From: Pseudobdellovibrionaceae bacterium
GTDB taxonomy: Bacteria > Bdellovibrionota > Bdellovibrionia > Bdellovibrionales > Bdellovibrionaceae
Length of the DNA stretch: 64,000 nucleotides
Reading direction: 5' to 3'
Assembly: GCA_021731025.1 (NCBI GenBank)
Contig: JAKFYD010000008.1
Location: 1 to 64,000, forward strand
The notes under the pieces are model-generated. The model saw nothing but the letters and a program-made list of their open reading frames with translations, did not search any database and was not told the origin of the DNA. Below are positions 1-64,000 of the stretch, one piece after another. A program made the translations under genes and the position numbers. Position 1 is the stretch's first letter, and each line of letters opens with the position of its first letter.

Positions 1-318
1 CCGCGACTGAATGAAGTGGTCTTTATCCATCCCGCTTCGAATTCGCTGATCATTTGCGATCTGTGTTTTAATATGACTCGGGTATCGGGCCTAGGAGCTT
101 GGATTATTCTTCATCTCTTTGGCACCTACCATCGTTTTGCCATCAGCAAGTTATTCGCTGGGGCCATCACGGATCGGGCTGAGTTTCAAAAATCGATTCA
201 GCAAATTTTTACTTATGATTTTGATAATATCATTCTCACTCACGGAGAAAATGTGATAGGCAATGGCAAAAGCCGATTGGCTGCGGCTGTTAGCGAGCGA
301 GGATTCAAAGCCCTTTGA
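1..318 (+). CDS. DUF4336-type metallo-hydrolase-like protein, C-terminal part
   Basis: The reading frame is open from base 1, so this is the C-terminal part of a gene that begins before the window. The visible segment begins with E-V-V-F-I-H-P-A-S-N-S-L-I-I-C-D-L, which resembles DUF4336 proteins, a family with a metallo-beta-lactamase-like fold and no firmly assigned reaction. Near the end, the stretch around I-I-L-T-H-G-E looks like the late histidine region of that fold. The stop codon overlaps the TTG start of rlmN (TTGA), so the two are probably co-transcribed. The GTG at 16 is internal and should not be taken as the start. Family assignment is by sequence resemblance only. Confidence 0.6.
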   Translation, partial: PRLNEVVFIHPASNSLIICDLCFNMTRVSGLGAWIILHLFGTYHRFAISKLFAGAITDRAEFQKSIQQIFTYDFDNIILTHGENVIGNGKSRLAAAVSERGFKAL

Positions 319-1352
319 AAAAAAACTTCTATGAACTTTCATTTTCTGAATTGGGCGAGTTGACGGATGAACAGGCTTTACCAAAAGCAACTGCATCCAT
401 GCTTTTCAATTGGCATTACAAAAAAAACCAACGAGCTCTATGCTCTCATCACAACTTATCAAAAAGCGCGAGATTTTTTGTCGACCAGGGCTTGAACTTC
501 AGTTTACCAGTGATTCACCAGGTCCATGAATCCGCTGACAAAACCGTAAAATTTTTGATTCGTCTCGATGACGAGCAAAAGGTAGAAACCGTGCTGATTC
601 CCTTTCAGGGAAAATACACGATTTGTTTATCTTCTCAAGTGGGTTGCGCCATGAATTGTTCTTTTTGCCACACCGGACGGCAAGGATTTCAACGTCATTT
701 GATGACCAATGAAATTGTTGGCCAATTTTTATTAGCCCAAGAATGGTTAAGCACCCATCGTCCTGATGACGATCGTATACTAAATATTGTTTACATGGGC
801 CAAGGCGAACCACTGCATAACTTTGATGCGGTTAAAAAATCAGTGGAAATTTTTCTATCCCAACACGGAACCAGCCTGGGCGAAGCCAAAATTACCATTT
901 CAACTTCGGGATTTTTACCAGGGATTGAGCGCTGGAAGAATGAAATGCCTAACGTCAACTTAGCCTTGTCTTTACATTCAGCCTTCAACGAGAAACGCAA
1001 TGAACTGATTCCGATCAATCGACGTTTCCCTTTAGAAAAGGTTATGGAATTCGTTGAAAATATCCCCCAGGGAAAGAACCGCTTCATCACTTATGAGTAT
1101 CTCTTAATCAAAGATTTTAACGATGGTTTTGAAGATGCCCAGGCTTTAGGACAACTCCTTCAAGGAAAGAAAGCCTATATCAATTTAATTCCTTTTAATC
1201 CTTTTCCGGGAAGCCATTATGGCCGTCCCGCTTTTGAAAAGGTCATGGAATTTAAGTGCTGGCTTGAAAAGTTCCAGGTGCCTATCACAGTAAGAACCAC
1301 AAAGGGCGATGAAATCATGGCGGCCTGCGGTCAGCTCAACACTTCGATTTAA
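315..1352 (+). CDS. rlmN: 23S rRNA (adenine2503-C2)-methyltransferase RlmN
   Basis: A radical SAM enzyme of 345 residues that methylates C2 of A2503 in 23S rRNA; family members also modify A37 of some tRNAs. The radical SAM cluster motif C-x3-C-x2-C is at Cys111, Cys115 and Cys118 in the context G-C-A-M-N-C-S-F-C. The G-Q-G-E-P segment is present around residue 162, and the C-terminal methyl-carrying cysteine is seen at Cys338 in A-A-C-G-Q-L. Length is close to the family norm. The TTG start overlaps the stop of the preceding gene by four bases, which suggests translational coupling. The related resistance enzyme Cfr is unlikely because the A-A-C-G-Q-L ending and the overall pattern are those of RlmN. 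Confidence 0.93.
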   Translation: MKKNFYELSFSELGELTDEQALPKATASMLFNWHYKKNQRALCSHHNLSKSARFFVDQGLNFSLPVIHQVHESADKTVKFLIRLDDEQKVETVLIPFQGKYTICLSSQVGCAMNCSFCHTGRQGFQRHLMTNEIVGQFLLAQEWLSTHRPDDDRILNIVYMGQGEPLHNFDAVKKSVEIFLSQHGTSLGEAKITISTSGFLPGIERWKNEMPNVNLALSLHSAFNEKRNELIPINRRFPLEKVMEFVENIPQGKNRFITYEYLLIKDFNDGFEDAQALGQLLQGKKAYINLIPFNPFPGSHYGRPAFEKVMEFKCWLEKFQVPITVRTTKGDEIMAACGQLNTSI

Positions 1353-1426
1353 TAAGCTTTTTAGCAATATTTTCAGGGTTAAAGTCAACCGTCGATGTTA
1401 ATTCTAAGCTGTGCTAAAATGCGTGC

Positions 1427-1909
1427 ATGGAAAAAATGATTTGTGTTTCTTGTCAAACTGCTAAAACTCAACTTCGATGTGGCTCTTGTGAATCTCCTGT
1501 GTGTAAGAACTGCGCCCAAATTTTAGATGAAGGTACATTTTCATTTTTACCCCAACGCCCTAAAAAATTAATTCATGATATTTATTGCAACAATTGTTTC
1601 GATCAACACATTGCCGCCGATTTAGAATCCTATAACCAAACTATGGAACTGGCCAAGGCTGTTCATATTTTTGATAAAACTCAGGGAAAAGAAACTCGCT
1701 TGATGAAGCGACGCCCAGAAAATCGTGTGGTCGTTGAAAATTGCACGGATCCTGATGAAGCTGTTTTACGGCTCGCCTTTATGGCCGTGCAATCCAATTG
1801 CAATGCTGTTGTGGATGTCGACATATCAGCGACCAAAGTGAAAGATGGATCTTATTCAAAAAGAATGTGGCGAGCGACGGGAATATCTTCTCAGTTCAGA
1901 ACTAAGTGA
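1427..1909 (+). CDS. Cysteine-rich zinc-binding-like protein with a YbjQ-like C-terminal half
   Basis: A 160-residue protein with no signal peptide. The first 70 residues contain a run of CxxC-type pairs (C-V-S-C, C-G-S-C, C-K-N-C, C-N-N-C) spaced like a treble-clef or B-box zinc finger. The C-terminal 60 residues (A-F-M-A-V-Q-S-N-C-N-A-V-V-D-V-D, then W-R-A-T-G) resemble the YbjQ/DUF74 putative metal-binding fold. The combination suggests a metal- or redox-responsive cytoplasmic protein, but no function is known to me. It follows rlmN after a 74-base gap. Its last 19 bases overlap the end of the convergent methyltransferase gene. Confidence 0.65.
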   Translation: MEKMICVSCQTAKTQLRCGSCESPVCKNCAQILDEGTFSFLPQRPKKLIHDIYCNNCFDQHIAADLESYNQTMELAKAVHIFDKTQGKETRLMKRRPENRVVVENCTDPDEAVLRLAFMAVQSNCNAVVDVDISATKVKDGSYSKRMWRATGISSQFRTK

Positions 1910-3054
1910 AAAAATTTAAGATACTGAAGTTCCCTGGCGCTATTGGGAAAAGGGTGATCGGGACCTTGTCCTGAAACCCGTAAGAGTCTTCCGCGACGTC
2001 GTGATTGAGACAAAGACTCAGTGGTGATTTCGTAAAAATCTTCAAAAGAAATGTGGCTCGAGCAGGAGCTCAAAGAAATTTGTCCTTCGGACTTCACCTT
2101 TTTCATCGCGATGGTGAATAGCTCGATGTATTTATTTTGAGCTCGAGTTTTGTGCTCTTCAGAGTGCCCCATCGAAGGGGGATCAACCACGATATGATCC
2201 CAAAGCTCGTTGGAATTTTTAAGGTAGTCGAACACATCAACCGCCAATCCTTCATGAAGGCTGGACTCTAATCCATTCATTTTCCAATTTTCGCAAGCCA
2301 GATCAATAGCTCCTTGGGCAATGTCAACACTGACAACTTTTTTTGCTTTCCCCATACCTGCGTTCACCGAAAAACCACCGGTGTAACTGAAAAGGTTAAG
2401 AACAGATAAATCCTTGCTGGTTGAACGCAGGTAATTGCGATTTTCCCGCTGATCGATAAAAAATCCTGTCTTTTGCCCGTGCTCAACATCCACTTTAAAC
2501 TTCACGCCGTTTTCCAACACCGTCATAACAGGATCTAAAGTTTGACCAGCTAAAAGCTCCAATCCCCCCTGAGTGTGACGACGGAACTTTTCCACCACAG
2601 AGTCCACAACTTTTGTTTCCAACAACCACTGCGCAATTTGGTTTTTATCCCAAAATTCGCTAGGGCCTTGACCATCAAATTGCAAAACGGCTAAGCGATC
2701 ATAGACATCGCAAATCAATCCGGGAAGTAAGTCTCCTTCGCCGTTAAAAAGTCGGTAGCAATTGGTGGATGAGTTTATCGAGTTTCGACGAAGTTTTAAG
2801 GCTAAAGAAAATCGATCTCTAAAAAAAGAAAGATCAGGAGCTTTTTTTTCGACGCTGAGAATGCGTAAGCTTAAAGGCGAATGTGGATCATAAATGGCCC
2901 AAGCTAAAAATTCATTTTTGCCATCTGAGACTTGAGTCAGCTGGGCTTTTGAAGCTTCAGGGGCTTTTGTTAAAGCTTCTCGATACACCCAAGGATGTCC
3001 TCTGAGGATTGTTCGACGTAAATTTCGTTTTAAATGAACCTTTAGTAAAGCCAA
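1891..3054 (-). CDS. RlmI-like class I SAM-dependent RNA methyltransferase
   Basis: A 387-residue protein with the layout of the RlmI (YccW) family. An N-terminal PUA-like RNA-binding domain of about 75 residues (H-L-K-R-N-L-R-R, G-H-P-W-V-Y) is followed by a linker domain and a Rossmann methyltransferase. Visible motifs are F-F-I-D-Q-R-E-N-R, V-L-N-L-F-S-Y-T-G-G-F (SAM-binding motif I), V-V-D-P-P-S (motif IV) and a late S-L-S-S-C-S-S-H. E. coli RlmI makes m5C1962 in 23S rRNA. That activity is the most likely one here, but related paralogues modify other sites, so no symbol is given. The gene converges on and slightly overlaps the zinc-finger gene. Confidence 0.8.
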   Translation of the reverse strand: MALLKVHLKRNLRRTILRGHPWVYREALTKAPEASKAQLTQVSDGKNEFLAWAIYDPHSPLSLRILSVEKKAPDLSFFRDRFSLALKLRRNSINSSTNCYRLFNGEGDLLPGLICDVYDRLAVLQFDGQGPSEFWDKNQIAQWLLETKVVDSVVEKFRRHTQGGLELLAGQTLDPVMTVLENGVKFKVDVEHGQKTGFFIDQRENRNYLRSTSKDLSVLNLFSYTGGFSVNAGMGKAKKVVSVDIAQGAIDLACENWKMNGLESSLHEGLAVDVFDYLKNSNELWDHIVVDPPSMGHSEEHKTRAQNKYIELFTIAMKKVKSEGQISLSSCSSHISFEDFYEITTESLSQSRRRGRLLRVSGQGPDHPFPNSARELQYLKFFHLVLN

Positions 3055-3111
3055 AGTGGATCCTATTTATAAAAAGTTTTTTCCCATGCTCGTTCCTTTA
3101 GGGTCAAGAGC

Positions 3112-3747
3112 TTATTCCACAAAGGAATTAAAGGGGCATGGACTTATCAATGTTTCACCTAAAATTTTCACTCTTGAGCAGTGAAGGAGCATGCGATTTG
3201 TTTTGTAAATTTCAGCAATTTTTTTATTATACTGAGGATCTCCGTAACGAGGGTCTCCGACTAAAGCATGCTTCATTAAAGCGGCGTGCTTGCGGATCTG
3301 ATGCTGACGTCCTGTAATCAGTTGGAATTCGCAGTGAGTAAAATATTTATTTCGTTTGATGACTTTAAATCGAGTTTCACAGGGAACACGATCATCAGCT
3401 AGGCCTGCGGGATTCTTTCGTCCTTCCGCTTTATCAGATAAAGCCATCGACCAGGTTCCCAAATCTTCGCTTAAATTTCCGCGAAGGACAGCCTCATAAA
3501 TTTTTTCAACTTTGCGATCCTGAAATTCTGTGGCGTAGATTTGCGCTTGCTTTTCATTGGTCGCCAGCAGTTGGACTCCGCTGGTTTCTTTATCGAGGCG
3601 GTGAATTGGAAAAATCCGCGGGCTATTTAATTGTTTCTGCAAAAGGCTGATTAAATTTTCTGAATCTTCAACATTGTGAATAGAAATGCCAGCGGGCTTA
3701 TCGACCGCTAGCCATCCTGTATCTTGATAGAGGATGGCTAGGTTCAA
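3112..3747 (-). CDS. RluA-family pseudouridine synthase
   Basis: A 211-residue pseudouridine synthase, shorter than RluC/RluD because the N-terminal S4 domain is absent. It is mostly the catalytic domain, as in RluA or TruC-type enzymes. The catalytic motif H-R-L-D-K-E-T-S-G carries the essential aspartate. The family's G-R-x-H-Q-I-R motif is present as G-R-Q-H-Q-I-R-K-H, and a late V-G-D-P-R-Y-G is typical. The substrate (rRNA or tRNA position) cannot be read from sequence. The start lies three bases beyond the stop of the DEAD-box helicase gene, so the two form an operon that pairs RNA remodelling with RNA modification. Confidence 0.85.
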   Translation of the reverse strand: MNLAILYQDTGWLAVDKPAGISIHNVEDSENLISLLQKQLNSPRIFPIHRLDKETSGVQLLATNEKQAQIYATEFQDRKVEKIYEAVLRGNLSEDLGTWSMALSDKAEGRKNPAGLADDRVPCETRFKVIKRNKYFTHCEFQLITGRQHQIRKHAALMKHALVGDPRYGDPQYNKKIAEIYKTNRMLLHCSRVKILGETLISPCPFNSFVE

Positions 3748-3750
3748 AAT

Positions 3751-5355
3751 CTATCTTTCGTGACGAGAGTGAGATTTTCCTGAAGAAGATCCTTCTTCAC
3801 GGCGGAAAGTCTTTTTAGGTCGAGCATAGCGAACACCTTCACTGGCTGAACCTGAACTTCTTTGATCACGATAGCGTGATGGTCGCTCTTTGCTATCGCC
3901 GCGCTCGCGATCTCCGCGATCGCTGCTGCGATAATCTCGTTCAGGGCGATCAGAAGATCCAGATCGTGAACGATTATCTCGATAAGATCTTGGCGAAGAT
4001 TCACGTCGATTGTCATCATCACGCACAGGAGGCCCTGGCATTTTTGGTTTATTATCGATATCAGAAAATAAAGCCGGGTTCATCATCGCTAAAAATCGCG
4101 CTGCGATTTCTTCTTTGCTTAAACCTTCAAGAGCTTCTTTCCAAGTGTCATCCAAAATTTCTTGGGCAAATTTAGAATTCATTTCATTTTGAAACTGAGG
4201 AAGAACCATCGACAAGCGTTTGCGTCCCACTTCTTTTCGCGTAGGAATAAGACCTTCTTGCATACGACTGCGAGTCATTTTTTCGATGCGGAAAACTAAA
4301 GTCTTTTGTGCAGGAGTAACAAGACTCATCGCAAAACCTTGTTTTCCACTGCGTGCAGTTCGTCCAATACGATGAACGTAACTGTCTAATTCTCGAGGTA
4401 ATGAGTAATTGATTACGTGAGTAATGTCTTTAACATCAAGACCACGCGAAGCCACGTCGGTACAAACTAAGATTTTAACTTTGTGATCACGGAAAGCTTG
4501 CATGGTGCGTTCACGGGATTTTTGGTCTTTATCGCCATGAAGACAATCGACTTTATATCCACGTTGATTCAGGTAAGTCGTTAAATCAGCAACCAATTGT
4601 TTCGTTTGGCAAAAAATAATTCCGTAGAAATCTTCGGCGACATCGATCATTTTGCAAAGGACTTCAGGTTTATTTCCTTCTCGAGTCATGTAGTAAAGTT
4701 GCGTGACCGTTGCAGCTAACATTTCAGTTTTATTGATCTGAACTTGTTTTGGTTTTTTCAAATATTCATCAGCAACTCGTCGCACTTCTCGGCTCATTGT
4801 TGCAGAAAACAACCAAGTTCTGGTTTTGTCCTTGGGCATCGCTGCCAAGATTGTTTCCATATCTTCTTTGAAACCCATGGAAATCATTTCGTCGGCTTCG
4901 TCTAATATAATGTGAGTTACATTTTCTAATTTCAAGGTTCCGCGTTCGATGTGATCGACAACGCGTCCTGGAGTTCCAACAACCACGGGAGTCCCTTTGC
5001 GGAGACCATCAAGTTGATCGCGGTAGCTCGCGCCACCATAGACAGGAAGAGCCTGAATGTTTTTGTATTTTCCTAAAAGATTAATTTGTCCTGAAACTTG
5101 TAAGGCTAATTCACGAGTTGGGCATAAAATTAAACACTGAACTTTGCGCAGTTCAGAGTCGATTTGTTCCAGCATGGGAATAGAAAAAGCAGCTGTTTTA
5201 CCAGTTCCCGTTGCTGCAAGACCAATAAAGTCTGTGGGTTCAGCTAAAAGAATGGGAAGGGCTTGAGCTTGAATCTCACTGGGAGTTTCGTAGCCAACAT
5301 CTTTGATGGCTTTTGCTAATTCAGGACTGAGGGGCAATTCACTAAATGATTTCAT
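3751..5355 (-). CDS. DEAD-box ATP-dependent RNA helicase (DeaD/CsdA-like)
   Basis: A 534-residue superfamily-2 RNA helicase. In order: a Q motif near residues 4-30, Walker A A-A-T-G-T-G-K-T around 47-54, P-T-R-E-L-A, the D-E-A-D box around 152, S-A-T, and motif VI H-R-I-G-R-T-A-R-S-G. The last 90 residues are low-complexity and rich in Arg, Ser and Asp. This basic tail is typical of DeaD-type helicases that bind RNA non-specifically during ribosome assembly or cold adaptation. The tail makes an antisense frame look open. It is the first gene of a probable two-gene operon with the pseudouridine synthase and is divergent from the ABC-F gene. Confidence 0.9.
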   Translation of the reverse strand: MKSFSELPLSPELAKAIKDVGYETPSEIQAQALPILLAEPTDFIGLAATGTGKTAAFSIPMLEQIDSELRKVQCLILCPTRELALQVSGQINLLGKYKNIQALPVYGGASYRDQLDGLRKGTPVVVGTPGRVVDHIERGTLKLENVTHIILDEADEMISMGFKEDMETILAAMPKDKTRTWLFSATMSREVRRVADEYLKKPKQVQINKTEMLAATVTQLYYMTREGNKPEVLCKMIDVAEDFYGIIFCQTKQLVADLTTYLNQRGYKVDCLHGDKDQKSRERTMQAFRDHKVKILVCTDVASRGLDVKDITHVINYSLPRELDSYVHRIGRTARSGKQGFAMSLVTPAQKTLVFRIEKMTRSRMQEGLIPTRKEVGRKRLSMVLPQFQNEMNSKFAQEILDDTWKEALEGLSKEEIAARFLAMMNPALFSDIDNKPKMPGPPVRDDDNRRESSPRSYRDNRSRSGSSDRPERDYRSSDRGDRERGDSKERPSRYRDQRSSGSASEGVRYARPKKTFRREEGSSSGKSHSRHER

Positions 5356-5488
5356 CGGTTACTCTTTTCGTGTGCGCTAAATTAACACAAAACTCGACAA
5401 AAAGGTTGATGATTCATCACGAAAGATCTTTTCCCTGTAAAATTTAGTAACCCTTGCAAAGATTCACTGCTTCTGGCAGCAAAGGATA

Positions 5489-7324
5489 ATGTCGAATTTA
5501 TTACAATTGCAGAGTGGATTTAAGACTTTTGGTGCCAAAAAGATATTTGTCGAGGCCCAATTCGCCTTGAACGAGGGTGAACACGTTGGCGTTATCGGTC
5601 CCAACGGTGCGGGAAAAACGACGCTTTTTCGCATCCTTACAGGCCAAGACCAATTGGATTCGGGCCTGCTGGTGAAATCCAAGTCCCTGCGATTAGGCTA
5701 TCTGGCTCAGCACGATGATTGGCCCAACGATCTGACGATAGAACAGTACTTAACCCAAACCTCGCGACTGCCTATTTGGGAATTGAAGTCTTTAGGTAAG
5801 AGGCTTGGCCTTAAGGAAGAAATCTACCAAAAGCCCATTCTTTCCCTAAGCGGTGGATACCGCATGAGATGCAAGCTTTTATCATTAGTCGGCCAAGATC
5901 CAAATCTGATGCTTTTGGATGAGCCGACCAATTATTTAGATCTCGAAACAACCTTGGTGTTAGAAAAATTTCTTCAGTCTTATAGGGGAGCTTTCTTATT
6001 AATATCTCATGATCGTGAATTTTTACGCCGAACCACTGACCATGTTTTGGAAGTCGAACAGGGAGAGATCACCAAGTACAATGGAAATCTGGATGATTAT
6101 TTTGAACAGAAAGAATTGTTGAGAACTCAGTTGCAAGCCCGGGCCATGTCCGTGGCTGAAAAAAGACAAAATATTTTAGACTTCGTTTCTCGGTTCGGGG
6201 CTAAGGCTTCGAAAGCAAAGCAAGCTCAGTCGCGAATGAAAAGTCTCGAGCGAATGGAAAAAGTTGAAATTAAACCTTTGCCCATCTCTGCAAGAATAAA
6301 AATTCCAGCACCGATGCGGACTGGAAAACAAATTTTAAGCATGGAGAACGTCAATTTAGGTTACGGTGAAAAAACTGTTCTAAAAAATATCAGTTTACAG
6401 TTTTTGAATGGTGATCATGTTGCCGTTGTTGGTTTGAACGGAGCAGGCAAGTCCACTTTTTTGAAAGCTCTCGCACAGAACCTAACTTCCTTAACTGGAA
6501 AGATTGAACTCGGCTTTGGGGTGAAGATTGGTTATTACGCCCAACACGTTGCTGAAAGCATTCATTCGAACAGCACCGTCATTGATGAGATGACCAAGTA
6601 CGCCCATCCCGAAGTCAGTCGCCAAGACGCCTTGAATATGGCGGGCTCTCTTTTATTCGCAGGTGATGACACCAAGAAAAAGATTTCGGTTCTTTCCGGG
6701 GGCGAGCGATCCCGTGTGGCCCTAGGACAAATTCTTCTTCAAAAAAATCCTTGTTTAATTTTGGATGAACCAACAAATCATTTGGATTTTCAAACGGTCG
6801 AAGCACTGACCCAGGCTTTAATGGAATACGAAGGAACCGTTGTTGTTGTCAGCCATGATCGAAGCTTCATTGGTCGAGTTGGTACAAAAATTCTCGAAGT
6901 GGATCAGGGCCAAGTGCAACTTTATCCAGGAACTTATGACGAATATGTTTGGAGTTTAGAAAAAGGGGCCTTGTCTGACCGTCAAAGTGAAAATCCGTTT
7001 GAACAAGTCCATAGCTCCAAACAGGAAACGCAGCGGCCAGCTCCACCTCTTGCGCGCGAGGTTAAAAAGAATCTTGAAAAGCAGTTGCGTAAAGTTGAGA
7101 AAAGAATGGCTCAACTGGACGAAGAGCTTAAAGCCCTTCAGCAAAAATTAAGTCAGCTCAACGAAGGAATCTATCAAGGCTCTGCGCAAGACCGGGAAAA
7201 ACTGACCGTGGAACTTGCAGAGACTCAAAAGAAGATCACAGTTTTGGAAGACGAATGGTTGCAAGTTGGAACCGAGCACGAACAACTTCGAATTGACCTG
7301 CAATTGGACTCAAGCCATGATTGA
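5489..7324 (+). CDS. ABC-F family ATP-binding protein (Uup/YheS type)
   Basis: A 611-residue soluble protein with two ABC ATPase domains and no membrane segments, the hallmark of ABC-F translation factors. Walker A motifs are G-P-N-G-A-G-K-T near residue 37 and G-L-N-G-A-G-K-S near 314. Both signature motifs (L-S-G-G-Y, L-S-G-G-E-R) and both L-D-E-P-T-N Walker B motifs are present. An interdomain linker rich in Lys, Arg and Gln follows the first cassette. The last 90 residues are a predicted coiled coil rich in Lys, Glu and Leu, as in Uup or YheS. Such proteins bind the ribosomal E site or DNA junctions. It is divergent from the helicase gene. Confidence 0.88.
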   Translation: MSNLLQLQSGFKTFGAKKIFVEAQFALNEGEHVGVIGPNGAGKTTLFRILTGQDQLDSGLLVKSKSLRLGYLAQHDDWPNDLTIEQYLTQTSRLPIWELKSLGKRLGLKEEIYQKPILSLSGGYRMRCKLLSLVGQDPNLMLLDEPTNYLDLETTLVLEKFLQSYRGAFLLISHDREFLRRTTDHVLEVEQGEITKYNGNLDDYFEQKELLRTQLQARAMSVAEKRQNILDFVSRFGAKASKAKQAQSRMKSLERMEKVEIKPLPISARIKIPAPMRTGKQILSMENVNLGYGEKTVLKNISLQFLNGDHVAVVGLNGAGKSTFLKALAQNLTSLTGKIELGFGVKIGYYAQHVAESIHSNSTVIDEMTKYAHPEVSRQDALNMAGSLLFAGDDTKKKISVLSGGERSRVALGQILLQKNPCLILDEPTNHLDFQTVEALTQALMEYEGTVVVVSHDRSFIGRVGTKILEVDQGQVQLYPGTYDEYVWSLEKGALSDRQSENPFEQVHSSKQETQRPAPPLAREVKKNLEKQLRKVEKRMAQLDEELKALQQKLSQLNEGIYQGSAQDREKLTVELAETQKKITVLEDEWLQVGTEHEQLRIDLQLDSSHD

Positions 7325-7347
7325 AAAAATCAAGGATGAGGTGATCA

Positions 7348-7593
7348 ATGTCAGAAGATCTAAAAGCCGAATTAGCTCGGCTCAAAGCAGAAAACGAAGC
7401 TTTAAAAAATAAAAAACCAGCCGGTGGTAGTTTATCCATGAAGGTCAGCGAAAAAGGAGCTCTATCAATTTATGGTATGGGCCGATTTCCAGTGACTCTT
7501 TACAAAGAGCAATGGCTTAAGCTTCTTGGTATTGCTGATGAAATTAAGCAATTCATTCAGGAAAACGACAGCCGTCTCAAAGCTAAAGACTAA
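7348..7593 (+). CDS. Small conserved protein with N-terminal coiled coil
   Basis: An 81-residue cytoplasmic protein. The first 25 residues form a short Leu-heptad coiled coil (L-K-A-E-L-A-R-L-K-A-E-N-E-A-L). The rest contains K-V-S-E-K-G-A-L-S-I-Y-G-M-G-R-F-P-V-T-L-Y-K-E-Q-W, a motif I associate with short uncharacterised proteins in several phyla including cyanobacteria. No function is known to me. A good ribosome-binding site (AAGGATGAGG) precedes the ATG by a few bases. The gene lies 23 bases after the ABC-F stop and 19 bases before the YceI gene, so it may share a transcript with either. Confidence 0.7.
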   Translation: MSEDLKAELARLKAENEALKNKKPAGGSLSMKVSEKGALSIYGMGRFPVTLYKEQWLKLLGIADEIKQFIQENDSRLKAKD

Positions 7594-7612
7594 AATTAAA
7601 CAAGGAGATATT

Positions 7613-8239
7613 ATGAATTTAGGACTGAAAATGACAGTTGTTGGTATGGCTTTGCTTTCTTCATTGAGTGTGAACGCACAAAAACCGAAAGCAGCACCCG
7701 CAGGAAACGAAACTTATAAAATTGATACTAAGGAAAGTAAACTCACTTGGACCGGAACAAAAAAAATTGGATCAGCCCACACAGGCGGCGTGTCCTTTAA
7801 AGAAGGGCAAGTTGAGTTGAAAAAGGGAGACCTGACTGGGGGCAATTTTAAAGTCGATATGACAACATTGAACGATGTTGATTTAGCGAAAAGTCCCGAA
7901 AATCAAAAGAAATTGGAAACTCATTTAAAGTCTGCCGATTTTTTCCACGTTGAAAAATATCCCGAGGCGACTTTTAAAATTACTCAAGTGCAAAAGAAAT
8001 CAGACAAAGACTACGTGATTAAAGGTGATTTAACGATGATTGGGAATACCCAACCTATTGAATTTCCCGCGACGATCACAAAGGAAAAGGATGTTCTGAA
8101 AGGCGATGCAAAAGTAAAAGTGGATCGTACGAAATGGGGATTGAAATATGGATCTGGCGATTTTTTCAAAGAATTGACTGGTGACAAAATTATCAATAAC
8201 GAATTCGAACTGGATTTAAAACTGGTTGCTAAGAAGTAA
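7613..8239 (+). CDS. Secreted YceI-family protein
   Basis: A YceI-like lipocalin-type beta-barrel of 208 residues. The start chosen at 7613 is preceded by CAAGGAGA and opens directly into a signal peptide that ends near V-N-A; the upstream in-frame start at 7526 would add an unlikely 29 residues. After the signal the typical pattern is seen: Y-K-I-D-T-K-E-S-K-L-T-W-T-G-T-K, the S-A-D-F-F-H-V-E-K-Y-P-E-A-T-F motif, and a late K-W-G-L-K-Y-G-S-G-D. The family binds isoprenoid-like or polar lipids in the periplasm; the ligand here is unknown. A strong hairpin follows the stop codon. Confidence 0.9.
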   Translation: MNLGLKMTVVGMALLSSLSVNAQKPKAAPAGNETYKIDTKESKLTWTGTKKIGSAHTGGVSFKEGQVELKKGDLTGGNFKVDMTTLNDVDLAKSPENQKKLETHLKSADFFHVEKYPEATFKITQVQKKSDKDYVIKGDLTMIGNTQPIEFPATITKEKDVLKGDAKVKVDRTKWGLKYGSGDFFKELTGDKIINNEFELDLKLVAKK

Positions 8240-8244
8240 TAAAC

Positions 8245-8272
8245 TTAAGGGCCGTTGAAGAACGGCCCTTAA
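8245..8272. terminator. Bidirectional terminator hairpin
   Basis: A perfect 12-bp stem (8245-8256 with 8261-8272) closed by a GAAG loop lies between the convergent YceI and 545-residue membrane protein genes. It has no long T-tract, but its symmetry and position fit a shared terminator. Confidence 0.75.
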
Positions 8273-8276
8273 AGTC

Positions 8277-9914
8277 TTAAGGGTGCGCCAGAGATCTTTG
8301 ATTTTCTTCCTGAACCAATTTCACTTCTTCTTCGCTCAACAAACTCATGTGAGCTGTTAATCCTCGAGAATGATTTGCCAATAGCACTTTTTGAATTCCA
8401 TGCTTATTTAAAATGATGCGGTAAATTTCGCTTTTATCTTTTTCCGGGTCGTTGCCGAAACTCAGGTTAACGACAAGGTAAAAATAATAAACTTTATTAG
8501 ACGTAATTCGCGAAAATTCACCTTGGTCATTCAAAACGCAAATTTCTTTTTGAGGATCATCTAAAAATTTCAAGTATCGTTCTAAATTAATTCTTAAATT
8601 TTCCTGCAGGCTCAGTCGTGCGCCACCGACCGAGTCCAATCCCCACAAAGTAAAAGATCTTTTAAAGTGAATGACGTCTTCAGGCAAAAAGTGTTCGGCT
8701 TCCGAGACACATGCCGATTCTCTAATCTGTTGGATCTTTTCAGAGACCTGAGTGTCAGGGAAAATGCGAAACCATTCTTTGATTTTCCCGATGTTGTGAT
8801 TTTCTGCATCTAAATTTTCTTCAGCATCAGGTAAAAAACCAGAAATCTTTTCCGTAAGGTAAGCTTTACCGTGATCCTTGAGACGATCGCGAATCACATA
8901 GAGAGCGACCCAAATCAGAATCAGGTACATTCCTCCTAAACTATAACCCAAAGCGCCTGGTTGTGAATAATACTGGGCAACTCCATAAATGAGGGCAGCA
9001 AAAGCAGCAGCCAGGGCCGAGGCAGGCTCGACAAAGCGAGCTAAGGTTTGCCGTTTGGAAACATTGATGAACATCTCTGACTGAAAAAACTTTTTCATTT
9101 GCCCCAAACGCACAATCAAGAGTTCAGTTTGGGATTTTTCGGTCAGGGGTTCAGAAGAGTGATGCTTTTTTTGGTAATAGGCTTCTTCGCGTAACAGAGA
9201 CTTAATTTTTTCCCCGAAGGCATCCCGATCGATACGGAATTTTAAAGAAGAAAATTGCGGAAATGAAATTTTCAGTCGTTCGTGATCTTCTTTGAGTTTC
9301 GCCAGGGACTCCACAAATAAATGGTGGATGTACTGCTCAAGCAATTGCACAACGGGAATCTTAAGTGCTGCATCCGAATTCGTAACGCCTCTGAGTTCTT
9401 CGACGAGGACTTTGATTTTTTCTAACTTTTCAAAAAGGTGATTGTAGCCAGACTCGAAAGTGGGCGTTTTTTGAATGCGAGAGTGCAGCACAAGCAGTTC
9501 TTTAGAAATTCGTCGCAAGCTAAATTTAATATTTTCACCCAGGTAGGCCCCTAATGAACGACAGAGTACTAAGAGCTCATTGGTCAGAATCGTACTTTCA
9601 ACTGAGTTTTTACAGAGAGGTAAATTTGCGATGGTTTCTCTTAAGTGATGGATTTTTAAAAGCCCATCTTCCTTTTTCAGATCCTCGCTCTGAGGAACGG
9701 AAAGGCGTTGGCGCGAAAAGAAATCGGATGTGATTTCAGACTTGCTCCAAGAACTTAAATGAACGGTTTGTGGAACAAATAAAAAAAGATCAAGATCGGC
9801 CTTGATCTTTTTATCTAGAAAATAAAAGGAAGATTTAAGTTCCACATTGTGATTATCGTGACGCGATAATTTTATTTTGGCCGTTTCACGAGGTTCAACT
9901 TCCTGCTCCAACAA
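8277..9914 (-). CDS. Unknown protein with two membrane segments
   Basis: A 545-residue protein I do not recognise. The N-terminal 300 residues are charged and largely helical, with no signal peptide. Two adjacent hydrophobic segments follow at about residues 300-350 (the first rich in Ala, the second Y-L-I-L-I-W-V-A-L-Y-V-I), separated by a short Tyr/Gly-containing loop. The C-terminal 190 residues are soluble and contain a possible beta-rich domain with L-N-K-H-G-I-Q-K-V-L-L-A-N-H-S-R-G. This is the topology of a hairpin-anchored inner-membrane protein with two cytoplasmic domains. It stands alone, and its end abuts a terminator. A role cannot be given. Confidence 0.7.
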   Translation of the reverse strand: MLEQEVEPRETAKIKLSRHDNHNVELKSSFYFLDKKIKADLDLFLFVPQTVHLSSWSKSEITSDFFSRQRLSVPQSEDLKKEDGLLKIHHLRETIANLPLCKNSVESTILTNELLVLCRSLGAYLGENIKFSLRRISKELLVLHSRIQKTPTFESGYNHLFEKLEKIKVLVEELRGVTNSDAALKIPVVQLLEQYIHHLFVESLAKLKEDHERLKISFPQFSSLKFRIDRDAFGEKIKSLLREEAYYQKKHHSSEPLTEKSQTELLIVRLGQMKKFFQSEMFINVSKRQTLARFVEPASALAAAFAALIYGVAQYYSQPGALGYSLGGMYLILIWVALYVIRDRLKDHGKAYLTEKISGFLPDAEENLDAENHNIGKIKEWFRIFPDTQVSEKIQQIRESACVSEAEHFLPEDVIHFKRSFTLWGLDSVGGARLSLQENLRINLERYLKFLDDPQKEICVLNDQGEFSRITSNKVYYFYLVVNLSFGNDPEKDKSEIYRIILNKHGIQKVLLANHSRGLTAHMSLLSEEEVKLVQEENQRSLAHP

Positions 9915-9977
9915 TCCCTCCAGCTCTGCACAGGCATTGGATATTGTCGGAGTTTTGTCAGGAAATTGTCAAGACCA

Positions 9978-11198
9978 CTACAGACAAACGTGTGTGGTTG
10001 CCCCTTCTGCAATACAAGAGATTTCTTTAACACCTGGGGTTCCTAAATCACCCTTGTCCCCAAATTCCCCAGGAGGCCCTTTCAAACTGTCCAATGGTTT
10101 GGGGCAAGGACCCGCAAGTTTTACGTTTGGGTTATAGTAAGATTGAAGTTGCCACTCGCCGGAAGGCCCACCAGGTCCGCCTTCTCCGCCGGGACCTCCA
10201 CTTCCACCCTCTCCACCAAGTCCAGGAATTACATCAGGATTCCAAACAAGATCCGAGGCCGAGGAAATTTTAAATTGAATGAAACCAGAATTTCCTCCAC
10301 GAAACCCTGTGCCCCCTTTAAAACCTTTCCTTCCGGGGCCGCCTTGTCCACCGCTAGTGGCGGCGTTCAGGCAGGTATGATGAGTTATGCATATTTCGCC
10401 CAGACAACTCGAGCGGTCAGTTTGCGAAGTGAATTTGTGAGGTAATCCTGCCATCCCTGGTGCTCCATTCAATGTTGGGTCACCTTTTCCTGCGATTCCA
10501 TCACCGCCATTTTCACCTCGAAGTTTAATGGTGATTTTCCCGTAGGCTTTTTCGGCACTGATGAAGATTTGTCCTCCATTGCGACCAATCTGGCCTGCAG
10601 CTGCTTTTTGTCCTTCGGGCCAAGTTTGAAGTTCTGAATTCTTCGAGTAAAATTCTTTAACCGAGAGATTTAAATTTTGTCCTTCAGTCACTAAGACCGA
10701 GCCTTCCTTGAAATAAAGGCGATGAAATTTTTCAAGACGCAATCGATTCAAAGAATCGGAAACAAAGTTGTCTTTGATTTGTGACCATTTCATAGTCCCA
10801 CTGATCACCAAGTCTTTGGGTCGAGAAATGGAAATGGTCTTGAAGGCTTTAAATTCATTATTTTGAAAATACCCAAATTGATAATTTGTTTCTGGGCCTG
10901 CAGGAATTTTTTCTTCGAGCCAATCTCCATTGGTATCTGTTTGAATATTTTCGATGGCGCTGCTTTCGCCACTGGTGCGGTTCACAAAAAGTTGGGCGCG
11001 GGGCAGGCCAAGAAAAAATTTGTAGGAATAGCTGTCAGGATTTTCGCCACCGAGAATTTCGTAGGGAAGCTCTTGAGTGTTGGAAATTTTTTGAGCCTTG
11101 GCTTCGGGCGGTGGCTCCATTGCACCTTTATTTTTGACTTTCATGCACGAAACTAAAACTAAAGGAAAGAAACAGATTAAAAGGGATTTCGTTTTCAT
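9978..11198 (-). CDS. Lipoprotein with collagen-like Gly-rich region
   Basis: A 406-residue secreted lipoprotein. The N-terminus is a type II signal (F-F-P-L-V-L-V-S-C) with the lipidated cysteine near residue 18. The middle contains one or two beta-type domains. From about residue 200 the sequence is rich in G-x-x and G-G-x steps (G-G-P-G-G-E-G-G-P-G-G-P and the like), interrupted by a Cys-containing loop, and ends with G-P-P-G-E-F-G-D-K-G-D-L-G-T-P-G before a C-terminal C-x6-C-L. This resembles the collagen-like sheaths of surface proteins. An outer-surface or spore-coat-like structural or adhesive role is plausible but unproven. Confidence 0.75.
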   Translation of the reverse strand: MKTKSLLICFFPLVLVSCMKVKNKGAMEPPPEAKAQKISNTQELPYEILGGENPDSYSYKFFLGLPRAQLFVNRTSGESSAIENIQTDTNGDWLEEKIPAGPETNYQFGYFQNNEFKAFKTISISRPKDLVISGTMKWSQIKDNFVSDSLNRLRLEKFHRLYFKEGSVLVTEGQNLNLSVKEFYSKNSELQTWPEGQKAAAGQIGRNGGQIFISAEKAYGKITIKLRGENGGDGIAGKGDPTLNGAPGMAGLPHKFTSQTDRSSCLGEICITHHTCLNAATSGGQGGPGRKGFKGGTGFRGGNSGFIQFKISSASDLVWNPDVIPGLGGEGGSGGPGGEGGPGGPSGEWQLQSYYNPNVKLAGPCPKPLDSLKGPPGEFGDKGDLGTPGVKEISCIAEGATTHVCL

Positions 11199-11261
11199 AG
11201 GACCTCGCTTTCAAAGCCAGGCCTTGCAAAAAAAACGAGCCAGTGATGAAGAAAATAAATT

Positions 11262-12848
11262 TTAAGATGTCCGAGGAGCGGGAGTTTGGGCCAAATGTCG
11301 CTGCTGTCTGTCCGGAGCGCTATTTAGGGCATAAGCTCCAGTGCGATTTGAGTTCTTAATTTTATCAACAAATTCGGCATTCAGTTGAGTTCTTAAAAAA
11401 TAGGGAAGGTCTCGACGTTTTTGATAGGCATAATCCATACCTAAAACTTCGGCCAGTTCTGTTATGGGAAACACAGCCGTGTTTTGAAAATAAACCCATA
11501 AAGATTCAACGAGATTTAAAAGCGAAATCCCATAATTTTGGGAATGACGTTGGTGCAGGAATGAACTTAGCGCCAAGATTTCTTTAAAAAGCGATTTGCC
11601 CGAACTTGTTAGATAAGTTTTCCATGCGGCCATCAATCGGGGAAAGTTCCCGCTATTTGCAACTTGATCCCAAGTTTTAGCGAAACGTTGCATAACTTGA
11701 ATCTCTTCGAAGCTCATTTCTTTATTCTGAAGAATTTGAAACGGAGGATGTAAATCATATTTCATTTGGAAGGCTTGATCATGTCGAGCCAAGGGAAAGC
11801 CTTTAAGACGTTTCAGAATTCCCACTTGAATTTCATCAGGGCCGAATTCAACGAGAGTGTTAAATCCAACTTCGAAGCTTTCCAAGGTTTCACCGGGAAG
11901 ACCAACAATAAGGTCGGCATGGGTGTGAACCAGAGTTTTTTCTTTCAAATAATGAAAATTTTCACGAATTTTTTTGTAATCTTGGCGACGGCTGACATGG
12001 GCTGCGACAACCGTGCTAAAAGTTTGGATACCAATTTCAAATTGCAACGAACCTGAAGGGAACTTTTCGATCAATTCTTTCAATTCATCAGGGAGACGAT
12101 CAGGAACCATTTCAAAATGCAGAAATAATCCTAGATGAACACGGTCCAGAAAAAATTTTAAAATTTGACAGGAAATACTGGGGCTGAGATTAAAAGTGCG
12201 GTCAACAAATTTAAATTGTCGGGCTCCTCGTTGAATAAGATTTTCCATGTCTAACAAAAATGAAGTCAGTTCGAAGTTTCTTACCGCTTTGTCTAAAGAG
12301 GAAAGGCAGTATTCACATTTATAAGGGCAACCTCGTGAGGCCTCGACGTAAATGATTCTCGTTGCGATGTCGTGATCGCTGTACAAGGAATAGGGGGATT
12401 TAATTTTTTTCACTTCCGGCAATTCGCCAGAAATAATTTTTGGAAGGCCTGAATTTCCGTTCAGAAGATCTCGGCAGAGTTGAGCAAAAAGAAAATCGGC
12501 TTCGCCCTTCACAACATGATCAACCCAAGGAATGACTTTTTGTGATTCTGTTTCATGACTGACTTCGGGTCCACCCACGACGATTTTAATTTCTGGGGCT
12601 ATGCTTTTAAGGAGAGTAAGAAGGCGAAAAGTTTCTTCGATATTCCAGATGTAAATTCCGAAACCAATGACCTTTGGCTTTTTCTTTAAAAGAATTTCGA
12701 CGATATCTTTTGTATTTTGATTGATGGTGAATTCAAGGATTTCGGTCCGCTCTTGAAGCTCTTCCATTTGGGCAAAAAGATAGCGAAGTCCAAAAGCTGT
12801 GTGCTGGTAAGTTGAGTTGAGAGTGCACAAAAGGATGTCTTTATTCAT
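11262..12848 (-). CDS. B12-binding-domain radical SAM protein (DUF4080-type)
   Basis: A 528-residue enzyme. Residues 1-130 form a cobalamin-binding-like Rossmann domain (V-I-G-F-G-I-Y-I-W-N, V-V-G-G-P-E-V-S). A radical SAM domain follows with the cluster motif C-P-Y-K-C-E-Y-C in E-A-S-R-G-C-P-Y. The C-terminal 150 residues look like the DUF4080 helical domain found in this group. The start at 12848 is chosen because the family begins with a motif like K-D-I-L-L-C-T-L-N; the further upstream ATG at 12941 would add 31 residues without family resemblance. Members modify tetrapyrroles, lipids or peptides; the substrate here is unknown. Confidence 0.8.
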   Translation of the reverse strand: MNKDILLCTLNSTYQHTAFGLRYLFAQMEELQERTEILEFTINQNTKDIVEILLKKKPKVIGFGIYIWNIEETFRLLTLLKSIAPEIKIVVGGPEVSHETESQKVIPWVDHVVKGEADFLFAQLCRDLLNGNSGLPKIISGELPEVKKIKSPYSLYSDHDIATRIIYVEASRGCPYKCEYCLSSLDKAVRNFELTSFLLDMENLIQRGARQFKFVDRTFNLSPSISCQILKFFLDRVHLGLFLHFEMVPDRLPDELKELIEKFPSGSLQFEIGIQTFSTVVAAHVSRRQDYKKIRENFHYLKEKTLVHTHADLIVGLPGETLESFEVGFNTLVEFGPDEIQVGILKRLKGFPLARHDQAFQMKYDLHPPFQILQNKEMSFEEIQVMQRFAKTWDQVANSGNFPRLMAAWKTYLTSSGKSLFKEILALSSFLHQRHSQNYGISLLNLVESLWVYFQNTAVFPITELAEVLGMDYAYQKRRDLPYFLRTQLNAEFVDKIKNSNRTGAYALNSAPDRQQRHLAQTPAPRTS

Positions 12849-13029
12849 GGTTCTGTATAACGACGCAGTGACTTTGGCGCAATTAGATAATAGTGCGATG
12901 TGTTGTCTGAGGCGAAAATAAACTAGACCTAAGTCGGTCATCGCTGGTTTTTTTGCCCCAATTTTAAAATCAACTTGCCCAAAGTCCAGGCTATGAGACC
13001 CTTAAACGCAATTTAAGAGGGGGTTATCC

Positions 13030-14280
13030 ATGAATGTTGTTCGAATTTTAATTAGCTTAGGTCTTTTAGTTGTTTCACAAGTCGCGTTTGCTCATGCACC
13101 ACAAAGTGTAGCGCCAACCACTGTTCCAGCGATTGCAGATTTAAATATGTTAAAGCAAGTCGGGGTACCAATTATCCTTCAGGATCCTCAAATCAATTTA
13201 GGATTTGCTCACTTAACTCCTGCGGCTCAAAACCAACTGAGCATTCTTGCTCATAAAGCTCGCAAGTGTGGTGGTTACGAGGTTGTTCAGGATGTGCAAA
13301 CTAAGGACACTCGTCACGTGGGAGCCAGCTTTCAGTTTTTGAAACAACATCTCTTTAAAGATGCTCAGTACGCACGGACACCAGTGCGGGTCCGAGCAAT
13401 TCCTCAACGCCCTGAAATTGTTAAAGCGGTTGCTTTGGCCGAAGAGAAAAATATTCTCAATTGGGTGAATTGGCTGAGCGCTTTTCCGAATCGTTATAAT
13501 AAAGATGCAAATCCTAACAATCACGTCGTTCAGTTAAAAGCTGAGCTTGAAAAAATAATTGGTGCGGCTCGATCTCGAGGTGTTGCGGCAGCGGTGGAAT
13601 TGATCGACCATACAAGCACTCGACAAAAAACAATTCATGTTGTGATTCAAGGAAAGACTCGTCCACAGGAAAGCGTTATCTTAGGAGGTCACCTAGATTC
13701 TATTTCTTCAGGATCACGCGCTCCTGGGGCCGATGATAATGCATCGGGATCTTCAAATTTGATTGAAGCTCTGCGAATTTTATTAGCTCAAGGTCAGCCA
13801 GCAAGAACCATTGAATTTTTCTGGTACGCAGGCGAAGAATCAGGTCTTCTCGGTTCTGCCGAAATCGCAGCGGCTTACAAAAAACAACAACGTAATGTCA
13901 TTGGAGTTTTGCAATTGGATATGACCATGTTTCCTGGGAGTGGAGAGATGGTTATTGCTAGCATGACTGATTTCACCAGCGCTTGGATGCGTGAACTTTT
14001 AGTTGAGCTGAATCAACATTATTTAAATCTGAAAATCGTTAATGATCGCTGTGGATATGGATGCTCCGACCACGCGTCTTGGTATCGCCAAGGTTATCCA
14101 ACATTAATGCCATTTGAGGCCACGATGAACACGATGAACACGATGAACACACGACTTCATACTGAGAAAGACATCGTGACTCCCGAGATGAATTTTAAAC
14201 ATTCATTGGCTTTCACCAAATTAGCGATTTCTTTGGCGATGGAATTGGGAAATAATTTAGACCTACATCAACCTTACTGA
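13030..14280 (+). CDS. Secreted M28-family zinc aminopeptidase
   Basis: A 416-residue exported peptidase with a signal peptide of about 21 residues ending V-A-F-A. The co-catalytic zinc site of family M28 is readable: L-G-G-H-L-D (His, Asp), G-A-D-D-N-A-S-G (bridging Asp), A-G-E-E-S-G-L-L-G-S (catalytic Glu), Q-L-D-M-T (Asp) and C-S-D-H-A-S-W (His). It probably removes N-terminal residues from peptides in the periplasm or outside the cell, which fits feeding on protein. A threefold T-M-N repeat lies just before the end of the catalytic domain (see findings). A GGGGG-type ribosome site precedes the ATG, and a terminator with a T-tract follows. Confidence 0.9.
   Translation: MNVVRILISLGLLVVSQVAFAHAPQSVAPTTVPAIADLNMLKQVGVPIILQDPQINLGFAHLTPAAQNQLSILAHKARKCGGYEVVQDVQTKDTRHVGASFQFLKQHLFKDAQYARTPVRVRAIPQRPEIVKAVALAEEKNILNWVNWLSAFPNRYNKDANPNNHVVQLKAELEKIIGAARSRGVAAAVELIDHTSTRQKTIHVVIQGKTRPQESVILGGHLDSISSGSRAPGADDNASGSSNLIEALRILLAQGQPARTIEFFWYAGEESGLLGSAEIAAAYKKQQRNVIGVLQLDMTMFPGSGEMVIASMTDFTSAWMRELLVELNQHYLNLKIVNDRCGYGCSDHASWYRQGYPTLMPFEATMNTMNTMNTRLHTEKDIVTPEMNFKHSLAFTKLAISLAMELGNNLDLHQPY
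14122..14148 (+). repeat. Triple 9-bp tandem repeat inside the peptidase gene
   Basis: Three exact copies of ACGATGAAC lie in frame and encode Thr-Met-Asn three times. The repeat sits in a catalytic-domain loop of the M28 peptidase. Confidence 0.9.
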
Positions 14281-14309
14281 AAGTTACCCCAAAGCTCGAA
14301 TCTCTTCTT

Positions 14310-15227
14310 TCATCCACCAGTAAGCTCAAAGCACTGGTGGATTTTTTTATCGTGAAAATCAATGGGGATGGTTTTTTCGGTGATGTCTTTGACCTGATAT
14401 TTGTTTTTAATCGAATCTTCGAGTTTAAATTTTCTTTTGTTGCAGGAAAAGTACAAGATTCCACCGGGAGCTAAACAGCTCATAGTTAAATCTATGAGCG
14501 CGGTTTGATCGCGTTCAACGTCAAAATCACCCACCATTTTTTTTGAATTCGAAAAAGTGGGAGGATCTAAAAAGATTGTATCGAAAGAATGCGAACCTTG
14601 ATGCTTTTCAAGATAGGTTATTGCGTTTTCATTCACGAAGGAATGCGATTCGGGACTTAAGTCATTCAGTCGAAAATTCTTTTGAGCCCACTCCAAGTAA
14701 TTTGCTGACAGATCTACATTTGTTGTCGTTGCTCCGCTTAAAGCTGCAAAAACACTAAAAGCTCCGGTGTAGCAAAAAAGATTTAAGAACTTTTGAGCCT
14801 TTCTTTTAAAAATCACTTGGCGCAGAGGGCGATGATCCAGAAATAAGCCCGTATCTAAATAATCATAAAGATTGACCAAAAATTTAGCCTGAGTTTCTTG
14901 AACGGAAAAAAAATCATTTTTTTCATCGAGCTTTTCATATTTCTGTGTGCGTTCTTGGCGCTGACGTCTTTTCAAGATGATCTTTTCAGGAGGTGACTTA
15001 AAAATTTCAATGAGAGCTTCTTGAGTCTGGGAAATTTGATTTTTTCCAGCATCAATCACCTGGTCACTTTTATCATGAACAACGAAGAAATCGCGATAGC
15101 GATCAACAATAACAGGAAATTCGGGAATATCTCGGTCATAAAGTCGATAAGCTTCAATTTGATGTTTCTCGGCCCAGCTTTTCAGTTTACGGTGATTTTT
15201 TTCGATGCGGTTTTTAATCATGCTCAT
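14310..15227 (-). CDS. RlmK-like class I SAM-dependent RNA methyltransferase
   Basis: A 305-residue protein that corresponds to the C-terminal half of the E. coli RlmKL fusion. An N-terminal segment (Y-R-L-Y-D-R-D-I-P-E-F-P-V-I-V-D) is followed by a Rossmann methyltransferase. G-L-F-L-D-H-R-P-L-R, L-N-L-F-C-Y-T-G-A-F-S-V (motif I) and I-F-L-D-P-P-T-F-S-N-S (motif IV) are all present. RlmK makes m7G2069 in 23S rRNA. Stand-alone copies like this are common outside the gammaproteobacteria, and the function is inferred. The start is 19 bases from the divergent deaminase gene, and an AGGAT ribosome site lies upstream. Confidence 0.82.
   Translation of the reverse strand: MSMIKNRIEKNHRKLKSWAEKHQIEAYRLYDRDIPEFPVIVDRYRDFFVVHDKSDQVIDAGKNQISQTQEALIEIFKSPPEKIILKRRQRQERTQKYEKLDEKNDFFSVQETQAKFLVNLYDYLDTGLFLDHRPLRQVIFKRKAQKFLNLFCYTGAFSVFAALSGATTTNVDLSANYLEWAQKNFRLNDLSPESHSFVNENAITYLEKHQGSHSFDTIFLDPPTFSNSKKMVGDFDVERDQTALIDLTMSCLAPGGILYFSCNKRKFKLEDSIKNKYQVKDITEKTIPIDFHDKKIHQCFELTGG
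14312..14348 (+). terminator. Rho-independent terminator of the M28 peptidase gene
   Basis: A 10-bp perfect stem (14312-14321 with 14333-14342) is followed by a run of T. It also encodes the last residues of the convergent RlmK-like gene, so the terminator is embedded in coding sequence. Confidence 0.85.
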
Positions 15228-15246
15228 GGAGCATCCTATTTAGACA

Positions 15247-16113
15247 ATGAAGTCTGAAAATGCTAGAAGAATAGTGATGTTGCTAGAAAATACATTTTCT
15301 TTCGAAGATCCAGACATCATTGCAGCTGTCGCTTATGAGTTGAGGCGACCAGGCTTTGAGCTTGCTTTCGTTCGTCACCGTGAAGCTGTTTATTACACTC
15401 GTTTTCCACAAAATGCGAAAGCACCATCCAGCGCCGTCATCAAACTTTTGCAAAATATTTTTGAGATTAAAATGGATCTCAGTTTTTTTATTTTAAGGAA
15501 TAAAATTTACACCACGTCCGAGTTTTCTTATCAAGATCATGGAATGGTCAAAGTGCTTGCTAAAAAGGTTCACTTTGGTCTGCAAGCTGTTCATCTCCCC
15601 GAAGCCAATGACGTTCTTCATCACTTTCATTTTGTTTCAGTGGCTGCCGATGAGGAGATTATTTGTTCAAGCCGATTTAGAAGTGAACTTATTCCCAGAG
15701 ATCCGTCTATGATCTATGGTGAAGAGCAGATTGAAAATGAACTGGTGAAGTTGACTCTCTCGCAAGCTAGGGGGTCGGTCCTTCATGATTACGACAGACC
15801 CATTGCCGCCGTACTTGTTAACCCGCAAGGGCAACCTGAATGGTGGTGCGTAAATTCAAGCAGTAAAAATAAGTCCCTTCATGCTGAGGTCAATTTAATC
15901 CAAGGTGTTTATGAGTCTCAAAAAGGAAAAATTCCCCAAGGCTTTTCCATTTATGTGACTCATAAACCCTGTAAAATGTGTGCCGGAATGATTTTTGATG
16001 CTTGTGAAGACTCGGCCAAGATTCAACTGCGTTATTTAAACAACGTCACGGGATGTCGATCTCGTTGGACTGTGCTCGATGTCTTTGCGAGCAAAAACTT
16101 GCTCAATACTTGA
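15247..16113 (+). CDS. Bd3614-like deaminase-fold protein
   Basis: A 288-residue protein with an unusual N-terminal domain (residues 1-170, mixed alpha/beta, no recognised family) and a C-terminal cytidine-deaminase-fold domain. The zinc site is H-A-E at His212-Glu214 (S-L-H-A-E-V-N) with P-C-K-M-C at 241-245 (H-K-P-C-K-M-C-A-G-M). This matches the family named after Bdellovibrio Bd3614 in surveys of the deaminase superfamily. The substrate (nucleotide, nucleic acid base or other) is unknown. The start may be ATG 15247 or, with a better AGAAG ribosome site, ATG 15283. It is divergent from the RlmK-like gene. Confidence 0.82.
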   Translation: MKSENARRIVMLLENTFSFEDPDIIAAVAYELRRPGFELAFVRHREAVYYTRFPQNAKAPSSAVIKLLQNIFEIKMDLSFFILRNKIYTTSEFSYQDHGMVKVLAKKVHFGLQAVHLPEANDVLHHFHFVSVAADEEIICSSRFRSELIPRDPSMIYGEEQIENELVKLTLSQARGSVLHDYDRPIAAVLVNPQGQPEWWCVNSSSKNKSLHAEVNLIQGVYESQKGKIPQGFSIYVTHKPCKMCAGMIFDACEDSAKIQLRYLNNVTGCRSRWTVLDVFASKNLLNT

Positions 16114-16176
16114 AGTTATGTTCATCTTACGCACTGTATGAACGAAAAGTTTTCGAATTAATTGGAGGAAAATCAC

Positions 16177-16818
16177 ATGAAAAAAATAATTTTAACAACA
16201 TTGTCAGCAGTACTCGTTTTTTCGGGTTGTGCATCTGAAAATAAAAACACCACAAAAGGTGCAGGGATTGGTGCTGCCGCTGGGGGATTACTTGGAGCGG
16301 TGATTGGTCATCAAACTGGTAAACGAAATGAAGGCGCATTGATCGGTGCCGCTGTCGGGGCTGGTATCGGTGGATACGCTGGTCGTCGTATGGATCAACA
16401 GGCCAAAGAACTTGAAAGAATTGCTGAGACAAAAAGAACTGAACAAGGGTTAGTGACTAAATTAAAAAGCGATATTCTTTTCGACACTGGAAAAGCCGAA
16501 TTAAAACCAGGAGCTCGCGAGAATTTGAAAAAAATGGCTGATATCATGAAAAAATACCCTGAAAATGTTTTGACGGTCAAAGGTCACACCGACAACACAG
16601 GTTCAGCGACGATCAATGAAACCTTATCACAACGAAGAGCCGAAGCGGTTAAATCTCAATTGGTTGCTTCAGGATTGCCAAGCACAGCAATGTCCACTGT
16701 TGGTTTAGGACCTGCTCAACCTGTTGCTGACAACTCTTCGAAAGAAGGACGTCAACAAAACCGCCGCGTTGAAATTGAAGTGACTGTTGATGAATCTAAA
16801 GTTCCAAAAGAAAAGTAG
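16177..16818 (+). CDS. OmpA-family peptidoglycan-binding lipoprotein with glycine zipper
   Basis: A 213-residue lipoprotein. The start at 16177 is set by TTGGAGGAAAA upstream and a type II signal with lipobox V-F-S-G-C. Residues 30-80 form a glycine-zipper segment (G-I-G-A-A-A-G-G-L-L-G-A-V-I-G) able to insert in or span a membrane. The C-terminal 110 residues are an OmpA-like domain (D-I-L-F-D-T-G, V-K-G-H-T-D-N-T-G, N-R-R-V-E-I-E-V) that binds peptidoglycan through the conserved Asp and Arg. The YiaD/YfiB type is the nearest model. It tethers the envelope to the cell wall. The DUF4399 gene follows after 11 bases, probably on the same transcript. Confidence 0.9.
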   Translation: MKKIILTTLSAVLVFSGCASENKNTTKGAGIGAAAGGLLGAVIGHQTGKRNEGALIGAAVGAGIGGYAGRRMDQQAKELERIAETKRTEQGLVTKLKSDILFDTGKAELKPGARENLKKMADIMKKYPENVLTVKGHTDNTGSATINETLSQRRAEAVKSQLVASGLPSTAMSTVGLGPAQPVADNSSKEGRQQNRRVEIEVTVDESKVPKEK

Positions 16819-16829
16819 GAAGAATAAAA

Positions 16830-17261
16830 ATGAAAAAATTTATAGTTGTTGGAATTTTATCTTTGACCTTCAGTGCATTTGCGAAAGAACCAAGCGCACC
16901 CAAGGCAGCAGATACTCCACCCAGTGCAAAAGTATTTTTTGCTAACTTGAAAGATGGCCAAACTATTCCGACGGAATACAAAGTGCAGTTTGGTGTTGAA
17001 GGCATGGCTTTGAAAAAAGCGGGTGAAAATGTGAATGATAAGAAATCAGGACATCACCATGTGATTATCAACAAAGGCCCGGTCGCCGAAGGGGAAATTA
17101 TCCCTGCAGACAGCGATCATTTGCATTTTGGGCAGGCCCAAACGGACGCAGTTCTCAAACTTAAACCGGGGACTCACTCGCTGACTTTGCAATTGGCCGA
17201 TGGAGCTCATCGGTCATTCGGTGAGAAGCTAAGTTCGACGGTGAAGGTAATTGTTAAGTAA
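16830..17261 (+). CDS. Secreted DUF4399-family protein
   Basis: A 143-residue exported protein with a signal peptide ending near S-A-F-A. The mature part matches DUF4399: A-K-V-F-F-A-N-L-K-D-G, K-V-Q-F-G-V-E-G-M, H-H-H-V-I-I-N, and a late L-T-L-Q-L-A-D-G-A-H-R-S. The family is a small periplasmic beta-sandwich with a conserved His-rich turn that could bind metal. It has no established reaction. It lies behind the OmpA-like gene with a short spacer and AGGAAG upstream. It ends at the bidirectional hairpin at 17273-17294. Confidence 0.85.
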   Translation: MKKFIVVGILSLTFSAFAKEPSAPKAADTPPSAKVFFANLKDGQTIPTEYKVQFGVEGMALKKAGENVNDKKSGHHHVIINKGPVAEGEIIPADSDHLHFGQAQTDAVLKLKPGTHSLTLQLADGAHRSFGEKLSSTVKVIVK

Positions 17262-17272
17262 ACTTTAATGAA

Positions 17273-17294
17273 TGGCAGTGGGAAACCACTGCCA
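17273..17294. terminator. Bidirectional terminator hairpin
   Basis: A 9-bp perfect stem (17273-17281 with 17286-17294) with a GAAA tetraloop lies between the convergent DUF4399 and nitroreductase genes. Confidence 0.75.
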
Positions 17295-17312
17295 GGATGG
17301 CATCAGCTAAAA

Positions 17313-17957
17313 TCAGACGAACTGAATTACATCATTCTTATCAAAGCGAACTTTTTTATTTCCCTGCGATTTATCTTCAGCACTTCGATAACCTAAGGCA
17401 ACGGCGGCAATCGTCTCGTAACCAGAATCCTGCAAATTCAATATCTGATCGTAAGTGTTGGGCTCAATTCCCTCTAATGGACAGGTATCAATACTCATCA
17501 GAGCTGCGGTTTCCATCAAGAAACCCATCGCGATATAAGCTTGGCGGTGAGTCCACCATTTGATGACTTCACGGCGTGGTCCATGAATCACGTCACCCAT
17601 AATACTTTTCTTGAAGCCAGCCAGAGATTCCATAGTGACCGAACGCACTTGGGAAATCCTTTCAAGAAACCTTTCGATATCTTTTTCAATAATGTCCGTG
17701 CGAGTGGTGAAGACCACAAAATGAGAACAATCTTCCACTTGGCTTTGTCGCCACGAAGCCTCACGCAATTTTTTGCGGACTTCGGGATTTTGCACGATAA
17801 AGAATTTCCAGGGTTGAAGACCGTAGGAAGAAGGTGCAAGCAACAAACTTTGCTCGAGCACTTCCCAATCTGCCGCGGAAATTTTTTTACTGGCGTCGAA
17901 GCGTTTCACCGCATAACGCCAGTTCAATTGTTTAAGAATGTCTTCGTTTTTGAACAA
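17313..17957 (-). CDS. Nitroreductase-family NAD(P)H:FMN oxidoreductase
   Basis: A 214-residue flavoenzyme of the NfsB/nitroreductase fold. The N-terminal R-Y-A-V-K-R-F-D motif, the L-A-P-S-S-Y-G-L-Q-P-W-K-F-F segment that cups FMN, and the late A-A-V-A-L-G-Y-R-S-A-E-D signature are present. Members reduce nitroaromatics, quinones or enones with NAD(P)H; the physiological substrate is not predictable. The gene lies three bases downstream of the fibronectin-III gene on the same strand and probably shares its transcript. A 233-residue open frame on the opposite strand is a shadow of these two genes. Confidence 0.88.
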   Translation of the reverse strand: MFKNEDILKQLNWRYAVKRFDASKKISAADWEVLEQSLLLAPSSYGLQPWKFFIVQNPEVRKKLREASWRQSQVEDCSHFVVFTTRTDIIEKDIERFLERISQVRSVTMESLAGFKKSIMGDVIHGPRREVIKWWTHRQAYIAMGFLMETAALMSIDTCPLEGIEPNTYDQILNLQDSGYETIAAVALGYRSAEDKSQGNKKVRFDKNDVIQFV

Positions 17958-17960
17958 GAA

Positions 17961-18395
17961 TTACTTTTCCGCAGTTTCAAACATGGATTTGGCGTAATTG
18001 CCTTTGATGGTGCCTCTCATGTTTTCGGGTTTAACGGCGGCGACTCTCCAGTAATAGTGTTTTCCTGTTTGCAAACCTTTCAATTGGAAGCTGGTTCCGT
18101 TGTAAAGCTTCTCATCCACGGCAAGCCATTTGTAAACGGGATCGGTGGCCACTTGCACGTGATAGGTTTGAACCCCTTCAACAGGAGTCCATTTCAAAGT
18201 CACTTCACTTCCGGAAATTTTATTCATGAAAGCGGGCTCTGAAAGGCTTGGAGTCTCTGGGGGTGTCGCCAAAGCTTTATTATGGGGCTTGGGTGGAAAC
18301 AAGGCTCCATTATCGCGATGACCTTCTTTGGCCAAGGATTGCATGGAAACAACAGTGAATAAGGTAAAGACGAGAATGCTAACTAAAATTTTCAT
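17961..18395 (-). CDS. Small secreted fibronectin type III protein
   Basis: A 144-residue exported protein. A signal peptide of about 22 residues (ending S-L-A) is followed by a short Pro/Ala linker and a single fibronectin type III domain of about 85 residues. The V-T-L-K-W-T-P-V-E-G-V-Q-T-Y-H-V-Q-V-A core and the G-K-H-Y-Y-W-R-V-A motif show this fold. It has no catalytic domain, so a binding or structural role outside the cytoplasm is likely. It is upstream of the nitroreductase with a three-base gap. Confidence 0.82.
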   Translation of the reverse strand: MKILVSILVFTLFTVVSMQSLAKEGHRDNGALFPPKPHNKALATPPETPSLSEPAFMNKISGSEVTLKWTPVEGVQTYHVQVATDPVYKWLAVDEKLYNGTSFQLKGLQTGKHYYWRVAAVKPENMRGTIKGNYAKSMFETAEK

Positions 18396-18536
18396 AAATT
18401 AAACCTCGGTGATTTTCTTAAAATTGCTCTCTCAAATTAATAGAAATTTAAAGCTTAAGGTACCATTTTTTCGGCGCTTTTCCAAAAGGCTAACTCCCTG
18501 TCTTGTGTTTTTTGGCCTTCGGTGTTAGGACTGGAG

Positions 18537-18912
18537 GCGGTTTCGTGGATGACTGCTTTAAAACTTTGCAAAAAGGATTAAAGAGGAAAGTCCGGACTTC
18601 ATCGGGCAGCGCAAGGGGTAACGCCCCTCGGTAGTAATGCTAGGAACAGTGGAACAGAGAGAATGTCCAGGGCTACGATCCTAAAAACGGGAACGGGAGT
18701 TTTTAGGGGAGCCGCTGGAGTGAAAACAGCTAAACTCTGCGTGAAGCAAGATCAAATAGGAGAGCGTTTAAGTGTGGCCCACACTTTGGCTTTCGGGTCA
18801 GATCGCTAGAGGGTGAGGGTGACCTCACTCCCAGAGAAATGGTCATCTAAGTTTATCAAGCGACTTTTGGGACTTGGTGAACGGGACAGAATCCGGCTTA
18901 AAGCGAAACCGA
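18537..18912 (+). ncRNA. rnpB: RNase P RNA, bacterial type A
   Basis: The catalytic RNA of RNase P, which removes 5' leaders from pre-tRNA. Universal blocks are readable: GAGGAAAGTCCGGAC at 18583-18597 (CR I), AGGAACAGTGGAACAGAGAG near 18642, and ACAGAATCCGGCTTA at 18886-18900 (CR V). The last pairs with CR I to make helix P4. Ends are set by helix P1, where 18538-18545 pairs perfectly with 18904-18911. Length of about 375 bases is normal for type A. A terminator follows. A 60-residue open frame inside it is not a gene. Confidence 0.93.
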
Positions 18913-18947
18913 AAATCCCAGCAAGACTGCAAAGTCTTGATGTTGTG

Positions 18948-18983
18948 AGGGGGTTGGCTCTAAAGGTCAGCCCCCTGTTTTTT
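18948..18983 (+). terminator. Rho-independent terminator of rnpB
   Basis: A GC-rich stem (AGGGGGTTGGC with GTCAGCCCCCT, two G-T pairs) with a short loop is followed by a run of T ending near 18983. Confidence 0.88.
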
Positions 18984-19056
18984 ATGAGCCGTTAGCAAGA
19001 GTATGATTTGATAGTTCGATTTCTTTAATATTATTATCGTGAAAACGAGGTTATTT

Positions 19057-19773
19057 ATGAAATTGATCAAAATCATTTTATGGATGGTATTTTTAACGAA
19101 TTGTACATCTGCGCAAAAGAACTCTATTTCTGAAATGCCGGCAAAATCTCAGGACAAACAAACTAAACCAATTGAAAAGCTTAAAGCTAAACTTCCGAAC
19201 AAAGTTGAACCTTTAAAAGGAAAATTCCTAGATTACGCTTACCTGATCCGACCCGATCATAAAGAACCTGGTTATAGTATTAATACTTTTTGGCTTAGCG
19301 ATGGATATGCGTATGGCGAAGGTCCTTATGATGGTTATCTTATCGAGTTGTTTTTATTTAGAGGAAAAGATCGTGATTTAGTTCTTGAACAAATAAGTAG
19401 GGAAGGGCTAGCAGAAGGCAAAGATTTTACTTTTGGCTATGAAATTAATCCTTATATTTTCACAAGTAATAAAATGAAAAAGACCACGCTTTCTCAAGTA
19501 TTTCCAATTCAAAAAATGGAAAAGCTCTATGCCAGTCAAATTGAGAAAATGAAACTAAAAGAAGAATTCAAAAATTCTGAGAAAGAATGGAATTATTTTA
19601 AATTGATTCGCTTACCTTTAAAGGGAACAACCATTGATCTTAAAGTTTGTCGCGAAGAGGGGATTTATATTAATAATTCTCCCTGCGCACTGATTGGGCA
19701 ACTTGCTTGGGATAAATCTAAATTTAATTTAAAGCCGGTAAACACTTTCGAGATTTCCAAAGAAATTTACTAG
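19057..19773 (+). CDS. Hypothetical lipoprotein
   Basis: A 238-residue lipoprotein without a recognised domain. The start at 19057 follows ACGAGG with six-base spacing; a GTG at 19039 is less likely. The N-terminal signal (L-W-M-V-F-L-T-N-C) ends in a lipobox cysteine near residue 16. A Lys/Gln/Pro-rich linker leads into a beta-rich domain with aromatic patches (Y-S-I-N-T-F-W-L-S-D-G-Y-A-Y-G-E-G) and two cysteines near the C-terminus that may form a disulfide. It is a single gene after rnpB, and no partner suggests a function. Confidence 0.7.
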   Translation: MKLIKIILWMVFLTNCTSAQKNSISEMPAKSQDKQTKPIEKLKAKLPNKVEPLKGKFLDYAYLIRPDHKEPGYSINTFWLSDGYAYGEGPYDGYLIELFLFRGKDRDLVLEQISREGLAEGKDFTFGYEINPYIFTSNKMKKTTLSQVFPIQKMEKLYASQIEKMKLKEEFKNSEKEWNYFKLIRLPLKGTTIDLKVCREEGIYINNSPCALIGQLAWDKSKFNLKPVNTFEISKEIY

Positions 19774-20139
19774 TCCACCACCTTGATTTTTAAACTTCAA
19801 AGATTCCGTCTACTGATTCACCAAATCTGTGGGGTGTGTGAGATTGCAATCGTTTGTTCCGTTGTCGCTGTTGTTCCTCCCACCAGAAACTACAGGGAGA
19901 TTTCCACTCGAAATGCAATTTCAAAACGACGAGCTAAAAAGGCTCGCCTAATCCCGCCATTTTTTGTGTCGATGAAATCTTAAGAGTAATGAAACTTCCA
20001 AAGTGTCTGTTCAAAATCAAGTCTTTGCCGTTTTATCATGTGACCGATACCGTAAGTTGATATCTGCGTTGTCTTTTAAGTTAATCAAGAACCCCGACGC
20101 AAACTGCGTGATAGTATCAAATGATACTATCACGCTTTA
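19774..20139. other. Intergenic stretch without a supported gene
   Basis: Between a lipoprotein and the metzincin-like gene. Short open frames on both strands lack ribosome sites and family resemblance. The only clear structure is the hairpin at 20106-20135. A stretch around 19810-19930 has a coding-like look on the minus strand, but it is only some 36 codons long and has no start. Confidence 0.6.
20106..20135. terminator. Long AT-rich hairpin, probable terminator
   Basis: A perfect 14-bp inverted repeat (20106-20119 with 20122-20135) lies four bases beyond the stop of the minus-strand protease gene and downstream of the plus-strand lipoprotein. TTTATT follows on the plus strand. Confidence 0.65.
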
Positions 20140-21390
20140 TTAAAAACCACTGTTGAGGTCAACGTACAAATCTCCATCGAGCTCGCCACCGATAATCAAT
20201 TGCCTGGGACCTGAGTACGCTGTCATAAATATTTTTCGAGATGCCGACCCATCAGTGAAATTAAAAGTGCCCTTGTATATGCGAAGTTTTTCCATATAAG
20301 CAATTGGTAATGGCTGCAAATTACCTATTTCTTGGAAGACTCTTTGTTCCTTAGTTAACCAAGCTCTAACCATACTTTTGGTGTTAAAATTTGTAGGTTG
20401 AGATATCATTTTTGCATTTCCAACAATTCGGGGCACTCCCCCGTCAGTTGAAGCTTTTATGGTTAAAATGTCATTATTAAAACTATGGTTTGTACAGACT
20501 TCATCGGACGAAAACTTGAAAAATTTCTGAAAGACTGTTTGGGACAGGTCTTTTGATGAATTCTGAAGTGATGGTGTAACACCGGGAGCTGGTGGGGTTT
20601 GTGACAATGAAACACAAAGTAATAAGGCATCAGCTAAATTATTACGTCCTGGGAGAAAAACATTCCAGCGATAATACAATTTGTCTTTTTCAACTTGTTC
20701 CCAGAATGATTGTTCCATGATGGCGCTATTCGGGTTTCCGGCTCTGGCTAGTGTAGTTTCAATTTCCCTTTCGCCCATCAAAAAAATATCGTCGTCGTGA
20801 GACAAGCCAAATAAATGACCCACCTCGTGGATAAGTACGGGAAGTAAATAGGTCCCCGAAGCAGCCGTCCAAGGTTTCCAATTGCTCGCGATGTTTTCAC
20901 TATTGAGAAGTTCAAATTTCAACGGACCACTTTGCGGTGAAAAATAGACAAAGCCTTTTCCTTTTAAATTTATCTTGTCGTATTCAGTGCGAACCGTGAG
21001 CCCAACATATTGAGTTGGATTTCTGATCCTTTCAAGTTGTGCTCCAGTTAAGACGCCAAATTGAAATTTGATATCAGGATTTTTATCGCAAGAGATTTCA
21101 ACAAAATTCTGAGTCGCAAGCTTTAAACTTTCATCATATGTAATTACGTCTTTAAACTGATACTTCCAATAATCAAAGGCAATGCGAATACGCTGCCGAA
21201 CCGATTCAATATCCTGGCCAAAATTAGCTTCATCGATTAACACACAATATTTAACTTCGGCCGTATTCGAAAAAAACCATGGGTTTTGTGCATCTTCGAT
21301 AAGTTCGCCGCCACCACTAACCCAGCCCGCTGCTGCGAGGGAGTTAAAACCTAAAACAAATAAAATTATTAAGACGAGACGATTAACCAT
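20140..21390 (-). CDS. Secreted metzincin-like zinc metalloprotease
   Basis: A 416-residue exported protein. A signal peptide of about 21 residues is followed by G-W-V-S-G-G-G-E-L. A zinc-binding motif V-L-I-H-E-V-G-H-L-F-G-L-S-H-D is near residue 190, the HExxHxxGxxHD form of metzincins (matrixin type, family M10/M12). A possible Met-turn is S-A-I-M. The N-terminal third could act as a propeptide; the C-terminal 170 residues are beta-rich and of unknown fold. The substrate is unknown, and a role in degrading prey or host protein is inference. It is divergent from a TIGR02147 regulator across an AT-rich spacer with phased boxes. Confidence 0.8.
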   Translation of the reverse strand: MVNRLVLIILFVLGFNSLAAAGWVSGGGELIEDAQNPWFFSNTAEVKYCVLIDEANFGQDIESVRQRIRIAFDYWKYQFKDVITYDESLKLATQNFVEISCDKNPDIKFQFGVLTGAQLERIRNPTQYVGLTVRTEYDKINLKGKGFVYFSPQSGPLKFELLNSENIASNWKPWTAASGTYLLPVLIHEVGHLFGLSHDDDIFLMGEREIETTLARAGNPNSAIMEQSFWEQVEKDKLYYRWNVFLPGRNNLADALLLCVSLSQTPPAPGVTPSLQNSSKDLSQTVFQKFFKFSSDEVCTNHSFNNDILTIKASTDGGVPRIVGNAKMISQPTNFNTKSMVRAWLTKEQRVFQEIGNLQPLPIAYMEKLRIYKGTFNFTDGSASRKIFMTAYSGPRQLIIGGELDGDLYVDLNSGF

Positions 21391-21458
21391 TTCAATTCCT
21401 TTGTAGGTTATTAAATTACTTTTATTTCTCTGCGTACGCTATACAAACATCCCTTACA

Positions 21459-21512
21459 TTTGACTATAAGTTAATTAATTGTTAATTAATTATTGATATT
21501 TAGTTAATTAAA
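21459..21512. promoter_or_regulatory. Divergent control region with three phased GTTAATTAA boxes
   Basis: Between the protease gene and the TIGR02147 gene, three exact GTTAATTAA copies start at 21470, 21481 and 21503. The 11- and 22-base spacings put them on one face of the helix. The last ends 15 bases before the regulator's ATG. A TTGACT at 21460 could be a -35 element for rightward transcription. Operator function is inferred. Confidence 0.5.
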
Positions 21513-21526
21513 AATACAATATTAAT

Positions 21527-22357
21527 ATGAATATATTTAGATACTTAAATTACAAGACCATTCTGAAAGCTAAGATTAAAGAATTAAAAGAAGTGAGGCA
21601 GGGGCGCTTTACTTTTGAAGCGCTTTCTCGAGCTTGCCGTGTCCAGAAAACTTATCTGTCAAAAATTTTGAATCATGATGGGAATTTAAATTCAGATCAG
21701 CTTTTTCGCGCCTGCGAGTTCCTCCGTTTTAGCGAGGAAGAGATCGATTATATTTTTTTAGTTTATGAGTACGAAAACACTCAGGTGGAATCCAGAAAAA
21801 AGAAAATTCACCAAAAGATTCAGTTTTATAAGAGTAAGTATGAGGCTACGGAAAGCCATATTGAGGTTGAAACACAAACTGTGAGTTCCACCCAAGATTT
21901 AACAAACTACTATGCAGATCCAAATTTTATATTGGTTCATATGTTCTGCACAGTCGAACGTTTTGCTAAAAATCCAAGTCTTATTGGAGAGCACTTAAAT
22001 TTATCGCAAAAGCGTATATTAGAAGTCATAGATGACCTCTGTAAAATAGGTGTTCTTAGAAAAATGAATGGCTCAGTTCAAGTTCTTAAAGACAACACCC
22101 ATTTGTCTAAGCTCAATGTCCTCTATAAAGTTTATCGATCCCAGATGCGCTTAAAAGCCCTTGAGAAATTGAATGAAAACGAAAGTTCCAACTACAGCTT
22201 TTCCGTTGTTTTCTCTTCGGTCCCTAGTGTTCGGGTTAACATCCAAGAGCGTTTCATGGCTTTCCTCAAAGAAACTCAGAAAGCTGTTCAATCCAACGAA
22301 GAAGAAGAAATTTACCAGATGAATTTCGATCTATTGAGCTGGAGCGAAGCAAAATAA
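21527..22357 (+). CDS. TIGR02147-family (DUF4423) putative regulator
   Basis: A 276-residue cytoplasmic protein. It begins Y-L-N-Y-K-T-I-L-K-A-K and contains an N-terminal helix-turn-helix-like region (T-F-E-A-L-S-R-A-C-R-V-Q-K-T-Y-L-S-K-I-L-N), the mark of TIGR02147 proteins. This is an expanded family of unproven function in Bdellovibrio and Fibrobacter. A middle charged helix and a second winged-helix-like segment (R-I-L-E-V-I-D-D-L-C-K-I-G-V-L-R) follow. The C-terminus ends F-D-L-L-S. DNA binding is likely. A similar protein lies at 37712-38521. It is divergent from the metalloprotease with possible operators between them. Confidence 0.83.
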   Translation: MNIFRYLNYKTILKAKIKELKEVRQGRFTFEALSRACRVQKTYLSKILNHDGNLNSDQLFRACEFLRFSEEEIDYIFLVYEYENTQVESRKKKIHQKIQFYKSKYEATESHIEVETQTVSSTQDLTNYYADPNFILVHMFCTVERFAKNPSLIGEHLNLSQKRILEVIDDLCKIGVLRKMNGSVQVLKDNTHLSKLNVLYKVYRSQMRLKALEKLNENESSNYSFSVVFSSVPSVRVNIQERFMAFLKETQKAVQSNEEEEIYQMNFDLLSWSEAK

Positions 22358-22359
22358 TC

Positions 22360-23157
22360 TCAACTGCTCGCCGAAGTGTAGTACTTCAAACAAAATTTCC
22401 AGTACTTCGTTGTGAGAAACACCAAGAAGGGCCCGAAAAACAAGGCCCAGGCAAATATTCCAAAATTTGGCGGATCCAAGATGGATCTTGCGGGGACGCT
22501 AGCGATCAGCCCTACAGGAATAAGTGTGAGAATCAAATACTTCATCCAAGGGAAATAAATCGAATCGGGTCGTGTTCCCAATTTATAAATGTTGTACCAA
22601 ATGAATTGCAGATTTTCAGATTTTGTAAAGATCACTGAGGTCGCCGCAAAGCTAAAACGGAAAGCATAGAAAACAAAAAATCCATTGGGAATCATGATGA
22701 TCAGCCACCACAATCGCGCCATCGAGAAATCAGGAAGCTGAGCTATACTCCACACTAACCACGCTACAGCCATAAGTAGGTTTCCGATATTCGCTGTGCC
22801 TATACGTTGAAAGCTCGCCATAAATTGAGAGTCTACCGGTTTCACCAAAAGCAAATCCAGATCACCTTTAGTAACTTTGTCAGAAAATCGATCTAAATTG
22901 TCTTGAAGAAAAATCATATAGAAAGAATCAACGACGAAGAGAACTCCCAGAAAGACGCGAGTTTGCTCTAGGGTCCAATTGCCAATAATATTCGTGTGTC
23001 TGTAAAGAACTTCAAATGTCAGAATCTGAGCGGCATACCAAAAGATATCGGTGAGGACGCGAAGTAAAAAATTAGCGCGGTATTCAAGATCCGCAATGAA
23101 ACTGGCTCGGGCGAAGGCGCAGAAAAGAAAGAAGTATTTTCTGAGCGTCTCGATCAT
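22360..23157 (-). CDS. ABC-2-type permease of an exporter (ABC2_membrane_6 type), second subunit
   Basis: A 265-residue integral membrane protein with about six hydrophobic segments. It has the N-terminal pattern A-R-A-S-F-I-A-D-L-E-Y-R-A-N-F-L-L typical of the DUF990/ABC2_membrane_6 permeases, and the D-L-D-L-L-L-V-K-P-V-D-S-Q-F motif after the second segment. Together with the next two genes it forms a three-component ABC exporter of the kind that includes the cyanobacterial viologen exporter VapABC. The ATG overlaps the stop of the upstream permease by four bases, so expression is coupled. The substrate is unknown. Confidence 0.85.
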   Translation of the reverse strand: MIETLRKYFFLFCAFARASFIADLEYRANFLLRVLTDIFWYAAQILTFEVLYRHTNIIGNWTLEQTRVFLGVLFVVDSFYMIFLQDNLDRFSDKVTKGDLDLLLVKPVDSQFMASFQRIGTANIGNLLMAVAWLVWSIAQLPDFSMARLWWLIIMIPNGFFVFYAFRFSFAATSVIFTKSENLQFIWYNIYKLGTRPDSIYFPWMKYLILTLIPVGLIASVPARSILDPPNFGIFAWALFFGPFLVFLTTKYWKFCLKYYTSASS

Positions 23158-23966
23158 GCGCCTGTCCCGACATAGGCTCGTAAACCACGGCGCCAGAAAA
23201 AATAACCAATGATATTGACGATGATAATTCCGCAGGTGACCGACACGAATCCTCTTTGCACATAGCTAAAATCAATTCGTCCTGTCAGGTAGCCCGTAGG
23301 AACATAAACTGCGTTGGCAAAAGGCAACTGTATCATAATTGTTTTCAGCGGCTCCGGCAGTAAGTCCAAAGGGAAAAGTTCGCCGGAAAGTAGCCACAGA
23401 CCTAAATTTTTTGCGGTGGTGATACCTTGAATGCGATTCAGAAAAAAAGCAAAGCAAGAAACGACAAAGCTCATCGAGTGCACTAAGATTAAATAATAGA
23501 ACACGAGCAATAATGAAATCGGTAGGCGATCCCAGTGAAAGGGAAGCTTGTAAATCAACACTGCCGTCAAAGGTATGATCAAAGAAAAAATCGTAGTGAT
23601 AAATTTGTAACCCAAGAGTTGGCTGAGATAATATTCGTAAAAGCTCAGTGGTCGTACGATCAAACTGTTGACTGTACCCGATTCAATTTCATTGATCATG
23701 CGAAACTCATACATCCAGCTGCTGGAAATTCGCGAAAGAAATGTCGCACACAGGGCGTAAGCCACGTAGTATTCTTGAGTGAAGCCACCGATCGTCATTA
23801 GACCGGACCGGGCAAAGATGGAAGTCCACAAGAGAATTTCGACAATGGTCGATAAAGTGGGTTGCACCACGGCATCCACGAAAAAGTTAAGTCTGTATTC
23901 CAGATTCGAAAGCATCGCGAGTTTAAAAAACGCGAGATTCCGTTTCCAGAAAGTGGCGAATAACAT
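23154..23966 (-). CDS. ABC-2-type permease of an exporter, first subunit
   Basis: About 270 residues with six hydrophobic segments and the family pattern F-F-K-L-A-M-L-S-N-L-E-Y-R-L-N-F-F near the N-terminus, then G-T-V-N-S-L-I-V-R-P-L-S-F-Y. The start is uncertain. ATG 23966 keeps the family N-terminus, overlaps the ATPase gene by 44 bases and has only a weak ribosome site. ATG 24029 would overlap by 107 bases. ATG 23915 would cut into the conserved segment. It pairs with the second permease to form the membrane channel. Confidence 0.8.
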   Translation of the reverse strand: MLFATFWKRNLAFFKLAMLSNLEYRLNFFVDAVVQPTLSTIVEILLWTSIFARSGLMTIGGFTQEYYVAYALCATFLSRISSSWMYEFRMINEIESGTVNSLIVRPLSFYEYYLSQLLGYKFITTIFSLIIPLTAVLIYKLPFHWDRLPISLLLVFYYLILVHSMSFVVSCFAFFLNRIQGITTAKNLGLWLLSGELFPLDLLPEPLKTIMIQLPFANAVYVPTGYLTGRIDFSYVQRGFVSVTCGIIIVNIIGYFFWRRGLRAYVGTGA

Positions 23967-24912
23967 CTTCAAAGTTGGTCTCGACAATTTTAAGATCTTG
24001 GATCTTTCCGTGAGTAGAAATTTCCGCAATCAGTTGGGGTAATTCTTTATTTTCAATTTCAAAGGAATGCTCTTTTTGACCTGGGATTAACGACTTTCCA
24101 ATCGACAAGCCAATAGCGCGCGTGGGTGCTTCTTCAAGCACAACCACCAGCTGCTGCTTGATTGAAGTTTTATTTATAAAATGCTTAACAGTTCCGTTGT
24201 AAACAATTTCTCCGTGACTGATTAAAAGCAATTGATCGGCCAATTTCGCAATGTCATCCATGTAGTGACTGGTCAAAATCACTGTTGTGCGTTTTTGTTT
24301 TACATAGCTTGCTAAAAATTCGCGAATGGTGGATTGAGCGACAATGTCCAAGCCGATGGTTGGTTCATCCAGAAATAAAACTTCGGGATCATGCAGAAGG
24401 GCGCCAATCAACTCCATCTTCATGCGTTCACCCAAACTTAAACGGCGCAACTGAGTTTCTAATACATGCGAACATTTTAAAAGTTTTGCAAGCTCCTGCA
24501 CTCGGGCCGCAGAGACTTGCAAATCCAAATCGTAAATGCGAGCGAGTAAAGAAAAACTGTCGAGCGGAGAGATGTCCCACCACAGCTGATTTTTTTGACC
24601 CAACAATAAGCTGATCCTGCGGAGATACTTATAATTTCGTTCCCAGGGATTATAGCCTAAGACATTCACGGAACCTGCAGAGGGGGCAATCAAGCCTGAT
24701 AAAATTTTAAGAAGGGTGGTTTTGCCGGCACCATTTGCGCCGATAAGGCCAATAATTTTTCCAGGTTCGATTTCAAGGTTGATGCTTTTGAGAGCCGCTC
24801 GCTCGATATACTGGCGTTGCCAAAAGCCCTTAAGGGAGTTGATCACTCCCTCGGGTTTTTTATAGGTCTGGTAAATGCGGGATAAATTTTTAGTTTGTAT
24901 CACGTAACTCAT
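23923..24912 (-). CDS. ABC exporter ATPase subunit
   Basis: A 329-residue ATPase with Walker A G-A-N-G-A-G-K-T, signature L-S-L-G-E-R-M-K-M, Walker B V-L-F-L-D-E-P-T and switch histidine L-T-S-H-Y. The N-terminal extension with S-L-K-G-F-W-Q-R and the roughly 80-residue C-terminal tail are typical of ATPases paired with the ABC2_membrane_6 permeases. It energises export by the two following membrane proteins. The three genes overlap in series, a tight operon. A lipid-like, antibiotic or cation substrate is possible, and none can be chosen from the sequence. Confidence 0.88.
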   Translation of the reverse strand: MSYVIQTKNLSRIYQTYKKPEGVINSLKGFWQRQYIERAALKSINLEIEPGKIIGLIGANGAGKTTLLKILSGLIAPSAGSVNVLGYNPWERNYKYLRRISLLLGQKNQLWWDISPLDSFSLLARIYDLDLQVSAARVQELAKLLKCSHVLETQLRRLSLGERMKMELIGALLHDPEVLFLDEPTIGLDIVAQSTIREFLASYVKQKRTTVILTSHYMDDIAKLADQLLLISHGEIVYNGTVKHFINKTSIKQQLVVVLEEAPTRAIGLSIGKSLIPGQKEHSFEIENKELPQLIAEISTHGKIQDLKIVETNFEDVIRHFLETESRVF

Positions 24913-24931
24913 ATGAGTTCGTGATACTAGC

Positions 24932-25456
24932 CTATCGGTGAATTAATTGTATACATTCTTGAAGTGTTGCAACGCTAGCGCGTCCAATACCTCGATTTTT
25001 ATTCACGCTGAAAAGTTGGAATCCAGTTCCATTCCAGCTGCAGATTAAATTTCTGTCAGCATGGCGTACAGCATAGTTACAATCCGCTCCTGTTGCGTAT
25101 CCAAAGCCTGAAAAGCCAACGGCATGATTTTCATAGATATGATAGGGCTGAAAATTAACACCATTCCAATTGCAGACGACAGGCTCATGGGAATCAGCCG
25201 TTGCATAAAGAGCTTGGTAACAATCTTCAGGCTGTGCATACCCAAAACCATATTTACCAACGAATACGTCATTATTTTGGTCATAAGGTTGATAATTAGT
25301 CCCTTGGGTTCCACAAACCAATTTATAAGGATGTTGGTGATGGTGATGACCGTGATGATGGTGACCATGATCGTGGTGTCTCCCGTGAGCCAGAGCTATT
25401 GAACTGAGAGTCGCTAAGCCCATCTGCAAAGCTAAAAAAAGCAGTCCTGATTTCAT
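24932..25456 (-). CDS. Secreted His-rich protein with three Cys-containing repeats
   Basis: A 174-residue exported protein with a signal peptide ending A-L-A. It then has a His cluster of some 20 residues (H-G-R-H-H-D-H-G-H-H-H-H and on), likely to bind Zn, Cu or Ni. Three imperfect repeats of about 40 residues follow. Each opens with a V-C or I-C step and W-N-G-x-x-F-Q or a close variant, passes through G-F-G-Y-A or a related turn, and ends with a D-C or E-C step. The strong ribosome site AAGGAGGAC lies upstream. I do not know the family; metal scavenging or a surface role is inference. An antisense frame rich in Met and Ile is only a shadow. Confidence 0.78.
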   Translation of the reverse strand: MKSGLLFLALQMGLATLSSIALAHGRHHDHGHHHHGHHHHQHPYKLVCGTQGTNYQPYDQNNDVFVGKYGFGYAQPEDCYQALYATADSHEPVVCNWNGVNFQPYHIYENHAVGFSGFGYATGADCNYAVRHADRNLICSWNGTGFQLFSVNKNRGIGRASVATLQECIQLIHR

Positions 25457-25474
25457 ATTGTCCTCCTTATTAAT

Positions 25475-26539
25475 TTATTTAAAAATATCACTCTTCTTTT
25501 TAGTTAGAACGAAAAGTTCTCGTCCCATTCGTCGGGGTAAAGATTTTCGCCATCGTCCCCAAAAGATAAATTCGTAATTCTTATTTAATCTCTGCCGAAG
25601 TTCCCATTCAGTTCCTCCGAACGGAGGGCCCTCGGGTCTATCCCAACAGAAAAATACACCCATCAGGTGACCGCCCGGAACGAGCACTCGATTCCAAACT
25701 TGAACGAGCTCATGTCGTCGAGCCGGATTGATGGCGCAGTAACAAGTGTGTTCAAACACATAATCAAAACGTTGGTGATATTCAACCCCCAAGGAAAAAA
25801 TATCCTTTTCCTCGAAATTGAGAGTACTTAGATCTTTGTAATTTTTCTTAGCCCTTGTAATGGCTTCCGGGGAGACATCAATTCCCGTCACTACGTGGCC
25901 GTTCTGTGCAAAAAATGCAGCATCATGACCTTCACCGCAGCCAAGCACCAAAATGCGAGATTTTGGGAGCTTGAGCCGAGGTAGCATGTCCTTAAGGGCT
26001 TCGGCTGGCTCTTCTAAATTCCACCGAGGATTCACTTCATTAACGTAAATGTCACTCCACCATTTTTCTTGATCAACTGCAGGTTGTGCTTTGAGAAAAG
26101 GATCTACGGGGTAGCGAATCCCTTTCCAAGAGATGGAATCATCATCAAACTCTTCGAGTTCATTAAAAAACTGGGCTTGAGCTTTACGAGAAAAAACAAA
26201 AGGCAAATTTTCAATGGTTCGGCCATGAAAGCGATCCCACTCGTCGGCAGTTAAAGTCTCAAGAGAAAAAGAAAAGCGGGTGTCGTAGGGGCAGACAATG
26301 TGCCATTGATTTTTTTCCCAGAAAACCCGTTGGGCAACTAAAGGCTGATCAAAAGCTTCAACAAAAAAATGGCGGTTATTAAAATGCGAAATGAAGGATC
26401 CATTTTCCGCTTTAGATAAATTTTTGAGAAGATTGAAACCTGTTATCGGTTCAGTCAGGCGCGTTTCGCCTTGAAGAAAAAAACCTTCTTCGTCGATCGC
26501 AATAAAAGAATCAGGGTGAGCTTGGGTCCTTGTCGTCAT
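25475..26539 (-). CDS. TPMT-like SAM-dependent methyltransferase with a DUF1285-like N-terminal domain
   Basis: About 354 residues. The C-terminal 190 residues are a class I methyltransferase resembling bacterial thiopurine S-methyltransferases: V-L-G-C-G-E-G-H-D-A-A-F-F, G-I-D-V-S-P-E-A, F-E-H-T-C-Y-C-A-I-N-P-A-R-R and W-E-L. Residues 1-130 (I-A-I-D-E-E-G-F-F-L-Q-G-E, a gap, F-V-E-A-F-D-Q-P-L-V) resemble the DUF1285 fold, an unusual pairing. ATG 26539 is chosen over 26575 because it gives less overlap with the upstream gene; neither has a strong ribosome site. Substrates may be thiols, selenium or tellurium compounds, or other small molecules. Confidence 0.72.
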   Translation of the reverse strand: MTTRTQAHPDSFIAIDEEGFFLQGETRLTEPITGFNLLKNLSKAENGSFISHFNNRHFFVEAFDQPLVAQRVFWEKNQWHIVCPYDTRFSFSLETLTADEWDRFHGRTIENLPFVFSRKAQAQFFNELEEFDDDSISWKGIRYPVDPFLKAQPAVDQEKWWSDIYVNEVNPRWNLEEPAEALKDMLPRLKLPKSRILVLGCGEGHDAAFFAQNGHVVTGIDVSPEAITRAKKNYKDLSTLNFEEKDIFSLGVEYHQRFDYVFEHTCYCAINPARRHELVQVWNRVLVPGGHLMGVFFCWDRPEGPPFGGTEWELRQRLNKNYEFIFWGRWRKSLPRRMGRELFVLTKKKSDIFK

Positions 26540-26963
26540 CCCCAGCGTTGTCCGGTGTGATGAGCGAACCGTCAATGTAATTTACGTTATCGCCTGTAGT
26601 TTTTAAGCTCTGCAGTGTCCATTTATCAATAGTTGGGTCCTCGGAGAGATCGCGATAGAGCACCGCTTCCCCTTCGATAACCGTTTCGAAGGATTCTTTG
26701 TTTGTTTCTGAGGCAGGTTCAGTGAATTTGTAGGAAAAAATAGCTTTCACTTTTCGTTCACCGATATTTTCAGTCCATAATTTTAAAATTTCGACGGTCG
26801 AGGCTGCTGGTTTTTTACTCTTGATCGTATTTTGAATCAGTTCGGCAAATTTCTGCTGAATGGCGGAGTGCGTCTCGAAGCCGACGGCCGAGGAACTGTG
26901 AATGACATTCCAAGACCAAATAAGTGCAGCGGTAAAGACTATTAAGCTGATGATTTTCTTCAT
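26511..26963 (-). CDS. Hypothetical secreted protein
   Basis: A 150-residue protein with a signal peptide or single N-terminal anchor (I-I-S-L-I-V-F-T-A-A-L-I-W-S-W). A mostly helical start is followed by a beta-rich segment containing F-E-T-V-I-E-G-E-A-V-L-Y-R-D-L. The C-terminus is acidic (D-D-D-K-D). I do not recognise a family. Its 3' end overlaps the start of the methyltransferase gene by 29 bases, suggesting a two-gene transcript. Confidence 0.68.
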   Translation of the reverse strand: MKKIISLIVFTAALIWSWNVIHSSSAVGFETHSAIQQKFAELIQNTIKSKKPAASTVEILKLWTENIGERKVKAIFSYKFTEPASETNKESFETVIEGEAVLYRDLSEDPTIDKWTLQSLKTTGDNVNYIDGSLITPDNAGDDDKDPSSP

Positions 26964-26999
26964 AGATTAATTCCTCATGTGTATGATACGAGATATCTC

Positions 27000-27626
27000 A
27001 TGAATTCTGATTGGAAGACAACTTTAATGTCAAAAGGTCTCTCGCTCAATCAACAGCTGAATAAAAAGATCGAGAGACAATTGGCCGCTCGAGGCTTGCG
27101 TTTAAGCGCTGTTGATTTTGCAAGTTTCGTTGAACATTGGGCTCCCAAAACATCAAGAGACGCCTTGAGTTACGTTCTTAATTTCCTACGTCCCGTTGTT
27201 ATGGGAATGGGTTTTCGTATTTCTCGTTTGAGTGACGAAAAAATTGAAGTGATCATTCCTGCCCGATCTAAAAACAAAAGCGAAGAAGGATCTGTTCATG
27301 AATCTGTCCTGCTCGCTGCCGGGATCGAAGGGGCAAAAACTCTATGGTTGCGACATGCGCCCCTGGGTGATTTTCACATTCGTATCGAAGAGTTCAGTTT
27401 CAAAAATATTAAAAATAGCACTCAAGAAGTGCGCATGCGTATGGAAGCTCCGGAAACTTTAAGACAAAGTGTTTTAGGACAACTCAGAGTCATGAATCAG
27501 GCCTCGATTGAAAATCACATCCAATTTTTTGAAGAAGGTGATCAATTGATTGCTGAACTTCAACTTCGTCTTCAAGTTTCGACAACCTCTTTGTTGGGGT
27601 CCTCTTCGTCGGGACGAAATGAGTAA
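27000..27626 (+). CDS. Hotdog-fold (DUF4442-like) protein heading the leucine operon
   Basis: About 208 residues. The central region (F-L-R-P-V-V-M-G-M-G-F-R-I, G-S-V-H-E-S-V-L-L-A-A-G-I-E-G-A, then M-R-M-E-A-P-E) resembles the DUF4442 branch of the hotdog thioesterase superfamily. The start is uncertain: ATG 27000 or ATG 27027, the latter with GGAAGA eight bases upstream. The stop is four bases before the carboxylase beta gene, so it belongs to the same operon. An acyl-CoA thioesterase or binding role next to branched-chain CoA metabolism is plausible but inferred. Confidence 0.65.
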   Translation: MNSDWKTTLMSKGLSLNQQLNKKIERQLAARGLRLSAVDFASFVEHWAPKTSRDALSYVLNFLRPVVMGMGFRISRLSDEKIEVIIPARSKNKSEEGSVHESVLLAAGIEGAKTLWLRHAPLGDFHIRIEEFSFKNIKNSTQEVRMRMEAPETLRQSVLGQLRVMNQASIENHIQFFEEGDQLIAELQLRLQVSTTSLLGSSSSGRNE

Positions 27627-27629
27627 AAA

Positions 27630-29234
27630 ATGATTTTGGAAACGCGAGTGAATTCTTTAGATGAATCATTTTTGGCCAACGCCACGGCTATGAAAACTCT
27701 GGTTGAAGAATGGAAATCCCGCGTTTTACAAATTCAGCAGGGCGGCGGTGATGAGGCGACAAAGAAACACAAATCTCGTGGAAAATTAACGGCGCGTGAA
27801 CGCATCGAAACTTTGGTTGATCCACAAACTTCTTTTTTAGAATTTTCAACATTAGCGGCCTGGGAAATGTATGACAATCAAGCGCCATCAGCAGGAGTTA
27901 TCACTGGGATTGGGGTCATTCATGGCACGGAATGCATGATCGTTGCGAATGATGCCACAGTAAAAGGTGGCACCTATTTCCCGATGACAGTAAAAAAACA
28001 TTTGCGGGCGCAAGAGATCGCCATGGAAAATGGATTGCCCTGCATTTATTTAGTCGACAGTGGGGGAGCATTTCTTCCCTTGCAGTCGGAAGTTTTCCCT
28101 GATCGCGATCACTTTGGTCGAATCTTTTACAATCAAGCGCGGATGTCTGCCGATGGTATTCCCCAAATTTCTGTGGTGATGGGTTCATGTACCGCGGGCG
28201 GAGCCTATGTTCCTGCGATGAGCGATGAAAATGTTATCGTGAAAGATAACGGAACTATCTTTTTAGGTGGTCCACCTCTAGTGAAAGCAGCTACGGGTGA
28301 AGAAGTGAATGCTCAAGATTTAGGTGGAGCTAAAGTTCACTGCGAACTGAGTGGAGTGACAGATCACTTTGCCGAGGATGACGAGCACGCCATCGAAATC
28401 GCTCGGTCCATTGTTGCTCAACTGAACCATCGTAAACAAGTTTCGATGAAAATTCAGGCTGTCGAAGAGCCGTTATTTAAGGCCTCAGAGATCTACGGAA
28501 TTTTACCGAAAGATTCGCGGATCCCTTTTGATGTGCGCGAGATCATTGCTCGCATCGTCGATGGCAGTCGCTTTCATGAATTTAAACCTCTCTATGGAAA
28601 AACTTTGGTCACTGGCTTTGCTCATATTTGGGGAATGCCCGTGGGAATTGTAGCAAATAATGGAGTTTTGTTTAGTGAAAGCGCTTTGAAGGGCGCGCAC
28701 TTTATCGAACTTTGTGAACAGCGACAAATCCCGCTTATTTTTCTTCAGAATATCACTGGTTTTATGGTGGGTAAAAAATACGAGAACGAAGGGATCGCCA
28801 AACACGGAGCAAAATTGGTGATGGCGGTCAGTAATGCCCATGTTCCTAAATTTACCGTCGTGATGGGCGGTTCTTATGGAGCCGGTAATTACGGGATGTG
28901 TGGTCGCGCTTTTCAACCTCGTCAATTGTGGATGTGGCCCAATGCCCGTATCAGCGTCATGGGTGGTGAACAAGCCGCAAATGTTTTGTTAACAGTAAAG
29001 CTTGATCAAATGTCAGCTTCAGGCCGCAGCATGAGCGAAGCTGAAGGTAATGAATTCAAAAAACCTATTTTGAAAAAATACGAAATGGAAAGCTCGGCTT
29101 ATTTTTCAACCGCAAGAATTTGGGATGATGGAATTATCGATCCCGTTGATACGCGGCAAGTGTTGGCCTTAGGAATTTCGGCTTCACTGAATAAAGCTTG
29201 GGGAAAGCGTCGTCAGGGCGTCTTTCGAATGTAA
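27630..29234 (+). CDS. Methylcrotonyl-CoA carboxylase, carboxyltransferase (beta) subunit
   Basis: A 534-residue carboxyltransferase of the acyl-CoA carboxylase family with both crotonase-fold halves: [12 protein letters not shown] and [12 protein letters not shown] in the first, and [18 protein letters not shown] and [13 protein letters not shown] in the second. These fit MccB/LiuB rather than propionyl-CoA carboxylase; the neighbouring hydratase and HMG-CoA lyase support this. It transfers carboxyl from biotin to 3-methylcrotonyl-CoA in leucine breakdown. The next gene begins shortly after on the same strand. Confidence 0.88.
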
Positions 29235-29251
29235 ATTTAGGGTGGTGCTTT

Positions 29252-30028
29252 ATGGCTGAAGTGATTGTCTCTGAAATTAACAATGTCGCTTATGTAAAAC
29301 TGCATCGTCCTGATGTTCGCAATGCTTTTACACCCGAAATGATCAAACAGTTGAAAGAAAGTTTTTCATCCTTTGAAAAGCGTAAAGACCTGCGTGCTGT
29401 TGTTTTATTGGGCGAAGGTAAAGTTTTTTGTGCTGGTGCCGATTTGCAATGGATGCAGTCTATGATCAATTTCACTTTTGATCAGAATAAACAAGATGCT
29501 GTGGCTCTGTTTGAAATGTTTGAATGCATTTTGAATTGTCCCATTCCCGTCATTGGACAAGTTCATGGCGCCGCCTTTGGTGGTGCTTTGGGTTTGCTGG
29601 CCGTCTGTGATGAAGTCATTGCGGAAGAATCAACAAAATTTTGTTTCAGTGAAGTTAAGCTGGGACTGGCTCCTGCGGTGATTAGCAGTTTTGTTTTTTT
29701 GAAGTCTTCACTCTTTCATGTGCGTCCACTAATATTGTCGGGACAAGTTTTTAATATTGATATGGCTTTGGAAGCAAGAATTGTTCATCATCGCGTTCCC
29801 GATGGAGAAGGTCACAAAGAAGTGCAAAAACTTTTGCATAAATATCTCGATGGCGGTCCAGAAGCTGTTCGTGAAACAAAAAAGCTCATGAATCAATTTT
29901 ATTTATCTTCTTGGGAAGAGTACAAAGAAAGATCCTGTAAAGTGATTTCGGAACGTCGAATCAGTCGCGAGGGTCAAGATGGTTTGCGAAGCTTTCTGGA
30001 TGGAAAAAAACCTGAATGGACAAGTTAA
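29252..30028 (+). CDS. Methylglutaconyl-CoA hydratase (enoyl-CoA hydratase family)
   Basis: A 258-residue crotonase-fold enzyme. R-P-D-V-R-N-A-F-T-P-E-M, the oxyanion-hole segments K-V-F-C-A-G-A-D-L-Q-W-M and G-A-A-F-G-G-A-L-G-L, and F-S-E-V-K-L-G-L-A-P-A fit LiuC/methylglutaconyl-CoA hydratase, which hydrates 3-methylglutaconyl-CoA to HMG-CoA. The start at 29252 is set by AGGGTGG upstream; an in-frame start at 29198 lies inside the preceding gene. The 3' end overlaps the biotin carboxylase gene by 13 bases. Confidence 0.85.
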   Translation: MAEVIVSEINNVAYVKLHRPDVRNAFTPEMIKQLKESFSSFEKRKDLRAVVLLGEGKVFCAGADLQWMQSMINFTFDQNKQDAVALFEMFECILNCPIPVIGQVHGAAFGGALGLLAVCDEVIAEESTKFCFSEVKLGLAPAVISSFVFLKSSLFHVRPLILSGQVFNIDMALEARIVHHRVPDGEGHKEVQKLLHKYLDGGPEAVRETKKLMNQFYLSSWEEYKERSCKVISERRISREGQDGLRSFLDGKKPEWTS

Positions 30029-31509
30029 AAAAAATAAATCGTTTGGCCATCGCCAATCGCGGTGAAGTGGCCGTGCGAATCATCAAGGCTTGTGAAGAGC
30101 TGGGCATAGAGACTGTTCTTTTGCATTCCGAGGCTGACATTCTATCCCGAGCTTATCGGATGGCTACAAAAAGAATCTGCATCGGTGGTGCACCAGTGGC
30201 TCAAAGTTATTTGAACATCACGGCGAATGTTCAAGGAGCTATTGCCGGGGGTGCAGACGCGATTCACCCGGGCTTTGGCTTTCTTTCAGAAAATGCGGAT
30301 TTCGCTGAAGCAGTCATTAAAGCTGGACTAATTTTTGTTGGACCTTCTGCCGAGGCGATTCGAGCCTTAGGAGATAAAATTAATTGCAAAAAGCTTGCAG
30401 AAAAAGCGGGATTACCTTTAGTGCCAGGCTACAAAGGCGAGGACCAAAGTTTAACTCGTTTAATTTCAGAAGCTGAAAAGATTGGTTATCCAGTCATTGT
30501 GAAAGCTGCTGCCGGTGGCGGTGGCCGAGGGATGAAATTAATAAAAAATTCAGCCGAAGCCAAAGAATTGATTGAGTCGGCTCAGCGGGAATCTTTGTCG
30601 GCTTTTGGTTCGTCTCAAGTTTTCTTGGAAAAATATTTGGATCGGGCGAAGCACATTGAGTTTCAAATTTTTGGTGATTCCAGTGGACGTGTGGTGCATT
30701 TTTTTGATCGCGAATGTTCTGTGCAAAGACGTCATCAAAAAATCATCGAAGAGGCCGTGTCAGCGGCCTTGACTCCGGAACTGCGACAACAGATGGGTGA
30801 ATCTGCCGTGGCCATCGCAACTTTGGGAAAATACAAAGGGGCAGGAACGGTCGAGTTTCTTTTGCAGGATGGAAAATTTTATCTTCTGGAAGTGAACACA
30901 CGATTGCAAGTTGAACATCCCGTGACTGAAATGGTCTTAGGTGTCGATCTGGTGAAAGCGCAAATCTTAACAGCGCAAGGGGATTTTTTATTTAGTGCTC
31001 CTAGTTTCTCGCCTCGCGGGCATGCCATCGAAGGGCGAGTTTACGCTGAAAATTCTTATCAAGGTGGAATTCCTAGCACGGGGCTGTTGGGTCACGTGTT
31101 TTTTCCCGAAGGCCCTGGACGCCGTTTCGAATATGGCTTTGAAGCTGGCGATGAAATCACTTCTTTTTATGATCCCATGATTGCAAAAGTGATTGTCTGG
31201 GATGAATCGCGCTCTCGCGCCATTCAAAAAATGATCAAAGTCCTGCAAGATTCAGTGATTTTTGGAGTGCACACCAATATTCCTTACCTTATCGAAATTT
31301 TAAAACATCCTGAGTTTATCAACGGCACAATGACCACGCGATTTATCGAAAATAATTTCGCCGAGGGATTGAAGGCTGCTAAACCGAGCGAACTCGAACA
31401 ATCACTGATTGAAAGCGCACGTCGAGGGGGACCTGCAGTGACATTGAGTTCGTCTCGCTCACCGGAAAGTGCAGTCTCTCCATGGAATCGACCGTGGAGG
31501 TTATTATGA
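30016..31509 (+). CDS. Biotin carboxylase subunit of methylcrotonyl-CoA carboxylase, without BCCP
   Basis: A 497-residue ATP-grasp enzyme with the biotin carboxylase layout. Seen are I-A-N-R-G-E-V-A-V-R-I-I, the ATP-grasp glycine loop A-A-G-G-G-G-R-G-M-K, H-I-E-F-Q-I-F-G-D, R-D-C-type E-C-S-V-Q-R-R-H-Q-K and E-V-N-T-R-L-Q-V-E-H-P-V-T-E. It ATP-dependently carboxylates biotin. Most MccA proteins of about 660 residues carry the biotinyl domain on the same chain; here it is a separate gene right after, overlapping by four bases (ATGA). Confidence 0.88.
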   Translation: MDKLKKINRLAIANRGEVAVRIIKACEELGIETVLLHSEADILSRAYRMATKRICIGGAPVAQSYLNITANVQGAIAGGADAIHPGFGFLSENADFAEAVIKAGLIFVGPSAEAIRALGDKINCKKLAEKAGLPLVPGYKGEDQSLTRLISEAEKIGYPVIVKAAAGGGGRGMKLIKNSAEAKELIESAQRESLSAFGSSQVFLEKYLDRAKHIEFQIFGDSSGRVVHFFDRECSVQRRHQKIIEEAVSAALTPELRQQMGESAVAIATLGKYKGAGTVEFLLQDGKFYLLEVNTRLQVEHPVTEMVLGVDLVKAQILTAQGDFLFSAPSFSPRGHAIEGRVYAENSYQGGIPSTGLLGHVFFPEGPGRRFEYGFEAGDEITSFYDPMIAKVIVWDESRSRAIQKMIKVLQDSVIFGVHTNIPYLIEILKHPEFINGTMTTRFIENNFAEGLKAAKPSELEQSLIESARRGGPAVTLSSSRSPESAVSPWNRPWRLL

Positions 31510-31916
31510 CCTCAGCTCAAACGTTCAAATTTCGCTTTGGCAATCAAGAGCACGTGGCCTTGGCTCAAAAAATTGGTGATCAAATTTGGATTCACTTTCA
31601 AGGAAGAACTTACGCTGTTCCTTTGAATGATAAAAAACAATCACGCCGAAAATCGGGGGCTTCAGCTGCTGGCGCAAACCAAGTGTTGGCTCCTATGCCT
31701 GGGAAAATCACAAAAGTTTTATCTTCAGTGAGTGACGAAGTTAAAGTTGGCCAAGTCGTCTTGGTGATGGAAGCCATGAAAATGGAATACACTTTGAAAG
31801 CCGAAGTGAATGGGAAAATTAAAAGTATCTCTGTGAAAGCTGGAGACCAAGTTAGCCTTGGTCAAACTTTAATTGAATTTGTGTTGGTGCCCGCAAGCGA
31901 GGGAAAAAATGGCTAG
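31506..31916 (+). CDS. Biotin carboxyl carrier protein of the carboxylase
   Basis: A 136-residue protein. The C-terminal 75 residues are a biotinyl domain with the biotinylation motif V-M-E-A-M-K-M-E-Y (Lys in M-K-M). The N-terminal part resembles the linking beta-domain of fused MccA subunits. ATG 31506 overlaps the biotin carboxylase stop and has GGAGG upstream. The stop overlaps the HMG-CoA lyase start by eight bases. It carries carboxybiotin between the two catalytic subunits. Confidence 0.87.
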   Translation: MTSAQTFKFRFGNQEHVALAQKIGDQIWIHFQGRTYAVPLNDKKQSRRKSGASAAGANQVLAPMPGKITKVLSSVSDEVKVGQVVLVMEAMKMEYTLKAEVNGKIKSISVKAGDQVSLGQTLIEFVLVPASEGKNG

Positions 31917-32844
31917 TTCCAAAGTCCAAATTGTTGAAATGGGTTTGCGCGATGGACTTCAAAATGAAAAAGTTATTTTGAGTGCTGATCAGCGAGCGGA
32001 ATTAGCTTTGCGTTTATCCCGCGCAGGAATGAATCGCATCGAAATCGGAGCCTTTGTTCGTCCCGATAAAATTCCGCAAATGGCGGGTACAGCAGAAGTT
32101 ATTCAAAAAGTTCAGCAGTTGGTGCAGCAAAAAAATATTTCTGCAAAAACTGAATTTTCTGTGTTGGTGCCCAATGAAAAGGGAATGCAATCAGCTTTGG
32201 CGGCTGGAGTTCGCGAAATTGCGATCTTTGCTTCAGCGACGGAATCGTTTTCACAAAAAAATATCAATTGCAGTATCAAGGAAAGCTTTCAGAGATTTAT
32301 GCCTGTCTTGCCCCTTGCGAAGAAAAATAAAATCAAAGTGCGAGCCTACTTGAGTGTGTGCTTTGGTTGCCCCTACGAGGGCGCAGTCCCTGAAAAGCGA
32401 GTGGTCGAACTGGTAAAGCGTTTTCATAAGCTCGGCGTTTATGAAATTTCCATTGGTGACACCATTGGAGTTGCGACTCCAGGTCAAATTAAATCTTTGA
32501 TCCAAAAACTGAAGCGAGTTGTGCCTGCACGCAAAATTGCGGGACATTTTCACGACACTCGCGGGATGGCTTTGGTTAATATTTTGGCTGCCTATCAGTT
32601 GGGTATTCGCATTTTCGACACAAGCATTGGTGGCCTGGGTGGCTGTCCTTACGCCCCCGGCGCTTCGGGGAATGTGGCTACCGAGGACGTGCTTTATATG
32701 TTTGAAGGTATGGGTGTGAAAACAGGAATTAATTTAGATCAACTTATTGAAACTCATAAATGGTTGTCGGGAGTGATGGGTAAAACTTTGCCTTCAAGAG
32801 TTGGCAATGTGGGGCGGTTGCAAGCCCGCGGTCCTGTTACTTAA
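31909..32844 (+). CDS. Hydroxymethylglutaryl-CoA lyase
   Basis: A 311-residue TIM-barrel lyase that splits HMG-CoA into acetyl-CoA and acetoacetate, the last step of leucine catabolism. Seen: E-M-G-L-R-D-G-L-Q-N-E near the start, S-V-C-F-G-C-P-Y-E-G, G-D-T-I-G-V-A-T-P, H-F-H-D-T-R-G-M-A and the catalytic loop G-L-G-G-C-P-Y-A-P-G-A-S-G-N-V-A-T-E-D. Metal-binding His and the catalytic Cys are all present. The start at 31909 overlaps the BCCP gene. The operon lacks the isovaleryl-CoA dehydrogenase, which is not in this window. Confidence 0.9.
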   Translation: MASSKVQIVEMGLRDGLQNEKVILSADQRAELALRLSRAGMNRIEIGAFVRPDKIPQMAGTAEVIQKVQQLVQQKNISAKTEFSVLVPNEKGMQSALAAGVREIAIFASATESFSQKNINCSIKESFQRFMPVLPLAKKNKIKVRAYLSVCFGCPYEGAVPEKRVVELVKRFHKLGVYEISIGDTIGVATPGQIKSLIQKLKRVVPARKIAGHFHDTRGMALVNILAAYQLGIRIFDTSIGGLGGCPYAPGASGNVATEDVLYMFEGMGVKTGINLDQLIETHKWLSGVMGKTLPSRVGNVGRLQARGPVT

Positions 32845-32862
32845 ATTCGTATTTCTTTGCAA

Positions 32863-33295
32863 TTAAACCCACTGATCCACATACCTGTGATGTTGTTGAC
32901 AGAGAAGTCTGAGATTTTCTTCGGTGGTTTTCCCGCCTTTTGAAATTGGAACTCGGTGATCAATCTGGAGTAAGTGCTTGGATTCGCATCGGTGTTTTGT
33001 TTGTAAGTGTGTATAAGTGCATTGATAGTTATCCCGCTTAAAAATTCTTTGCTTAAGCTGAGCTGAGATATATCTTGGGTTTTTATGAGCTCTTAGGCTT
33101 TTAATTTGATCGAGTTTTTTTAAGGTATCTTTTGAAAGGTTCACGTGAAGCGCGGCTTCTTCGCTTGAAGTAAATCTGAGGGATTCTTTTGGTTTAATTT
33201 TATTTGGAAAATGCGTGGCTAATATCTCTTTCACTTCTCGTTTAGAGCAATTTTCCATTTCTTTAAGAACTTCTTTTTTCTTTTCAGGAGTTGCG
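32863..33295 (-). pseudogene. HNH endonuclease, 3' part, cut by an IS
   Basis: The C-terminal part of an HNH endonuclease-like gene split by the insertion at 33296-34563. The HNH motif is L-Q-I-D-H-R-V-P-I-S, E-E-N-L-R-L-L-C-Q-Q-H-H. An apparent start upstream at 33393 lies in IS sequence and is spurious. Joining this to the 34564-34862 part, keeping one 9-bp target copy, gives an open frame of about 240 residues through S-A-T-P-E-K-K-K-E-V. The family has N-terminal helical and C-terminal HNH domains and occurs in several copies in Bdellovibrio genomes. Confidence 0.85.
33287..33295. repeat. Target-site duplication, left copy
   Basis: GGAGTTGCG directly precedes the left inverted repeat and recurs at 34564-34572. 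A 9-bp duplication fits several IS4-family groups. Confidence 0.93.
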
Positions 33296-33325
33296 CACTG
33301 CTGTCCGGTTGGCTTAGGGGTTGTG

Positions 33326-34468
33326 TTACTGAGTGAAAAGGGCCGAGGGTGGGTGTTTGGAGTTGTCGCTGCCAGGAAATCCAATCGGAGCAATGATTTG
33401 ATGATACATCGTTGTTCTGAGCTTTCTTAGAAACTCCCAAAGGGTTCCGTTAAATTGAGTAAGGATTTTTTCAAGCTGCAGAAGAAGTTGAGTTAAAACA
33501 AGCATCGCGGCATGGATTTTCACTGTATTTGGATTTCTTAAATCAAGCACTCTGAGATGCAGGTGACCTTTTAACCAACGAAACAAAAGCTCAACAGACC
33601 AGCGTCTTTTATAGATATCTGCAATCTCTTGAGCCGGTCTTTTCCAATCTGATGTGAGAAAATCAAAGAGCTTTTTTGAAACTGGATCTCGGTAAATAAT
33701 ATGACGAAAGCAGACTTGGTTTTTGGGTTTAATGTTTGCACGGTAACACGTGGCTTCTGATGCGAGCCACTTTCTTTCCATAATGACACCGTCTTTTTTT
33801 AAATCATCTTCGTTAAGAACTTGAGCGTGAATCGCACTAAGGCGTAAAGTTTTTTTAGCTCTAATGACAAAGTCAGCCTGAGCTTTTTGAATAATTAACC
33901 AAAATTTTAAATCCACATAAGCACGGTCTCCAACATAGATTTTCCCTGGAGAAAGTTCAAAACTCTTTGCCGTGGTTAAATCAGAGGCATTCCCATAAGT
34001 TGTTCGAAAATCTTCAATCCACTCACCTTCAATATTCCAGGCGACATGGAGTTTAAGTGAGGCACATTTGTTTTTTGATTTCTTCCAGCCTTTAAAATTT
34101 AACAAATGCCCATGAACCCGGGCCTCGGTTGAATCAATTGCAACTAAAGGCTTTAGAAGCTTTTTTAATCTTGAATTTTTAGACTCCGTTAAAACTTTTT
34201 TAGCAACTTCGTGAACAAGTTCTTCAAAAAATCCTGCCGATCTTTTCTTTAAAGCATCAGCTAGAGTTGATTTTGGCACATCAAAAACATCTTGCATCTC
34301 ACGTAGTGAATGAAGACGTAAAATAAATGACTGCAGTAAAATCTTAATGAGTTTCGTTGTTGAAAGGCGTCGAATATTTTTATCTACACCCCATTTTTTA
34401 ATGAGCCTATTTAAAATTTCTACCGGAATAAGTTGTGAAAGGTCTTGGTGCACGTTAAACTTTTTCAT
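33326..34468 (-). CDS. IS4-family DDE transposase
   Basis: A 380-residue transposase from ATG 34468, chosen because AGGAGA lies a few bases upstream; the longer frame to 34525 runs through the leader hairpin. The DDE residues are in V-A-I-D-S-T, V-G-D-R-A-Y-V-D and Y-K-R-R-W-S-V-E-L-L-F-R-W-L-K (the YREK box of IS4). The N-terminal 100 residues hold a DNA-binding helical domain. It cuts and rejoins DNA at the terminal repeats. The frame appears uninterrupted, so the element may be active. Confidence 0.92.
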   Translation of the reverse strand: MKKFNVHQDLSQLIPVEILNRLIKKWGVDKNIRRLSTTKLIKILLQSFILRLHSLREMQDVFDVPKSTLADALKKRSAGFFEELVHEVAKKVLTESKNSRLKKLLKPLVAIDSTEARVHGHLLNFKGWKKSKNKCASLKLHVAWNIEGEWIEDFRTTYGNASDLTTAKSFELSPGKIYVGDRAYVDLKFWLIIQKAQADFVIRAKKTLRLSAIHAQVLNEDDLKKDGVIMERKWLASEATCYRANIKPKNQVCFRHIIYRDPVSKKLFDFLTSDWKRPAQEIADIYKRRWSVELLFRWLKGHLHLRVLDLRNPNTVKIHAAMLVLTQLLLQLEKILTQFNGTLWEFLRKLRTTMYHQIIAPIGFPGSDNSKHPPSALFTQ

Positions 34469-34528
34469 AGTTGCATCTCCTACAGTTGTCGCAAACCTAG
34501 GATAAGGCCCTTCGGGGCCATGCAACTA
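34468..34528 (-). promoter_or_regulatory. Leader inverted repeat covering the transposase start
   Basis: TAGTTGCAT at 34468-34476 and its complement at 34520-34528 flank a strong inner hairpin (34506-34510 with 34515-34519, loop TTCG on the plus strand). In an RNA read into the IS from outside, these pairs can hide the ribosome site and start codon. This kind of read-through protection is known in IS10 and IS50. Confidence 0.6.
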
Positions 34529-34563
34529 CTTGTTTTTTATCTAAAATCTACCGGACAGCAGTG

Positions 34564-34572
34564 GGAGTTGCG
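34564..34572. repeat. Target-site duplication, right copy
   Basis: GGAGTTGCG follows the right inverted repeat directly, identical to 33287-33295. Confidence 0.93.
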
Positions 34573-34862
34573 CTGGAGATTAAGCTATGCGCCATAGAGA
34601 GTGTCGTTAAATTTAAGCTTCCGCTATCAAGCTTTTCTTTGATTTCGGGAAGCTCTTTTGCCATTTCCACCACAGCAAGTCTTCGGTAAGCACAGTGCTC
34701 TGAATAGCCAAGAGCTTTTATACAGTACTGATAAAGATTTGCATAACCCATTTCAAGATAAAGCCCTGTATCAAAGTTCTTTTGCAGGTTATTTATTACA
34801 AGACTTGTAAACCGGCTTTCTTCTTTAACAAAGAACACTGTTTCTTCGTGTAGATTCATCAC
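34564..34862 (-). pseudogene. HNH endonuclease, 5' part, cut by an IS
   Basis: The first 100 residues of the split endonuclease gene, entirely helical (L-Y-Q-Y-C-I-K-A-L-G-Y-S-E-H-C-A-Y-R-R-L, then E-L-P-E-I-K-E-K-L). This is the N-terminal domain seen in Bdellovibrio HNH endonucleases. It begins at GTG 34862 or ATG 34859, with AGGAGGTG a few bases upstream. In its present form the frame runs into IS DNA and stops after T-A-V-R. The C-terminal HNH domain is at 32863-33295. Confidence 0.85.
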
Positions 34863-35102
34863 TTCACCTCCTAGTGAAAAAACTTATATCATAGGTTTTT
34901 CAGAGGTAAATGAGTAGCAATTGAAAGGCCAGTCTCAAAACATTTTTAAACGTACACAATAGGTCAACACTCAATGATCATAAACAAAATCATGTTTTTA
35001 AAATTAGAGATAAAACTCACGCAACCAGGCTCAAAATAAAACTTAAAAAATCACGTCAATAAAATTCTTGTAGAAGTTAACTTTTTTCTTTAATCTTTAA
35101 GC

Positions 35103-35444
35103 ATGTCATTTCTAATTAGTCTTCTGCTTATCCTCTCCCCACAACATTCATTTCCTGCAAATCAATCTCCTTCAGAATTCAATGCTCCTTGGATAAGCAC
35201 AGAGACTTCGATTGTCATCGACGCCTACGAGAGAAATTCAATCAATTGGGAAAGTATGGCCACAGACCCTCGGGTTGTAGCAGTTATTCATCGTTGTTCG
35301 ATCGGATTAAAAAGGGATACCGCTTACTCTGAACGCAAGAAAATAGCTCAACAAAACGGATACCTTTGGGGAGCCTACCATCTTGGTAAGGCAGGTGATC
35401 CCTATAAAGCTTACAATAATTTCGATCTAAAACTCGACCAATAA
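35103..35444 (+). pseudogene. Truncated GH25 (lysozyme)-like secreted protein
   Basis: A 113-residue frame with a signal peptide and the first half of a glycoside hydrolase family 25-like domain: I-V-I-D-A-Y-E-R-N-S-I-N-W-E-S-M, then G-Y-L-W-G-A-Y-H-L-G. The whole domain needs about 190 residues, but the frame stops at 35444 after N-N-F-D-L-K-L-D-Q, and no continuation is seen in other frames. The catalytic acidic residues from the later half are missing. It is probably a decayed lysozyme gene near the IS. Confidence 0.55.
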
Positions 35445-35487
35445 AAAACCCATTCACTTGGTTCGTCTCTTGCTGTAAAAATTCACT

Positions 35488-36909
35488 ATGTTGATGCGTT
35501 TGTGGTCGATCTTTTCGGTGGTCTCTTTTGGACTGCTTATTTTGTTTATTATCTTCGTCACTCGAAAGCCGATTTGTATTGATTCTAAGCTTGTCGAAAA
35601 GATCGACAGAGTTCAAGGCGATCGGCTTGAGGAAGCTTACCGTTGTGACATGAATAAAGCCGTGCGTTTCAGTACCTTTTGGTCACGGACAGCTCGCAGT
35701 CTTTCTTCGAGACTTTACAATTTGGAAATCACACTTGATCGTCTGGGAATGATTTCTCCTCGAGCGCCACGAGTTGTGATTCTTGCTGACAGTCGAAATG
35801 TTATTTACACTCGAAATTCCAAAATCTATATCTCCGAAGATCTGCTGTCCGAGGAAGGCTGGCTCGAAAAGGAACTTGTTCAATTTTGGCTGCGGGAAAA
35901 AAACGGGAATTTATTTTCGCAAAATCCTCTGGTTGTTCAGGCTTTGGTTGAAAATATTTTGATCGTTTCAAAAGGATTGCTCAGCACGGGCATCGGTTCT
36001 AAGAGTGTAAATTTAGTCACCAGCTATGTATGGCCGCAAACTTTGAGGGTTTCTTCTTCAGACTGTCGTTACCTTAAGAAATTTTCCGATAACATTTCCT
36101 TTTGTCTGTCACAAGATTTGAAACCTCAAGTGCAGGATATCAGGCCTTACTTTATCAAAAGTTGGATGGAGTCTTTTTACGGTCTCAAGTTGTCTGAACA
36201 GTTTTTATTTTTGAAAGCCATTTCTGAATTGAGTCCCGAGGGAGTACAAAAGACAACCTATGGGACGCGCTTTCTGATAGCGCTTGCGAGTCGGTTGGAA
36301 AAGCACGGTGTGGATCAAGCTGTGGAAAGACCTGAGTTCGATCTGGTTTATGCATTAGATCAGTCCCTTGAAAATGAAAGTGTCCTTAAAAAATCAATCC
36401 AAGAGTTTTCACAAAAGTATGAAAACCTTCGTATTGCCATCATGGACACCGAAAAGGTTTTTTTACTTCCATCAGGAACTTTTTTATCGAAGAAGCTTTT
36501 AAAATCTTGGAACACGCGGCACTTGGTTTATCAAAGTTGTGCAAATATTAATTTTAATCAAGTGAGTTCCTTTGGGGGGGTTACGAAGAAACTTTTACTC
36601 ATTCGTTCCTGTGGTCAGAACGAAAGCCATTCCTTGCAGAACTACTATCAGATGGGAGTTGCTGGTTTCGCGAGCCAAGATTTAACTTCAGCCTTTGTGC
36701 ACTTTCATTTGCCTTCATTGGCCTTGAAAGCTTCAGAGTTAAATTCATCGAAAGATATTTTTGAATTGCTGGGTCAGGATGGCGGCGACGTGATGTTGAA
36801 ACAGAGCTTAGGTTGGAAACAGGTCGAGTGGAGAAAAGAGCTTAAGGCCTTTTCTCCACGGGCTTATGTGGATGCTATTGATCTTTTTCGACTTCCTTCG
36901 AAACTTTAA
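35488..36909 (+). CDS. Unknown membrane-anchored protein
   Basis: A 473-residue protein not recognised. One N-terminal hydrophobic segment (V-S-F-G-L-L-I-L-F-I-I-F-V) acts as an anchor or uncleaved signal, and the rest would face the periplasm. It is mixed alpha/beta with several isolated cysteines, and no catalytic motif is clear. It starts 43 bases after the truncated GH25 frame. Its last 35 bases overlap the end of the convergent secretin-like gene. Confidence 0.68.
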   Translation: MLMRLWSIFSVVSFGLLILFIIFVTRKPICIDSKLVEKIDRVQGDRLEEAYRCDMNKAVRFSTFWSRTARSLSSRLYNLEITLDRLGMISPRAPRVVILADSRNVIYTRNSKIYISEDLLSEEGWLEKELVQFWLREKNGNLFSQNPLVVQALVENILIVSKGLLSTGIGSKSVNLVTSYVWPQTLRVSSSDCRYLKKFSDNISFCLSQDLKPQVQDIRPYFIKSWMESFYGLKLSEQFLFLKAISELSPEGVQKTTYGTRFLIALASRLEKHGVDQAVERPEFDLVYALDQSLENESVLKKSIQEFSQKYENLRIAIMDTEKVFLLPSGTFLSKKLLKSWNTRHLVYQSCANINFNQVSSFGGVTKKLLLIRSCGQNESHSLQNYYQMGVAGFASQDLTSAFVHFHLPSLALKASELNSSKDIFELLGQDGGDVMLKQSLGWKQVEWRKELKAFSPRAYVDAIDLFRLPSKL

Positions 36910-37507
36910 GCTTAGGTTTCATCGGTGCTTCTTTTTTTGAAAGTTCAACTAACTTTGTTATTGATGGGTCAAGTTTCTTATCCACTTCTTTAAGTATGGC
37001 GTTGATACGGTGGATATTCGAAGCCCAATCTGAAATGATAATCTGGTTTGTTGCCGAGCTGACACTCATTTCTCCATCTTTTGAAGGAAAAATTCTTAAT
37101 TCGCGATTTATATTCACTACAGGAACATTCTTTGCGGTGTAAATCCAAGTGACCATGCGTTCAGGTTTTAATAAAGGGAGTGCTGTACTGACTTCAATTA
37201 AATCTCTTTGGATATTGCGGGCTGATTTGATAACCATCGTGTCACCTTGTTTACTTATGGCAAAACCATTCAGTGCTAAAGCCGAAGACAAGTGATCAAA
37301 GGCTTCTTCTAAAGAAACCGAGTCTTGAACAATAATAGTTGCCTTGCCACGCACGCTTGGGTCGACAACAAATTTTTGTCCCGAAGCTTTCGAATAAGCT
37401 TCGATAACTTTTGGAAGCTCTTCATTGTTAAAATTCATCTTCATTTTTGTTTGGGCCTTTGCTGCAAAAATGGATAAAGTCGTCAGCAATATCACTAACA
37501 ATTTCAT
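36875..37507 (-). CDS. Free-standing secretin N-domain (GspD/PilQ-like) protein
   Basis: A 210-residue exported protein with a signal peptide ending K-A-Q. An STN/N0-like domain follows (M-N-F-N-N-E-E-L-P-K-V-I-E-A-Y-S-K, V-D-P-S-V-R-G-K-A-T-I-I), then an N1 KH-like domain (V-P-V-V-N-I-N-R-E-L-R, T-N-Q-I-I-I-S-D-W). These are periplasmic domains of type II secretion or pilus secretins. The outer-membrane beta-barrel domain (about 250 residues) is missing. The C-terminus is Lys/Glu-rich. It might bind a secretin or cargo without forming a channel. It converges on the unknown 473-residue gene with a 35-base overlap. Confidence 0.78.
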   Translation of the reverse strand: MKLLVILLTTLSIFAAKAQTKMKMNFNNEELPKVIEAYSKASGQKFVVDPSVRGKATIIVQDSVSLEEAFDHLSSALALNGFAISKQGDTMVIKSARNIQRDLIEVSTALPLLKPERMVTWIYTAKNVPVVNINRELRIFPSKDGEMSVSSATNQIIISDWASNIHRINAILKEVDKKLDPSITKLVELSKKEAPMKPKLKVSKEVEKDQ

Positions 37508-37711
37508 AAACGCTCCTTGGTTGGTCTTACGAGTTAAGCATAGGCCATCAGTTTTCTCTAAAAGAATTTCAGTTTCGGGCCCATTGGGCAGTTCAAATTT
37601 GAGACCTCGCCCAGTGCCAAAATGGATTGGATTCTGTTTGGATTTGATTATAAAACATGTAATAACTAATTTATTTTAAAATAAAGCTCGTACGCCACAA
37701 ATGGAACCCGC

Positions 37712-38521
37712 ATGAAATTAGATATATTTACGTATTCCGATTACAAAAAATATCTTCGTGAGAAAATTAATAAAGACGCTCTTACCGTCAAAGGGCTGCG
37801 GGGACAGCTGGCTAAATACTTGCGATGTCAGCCTTCTTATCTTTCTCAAGTTCTTAATGGGAAACCTAATTTCACTTTAGAGCAAGCGGTTTTACTCAAT
37901 CAATTTTTTCATCATGATAAACTGGAATCAAAGTACTTTATTTTACTGCTCGAGCATCACCGCGCAGGAACCAAAGACCTTCGCGAGTTCTTTAGTGAAG
38001 AAATTAGCGAAGTTCAGAAGAGTCGAAATAGTTTAAAGAAGAGGCTTAAAGACACAGAAGAAGTCAGTCTTGAAAATCAACACAAGTATTACAGCGCCTG
38101 GTTTTATTCCGCGATTCACGTGATTTTGTCGATCAAGGAATTTCAGGATCCACAAAAAATTGCGCAGCATTTTAATTTACCGCTTGAACTCGTGATTGAA
38201 GTTATTAATTTCCTCGAGAGCTCGGGTCTTATTATCAATAGAAATGGATCCTTCGAGTTAACTAAAAAAAGATTACATCTGGAACAAGAATCTGTCTTCA
38301 TTCAGCGTCACCATATCAACTGGCGCAGTCAGGCCTTGCAATCGGCTGAAAAAAACTTGAGAGAGGATCTGCATTTTTCCAGCGTGATCGCTATTGCTAA
38401 AAAGGATTTCCCGGCAATTAAGGAAATCTTTGTTCAGGCGATCGAAGAAGCGAGGAAAGTGATTCGTCCTTCGAAAGAAGAGAGAGTTTATGCGATCACC
38501 ATGGATTTTTTTGGCTTATAG
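37712..38521 (+). CDS. TIGR02147-family (DUF4423) putative regulator, second copy
   Basis: A 269-residue paralogue-type match to the protein at 21527-22357. It has I-F-T-Y-S-D-Y-K-K-Y-L-R-E-K-I-N at the start, an N-terminal helix-turn-helix-like region (L-R-C-Q-P-S-Y-L-S-Q-V-L-N-G-K-P-N), a charged middle helix, a winged-helix-like segment (V-I-E-V-I-N-F-L-E-S-S-G-L-I) and an ending A-I-T-M-D-F-F-G-L. It probably binds DNA or a signal. Upstream spans about 200 bases to the divergent secretin-like gene. The secreted-protein gene cluster starts about 100 bases downstream. Confidence 0.83.
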   Translation: MKLDIFTYSDYKKYLREKINKDALTVKGLRGQLAKYLRCQPSYLSQVLNGKPNFTLEQAVLLNQFFHHDKLESKYFILLLEHHRAGTKDLREFFSEEISEVQKSRNSLKKRLKDTEEVSLENQHKYYSAWFYSAIHVILSIKEFQDPQKIAQHFNLPLELVIEVINFLESSGLIINRNGSFELTKKRLHLEQESVFIQRHHINWRSQALQSAEKNLREDLHFSSVIAIAKKDFPAIKEIFVQAIEEARKVIRPSKEERVYAITMDFFGL

Positions 38522-38624
38522 GCACGGGCGTTGCTTTAAATTAAGTTAAAACTAGCTGGCGTCGTATTGAGAGATAGCGGCGTTTTAAATGGTTTAGACA
38601 AGATAAAAAGGATTGGTTTTAGTC

Positions 38625-39494
38625 ATGCGTTTAACAATTCAACAGCTCATCTTATACATTCTTTTTGGCCTTTTAGCTTATCAGGCTGCAAACGCCCGTG
38701 GCACCGAAAGCGGTGGCGGTGGTACGACCGTGGTGAAGGATGGTCAGCGAGTGCTTTTGGATTACCTAGTGCTGGATCCGGAGTTTAGGGATATAAACCA
38801 GTTCGGTCATTATAAGCAGCTTATTTTTCCTGAAGAATTTCTTCGTAAAGTTGAAGATCAAACTTTTAGCTCGAAACTAATAGATTTCGACAACGGGATT
38901 ACTCTATCTAAACTTACTGAGTCGTCTGATTTTTTCATATCTGACCCGTTTCAACTAGCTTTACAGATTTTTAAAGAATGGAACGACGATAATCTGCTCA
39001 ACGTTTCGACGGATAACGCTTACGTCGGCTTGTTTCATCCTGTAACTTGGCTGATCACTAATAAAAACATTCAGGGTCCTATCGCTTCTGTGGAAAGTTT
39101 AAAAGATTTAAATTTAACAGATCCTAAGCTGAGTGCTTACTACTTGGATTCGAAGAATACTTCAGAGAATAAGCGCATTTATCTCATTTCGCTCTCAGCA
39201 AAAACTTGGAATGAATTAGGACTATTGAGTCAATCGGGCCTGTTGGTTCACGAAGGTTTAAGACACTTCCAAATTCGAAATGGTCAACCCAGTGAATTCT
39301 ATTTTGATGATTCTGTACTTCAAAAAGCAACCGCTATCACAATGCTTTGTAAACCTCGGCCTACACTGAGCATGTACCTTAGTTTCATTTTAAATAATAA
39401 AGAGAAGCAGGCTGAAGCCTTGCCACAGTATGGTTCTTTTTCCGACGTTATAAAGAAATACTGTTCAAAAAGAAATTTTAAAGGCTCATTGTGA
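38625..39494 (+). CDS. Secreted SGGG-type protein with an HExxRH motif
   Basis: A 289-residue exported protein. A signal peptide ends A-N-A-R. The mature N-terminus is G-T-E-S-G-G-G-G-T-T-V-V, like the S-G-G-G of the protease at 20140-21390. A motif L-L-V-H-E-G-L-R-H-F near residue 225 resembles a metal-binding HExxxH site, not the exact HExxH form. ATG 38625 is preferred over TTG 38613 because it opens directly into the signal peptide. The stop overlaps the next gene's GTG by four bases. Protease activity is a guess. Confidence 0.68.
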   Translation: MRLTIQQLILYILFGLLAYQAANARGTESGGGGTTVVKDGQRVLLDYLVLDPEFRDINQFGHYKQLIFPEEFLRKVEDQTFSSKLIDFDNGITLSKLTESSDFFISDPFQLALQIFKEWNDDNLLNVSTDNAYVGLFHPVTWLITNKNIQGPIASVESLKDLNLTDPKLSAYYLDSKNTSENKRIYLISLSAKTWNELGLLSQSGLLVHEGLRHFQIRNGQPSEFYFDDSVLQKATAITMLCKPRPTLSMYLSFILNNKEKQAEALPQYGSFSDVIKKYCSKRNFKGSL

Positions 39495-39961
39495 GAATAA
39501 AGATTTTACTGGCGCTAGCCTTTTTAAATTTCACTTTCGTAGTTTCTGCGCATTCCAAAGAGTTAGCTTCGCAGGCTCTTACTCGTGGTGAAGACATGGT
39601 CCCACTAGCTTCGCGGGCAAGTTTTGAAGAGCTGAGAGGTGCAGGGGATTGCAAAGTGCAGGTCTTGTCTCAAGTGGTAACTCGACAGCCTGATCCAGAA
39701 AAAATCCCATTAATTGGCTATGGTAAAACTTTTGAGGAAGCACAAGCGCGGGCTGCTTTAGTGTGCGTAAAGTGGAAATGTGAAACTTTACCGCAGGAAA
39801 TATCGACAACTATTGATAGTTGGAAGAACATGCCTGCTGAAAAGCTCATGGATCATTTTAATGCTACAGGACACTTAGAAAAGTTCCCTGCTGAGCTCAG
39901 AGCGAACCTGATAGATGGAATGACGGTAAAGAAAGTCGAAGTGACTTTCTACTGTCATTAA
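39491..39961 (+). CDS. Small secreted Cys-containing protein
   Basis: A 156-residue exported protein beginning with GTG (GTGA overlap with the preceding stop). A signal peptide ends V-S-A. Four cysteines are seen: one alone near D-C-K-V-Q-V, two in L-V-C-V-K-W-K-C, and one near the end. F-E-E-A-Q-A-R-A-A-L-V-C is a common pattern in exported proteins with an internal helix. It ends V-T-F-Y-C-H, resembling the C-terminus of the following gene. I do not recognise a family. Confidence 0.7.
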   Translation: MRIKILLALAFLNFTFVVSAHSKELASQALTRGEDMVPLASRASFEELRGAGDCKVQVLSQVVTRQPDPEKIPLIGYGKTFEEAQARAALVCVKWKCETLPQEISTTIDSWKNMPAEKLMDHFNATGHLEKFPAELRANLIDGMTVKKVEVTFYCH

Positions 39962-39984
39962 TAAAATTAACGAAAGGAAAATTT

Positions 39985-40269
39985 ATGAAGATCAAATTTT
40001 TAATTCTAATCACTGCCACATTGGCAGCACTTTTCTCTCATGCAGAAAAGCGAGAGAGATATTCAGTCACAGGTACTGCTGAAGATACCGGATTTGCCTA
40101 TGAATCTACAATCTGCAGTTGGGCAACAACCAATGCTCAATCCAAAGCTTCGCAGGTTTGTTTTGAAGAAGGTTTTAACAATGGATGGACTCATGCGAGC
40201 TACGGTGAATGCAGTAACCGTTTGTTCAGTTCCGATAAGAAAATTAAAATGACCTTTTATTGCTATTAA
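39985..40269 (+). CDS. Small secreted Cys-containing protein, related to its upstream neighbour
   Basis: A 94-residue exported protein with signal peptide ending S-H-A. Cysteines stand at I-C-S-W, V-C-F-E, E-C-S-N and the C-terminal T-F-Y-C-Y, probably forming two disulfides. The ending M-T-F-Y-C-Y and the helix N-A-Q-S-K-A-S-Q-V-C echo the 156-residue protein, so both may descend from one fold. GAAAGGAAAATTT precedes the ATG. A similar ribosome-site sequence recurs after its stop codon (see findings). Confidence 0.7.
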   Translation: MKIKFLILITATLAALFSHAEKRERYSVTGTAEDTGFAYESTICSWATTNAQSKASQVCFEEGFNNGWTHASYGECSNRLFSSDKKIKMTFYCY

Positions 40270-40302
40270 ATATTAAGAAAAGGAAAATTTATAAAAAACT
40301 TA

Positions 40303-41296
40303 TTAAGGCGCGCTGATATGAATGTGATCGATGAAGTGGTGGGCATCAGCTTTAAAGCCGGTGCCGTTGCCAAAACCATCCCAAGTTTCTGACCAAATCA
40401 ATTCATTGAAGGAAGGCCCATAGTTGAAATTGGTGTAATTGCCAGTCAGTACTCCATCGACCCACCATCTTAAAATTCCATCTCGGGAGGTCGTCGTTGT
40501 ACTTCCTTTCATGTAAAACTCGAGTTGGTGCCACTGCCCGGTGCTCACAATTCCCGATCCTACATTTGGATAACAGGTAAGACCAAGATCTGCAGCGCAA
40601 GTGTGATCGTTATTAAGAGTCCCACTGTTATGGCTAAAACCGATTTTGAAAAATCCTGGCATACCGTAATTTAATTGACCGAAAAAGCCATTCGATGAAG
40701 GTCCTCTCATAAAAAACATTTTATTCATTTCAACTTTATTTCCACTGAATTCAAGATTCGTGCGCCAAAACATTCCTACATAAATTTGTTTTACAGGTTG
40801 GCTGGGATAGTAGCCCAACTGGGTTCCTCCGGTTTTATTAGGATAAAATAAACTGGATCTCATCACATTGGATTTAGAAAGGGGCGCGGTTGGATCCTGA
40901 ACAACATTCAAGGTGCTTCCTTTAGATTTGTAGGTGTCATCAAGCTTTCCACCACAAGTGGCATCATCAAATCCGCAATCAAAAAGCACCGCGAATCCAG
41001 AAGGTTCATTGGTCCAAGGTTTAGCTGGATTAATAGTTATAGGGAGAGTCTGTCCACCAGGAGTGGGCAAAGGCATCGGATTTGGCATAGGGCTAACTGG
41101 AGGATTTTGTCCCATGGGTGTGGGAGCCGGAGAGGGTTGAACCGGAGGACTGATTTTCTGAATCCGAAGCTGATTGAATGAAATTAGAATTGGACTGATC
41201 TTCCATAACTTGGAATTTTCCACAAGCATTATAGGAAGTTGAAATGAATAAACCGGACAGTAAAATCAGTATTAAAAAACCATATCTTTTATTCAA
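40303..41296 (-). pseudogene. Frameshifted lipoprotein with ConA-like jellyroll domain
   Basis: Two overlapping frames. The 5' one (from 41296) codes a type II signal with lipobox cysteine in S-Y-N-A-C-G-K-F. The 3' one (to 40303) codes a Pro-rich linker and a 230-residue domain with W-R-T-N-L-E-F-S, W-H-Q-L-E-F-Y-M-K-G and W-W-V-D-G-V-L-T-G-N, like ConA-type lectin or polysaccharide-lyase jellyrolls. A single-base indel, perhaps at the A-run near 41154-41157, would join them into one lipoprotein of about 330 residues. It may be a real mutation or an assembly error. Confidence 0.72.
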
Positions 41297-41378
41297 ATTA
41301 ACCCCTTAACCACAGGAATGGTCATTTCTAATGATAGCAATGATATATAGAGGCATCTATTCAAATAGTTAAAGTGTC

Positions 41379-41792
41379 TTAATTTGAGACTTGAGAATCT
41401 CCATCAATGGGAAGTCGAGCTACATTGTTATAATGATCTTCCGCCCGCATTTCGCGAATTCGATTTTTACCGTCAACAAAAACCACCTGAGGCTTGTGTT
41501 TGCGAGCCTCGGCGACTTCGCAACTGAGATAAGAGACAATAATCACGATGTCGCCCGGTTGAACCAAGCGAGCGGCAGCACCGTTCAGGCAAACTTCTCC
41601 GGAGCGTCCTTCGATCACGTAAGTGGAAAAGCGTTCTCCGTTATTGCAATTCAAGATGTCGACTTTTTCATTCAAGAACAAACCAGCGGCTTCGATCAAT
41701 TTTGGATCAATAGATACTGAGCCTTCGTAACTGAGATCAGCTTGGGTGACAGTGGCGCGGTGAATTTTGGATTTCATCATTGTAATTGTCAT
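41379..41792 (-). CDS. panD: Aspartate 1-decarboxylase PanD
   Basis: A 137-residue pyruvoyl enzyme that makes beta-alanine from aspartate for pantothenate. The self-cleavage site is L-S-Y-E-G-S (between Gly and Ser). K-S-K-I-H-R-A and the later [16 protein letters not shown] are typical. AGGGAGGTC four bases before ATG 41792 sets this start; M-T-I-T lies ahead of the usual M-M-K-S-K. It is the last gene of the pan/coa operon, ten bases after coaX. Confidence 0.92.
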
Positions 41793-41802
41793 AAAGACCT
41801 CC

Positions 41803-42573
41803 CTACTGATTCATCTGCAGTGAAATGAGTAAACCTTTTAAAACTAAGTCTGGAATAATCGCATTAAAGATCTTTTCTTTTTCAAACAGATGAGAAAATC
41901 CCCCTGTACCGATGATGACAGCTTTTTCGTCAGAGAAACATTCACGTTGAAGGCGTTCCGAAATTTCGCGAATGGTTCCCAGATGGCCATAGTAAAGACC
42001 GGATTGAATGCTTTCGACAGTCGAGCGGCCAAGAATTTCTTCTTTGGCGAGAATTTCTACTGCAGGAAGTTTAGCCGTTTTACTTTCCAAAGATTCCATG
42101 GAAATCCGCAAGCCTGCGACGATGACTCCGCCGAGATATTCTTTCTTCTTAGTGATCGCACAAAAAGTGGTGGCTGTTCCCAAATCAACAATCACTAAAT
42201 TTTTATCAGGATAAAGATGAGTGGCCGCAATCGCGTTAGCAATACGATCCGCGCCAACTTCGATAGGATTGCGGTATTTGATTTGTAAACCTGTTTTCAC
42301 TCCAGCTTGTAAAAAGAAGGGATCGATATTGAAATACTTTTGGCAGGCTCCACGCAAGGAATAGACAACATCAGGAACAACCGAACAAATAACAATTTTC
42401 CGAATAAAAGCAGGATCGATGGAATTTTCTCGAAGGACAGTGCGTAGGAAGACGCCAATTTCATCAGAGGATGAGCCTTGCTTCGAGTTACGACGGAACC
42501 CCAGCTTCATTTGGTCTCGATCAAAGAGTCCACCGTAAATTTGACTGTTACCGACGTCTAAACAGAGAATCAT
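41803..42573 (-). CDS. coaX: Type III pantothenate kinase CoaX
   Basis: A 256-residue kinase of the ASKHA fold that phosphorylates pantothenate without feedback by Co[14 protein letters not shown] at the start, [12 protein letters not shown] (seen as E-V-G-A-D-R-I-A-N) and V-D-L-G-T-A-T-T-F are the three phosphate/adenine motifs. The ATG overlaps the stop of coaBC by four bases. It takes the product of PanC/PanD to 4'-phosphopantothenate. Confidence 0.9.
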
Positions 42574-43877
42574 ATGTCCGCCTCACTTAAAATCGCTTTT
42601 GAAATTTCAAAATTCAGTTGGTCAATATCATTACATTCCTTAAAGTCAATTTTTTCGCTTAAGCCTACAGTGCAAAAGTTGAACTTGTGTTCATTTTTCA
42701 GTTTATCAATCTGCGCGGTGTCGTTATGAACAACAAAATCGCAATTCGACAAAGAAAATAAACGATCCACCTTTTCGTAGATTTCTTCTTCGGAAGCGTG
42801 GGAGGTGAGCTTAAAGCCAACCAAAGAAATATTTTTATTCTTAGAAATTTCTTTCACTTGATCGATAAGCTTAGGGTTCTTTTTAAGTCGAAGCAGGATT
42901 TCCTCGGGCCCAGATATTTTTTCACTCACAAGCTCGGATCCTTCGGTCGTTTCAATCTTTTCAACAGAATAATCGCTGACTGCGGCTCCGTGAATGAGGG
43001 CGTCGTAATGATGATCCTTAACTTCGCTGTAGAGAAGATTTTTTAAACTTTGATAATCGGTAAAAGTTTTAATTTGCAGTGAAGGAAAGTGAGGCAGCTC
43101 TTGCTGAAGCTCTTTTAGCGAAGGGCTGTGAGCAGCGATCAGCAAATGAACTTCAGCTCCTAAGAGAGATAAATTTTTAGAAATTTCGATGCCGGTTTGG
43201 CCTGAACTTAAATTCGTGATGACACGCACTTGATCAATTTTCTCTTGGGTTCCTCCGGCGGTGACAAGAATCTTTGATTTTTTTCCAGGTGAAAGAGGAA
43301 TCGTTTCGCTTGCACTTTCGGGTTGGTGTTCTGAAACTTTTTGAAGAACTTTATTTAAAATCAAATCTGGATCTAACAATTTTCCGGCGCCCTCTTCCCC
43401 GCAGGCCAAAATTCCCTCGGCGGTTTCGAGCACACTCACATTCGGAAAAACCTTAAGTTTCTTCAATGAAGCTTGAGTCACAGGATGCAAATACATTTGA
43501 CTGTTCATCGCCGGAGCAATCACTAAGGGCTTTTTAAAGTCATGGGCCAAGAACAAAGTAGAAGCTAAATCTTCACCAAGGCCAGAAGCTATTTTGTTAA
43601 TGTAATTTGCCGTTGCTGGCGCAACCAGGATCAGATCAGCTTCGCGAACCAAATGAATATGATCCATCATCTGCCCTCGGGCATAGATATCGCTCAGCAC
43701 AGGTTTTCCTGATAAGCCTTCCAGGGTGGCTTCGCCCACAAATTTAAGGGCCGATTCGGTGGCCACCACTTGCACAGAAATATTTTTTTGCACCAAGCGG
43801 GAAATGACCTGAGCCGCTTTGTAACAAGCGATGGATCCGGTCATGATGAACAAAACTTGAGTTTGTTTAGTTTTCAT
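42570..43877 (-). CDS. coaBC: Bifunctional phosphopantothenoylcysteine decarboxylase / phosphopantothenate-cysteine ligase
   Basis: A 435-residue fusion of CoaC and CoaB. The N-terminal flavoprotein has T-G-S-I-A-C-Y-K-A and the A-P-A-M-N motif of the decarboxylase active site. The C-terminal ligase has [11 protein letters not shown] and L-S-S-G-Q-T-G, plus a late [11 protein letters not shown]. It makes 4'-phosphopantetheine with CTP and cysteine. The start is ATG 43877, which overlaps panC by 11 bases; the longer frame would extend 11 residues more. Confidence 0.9.
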
Positions 43878-44655
43878 TGTGAAAGCCTTCAATGACTTCA
43901 GCGTTATCAATTAAACGCACAGGTCCTAAATGAGCCGCAATGAAACGACGATTCCAATGATCTTCCACGTAATCAACTTGCAAGCCTTTTTGGGAAAGAT
44001 TTTTCTTGATCTCTTCGGCGCTTAGATTTTTTTGCAAATTTTCATAAATGACCGAAGCTAATTTTCTTTGCTCGTCGCTAAGCCGCTGATTGCGCGAGCT
44101 CATGGCCAGGCCACTTTCTTCGCGCACAGTCCTTACGGGAACAATCTCGATATCCATGAAAAAACTTTGAACCATTCCTTGAATCAGTCGCAATTGTTGG
44201 AAATCTTTTTCTCCAAAATAAGCGCGATGGGGTTTAACCAACTGGAATAATTTCATGACGATGGTTAAAACTCCGTCAAAGTGTCCGGGTCGATGGGCTC
44301 CGCAAAGAACTTGGCTGTCTTTATTTTCTTGAATTTTGTAACGGTAGTTATCAAAGTAAATGTCGGAAAATTCCGGAGCAAAAATAACGTCGACGCCTTT
44401 ATCGGCCGCAAGCTTACAGTCTTGTTCCCAAGTCTTGGGGTATTTCTGTAAATCTTCAGGATTATTAAATTGGGTTGGATTCACGTAAATGCTTAGAACC
44501 GATATTTCGTTCTCTTGACGAGATTGCTCGAGCAATCGAGCATGACCTTCGTGAAGAGCTCCCATTGTGGGAACAAAGCCAACGCGGGCTACTTTCAAAT
44601 TTCGTCGCCAATTTTGCAGCTCTTTGGTAGTCGTTATTAGTTGCGGCGTGCTCAT
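43867..44655 (-). CDS. panC: Pantothenate synthetase PanC
   Basis: A 262-residue ligase that joins pantoate and beta-alanine with ATP. The HIGH-like site is P-T-M-G-A-L-H-E-G-H; T-Q-F-N, F-G-E-K-D-F-Q-Q-L and the KMSKS-like M-S-S-R-N-Q-R-L are present. It is slightly short of the typical 280 residues at the C-terminus. The ATG overlaps panB's stop by four bases. Confidence 0.92.
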   Translation of the reverse strand: MSTPQLITTTKELQNWRRNLKVARVGFVPTMGALHEGHARLLEQSRQENEISVLSIYVNPTQFNNPEDLQKYPKTWEQDCKLAADKGVDVIFAPEFSDIYFDNYRYKIQENKDSQVLCGAHRPGHFDGVLTIVMKLFQLVKPHRAYFGEKDFQQLRLIQGMVQSFFMDIEIVPVRTVREESGLAMSSRNQRLSDEQRKLASVIYENLQKNLSAEEIKKNLSQKGLQVDYVEDHWNRRFIAAHLGPVRLIDNAEVIEGFHNEN

Positions 44656-45455
44656 AGCTTCAGTCCCTCATCATAAGAGTGTTGAGCCGTAGGAAATTCT
44701 TTTTGCAGAACTTCATTGTGATATTCGTTAACGGCATCGCGCACGAGCTCCATTCCGTCCAAATATTTTTTCAAAAATTTAGGAGAAAACCCAGAATTCA
44801 TACCTAAGAGATCTTGCAGAACTAAAACTTGTCCGTCGACATCGGGGCCAGCGCCAATGCCAATGACAGGGATTTCTAAAGACTTCGTAATTTCTGCAGC
44901 CAAAGTCGAAGGCACACATTCAAGCACCAAAGAGAAACATCCTGCTTGTTGTAATTCTAAGGCTTGCTGTTTAATTTTTTCCTGTGCTGATTTTTTTCTT
45001 CCCTGAACACGAAAGCCTCCCAACATATGAATCGATTGGGGAGTCAGTCCCAAGTGACCCATGACGGGAACTCCGGATTGCACAATATGATGGACTAAAT
45101 CCAAATGCCCTTCAGCACCTTCCAGCTTAACGGCGTGAGCCCCAGCCTGCATCAGCTTCTCGACGGCATTGATATTTTCAGTTAAGTCTTTGCGGTAAGA
45201 AAGAAAGGGTAAGTCGGCGACAATAAACTTTGCCGAAGCTCCGCGAACAACAGCAGCCGTATGCAAGGCCATCATATCGACAGAGGCATTCAGCGTGCTG
45301 GTGAAGCCATGCATGACCATCGCTAAGGAATCACCCACTAAAAGGCAATCAATGTCAGTCTGATTTAAAATCCGTGCAAAAGTGGAGTCGTAACAGGTGA
45401 CCATTGAAATCTTTTTGTGAGCTCGTTTGCGTTCGATGAAATCAAGTATGGTCAT
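44652..45455 (-). CDS. panB: Ketopantoate hydroxymethyltransferase PanB
   Basis: A 267-residue TIM-barrel enzyme that adds a hydroxymethyl group from methylene-tetrahydrofolate to 2-ketoisovalerate. M-V-T-C-Y-D, L-V-G-D-S-L-A-M-V-M-H-G, K-L-E-G-A-E-G, V-M-G-H-L-G-L-T-P-Q and G-I-G-A-G-P-D-V-D-G-Q-V-L-V are all standard. Its ATG overlaps the upstream Rossmann/DUF2520 gene by four bases. Confidence 0.93.
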   Translation of the reverse strand: MTILDFIERKRAHKKISMVTCYDSTFARILNQTDIDCLLVGDSLAMVMHGFTSTLNASVDMMALHTAAVVRGASAKFIVADLPFLSYRKDLTENINAVEKLMQAGAHAVKLEGAEGHLDLVHHIVQSGVPVMGHLGLTPQSIHMLGGFRVQGRKKSAQEKIKQQALELQQAGCFSLVLECVPSTLAAEITKSLEIPVIGIGAGPDVDGQVLVLQDLLGMNSGFSPKFLKKYLDGMELVRDAVNEYHNEVLQKEFPTAQHSYDEGLKL

Positions 45456-46177
45456 ACTTCCCCCAGATCTATGTTTTGTGATTCTGCAAATGCAGAATAA
45501 ATTTTTTGAAAGGAATCATTTTCAAGCGAAGCTAAATTTTTTCGAATGGTGATCAAATCTTTTCTAGGCAAAGGGCCCGTCAAAGCTTGTCCACGGTGAG
45601 AGAGATAATTTTCCAGAATGGTTTGCAGGTAGATATCGCCAGCGTTTCGAGGCAATCCCATTTCGACCAGTCCCGAAGACATTTTTTCCCACAGCAGAAT
45701 AGGCAAGGTGCCGCCGAGAACACAAAGGCTGTGATAGAGAGCTTTTTTTTCTGCCGCCAAAACAGTGAATGAGTTTATCCACATCGGAAAAACTTCTTTC
45801 AATGAGCCCGCCCCTGTTAAAGCGAAATGAAGATTTTGATAGTGATCCAAAGAGTAGAGATCCGGCCCGAAACTCATCAGCGGATGAGCCGAAATTAAAC
45901 CTTCAATGTGAAGAGCTCCTGAAAAATGCACCCATCGGGACTGGGTTGCCCAAGCCGAATACTTTTTATAAAAGTCTTCAAGAGAGCGATCAGAGATTGC
46001 CAATAGGACATGAGTGGCTGCACTCAATTTCGATTTCAGATCTTCGATCGAGTCATCACGGCGGTTCCAGGTGGACAATTTATTGGGGGTCAGTGTTGAC
46101 GATAAATAAAAATGGAAGTGCTTAGCTAAAGCGCCAGAGCCAATGAGCAAATAGTGATGTGTTGGTACCTGTCCCAT
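45452..46177 (-). CDS. Rossmann/DUF2520-type protein, candidate ketopantoate reductase
   Basis: A 241-residue protein, first gene of the pan/coa operon. An N-terminal NAD(P)-binding Rossmann domain (Y-L-L-I-G-S-G-A-L-A-K-H-F) and a helical C-terminal domain (H-S-L-C-V-L-G-G-T-L-P-I-L-L-W) resemble DUF2520 proteins and the ketopantoate reductase layout. The start ATG 46177 has GAGG upstream; a frame to 46273 exists but lacks the family pattern. No PanE is present in the operon, so this gene may supply the missing reduction, like the PanG class described in Francisella. Homology to PanG was not tested. Confidence 0.68.
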   Translation of the reverse strand: MGQVPTHHYLLIGSGALAKHFHFYLSSTLTPNKLSTWNRRDDSIEDLKSKLSAATHVLLAISDRSLEDFYKKYSAWATQSRWVHFSGALHIEGLISAHPLMSFGPDLYSLDHYQNLHFALTGAGSLKEVFPMWINSFTVLAAEKKALYHSLCVLGGTLPILLWEKMSSGLVEMGLPRNAGDIYLQTILENYLSHRGQALTGPLPRKDLITIRKNLASLENDSFQKIYSAFAESQNIDLGEV

Positions 46178-46277
46178 AAAACCTCGGATCAAGTCCTGTA
46201 TCCTTTGCAAGATAGCAGTTTGTTCCAAAAAGACAAGAAGTCTTGATTGGTCGCAACATTTAAGGCATCTCATAGTT

Positions 46278-47021
46278 ATGAAATGGATTTATTGGTCTTT
46301 AATGGCTGCAGTTTTATTAGCAGGAATTGGCATATCCGTTTACTTTGGAGTTCAGCCTAAGGCTGTTCCTAAAATTAGTCTCAGTGGTTTTGAAGCCCCC
46401 GAAGAAATGGGTCAGGCCATTCTGAAGAGATTGCGTTTAGAAATTCAGAGTGCACCTGTTTTATTTCTTGGAGTTAGTCCCGAGCAGAAAGCTCATTACC
46501 AGATATGGCAAGAGCTGCTGAAACAGGCGAACGAACCCCAGTGGAAATACGATATTATTGTTGTCGAAAAGAATTTGCCCCACGCTGATCTTTTTAAAGA
46601 GGCTTCAGTTCCTGTGCAAAGCATGGATTTAAAATCCGAGTACGAGCAGCTAGCCGAAGGTCTGAAAAAAGCTCAAGCCGAGAAAAAAAGAATCGTTGTC
46701 ATTGCGCCCAGTATTTACATTTCTGGAATTCTTAAAGGAAATATTGCGGACCGATTGAAGAGCGAAAATAATATTAAGGCAGTTAGTTTTTCAACATCAA
46801 CTTTCCCTTTAACTGCGAATCAAGAAAAAGATATGGAAATTCCCTGTGTGCTGAATGACCAAGATCGCAGTGGAGCTGGCCTATTGGGATGTTTCATTAT
46901 TAAATCAGCGCGGCTGACTTATCGTAAGAAAAAAGTAATTAATAAATATCCTGGTGCTGTCGATCAAATCGGTTCACAAGAATATTTGGTTCTTTTTAAT
47001 CCGCAAAAGTTTTCTATATAA
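46278..47021 (+). CDS. Hypothetical protein with N-terminal membrane segment
   Basis: A 247-residue protein. Residues 4-25 form a hydrophobic segment (signal or anchor); the rest is mixed alpha/beta with alternating strands and helices (V-L-F-L-G-V-S-P-E, D-I-I-V-V-E-K, R-I-V-V-I-A-P-S), like a flavodoxin-type or type I solute-binding fold. I do not recognise the family. It is divergent from the pan operon, and its end overlaps the convergent nucleotidase gene by eight bases. Confidence 0.68.
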   Translation: MKWIYWSLMAAVLLAGIGISVYFGVQPKAVPKISLSGFEAPEEMGQAILKRLRLEIQSAPVLFLGVSPEQKAHYQIWQELLKQANEPQWKYDIIVVEKNLPHADLFKEASVPVQSMDLKSEYEQLAEGLKKAQAEKKRIVVIAPSIYISGILKGNIADRLKSENNIKAVSFSTSTFPLTANQEKDMEIPCVLNDQDRSGAGLLGCFIIKSARLTYRKKKVINKYPGAVDQIGSQEYLVLFNPQKFSI

Positions 47022-48387
47022 CTTCGTGAGATAATGGTCGTCGATGAGCCCGGAAATAAGTTCGTGGCGACAATTCGAGCAGATCACCCAGTTTGGTCAT
47101 ATAAACACAGGCATAACGTTCAATTTGATAAGCCAAATAACTTTCTTCATTCCCAGCTCGCATCAATTGTCCCCATTGAGGATTATACAGGCCCTGCTGC
47201 TTTTTAATGAGCTGGCTGATTTGGGAATCAATTTCAGTGATAGTCTTCTGAAGAGAATCGATTTTACTTTCATCGATCGGCCGTTTTTCCGTTCGATCGG
47301 TTAACAGCGAAGTCAGCTCGTCTTCGAGAGGTTCTTTGGTGTGCATCAGATTTTCAATTTCACTGACGATAGGAAGTGCTTTACGGTTATTGGACAACTC
47401 GCCCTCGAGCTCTTCCAGCACCATGGCTGTACGCCAGTTGCAATCTTTTTTCAGGCGCAGGATATCGCCGTAAATATGATCACCGATGTAAAGAATATCG
47501 TCCCCTTCGAGACCCAAATCCCGAGTGAACTGCTTCGCATTTCCGCCTTGAAATAAACCTGCGGTCAGCGGTGTTTCGATATTTTGCATACTTCCATCGT
47601 CGGGATTCACTTTCAGATAGCGATGATTCTCGTAGAAGAATTTAGGTTTATGCGCAAAGGTGATCACGATTTCAAAAAGATCAATCCAAGAGCGATGTTC
47701 TTGCAGAAAAGGAGTGATCGCATAATCCAAAAGCAATTTCGTGTAGTGGTAATCTGAATTCGTTAGAACAAAGATTTTTTTTCCATGTTTTTTGAATTTC
47801 TCGAGTCCATGAACCACATCAGGTTCTTTAATGATGTAATGATCGAGATTTTTTTTCACTTCTTCTTTCAAAGTGCCATCCCGATGAGCCTCGTCAAGAG
47901 CGTCCAAAATATCATCAGCGATTTGAGAATATTCGGGATACTCTGAAGCGGTATCGCTGTCTTTCAAGTCCACCATTTGTGAAAAAAGCACGGCCAGTGA
48001 ATAAGAAAAGAAAGTATCTACTGCCATATACTCACCATCGCTCAAATCAATGTAAGTGCTGCGATAAAGTTTTTGATGAGTTTTGAAATCTAGGGGCTGC
48101 AGGCCGTGGTAAGAAGAGCGAATCGCGGCATAGCGATTGAGCTTCAATAAATTCCCGCGTTGACGATCGATCACTAATCCACGCACAGCGAGGTTATGAT
48201 TGAATTGCAGCTTGCGAACTTTTTCTGGGTAACCTTTGCGGGTGATTAACTTGTCGATAATTTTTGAATGGGATAAGCGTTCAAAATTTTCAGTGTTGTA
48301 ACGGATCAAGGTGTGATCCATATCCACGCCGATGTATTTAATTTTTTTTAAATTCAAGGTTCGGTTAACGTAAACTCGACCGGGCAC
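47014..48387 (-). CDS. HAD-superfamily 5'-nucleotidase (cytosolic IMP-GMP type)
   Basis: A 457-residue HAD-IG family enzyme related to cytosolic purine 5'-nucleotidase. The catalytic D-x-D is in I-G-V-D-M-D-H-T-L-I-R-Y near residue 20; the later G-D-H-I-Y-G-D-I-L-R-L-K-K-D gives the metal-binding aspartates. Typical family residues such as F-V-L-T-N-S-D-Y-H-Y-T are present. It hydrolyses nucleoside 5'-monophosphates; the exact nucleotide is uncertain. The rhodanese gene lies eight bases upstream on the same strand. Confidence 0.87.
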   Translation of the reverse strand: MPGRVYVNRTLNLKKIKYIGVDMDHTLIRYNTENFERLSHSKIIDKLITRKGYPEKVRKLQFNHNLAVRGLVIDRQRGNLLKLNRYAAIRSSYHGLQPLDFKTHQKLYRSTYIDLSDGEYMAVDTFFSYSLAVLFSQMVDLKDSDTASEYPEYSQIADDILDALDEAHRDGTLKEEVKKNLDHYIIKEPDVVHGLEKFKKHGKKIFVLTNSDYHYTKLLLDYAITPFLQEHRSWIDLFEIVITFAHKPKFFYENHRYLKVNPDDGSMQNIETPLTAGLFQGGNAKQFTRDLGLEGDDILYIGDHIYGDILRLKKDCNWRTAMVLEELEGELSNNRKALPIVSEIENLMHTKEPLEDELTSLLTDRTEKRPIDESKIDSLQKTITEIDSQISQLIKKQQGLYNPQWGQLMRAGNEESYLAYQIERYACVYMTKLGDLLELSPRTYFRAHRRPLSHEVI

Positions 48388-48395
48388 ATTTCACC

Positions 48396-48755
48396 TCAAG
48401 AATGAGTGGTGGGAAAACCGAGATCATTCCACGCCAGCATTCCCCCCTTCATGTTAAAAACTTTTTTGAAACCTTGATCTGACAGAAAGGAAGCCGCTTT
48501 AGCTGAACGTCCACCACTTTTACAAATCAGGACGATATCCTCTGCAGGATTTAATTTTTGAAATTTTTCACTCAGTTGATCTAAGACTAAGAGCTCAGCA
48601 CCATCAATGTGTCCAAGTTCTCCGGTGAATTCTTCGGGTTGACGAACATCCACTAATTTTATTTTTGCACCAGACTGCATAAGTTCATTCAGCTCCTGGG
48701 GCATAACATCACTAACATTTTCGAACATAGGATTGGGATTTTTTGTTTTAAACAT
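48396..48755 (-). CDS. Single-domain rhodanese-like protein
   Basis: A 119-residue cytoplasmic sulfurtransferase domain of the GlpE type. L-V-D-V-R-Q-P-E-E-F, I-V-L-I-C-K-S-G-G-R-S-A (active-site cysteine and its cradle) and W-N-D-L-G-F-P are typical. It could transfer sulfur to small acceptors; substrates are unknown. It lies upstream of the nucleotidase with an eight-base gap, likely co-transcribed. Confidence 0.88.
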   Translation of the reverse strand: MFKTKNPNPMFENVSDVMPQELNELMQSGAKIKLVDVRQPEEFTGELGHIDGAELLVLDQLSEKFQKLNPAEDIVLICKSGGRSAKAASFLSDQGFKKVFNMKGGMLAWNDLGFPTTHS

Positions 48756-48787
48756 AGTGTTCCATCATATCTAAAATTTTTAACTTC

Positions 48788-50131
48788 TTGCAAGGAATCA
48801 TCGCCCTGCGTCCGAGAGAGAATCAAGTGTTTTTCGACAGAAAGTCGCTTAAACCTACCAGAGAGGCCAATTTGAATCCAAATCACAGTTTAGAAACGCA
48901 CTCATTATCGGCGGATCAACAGAAAGCCCTGAATTGGCTGCGCTCGGGTGAAAATGTTTTTTTAACCGGCGGGGCGGGCAGTGGGAAAAGTTATCTGATT
49001 CGTGAATATCGCAAAGAGGTGGACTCCCAAAGTTTACCTATTTTAGCTTCGACGGGCGTCGCTGCTGTGTTGTTGGGTGGACGCACTTTTCACAGCTTCT
49101 TTGGATTGGGAATTTTAGAAGGCGGTCCTAGGCTTGCCTTTGAACGAGCCAGTAAAAACAAAAAATTACTGAAGCGTCTTAAAGACGCCGAGGGCGTCAT
49201 CATTGATGAAATCTCGATGATTTCGGGGATGGCCTTTGAAACGGCAGAAATGATTGCTCGCTTTGCTCGTGAGTCCGAACTTCCTTGGGGTGGTCTTAGA
49301 GTTATTGCCGTTGGTGACTTTGCTCAGCTTCCCCCGGTCAGTTCGAGTGCTCAAAAAGATTGGTGTTTCCGCAGCCCCTCTTGGTTGAAGTCAGGATTTC
49401 AAGTGGCTTCCCTGCATTACAATCAACGAGTTCAAGAGAACCATTTCCTTGAAGTTTTGAATTACATCCGCAAAGGACAAGTTCCACCAATGGTCAGAGA
49501 TTTCCTGAATGAAAAATTGAAAGATCACGACGAAGATGCTCCAGGAACGCGCTTATTTCCGCGACGTCTGCAGGCTGAAGCTTACAATCAAAAAAAATTA
49601 GATGAAATCCAGGAAGATGAAATACAGATTCCGACAATCTATTTTGGAACTGAAAAGCAGCGAGAAATGTTAGCGCGAAGTTCCCCAGTCCCTGAGATTT
49701 TAAAAATTAAATTGGGCTGCGAAGTTCTTTTTTTACAAAATGATCCGCAGAAGCGTTGGGTTAATGGAACACGTGGTAAAGTGGTTGATATTGAAACTGA
49801 TAAAATTAAAGTGCGCAAGACTGGGGGCCGTGAAGTTCAAGTCGAAAAAGTGCAGTTTTCGCTACTCGATGCTGAAGGTCAAATTGCAGCTTCGATGGTG
49901 CAGTTCCCTTTGACCTTGGCTTACGCAACGACCATTCATAAAAGCCAGGGAGCTACTCTTGATGAAATTTGGTGTGATTTAGGAGCTTTGTGGGAGCCTG
50001 GACAAGCCTACGTAGCCCTGAGTCGCCTTCGTCACAGTGAAGGTTTGCATCTTTTGCGTTGGAACCCTCGATCTGTTTTAGTCGATCCTGCCGTCGAAAG
50101 ATTTTATCAGTCCTTGTCGCTTGAATTTTAA
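48788..50131 (+). CDS. Pif1-like superfamily 1 DNA helicase
   Basis: A 447-residue helicase. Walker A is T-G-G-A-G-S-G-K-S, followed by A-S-T-G-V-A-A, G-G-R-T-F-H-S-F, I-I-D-E-I-S-M (motif II), V-G-D-F-A-Q-L-P-P-V and the late T-I-H-K-S-Q-G-A-T-L-D and Y-V-A-L-S-R-L-R. These are the Pif1/RecD2-like 5'-3' helicase motifs, with roles in DNA repair or replication fork handling. An N-terminal stretch of about 30 residues may be extra; a TTG near 48871 would make a shorter protein that starts closer to the domain. Confidence 0.86.
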   Translation: MQGIIALRPRENQVFFDRKSLKPTREANLNPNHSLETHSLSADQQKALNWLRSGENVFLTGGAGSGKSYLIREYRKEVDSQSLPILASTGVAAVLLGGRTFHSFFGLGILEGGPRLAFERASKNKKLLKRLKDAEGVIIDEISMISGMAFETAEMIARFARESELPWGGLRVIAVGDFAQLPPVSSSAQKDWCFRSPSWLKSGFQVASLHYNQRVQENHFLEVLNYIRKGQVPPMVRDFLNEKLKDHDEDAPGTRLFPRRLQAEAYNQKKLDEIQEDEIQIPTIYFGTEKQREMLARSSPVPEILKIKLGCEVLFLQNDPQKRWVNGTRGKVVDIETDKIKVRKTGGREVQVEKVQFSLLDAEGQIAASMVQFPLTLAYATTIHKSQGATLDEIWCDLGALWEPGQAYVALSRLRHSEGLHLLRWNPRSVLVDPAVERFYQSLSLEF

Positions 50132-50169
50132 CTTTGTTAGGACTAAATCTGTTGAGGAATGGAGGCCTC

Positions 50170-51246
50170 ATGTCGAACTCAGAAAACACCAGCCCAGGTC
50201 AAACAACACCGAATAATCCTGTCGGACTTAACGGAGTTGATTTTATTGAATACACAGGGAAAGACGCTCAACACTTTGAAAGTTTATTTCCTCGTTTAGG
50301 ATTCAAGCTTGTTTCTACCCATCCCACAAAAAAAATAAAACTCTACCGTCAAGGTGATATTAATTTTATTTTAAACACCGAACCCAATACTTTCGCGACA
50401 CAGTTTGCTTCGCTTCATGGTCCTTCGATCTGTTCCACAGGCTTTCGTGTGAAAGATGCAGAAACAGCATTTCGCACGGCTATTTCTCGGGGCGGTCGAG
50501 CCTACGAAGGATCGGTGGAATTGAAAGGGGCAACTCCTTTTCCTGCGATTTATGGAATCGGCGATTCTTTAATTTATTTTATCGATGATAAAAATTCACA
50601 AAAACTTTATGGCGAAACTTTTAAAATTAAACCCGAGGACCAAGCCCCTGTCGGTTTAGGTCTAAGCCTTGTTGATCACTTCACGAACAATGTGCCTGTG
50701 GGTGAAATGCAAAAGTGGTGTGATTTTTACGAGAAAGTTTTTAACTTTCGTGAAGCCAGATACTTTGACATTAAAGGTAAACAAACAGGTTTGATTTCAA
50801 AAGTGATGCGCTCTCCTTGTGGAAAATTTTCTGTTCCCATCAATGAGCCGTCAGATAAAAAATCTCAGATTCAAGAATACATCGAAGAGTACAAAGGCTC
50901 GGGAATTCAACATTTGGCTTTGTCCACTGAGAATATCATTAAAACTTTAGAAGCCATGAAATCCAGCGAGGTGCAGTTTTTAACTCCTCCGCCAAAAACC
51001 TACTACGCCATGCTTCGCGATCGCTTACCGACATTAGTGGAAGACGTGAATCAGTTAGAAAGCCATGCGATCCTTGCGGATGGAGATCACGATGGTTATT
51101 TGCTGCAAATTTTTACTAAGAATGTCATTGGACCTATCTTCTATGAAATTATTCAACGGGAAAATCACTTTGGTTTCGGTGAAGGAAATTTCCAAGCCTT
51201 GTTTGATGCGATTGAAAGAGATCAGAAAGAACGCGGGTATTTATAA
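50170..51246 (+). CDS. hppD: 4-Hydroxyphenylpyruvate dioxygenase
   Basis: A 358-residue non-haem iron enzyme that converts 4-hydroxyphenylpyruvate to homogentisate in tyrosine breakdown. Two vicinal-oxygen-chelate domains are present. The iron ligands are seen in V-D-H-F (His), I-Q-H-L-A (His) and F-Y-E-I-I-Q-R (Glu), and G-F-G-E-G-N-F-Q-A-L-F is the C-terminal gate. ATG 50170 is preferred because GGAGGCCTC precedes it directly. Its stop touches the start of hmgA, so the two form an operon. Confidence 0.92.
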   Translation: MSNSENTSPGQTTPNNPVGLNGVDFIEYTGKDAQHFESLFPRLGFKLVSTHPTKKIKLYRQGDINFILNTEPNTFATQFASLHGPSICSTGFRVKDAETAFRTAISRGGRAYEGSVELKGATPFPAIYGIGDSLIYFIDDKNSQKLYGETFKIKPEDQAPVGLGLSLVDHFTNNVPVGEMQKWCDFYEKVFNFREARYFDIKGKQTGLISKVMRSPCGKFSVPINEPSDKKSQIQEYIEEYKGSGIQHLALSTENIIKTLEAMKSSEVQFLTPPPKTYYAMLRDRLPTLVEDVNQLESHAILADGDHDGYLLQIFTKNVIGPIFYEIIQRENHFGFGEGNFQALFDAIERDQKERGYL

Positions 51247-52352
51247 TGCATCAGTATTCTCAGGGAAAATTCACCACTCAAGGGCATAAAGGAATTCCTG
51301 AAGGTCACTTTGAAGAAGAGCAAGGGCGCAAAGGCTTTTTTGGTCCTGTATCTCACTTGATCAAACCCCAACCCAGCACACGGTGGAATAATATTGAAGG
51401 CCCGCTGCGGCCTCATTTGTATGATCTTGTTGAAATGGCGAAGAGTCATGGTCAGTGGCAAAGAATTTTATTTAACTCTGACGTCACAATTTCGAATTAC
51501 TGGTTGAAACCTAGTGATCCGACTCACGCGAAAGCTTTTCGCAATGCTGACGGCGATACCCTTTACTTTGTTCACAAAGGCAGCGGAGAAATCTTTACTG
51601 AGTTTGGATTGCTCAAGTATAAAACGGGAACTTACATCAATATTCCTAAGTGCGTGACTCACACTTTGCTTCCATCTGAAGAGTGTCAATTCTTAGTGAT
51701 CGAGTCTCACACCAGTTTTTACCGTGAACCCGAGCGGGGAATGGTGGGAAGAAACGCTTTTTACGATCCAACCTCTTTTGGTAAACCGTCATTGGATGAA
51801 ATGCATGCGCGCATGAAGGAAATTGGTTTCTCGGCGCTGGAAATTCAAATTAAGCGAAACAAAGAAATCACGCGCTTTACTTACAATGAAAATGTTTACG
51901 ACACTGTAGGATGGAAGGGCGATTTTTTCCCTGTTACTTTGCATATTAGCGACTTGATGCCTTTGATGAGTGCGAGAGTTCACCTGCCACCTTCGGCGCA
52001 CACAACTTTTGCGGCCAACGGTTTTGTCGTTTGCACTTTCTTGCCACGGCCTTTGGAATCTGATGCTGATGCTTTAAAAGTTCCTTTTTATCATCAAAAC
52101 ATTGATTACGATGAAGTTCTCTTTTACCACGACGGTAATTTCTTCAGCCGCGACAATCTCCATGCAGGAATGATCACTTTTCATCCGGCAGGATTTCCTC
52201 ATGGGCCCCATCCTAAAGCCGTGAAAAACATTGGCAACAAGACTCATACCGATGAAGTTGCTGTGATGGTCGATACTTGGCAGAATCTCAATGTGGATCC
52301 TTCCTTGGAAAAAGTAGAATTGAAAGACTATTGGAAGTCATGGATGAAGTAA
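51246..52352 (+). CDS. hmgA: Homogentisate 1,2-dioxygenase
   Basis: A 368-residue cupin-fold dioxygenase that opens homogentisate to maleylacetoacetate. Y-S-Q-G-K-F-T-T-Q-G at the start, the cupin motif I-N-I-P-K-C-V-T-H-T, and the late H-P-A-G-F-P-H-G-P-H-P with E-V-L-F-Y-H-D-G-N provide the iron ligands. It is slightly shorter than the eukaryotic enzyme, as in many bacteria. The stop overlaps the start of ribD. Maleylacetoacetate isomerase and fumarylacetoacetase are not in the window. Confidence 0.9.
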   Translation: MHQYSQGKFTTQGHKGIPEGHFEEEQGRKGFFGPVSHLIKPQPSTRWNNIEGPLRPHLYDLVEMAKSHGQWQRILFNSDVTISNYWLKPSDPTHAKAFRNADGDTLYFVHKGSGEIFTEFGLLKYKTGTYINIPKCVTHTLLPSEECQFLVIESHTSFYREPERGMVGRNAFYDPTSFGKPSLDEMHARMKEIGFSALEIQIKRNKEITRFTYNENVYDTVGWKGDFFPVTLHISDLMPLMSARVHLPPSAHTTFAANGFVVCTFLPRPLESDADALKVPFYHQNIDYDEVLFYHDGNFFSRDNLHAGMITFHPAGFPHGPHPKAVKNIGNKTHTDEVAVMVDTWQNLNVDPSLEKVELKDYWKSWMK

Positions 52353-53572
52353 AATTATGGTCGCGGGGATTAGGTGAATTTGTACCGCGACTTCCAGCTT
52401 TGCTCAATCTAGGCACTCACGAAACTTTATCTCAATCGGATATCGATAGAATTGTCGCGACGGGCAGTGAAATGTCGGTTCGTGAAGCGATGATTCAGGC
52501 GTTGGTTGAAGCCTCGCGGGGGTTTGCGACGACAAGCCCGAACCCTCTCGTGGGTTGCGTGATTCTGGATCGCGAAGGTCGTTTTCTTTCGAAAGGTTTT
52601 CACGAAAAATTTGGTGAAGGCCATGCTGAAGTTCAGGCCTTGAAAGGTCTTCGCGAAGATCAACTTTTGGGGGCCCACCTAATTGTCACTTTAGAGCCCT
52701 GTGCTCATCAGGGAAAAACTCCTTCTTGCGCTAAAAAAATTGCGGAGCTTCCCTTGTCGAAAGTCACTTATGGATTGGTGGATCCAAATCCGTTAGTTGC
52801 CGGAAAAGGAGCGCAAATCATTCGCGACGCCGGGATTCAGGTCGAGGAATATCCTGAATTGAAGCAGGAGCTCTCGGAAATTTGCGAGGCTTTTTTGTGG
52901 AATCAGCGCCAACAAAAGATTTTTGTCGCCGCTAAAGTGGCGACCACCTTGGATGGTTGCTTGGCTCTTAAAACAGGGGAAAGTCAGTGGATTACCGGTG
53001 AGCATTCCCGTTATTGGGCTCACGAATTGCGGGGAACTTACGACGCAACTTTGGTGGGCGTTAATACGGTTTTGCAAGACAATCCCAGTCTGAGTATTCG
53101 ACATCCGCGGTTTGAAAAAATAAATAGAGTGGTGGTCTTAGATAGCAAAGGTCGGGGACTTCAACGTCAGCAGGATCTCAAAATTTTTTCGACCCATGAC
53201 AAAGAGAATCTAATTTGGGTTGTTAATAAAGGCTACAGCCATTCTTACCAAGGCCAGCTGGTGGAAGTGGAATCGACAGAAAATTTGGAGCAGGTACTTC
53301 AAGAACTTTGGAAGTTAGGACTGCGATCTCTTTTGGTCGAGGGCGGAGCACAGATCCTTTCGAATTTTTTAAAACATCAATTGGTGCAAAGACTCTATCT
53401 TTTTCAAGCACCGCGATTGCTTGGCAGTTTGGCAGGACAATCTTGGACCAAGGATTTAAATATTTCTTCGCTCGATGGGATGTTAGCTCTCAAGAATTTA
53501 AAGGTTGCTCCTTCGGCCGATGATTTTTTATTAACAGGAGTCTTCAATGACAATGGTAGGACTGCAAAATAA
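52343..53572 (+). CDS. ribD: Bifunctional riboflavin deaminase-reductase RibD
   Basis: About 409 residues from ATG 52343 (overlaps hmgA by ten bases). After a 43-residue extension, a deaminase domain has zinc motifs G-H-A-E-V-Q-A-L and T-L-E-P-C-A-H-Q-G-K-T-P-S-C. A reductase domain follows with A-K-V-A-T-T-L-D-G-C and L-V-E-G-G-A-Q-I-L. It performs the second and third steps of riboflavin synthesis. An alternative ATG at 52472 would give the standard RibD length; the longer start has slightly more support from position. No other rib gene is adjacent. Confidence 0.82.
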   Translation, partial: DEVKLWSRGLGEFVPRLPALLNLGTHETLSQSDIDRIVATGSEMSVREAMIQALVEASRGFATTSPNPLVGCVILDREGRFLSKGFHEKFGEGHAEVQALKGLREDQLLGAHLIVTLEPCAHQGKTPSCAKKIAELPLSKVTYGLVDPNPLVAGKGAQIIRDAGIQVEEYPELKQELSEICEAFLWNQRQQKIFVAAKVATTLDGCLALKTGESQWITGEHSRYWAHELRGTYDATLVGVNTVLQDNPSLSIRHPRFEKINRVVVLDSKGRGLQRQQDLKIFSTHDKENLIWVVNKGYSHSYQGQLVEVESTENLEQVLQELWKLGLRSLLVEGGAQILSNFLKHQLVQRLYLFQAPRLLGSLAGQSWTKDLNISSLDGMLALKNLKVAPSADDFLLTGVFNDNGRTAK

Positions 53573-53951
53573 TCCCAAGGAATATAAATTTGTTCGCTCA
53601 CCTGATGGAGCTCTTTTCGGTGTCTGTAAAGGCTTAGCCGAAGGTCTGGGGATGAATGTCGTGATGCTTCGCATAATATGGCTAATTGCGTTGCTCTGGT
53701 TTGGGAGTGGATTGCTGTTTTATGTGGTTTTGGCACTTTCGCTGCCGCGAGCCGATCAACTGGACCATGCTCATGATTCCAAGCTGCTCGGCGTTTGTGC
53801 TAGAATATCTCTAAGGTATGGAGTGGAGGTCGGCATAGTCCGTGCGGCTTTTGTTTTCTTCACTTTGTTATCTGCGGTCATCGGAGGGTTGTTCATCTAC
53901 GTCGTAGGTTACCTCCTGATACCGAAGAACGAGGCTCAGGCCGGGAGATAG
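53547..53951 (+). CDS. Membrane protein with two PspC domains
   Basis: A 134-residue protein with two consecutive PspC-like domains. Each has a G-V-C-x-x-[LI]-[AS] core and one hydrophobic segment (L-L-F-Y-V-V-L-A-L, then G-G-L-F-I-Y-V-V-G-Y-L). Phage-shock PspC normally has one domain and one helix. The start ATG 53547 has AGGAG upstream and overlaps ribD's end by 26 bases. It could sense envelope stress or act as an anti-toxin-like membrane protein; this is inference. Confidence 0.8.
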   Translation: MTMVGLQNNPKEYKFVRSPDGALFGVCKGLAEGLGMNVVMLRIIWLIALLWFGSGLLFYVVLALSLPRADQLDHAHDSKLLGVCARISLRYGVEVGIVRAAFVFFTLLSAVIGGLFIYVVGYLLIPKNEAQAGR

Positions 53952-53960
53952 ATATTAAGT

Positions 53961-54353
53961 ATGGGCGATGACGGTAGTCGTAGCGACCACGGTTTTAAAA
54001 ATTTAAATAAAGATTGGTCCCTTTTCTGGGGACACTTCGTCGAAACTGACGTTTCTGAAGCTGTAAGTACAGCACAAGTTCAGTTAGAAAAAGTGACTGA
54101 TATGTCGCAGTCACTCAGTCTGCACAAAAAACTTTTGGATGTAGAAATGGAAAACATCCACAAAGAAATTGAAGAACTAGCGTTAAGGCTTTCTCAAGAA
54201 AATCGACAAAGCCAGGAAGCGCTGGAAATTCGCAAAAGGCTCAAAGAGCTTTTTCAAGTGGAAGAAAATTTGAATATCCAAATGGATTCTTTGCAAAATC
54301 GAATGCTTCAAGCAAAAAAAATGCAAGAGAGTCTGGTCAAGGGCGTTTCTTAG
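53961..54353 (+). CDS. Coiled-coil protein downstream of PspC
   Basis: A 130-residue soluble protein. From residue 30 on it is one long coiled coil, rich in Leu, Glu, Gln and Lys with heptad spacing (L-H-K-K-L-L-D-V-E-M-E-N-I-H-K-E and on). It begins nine bases after the PspC stop and is probably co-transcribed. It might act with the PspC protein as a PspA-like partner, but it is too short to be PspA and the family is not recognised. Confidence 0.7.
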   Translation: MGDDGSRSDHGFKNLNKDWSLFWGHFVETDVSEAVSTAQVQLEKVTDMSQSLSLHKKLLDVEMENIHKEIEELALRLSQENRQSQEALEIRKRLKELFQVEENLNIQMDSLQNRMLQAKKMQESLVKGVS

Positions 54354-54374
54354 GTTTTTCTTTTAAATTCAAAT

Positions 54375-55178
54375 TCATTTTGTTTTTTTAAATTTGTTGT
54401 AGAGCCTCAGTTTTCTGAGGCTCTGCTGCAATACAATCTCGAGCACACCCAGTTCTTTTTGGGTGGGAGTATTTTGTAAAAGCATGCGACGTAAGACCGT
54501 GTGCACATTGGTTTTCGGTTTCGAAAGATCAAAACCCATTTCGGTAAGCCATGTTTTTAAAGTTTCATCGGGAAACACGGGGGGACCTTGGGAATCACGG
54601 CGATTTTCAACTTGGCCATCCAATTTTGTTTGTTCTCCACCCCAAGTTTGTCTGAAAATAAATAAACTCAGCAGAACGGCTTGAGCCAAATTTAAACTGG
54701 AGTTTTCTCCGTAAGTGGGAATCGAACAGCAAATGTGACTGTACTTTAAATCCTCTGCCGAAAGGCCCCAATCTTCGGGACCAAAAAATAGATGAATGGG
54801 CAAAGGTTCGGCGGTCGTTTCTTTGAATTGAGGGGATGTCTGCGGAAGATTTCTTAGGGTTTCCTGGAGATCCCGTGATTGTCGACCTCGCCCATCTCGA
54901 GCACTGGTTGAGATACGTATTCCATCAGGCTCTTGTTTGAAAAAGTCATCCCACGAATTGTAAATCGTTTTTTGTTGCAAAGCTTTTTGCCCTGTCGCTG
55001 CCGCTTTCTGAGCCTCGATTGTGAATTCGCACTGAGGTTGGATAAGAATGAGTTTTTCTAAACCCATATTGCTCATGGCGCGGGAACAAGCTCCCACATT
55101 TCTTTCGTAAATAGGTCGAACTAAAACAATGCGTAAATCAATAGGGCGTTGAATTTGAATATCAGAGGTGGAATTCAT
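54375..55178 (-). CDS. SpoU/TrmJ-like RNA 2'-O-methyltransferase
   Basis: A 267-residue SPOUT-fold enzyme. I-V-L-V-R-P-I-Y-E-R-N-V-G-A-C-S-R-A-M, L-F-F-G-P-E-D-W-G-L-S and I-P-T-Y-G-E-N-S-S-L-N-L-A-Q-A-V are the three SpoU motifs, and together they fit TrmJ, which methylates the ribose at position 32 of tRNA. A C-terminal 75-residue extension includes a perfect hairpin at DNA level (54401-54424). The start overlaps the end of the aromatic hydroxylase gene by four bases, so they share a transcript. Confidence 0.83.
   Translation of the reverse strand: MNSTSDIQIQRPIDLRIVLVRPIYERNVGACSRAMSNMGLEKLILIQPQCEFTIEAQKAAATGQKALQQKTIYNSWDDFFKQEPDGIRISTSARDGRGRQSRDLQETLRNLPQTSPQFKETTAEPLPIHLFFGPEDWGLSAEDLKYSHICCSIPTYGENSSLNLAQAVLLSLFIFRQTWGGEQTKLDGQVENRRDSQGPPVFPDETLKTWLTEMGFDLSKPKTNVHTVLRRMLLQNTPTQKELGVLEIVLQQSLRKLRLYNKFKKTK
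54401..54424. terminator. Possible terminator hairpin inside the TrmJ-like gene end
   Basis: A perfect 10-bp stem (54401-54410 with 54415-54424, TTTT loop) lies in the last codons of the minus-strand gene, after the end of the plus-strand coiled-coil gene. No long T-tract follows, so termination is uncertain. Confidence 0.4.
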
Positions 55179-56911
55179 AATTCGCGAGCCAACTGCAGAC
55201 CATCATCGATTAAAGTTTTGAATTTTTCGTTTTGTTTCTGGAGTTGCTCAAGCTCAGCAAGAATTTCCGAGGCAAGGCTATGAGTTTCTGGATGGATTAA
55301 GCTTAATTCATAAAGTTCAAGTTTAAGGAGCCATTGATCTGGAAATTTTTCATTTTGCAGCTTCAGGATTTTTTCTAAACCTGTGATCAGAGCCGGACCA
55401 GAAATTTTGTTTTCACGAAGGTAGCGAGCCTCTTGATAAAGTTGATGGAGTTCTTTTTGCTTTTGAGTGATGGTCGGAGCTTTTACTTTTTTGATTGCAA
55501 AATCTTCGACGTCACCGAAAGCTTTTCGATCAGCAGGGCCCCCATAGACACTGGGGATTGATGAGCCCAAGACAATGTCGAAAGTTCCCCAGCTGGGCTC
55601 AAACAAAACACGAGACTGATAAGTGGCTTTCGCTTCTTTCAGAGACAGAATTAATGTTTTATTATCTTTAACCACGCGGCTGATGTAACTGCCTTGGATT
55701 TGAACTCCACTGGTAAAAACGAGTTCAACCTTTTGTCCCGTTGATAATCCTAGTTGCTGCCATTGTTCATTGCTCAGTTCAGAGGGGCAGTGATTTGGAA
55801 ACGTTTTTAAAAAACCAACAGGAGTTCCGAATCCTTGGGCGTGATAAGATTTATCGTGTCCTTGCAGCTCTTGATTTTTATAAGACAACTGAGAAGGACC
55901 CTGAAATTGAAGATAGGCCATCTGACCTTGGGGGTCCTTAATGTAGTCTTTCAGTTCACCGCTGATTTGCAATCCTGAATTCAGTTCGACCGTATTTACA
56001 GTGCGTGCGATTTTGATTTTTTCTAAGCCAAGAATTCCGCCTTGCCGAAAGGCCATCTGCGAAGCAAATTCATCCAGGACGCGGTAAAGAGTTTGAAAGT
56101 CGGGGGCGACAAAAAGTTGAGGCTGAGGTTCGGTGATATCGTAGGACTGATCGATACACTCAATACTCAGAGGAATTTTTTTAACACGATCACTGAGGCA
56201 GAAGCGAGACTCGCCTACAGAGGACAGCAAGCCAGCACCAAAAATCTTCGGATTCTTCATGTCGCCAATCAATCCATATTCCGCTGTCCACCAATTCATG
56301 CGACCGAGCAGGGTCGCCTCAGAAATATTTTTAATATTTTTGGATTTAATAGCTAGATCTTCCTCGGCAGATTTAATTTCTTCAGGTGTTGATTCAGGAT
56401 TCTCTTTGACGTCAGAAAGAATACGAATGGCTTCGTAAAGTTCTAGGTCTTCGCGATTGATAATGGCTTTACTGGCAACTTGGGCGTACTGACGAAGATA
56501 ATCCGCAAATTCAGAGTGCACCAGAATGGGAGCGTGTCCTGCAGCTTCGTGAACAATGTCAGGTGCTGGCGTGTAGGTCAGATGATCGATGCTTCGCATA
56601 TCCGAAGCGATGGGGAGGACTCCCAAGGATTGCAATTCCATAAAAGCTGCCGGAGGAATAAATCCACTGACGGGCAAAGCTCTCCAACCAAATTTTTCGA
56701 GCTTCTTACTAATGTCTGAAATTTTCGGAATCTGTTCGATTTCGATGCCGGTTTTTTCAAGACCCTCGAGATAACTTTCATGAGCATGGACTTTTAAAAA
56801 ATTTCGCAGTTGTCGTAAAACGTAGCGCCATACCGCATGATCCACGGGAGTGTACTTTTGATTGTCTTGCTCAACGATGTATTTTTTCAGATGCGAAGGC
56901 AAAGACATCAT
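55175..56911 (-). CDS. Long-form aromatic amino acid hydroxylase (phenylalanine 4-hydroxylase-like)
   Basis: A 578-residue protein. The N-terminal 330 residues form the catalytic domain of a pterin-dependent hydroxylase: F-G-W-R-A-L-P-V-S-G-F-I-P, the iron ligands His121 and His126 in P-D-I-V-H-E-A-A-G-H, and Glu211 in W-W-T-A-E-Y-G-L-I-G. The rest (about 250 residues) is a long C-terminal region ending in a helical coiled-coil stretch, twice the length of PhhA in Pseudomonas. Phe to Tyr is the most likely reaction, given HppD and HmgA nearby. It precedes a TrmJ-like gene. Confidence 0.87.
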   Translation of the reverse strand: MMSLPSHLKKYIVEQDNQKYTPVDHAVWRYVLRQLRNFLKVHAHESYLEGLEKTGIEIEQIPKISDISKKLEKFGWRALPVSGFIPPAAFMELQSLGVLPIASDMRSIDHLTYTPAPDIVHEAAGHAPILVHSEFADYLRQYAQVASKAIINREDLELYEAIRILSDVKENPESTPEEIKSAEEDLAIKSKNIKNISEATLLGRMNWWTAEYGLIGDMKNPKIFGAGLLSSVGESRFCLSDRVKKIPLSIECIDQSYDITEPQPQLFVAPDFQTLYRVLDEFASQMAFRQGGILGLEKIKIARTVNTVELNSGLQISGELKDYIKDPQGQMAYLQFQGPSQLSYKNQELQGHDKSYHAQGFGTPVGFLKTFPNHCPSELSNEQWQQLGLSTGQKVELVFTSGVQIQGSYISRVVKDNKTLILSLKEAKATYQSRVLFEPSWGTFDIVLGSSIPSVYGGPADRKAFGDVEDFAIKKVKAPTITQKQKELHQLYQEARYLRENKISGPALITGLEKILKLQNEKFPDQWLLKLELYELSLIHPETHSLASEILAELEQLQKQNEKFKTLIDDGLQLAREL

Positions 56912-56920
56912 ATTGAAACC

Positions 56921-57898
56921 TCAACTTAAAAATAAACCCCGCGGTTCGCGACTTAAATACTGAGTGACGTAATCTTGAACAGCTTTTTCCAATGGCCACT
57001 GAGGCGCCGATAGATTTTGCGACTGCCATTTTTCCATTCGCGCTTCCGTGAAGTATTGGTATTGGTCGCGAATATTTTCAGGGATATCGATCCACTGAAT
57101 TTGCAAAGGTTTATCGAGAGCCGCAAAGACAGCCTTAGCCAAATCGAGCCATGATCGAGCTTTTCCAAACCCCATATTGTAAATGTCACTGCGGGGTTTC
57201 TTTTCCATTAACTCGCTCATCCACCGAGTGACATCCTTGACGTAAACGAAATCCCGCAACTGCTCGCCATCTTTATATTCTGGATTATGAGATTTAAAAA
57301 GTGTGAGCTGCCCCGTCTTTAGGATTTGGTGATAAGCCTTAAAGGCAACGCTGGACATTGGGCCCTTGTGATCTTCCATAGGGCCAAAGACATTAAAAAA
57401 TTTCAAGCCGTACCAATGGGGTGGAGTGCGTTTTTGCTCTTGGATCCAGCGATCGAATTCCACTTTGGATTCACCGTAAAGATTGAGAGGTTTCAAGTCA
57501 TCGGGATCAGTTTCGTCATCAAATCCCTGTTCTCCGGCGCCATAGGTTGCGGCACTGCTGGCGTAAATAAGATTTTTCTTATTCTCGGTGCACCACTGGA
57601 ATATTTTCTGCGAGTAAACCAAGTTATTTTCTTTTAAAAAGTCCCAATTTGTTTCTGTGGTCGAAGAGCAAGCTCCCATATGGATAACCCAAGTCACTTG
57701 GGATTTAGCTTCTGGGGTTTTTAAAAAATCCCACAGTTCAGTGTGTTTCAGAAAACGCTCTGTCTTAAAATTTTTAAGTAAATTTCTTTGATTTAAATCT
57801 TCAGAATCAACGGCAACAATATCTTGGATACCCTTTTTATTGAGTTCCCAAACCATCACACTGCCAATGAAACCGTTCGCACCTGTAACTATAATCAT
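56921..57898 (-). CDS. hldD: ADP-L-glycero-D-manno-heptose 6-epimerase
   Basis: A 325-residue extended SDR enzyme. I-I-V-T-G-A-N-G-F-I-G-S is the NAD(P) motif; catalytic Y-G-E-S-K (Tyr-x-x-x-Lys) with the S-S-A-A-T-Y-G serine region and F-F-N-V-F-G-P are standard. It makes L,D-heptose for lipopolysaccharide core. ATG 57898 is chosen since the family starts with M-I-I-V-T-G; an upstream frame to 57937 adds 13 residues. No strong ribosome site is visible. Confidence 0.9.
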   Translation of the reverse strand: MIIVTGANGFIGSVMVWELNKKGIQDIVAVDSEDLNQRNLLKNFKTERFLKHTELWDFLKTPEAKSQVTWVIHMGACSSTTETNWDFLKENNLVYSQKIFQWCTENKKNLIYASSAATYGAGEQGFDDETDPDDLKPLNLYGESKVEFDRWIQEQKRTPPHWYGLKFFNVFGPMEDHKGPMSSVAFKAYHQILKTGQLTLFKSHNPEYKDGEQLRDFVYVKDVTRWMSELMEKKPRSDIYNMGFGKARSWLDLAKAVFAALDKPLQIQWIDIPENIRDQYQYFTEARMEKWQSQNLSAPQWPLEKAVQDYVTQYLSREPRGLFLS

Positions 57899-58090
57899 AG
57901 TAAAAATTACAATAGAGGAACTCATTCTGCGACTCAAGCTCTAGTTAATTCTTGAGGGGGGTTTCCCCAGCGCGGCGTCCATTTCCTAGACATCAATGTA
58001 ATTCATCTATCAAGTGGTAAACCAAAGCTCATAAAAAGCTTAATAAATGGTCCTGCTTTTGCTTTTAGGAAAACCCGGTGGGAGGCACAG

Positions 58091-59677
58091 GTGGTACGTG
58101 CTCAGGGGAAATGGGTTTTTGTTATTTTGCTAGCCATGGGGTTTTTTTGCTGGCGGTCTTTCCAAAGTGAGGGCTCTTCAACAGCCCGAACTTTGGAGGA
58201 CTACTGGCAAGAGACGGGTCTAGAGCTTTCCGAGCTCGAGGAACTCTTGCAACCGCAATTGTGTTCAAGCTCGGAGAGGTATTTTTTATCTTGCGCCAAT
58301 GCTGTTGTCAGCATGGCTCAACGCTTTAGTTTACAAATACATCCGCCTTCGCAGATTGTCCCCTTAGGTGGCAAAGACGAGCTCTATGAGTCTGAAAAAT
58401 TGCAGCTGTCGTCATGGAAAAAATTCTATCGTCAGCATCACAACAATAAAGAAGCCTTACAGATTTCATTTATTGGAATTGCACGAAATCTAATAGATCG
58501 GGTTAAAAATAAAAACCATGAACCCTTTTATGTGGGCATGGGGTTTAATGGATTTCTCTCCGTCTTCAAGGACCCTCACACCTATTTGACACCGATGAAA
58601 TATTATCAAGACGTGACTTCTAAGCCTGATGGGAAAACTTTTTCCCTGGGCATCACTTTGGGACGCGAAAAAGACGGCTATTTTTTAAGAAAGATTCAGC
58701 CTCGCTCGATTGCTGATGAAACTGGCTTAAGGCGCGGAGACAAAATTTTAAAAATTAACGAGAAGAATGTTGCCGCTTTAGGTTTGAACCAGGTTCTGGA
58801 ACTTCTGCGAAGTGAGCCCAGCCAAAATATTCAGCTGACTGTTTTACGTAAAGATAAAAGCATCAACTTTCAATTGAAGCGTCGAATGAATACGAACGAA
58901 GCTATTACCTCGCAAGTGCTTCCCGGAAAACGAAAGCTGGGCTTGTTAACAATTAGCCGTTTTACTTACGAGACCTGTGAGATAACAAAAAAGAAAGTGC
59001 AATCGCTGATTAAGGATGGCATTCGAGGTCTGCTGGTTGATCTGCGCGATAACCCCGGAGGCCTTGTGGAAGAGGCGGCTTGTACCGCAAGTCTTTTCGT
59101 TGGTCCAAGAAAGATGTTTGTCTTAAAATATCTTGAAGTCGATAAAGAAGAAGAAATCTTTTATGGTGATCAAGAAAAAATATTTTCAGCTCCGCTTGCT
59201 GTACTGATAAATTCAGAAACAGCTTCTTCCGCAGAGCTCTTTGCAGGAATTCTTCGCGACTACAATCGTGGAGTTATTGTTGGTGAACGCAGTTTTGGTA
59301 AAGGCTCCTTCCAAGAAGGTGACACTTGGTTTAAAAATTCATCTTTGGCTTTATTCCAGACCCAAGGTCTTTTCTACTTACCTTCAGGGGATAGTCCTCA
59401 AGCGGTGGGCATTGAACCTGATATTGAAATTCGAGGCAAATCCGCTTTTCAAGAGAGAGAAGCCCAAATGTTTCTCTATCCTTTGCAAGCCAGTCGGCCA
59501 ACGGCTTCTCACGGGCGTAAGAAAATGAATTTGGCTTCTTGTGGCGATAAAGGGGGAAGCTTAGAGGACCCCGAGCTTTTGAAAGCCCAGTTAGCTTTAT
59601 CTTGCGCTTCAATGGGAAGTTCTTCGGCCAATACCACAGACTATGAAGGCTTGCATGATTCAAACGGATCTTTTTAA
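58091..59677 (+). CDS. S41-family C-terminal processing peptidase
   Basis: A 528-residue serine protease of the Ctp/Prc type. It has an N-terminal membrane segment (W-V-F-V-I-L-L-A-M-G-F-F), a PDZ domain (G-L-R-R-G-D-K-I-L-K-I-N) around residues 190-265 and the protease domain. The catalytic serine is in T-A-S-S-A-E-L-F near 378 and the lysine in F-G-K-G-S-F near 403. A GTG start at 58091 has GGGAGG six bases upstream. It trims periplasmic proteins or peptidoglycan-linked targets. The last 75 residues after the domain are less conserved. Confidence 0.88.
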   Translation: MVRAQGKWVFVILLAMGFFCWRSFQSEGSSTARTLEDYWQETGLELSELEELLQPQLCSSSERYFLSCANAVVSMAQRFSLQIHPPSQIVPLGGKDELYESEKLQLSSWKKFYRQHHNNKEALQISFIGIARNLIDRVKNKNHEPFYVGMGFNGFLSVFKDPHTYLTPMKYYQDVTSKPDGKTFSLGITLGREKDGYFLRKIQPRSIADETGLRRGDKILKINEKNVAALGLNQVLELLRSEPSQNIQLTVLRKDKSINFQLKRRMNTNEAITSQVLPGKRKLGLLTISRFTYETCEITKKKVQSLIKDGIRGLLVDLRDNPGGLVEEAACTASLFVGPRKMFVLKYLEVDKEEEIFYGDQEKIFSAPLAVLINSETASSAELFAGILRDYNRGVIVGERSFGKGSFQEGDTWFKNSSLALFQTQGLFYLPSGDSPQAVGIEPDIEIRGKSAFQEREAQMFLYPLQASRPTASHGRKKMNLASCGDKGGSLEDPELLKAQLALSCASMGSSSANTTDYEGLHDSNGSF

Positions 59678-60284
59678 AACACAATTTATTCCTGCAGCCA
59701 AAAACTCACAGAAGTTGATGATTGTTTTCCATGGACGCGGGGATAGCTTGCGCCCCTTTCGAGAATTCAACGAAGAGTTGGCCATACCTGAAATGAATTA
59801 TCTGTTGGTGAATGCTCCTCGGAAATTCATGAAAGGATTTTCTTGGTATGGGGAACCACCCTTTCAAAAAGGTGGTGTTTTAAAGATAAGAAACAAGCTT
59901 ATGCTTTTATTGAATCAACTCGAAGATCAAGGTTGGCGTAGCAAAGATATATTCTTGCTTGGATTTTCACAGGGAAGTTTAATCAGCGCGGATTTAGCTT
60001 TGCATTATCCTAAGAAATTAGGTGGTGTGGTTGGAGTCAGCGGATATTTTCAATTCTTTCCAAGATGGCGTCAAAGTTTAAAGACGACAGCACGTCGAAC
60101 TCCGTGGCTGATGACCCACGGGCACCGTGATGACATCCTAAATATTGAAGACACACGTTACGGAGTTCGCAAATTAAAAAATGCAGGCGTTCCCATTGAT
60201 TGGGTTGAACTCAATAAAAAACACACTTTTGTGGAAGAGGAATATCCCATCATCCGCAAATGGGTTCGCAGGAACCTCTTCTGA
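59655..60284 (+). CDS. Alpha/beta hydrolase (carboxylesterase/phospholipase-like)
   Basis: A 209-residue serine hydrolase. The nucleophile motif is L-G-F-S-Q-G-S, with Asp in T-H-G-H-R-D-D and His in N-K-K-H-T-F, as in esterase family VI. The substrate is an ester or thioester, not identified. ATG 59655 follows GAAGG; the gene overlaps the S41 protease end by 23 bases. The 3' end lies in the left arm of an inverted repeat. Confidence 0.86.
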   Translation: MIQTDLFKTQFIPAAKNSQKLMIVFHGRGDSLRPFREFNEELAIPEMNYLLVNAPRKFMKGFSWYGEPPFQKGGVLKIRNKLMLLLNQLEDQGWRSKDIFLLGFSQGSLISADLALHYPKKLGGVVGVSGYFQFFPRWRQSLKTTARRTPWLMTHGHRDDILNIEDTRYGVRKLKNAGVPIDWVELNKKHTFVEEEYPIIRKWVRRNLF

Positions 60285-60394
60285 TAAGCCCGGGCTCTTC
60301 GTTGCTTAGTCGGGCGGCTTGTGCGGCGTACTGACGTACGCCTCCGCGCCTTCCTCCTGCGCGCCTCGATCGCGGGCTTATCAGAAGAGGTTCC
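60271..60394. repeat. GC-rich 22-bp perfect inverted repeat with inner hairpin
   Basis: Arms 60271-60292 and 60373-60394 are exact reverse complements. The left arm includes the stop codon of the hydrolase gene, and the 80-base loop holds GGCGTAC/GTACGCC at 60325-60331 and 60336-60342. The composition is far more GC-rich than the surroundings. It resembles a REP-like or MITE-like element; function is unknown. Confidence 0.85.
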
Positions 60395-60418
60395 ATATTC
60401 TGCGTGGCCTAATTGCTC

Positions 60419-62269
60419 TTAAATATCTTCTTGGTATTCTTCGACGAGGGAGAGTAGGCGTGAGAAGAGTTGGGTTTGCGTTGAGGGTTGGTAAACTTTT
60501 TTGTAGTGGGGAGAGACGGTGACTTCTGGATATCCCAGATGGCTGAACACCAATCCGTCGATGACTTTTTGAATTTGCAGAAACGAGAGTCCGCGCTTTT
60601 TTTCTAATAATATTTCACTGACGATTTGAATCAGAGCGTTTCCGGTGATGCGGCGGCTTGCATTGAGTTTCTGCGCTCGCAACCACAGGGATCGCAAAAT
60701 TAATTTTTCATTTTGCGAAGGGGAAAGGGCACGGATCAGCTGCCGATAGAGTTTTTGAAATTCGAGGATTTTGCGGCGCTGCTTTTCGCCAAGGCGCAAA
60801 TCTTGAGCTTTGGCAAAACTGGATAGAGTGAGCTGGAAAAACTGCTCGGGGGGCATAAAGGAATCCGTGGTCTCTTGCTTCAAGTAATATTCGGGAAGAT
60901 CTCGAAGCAGCGTCCTTAAATTAAAGAGAGCCGGGTGATTGACTCCATCGGCGACTTTTGCAGCATTGCCACTGATTTTTGTTCTCTCGAGTTCGCTGAA
61001 AACTTTGTGAAATCTATCAAAGGTGCTCAGGTGATTTTTTAAAATTTCTTGACGTTGTTTCGGTGAAAATCCCATACGGTACAGTAGGCGGTCATTGCGT
61101 TCACGGATAAAATCCTGATCAAATTTTTTAATGATGGGATGACTGGAAAATTCCTTAAGTGGCTTTTTTTTGCCTGTCTTCAATGCTTGCACCATTTGGG
61201 CAAACACTTGGATCAGGAGTTGAGCCTTTTTTCGCTGCTCATTTAGATTTGTCGAAAATCTTTCGATATCATCGTAGCGGTATTTATCATGACGAAGGCC
61301 GAATTGGCGAACACTGCCATAATCAATGATTCCGGCATGGGCCAAAACATTGTCTCCGTCCCAGTCCAACCAAGCAAAAATGTAATCAACGTCAAGTTGG
61401 GCAATGAACCTGGCGTAAGATTTTTCCAAATGTTCTAGAAGCTCATCGTATTTTCTGTCGTCTTTAAAATTGAACACCCAGGATTCATTTTGAATTTGTC
61501 GTTGAATAAAATAATCGACCGCAACTTTAAGTTCTGCAAACCGATTTTGTTTGAGATAAAGAAAGAGATGGGCTGGTCGCAATAAATTCGGTGCCGCCCT
61601 GACGCCGATGCCTACGCCTTTTCCTAAATCAATCACGCACAGAACTCGCTCAGTCGGAATTCCTTGAAGATGGAAACTTTCAGCCAAAATCGCGGCTCCC
61701 AAAAGTTCATCGATTTCGGCCTGGCCGCAGCCGTAGCCAAATTCGGTGGCTCCTGTGCGCAAAGGTTTTTGCGCTTCCACCGCACCCGGTGACAAACAAG
61801 TAACACCGGTGCCACGGCTCGAGACATCCCAGAAATTTCCTCGATGTTCGATCATCCCATTCCAAATTCCGCGACCGTCTCCGGAAGTCTTTCCCACTTT
61901 GCTCGCATGCTGCAATTGCAAGTAACGAGTAGCCATATACTTGTGAGGTTTGATGGATTGCAAAGGGATGCGTCGTTGATTGAGCTCGTCGTATTCATTA
62001 ATGATCTGCAGAGAAAATGTTTTTAATAGTTGATCTTCGAGCTGTTCGTTCATTTGATGAGGATGATCCGCAGGTATTAAACCCATTTCTTTGGCGAGAA
62101 TAAAATTAAAATAACAAATGCGGCCTTGATTCAATTCCCGAACTCGATAGGAAACATGACCCTCGGGAAGTAGTTTCATCCAGGGATGTTGGCCATTAAG
62201 CCTATCGAATACTCTGTAAGAATTATCCGACTTGGCGTTTTTGCGAAGGGCTGCAAACTTTGTGGTCAT
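60419..62269 (-). CDS. Divergent SelO-like (YdiU) pseudokinase
   Basis: A 616-residue protein that recalls SelO, the protein AMPylase. Seen: S-G-D-G-R-G-I-W-N, R-G-T-G in the place where SelO has the K-G-A-G ATP-binding loop, A-E-S-F-H-L-Q-G-I-P-T-E-R-V, and the metal site D-N-V-L-A-H-A-G-I-I-D-Y-G. The lysine ahead of the G-A-G is an Arg here, so activity is in doubt. The C-terminal 200 residues are helical and differ from E. coli YdiU. It is divergent from the secreted gene at 62452. The family assignment is by motif only. Confidence 0.62.
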   Translation of the reverse strand: MTTKFAALRKNAKSDNSYRVFDRLNGQHPWMKLLPEGHVSYRVRELNQGRICYFNFILAKEMGLIPADHPHQMNEQLEDQLLKTFSLQIINEYDELNQRRIPLQSIKPHKYMATRYLQLQHASKVGKTSGDGRGIWNGMIEHRGNFWDVSSRGTGVTCLSPGAVEAQKPLRTGATEFGYGCGQAEIDELLGAAILAESFHLQGIPTERVLCVIDLGKGVGIGVRAAPNLLRPAHLFLYLKQNRFAELKVAVDYFIQRQIQNESWVFNFKDDRKYDELLEHLEKSYARFIAQLDVDYIFAWLDWDGDNVLAHAGIIDYGSVRQFGLRHDKYRYDDIERFSTNLNEQRKKAQLLIQVFAQMVQALKTGKKKPLKEFSSHPIIKKFDQDFIRERNDRLLYRMGFSPKQRQEILKNHLSTFDRFHKVFSELERTKISGNAAKVADGVNHPALFNLRTLLRDLPEYYLKQETTDSFMPPEQFFQLTLSSFAKAQDLRLGEKQRRKILEFQKLYRQLIRALSPSQNEKLILRSLWLRAQKLNASRRITGNALIQIVSEILLEKKRGLSFLQIQKVIDGLVFSHLGYPEVTVSPHYKKVYQPSTQTQLFSRLLSLVEEYQEDI

Positions 62270-62451
62270 CTGTCTAGCCTATCGGTCGAGCTAAATGAGT
62301 CCTTAAATGAGACATCTGAAATTTAGACTTTGGTAGAGGCTTGTTAATTCAATAACTTAGGAGATCGCCCTATTTGGGTTTGCAGAAGTAAAAACCGATG
62401 GGTTTTGGCCTTGGAATTGCTCTCAAATTTGCTGTAAGAAAGAGAGTTTAA

Positions 62452-63057
62452 ATGAAGAAGAACCACGGACTAATATTGATTTTTTGTTTATCGGCTTCTC
62501 TGGCGAGTGAAGCCAAATACTCTGTCATCAACGGAGCAAAACTCAAAGAATCCAACAGAACTTGTCCCTTAAAAAATTCCGATGATACTCATCGCCGCCA
62601 AGAACTTTCAAAAGGCTGGGAGTCTCTTCCCACAGCGGTCTTGGTTGCTAAAGAAGTTCATATGGTTGTTGATGGTCCAGGATTGCACTATGAATCGCTT
62701 CAGAATTTTTTGATTCCTGGAACTAAAGCTTTAGTGTGTGGCCATAGTAAACAAAATTCAGTTCAGAGATTTTCAATTTTAGTTCCAACGCTGATCGATA
62801 CCACGATCAGTGCAAAAGTGGGCTCTAGCGTCTGGAATTTTCAGCTGCTTCTTGATCAGAAAAACATTAAATCATGGAATTTGCCCAGCAAAGGATCCAA
62901 TCAATCCTTTGAGCTTGCAAAAATTTTTAAAGATCAAGGTGTTCAAGAAAAATATTACCGCAGAGACTCGGATGAATATGAAATCGTAGCAACTAAAGAA
63001 GTTGAAGGAAAGACGATCACTCTCAGTGTTGTGTTCGATAGCATTGAAGATCTTTAA
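62452..63057 (+). CDS. Hypothetical secreted protein
   Basis: A 201-residue exported protein with signal peptide ending A-S-E-A. A charged helical stretch and a beta-rich region (D-G-P-G-L-H-Y-E-S-L-Q-N-F-L-I-P-G, L-V-P-T-L-I-D-T-T) follow. It has two cysteines. I do not recognise a family. It is convergent with the HAMP-like membrane protein, 20 bases apart. Confidence 0.68.
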   Translation: MKKNHGLILIFCLSASLASEAKYSVINGAKLKESNRTCPLKNSDDTHRRQELSKGWESLPTAVLVAKEVHMVVDGPGLHYESLQNFLIPGTKALVCGHSKQNSVQRFSILVPTLIDTTISAKVGSSVWNFQLLLDQKNIKSWNLPSKGSNQSFELAKIFKDQGVQEKYYRRDSDEYEIVATKEVEGKTITLSVVFDSIEDL

Positions 63058-63077
63058 AATTTAAAAATAATCTGAAT

Positions 63078-63506
63078 TTATAAAGTGTTCTTGTCGAGGG
63101 CCTTATTTATTTTTTCCGCCAAATGGGAAAAAAAATCTTTTTCGCGAAGCTTGATCCGCGCAGCTTTGTCGCCGGCAATATAAGCATCCAACTTGTTACT
63201 CATATTGAAAATGGGGCCAGCAATTTTATTCGTAAATACTCGCGCCCAAAGCCAAATTGCAAAAATTGAAAAACCAACCAGGCCCACGAGCATATACATC
63301 ATATTATTCCACTGCGTGAACAGCTCCAGTTTAGCATCCGGAGTTAAGTAATCCGTACTTTCTAAAAAATCAAAAATGCGATTCATGAAATAATAAACAC
63401 CAATCAAAAAGATAACACACACACAGATTCCCGCAGAAATAATAATTCCCATCACGCGGTATTGAAATTGAGGATCAATAATGAGTTTCTTACGAGTCAC
63501 TTTCAT
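63078..63506 (-). CDS. Two-segment membrane protein with HAMP-like tail
   Basis: A 142-residue protein. Two membrane helices (residues 18-40 and 70-90) flank a short periplasmic loop. The C-terminal 50 residues (I-A-G-P-I-F-N-M-S-N-K-L-D) look like a HAMP linker. A chemoreceptor or sensor kinase would continue after this, but the frame stops. It could be a small signal-relay or scaffold protein. The neighbouring partial gene on the same strand starts 16 bases upstream. Confidence 0.72.
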   Translation of the reverse strand: MKVTRKKLIIDPQFQYRVMGIIISAGICVCVIFLIGVYYFMNRIFDFLESTDYLTPDAKLELFTQWNNMMYMLVGLVGFSIFAIWLWARVFTNKIAGPIFNMSNKLDAYIAGDKAARIKLREKDFFSHLAEKINKALDKNTL

Positions 63507-63522
63507 GGATTCCTCCTACGAG

Positions 63523-64000
63523 CTAATTATCCAACAGACTCGTATCAATTGTACAGAAAGGAAGTCCAGAATCAGTACTTGGGTTATACTTTTCGTAGTA
63601 TTTTAATTCTGATTTAAAAGGATCTTTCTTCGCTTCGTCCGCTTTCAAAGGTCCAGATGGTGCAAAGCCTGGAGTATCACAACGCTTCCAGCATTTGAAT
63701 TTACCCGGGCCAGCTGTGGGATCAACTTTACCAATGTCAGGCTTGGTAGGATCGGGTCTGCTACTGTCAGGCTTGATATTGTCGGGCCTATTCGGAATGG
63801 GATCAGGAATAATTAAGTTTCCGTTAGGATCCTTCGTCGGTGTTGAACCTGGGCCCGTTTTAGGTGGCATTACTGCGTTCGTATCAGTAATCGCTTCAGG
63901 ATAGCCAATCTTAATCGTGCGAGTGGATTTATCAGGCATAACGATCGTTTCGTCTGTGGCGCAATCATCGGGATATGCAAAGCCAGCGCTTTTTCCAAAG
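63523..64000 (-). CDS. Pro/Asp-rich exported-type protein, C-terminal part
   Basis: The frame is open to the window edge, so the gene starts beyond base 64000. The C-terminal 150 residues contain a long Pro/Asp linker with P-D-x-x-x-P-D spacing, a C-W-K-R-C motif and a late C-T-I-D-T. An internal ATG at 63939 is not the start. The low-complexity linker suggests an envelope or cell-surface protein. No family is recognised. Confidence 0.6.
   Translation of the reverse strand, partial: FGKSAGFAYPDDCATDETIVMPDKSTRTIKIGYPEAITDTNAVMPPKTGPGSTPTKDPNGNLIIPDPIPNRPDNIKPDSSRPDPTKPDIGKVDPTAGPGKFKCWKRCDTPGFAPSGPLKADEAKKDPFKSELKYYEKYNPSTDSGLPFCTIDTSLLDN

Follow-up and report, generated by a model that had tools for sequence, protein, structure and literature searches.

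An IS4Sa-type insertion sequence within one copy of a dispersed HNH gene family in a Pseudobdellovibrionaceae bacterium

The window, a stretch of 64,000 nucleotides from a Pseudobdellovibrionaceae genome, carries an HNH-endonuclease gene (HNH gene below) that is now split by an insertion sequence (Table 1), while its paralogue on contig C12 of the same genome is whole. We are almost certain that this arrangement arose when a single IS4Sa-type element entered a 9-bp target, which was duplicated, inside one copy of a duplicated two-domain HNH gene. Chance origin of the matched ends and target copies is excluded and the route, judging from the family of the element, would have been cut-and-paste DDE transposition. 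The interrupted gene is itself a copy of a dispersed, multi-copy HNH family.

Table 1. Coordinates of the insertion sequence and of the interrupted HNH gene in the window.
Feature	Position	Strand	Basis
IS4Sa-type insertion sequence, 1268 bp	33296..34563	-	perfect ends and 9-bp target duplication; single genome match
Terminal inverted repeat CACTGCTGTCCGGT, 14 bp	33296..33309	+	near-identical ends in relative
Terminal inverted repeat, other end, 14 bp	34550..34563	-	perfect complement of the first
Target-site duplication GGAGTTGCG, first copy	33287..33295	.	exact; single copy in uninterrupted C12 paralogue
Target-site duplication GGAGTTGCG, second copy	34564..34572	.	exact, 9 bp
IS4 transposase, 399 aa from first TTG, internal ATG after; DDE and YREK	33326..34525	-	
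5' half of interrupted HNH gene, N-terminal domain	34573..34859	-	91-93% identical residues, C12 paralogue/joined query
3' half of interrupted HNH gene, HNH domain	32863..33295	-	PF01844 in joined protein; aligns to C12 gene
Upstream segment common to C12 paralogue	34860..35066	-	alignment
Junction of 34-codon in-frame deletion relative to C12 paralogue	33074..33085	-	12-bp repeat TAAAAACCC(T/A)AG, present twice in C12

The two ends of the element are 100% complementary across 14 nucleotides, and the exact 9-bp target duplication agrees with the value of about 10 bp expected for the IS4 family. As is also expected of that family, the transposase reading frame is open over its 399 amino acids with no frameshift. 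The protein scored 157.6 bits against the NCBIfam model NF033592 (transpos_IS4_1; cut-off 115) and 93.7 bits against Pfam DDE_Tnp_1; it contains the complete Y-(2)-R-(3)-E-(6)-K signature (YKRRWSVELLFRWLK, residue 305), and the aspartates of its DDE set lie in AIDST and GDRAY. Family model and motif agree with an earlier note on this DNA, which had described an IS4-family element with perfect ends and exact target copies and had judged, correctly as far as the frame can be read, that the transposase looks intact. Members of the IS4Sa subgroup have ends of the form CA------T, lengths of 1150-1750 bp and target duplications of 8-10 bp (De Palmenaer et al. 2008, PMC2266710). With CACTGCTGT, 1268 bp and a 9-bp duplication our element agrees on all three points, and by its ends, length and duplication it appears to fit this subgroup.

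The element shares with IS4Sa the complete YREK motif, the DDE residues, the single unshifted transposase frame, and a CA start with T at position 9. It differs in that its sequence is new: the closest transposase among 369 genomes of the phylum, in genome G323, is 42% identical, and the ends of that relative, TACTGCTGTCCGGT and TACTGCTGTCCGGC, are almost those of our element. The best-ranked plasmid relatives of the transposase are 28-30% identical. They include ISRel1 (IS4-like, from Rhizobium etli according to the annotation of the plasmid match), which also belongs to the IS4 family and whose transposase aligned over 94% of the length, but at 28% identity; this comparison concerns the transposases alone. 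Genome G020, from the same family of bacteria, has only fragments of relatives of the element, and a peptide-pattern search of the genome contigs for named transposase relatives returned none. Within its own 3.49-Mb, 81-contig genome the element is present in one copy; the 14-mer end has no further exact match there and one site with a single mismatch. GGAGTTGCG is also present at 32467, within the gene next door, and this third occurrence was put down to chance (64 kb should hold ∼0.24 per strand). The element adds one more member to an IS subgroup already described, and its insertion is an ordinary one.

Deleting positions 33296-34572 in silico, that is, the element with one target copy, leaves a single minus-strand frame of 239 amino acids that runs through SSATPEKKKEV, as the earlier note had predicted, and the joined protein matches PF01844 with 35.0 bits (gathering score 21.4). 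The uninterrupted paralogue (L048:6229-7056) has 275 residues from a GTG or 274 from the next ATG; its DNA identity to the window gene is 89% in a first stretch, made up of the 200 bp upstream and the beginning of the gene, and 87% where the HNH domain is encoded. It contains exactly one CGCAACTCC, at the equivalent point; frame and flanking sequence agree with those of the window copy. It thus preserves the empty site, the paralogue standing in for the empty state of the window copy. The two halves are one gene because the C12 paralogue runs through both. Alignment of the joined gene to an uninterrupted copy, proposed earlier as a check, was thus possible within the genome and confirmed both the single gene and the 9 bp duplicated; origin of the halves from different families was tested and is not the case, since both align to the C12 gene.

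Over 239 comparable codons the window gene and the C12 paralogue differ by 48 synonymous and 16 nonsynonymous changes (12/9/53 differences by codon position), and neither half of the window gene has a stop or a frameshift. When polarised by outgroup G046 on two of three rows (L078, read in a wrong frame, was left out), the changes between the paralogues do not accumulate preferentially in the window copy. Because the target copies are identical, the ends perfect, the halves undecayed and the differences mostly at third positions, the sequence supports a recent insertion in relative terms, as had been thought probable. We also observed that the insertion creates a frame of 176 amino acids (32863-33393, minus strand), which begins at a TTG within the IS and continues into the HNH half; in principle this frame could give a separate HNH-domain protein.

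We compared the locus with that of one congener, G001, in which ∼14 bp separate mvaB from the counterpart of the 35488 gene; the HNH gene, the IS and an ORF at 35103-35444 are therefore extra in the window genome. The HNH gene probably reached this site after the split from the G001 lineage, the alternative being loss in G001. There is no nucleotide-level empty site in G001, where the gene is absent and the DNA is 65-70% identical in aligned pieces. The ORF at 35103-35444 (plus strand, 113 aa), absent between the two congener genes, resembles by eye a truncated lysozyme-type (GH25-like) protein. Elsewhere in the window a bacterial class A RNase P RNA gave a full-length Rfam match (18537-18916, plus strand), and the ORF called across this RNA (17541-18242) is probably no gene.

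The C12 paralogue also bears on the state of the gene before the insertion. It has two copies of TAAAAACCC(T/A)AG 102 bp apart, whereas the window gene has one copy and the 102 bp are gone, leaving it 34 codons shorter with the frame kept. From the 12-bp direct repeat we infer replication slippage as the cause of this loss. Across 74 homologous ORFs drawn from this genome and from other genomes of the order, the segment that links the N-terminal domain to the HNH domain measures 42-209 residues (median 61). The C12 protein has 55 residues there and the window copy 21, half the shortest length among the homologues. By this measure the joined frame is open yet shortened, in a segment that 74/74 homologues keep. 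The earlier description of an intact protein of about 240 residues therefore holds for the length and openness of the frame but not for its being intact, and the claim that the gene was whole before insertion is not supported. When the IS came, the window copy had either been shortened already or was still full length and lost the segment after the insertion. That it was already a defective deletion derivative, for which the insertion changed little or nothing, is a serious possibility that falls somewhat short of an even chance: it has lost what all other copies retain and the genome also has a whole paralogue, but it contains neither a stop nor a frameshift and no surplus of amino-acid changes, and either order of deletion and insertion fits the sequence. 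We entertain more tentatively that a whole, functional gene of about 240 residues stood here until its recent interruption, the short linker being a tolerated variant. The deletion being in frame and the absence of decay in the HNH and N-terminal parts, with changes not concentrated in this copy, are in its favor, but the linker minimum in the homologues is double that of the window copy.

Two further readings are very improbable. The exact target copies and restorable frame could suggest that the IS reversibly switches the HNH gene on and off through precise excision; however, the same would hold for every fresh insertion that duplicates its target, so that restoration of the frame, pointed out in the earlier note, is simple arithmetic and no evidence of excision. 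Precise excision could in principle reverse the insertion, but nothing here shows such reversal, no excised allele was seen and the restored gene would still be 34 codons short. An assembly artefact, in which two HNH copies or the IS were wrongly joined, might be considered for a draft genome in 81 contigs with a paralogue elsewhere that is 87-91% identical (the range for gene plus upstream DNA), and is just as hard to credit: the IS is single-copy and lies within a contig of 122,667 bases, misassembly does not make exact target copies and perfect ends, and the genes on either side are arranged as in the congener.

The HNH family falls into subfamilies, one of which holds the window copy (32863-35066) and its C12 paralogue (L048:6023-7056) and another, here called B, 13 copies in the same genome (L059-L071). 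Homology among the B copies starts ∼235 bp 5' of the start codon and ends within the last few codons, and for the latter reason their C-termini differ. At codon positions 1, 2 and 3 the 13 copies have mean pairwise identities of 0.894, 0.943 and 0.677; their 5' noncoding part, at 0.808, lies above the value for third positions. The tree of the subfamily is star-like, with dominant end branches. By these measures the 13 copies are under strong purifying selection, and because the codon-position identities are combined with a star-like tree, each copy seems to have been maintained by selection after dispersal. Almost all B copies are preceded by an upstream gene in the same direction. At L069 the HNH unit lies in a division gene cluster, murB-[HNH]-ftsQ-ftsA, while in G001 and G009 (L134, L135) murB adjoins ftsQ with no HNH unit between; G001, a genome 81% complete, has no HNH match.

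HNH match places in relatives range from 0 to about 60 per genome. The Bdellovibrionales genome G055 has ∼40 (L074-L100), some of them flanked by dispersed repeats of 80-110 bp with palindromes such as TTTGCCCTTCGGGCAAA. The 13E12-type (DUF222 plus HNH) repeats of actinobacteria are likewise dispersed and multi-copy, and their proteins have a helical region at the N-terminus and an HNH domain at the C-terminus. In these features the HNH family resembles the 13E12-type repeats, from which it differs in belonging to a different phylum and in being without DUF222: no DUF222 match was obtained in the joined protein (E<1) or in three subfamily representatives (E<0.1). A partial literature search found no paper on these HNH families in Bdellovibrio.

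The 5' segment gave 13 strong matches in the genome, all at HNH genes, and never occurs without the gene. No convincing RNA structure was found in it (folding z-scores of -0.39, for one copy, and 0.22), and its consensus fold is weak at -13.4 kcal/mol with a covariation term of only -1.06. We considered an IscB/omega-RNA reading of the segment and rejected it on the lack of an Rfam match, the z-scores near zero and the weak covariation; the IscB model itself gave 27.5 bits, far below its cut-off of 175, and in the HNH region only.

With ≤3 mismatches allowed, a 23-bp palindromic repeat, TTTACTGCCANNGTGGCAGTGGA, occupies 33 places in this genome, e.g. L130:1472 and L131:1557, and is absent from seven relatives. 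Thirteen of the 33 places are inside HNH genes, namely in all 13 genes of the B subfamily, and a looser form is directly upstream of nine of the 13 units. Several of the other places that we examined lie between convergent genes and are terminator-like, and a shorter form was noticed in the window at 40012-40027. Selection on the palindrome at the DNA level within the HNH genes was not supported, third-position conservation there ranking 37th of 243 windows, and no comparable palindrome was seen inside the HNH genes of other genomes. The repeat may serve as a target or as a regulator, or may be no more than a bystander.

For insertion sequences the gain is one further IS4Sa element with a clean empty-site comparison, and understanding of such elements is unchanged. 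As a pointer the insertion is of more value, since the gene it hit belongs to a dispersed, strongly conserved HNH family. We regard it as unlikely, though worth stating, that the Bdellovibrionales harbor an undescribed dispersed unit made up of a 5' noncoding segment of ∼200-240 bp and an HNH gene, intergenic, present in a dozen or more copies and kept by selection at each site; such a unit would usually settle with the same orientation as the gene upstream of it and would here be linked to the 23-bp palindrome, which is also found in intergenic, terminator-like places. If this were true, it could represent an HNH-driven mobile unit, or a many-copy family with a role for the host, e.g. in defence.
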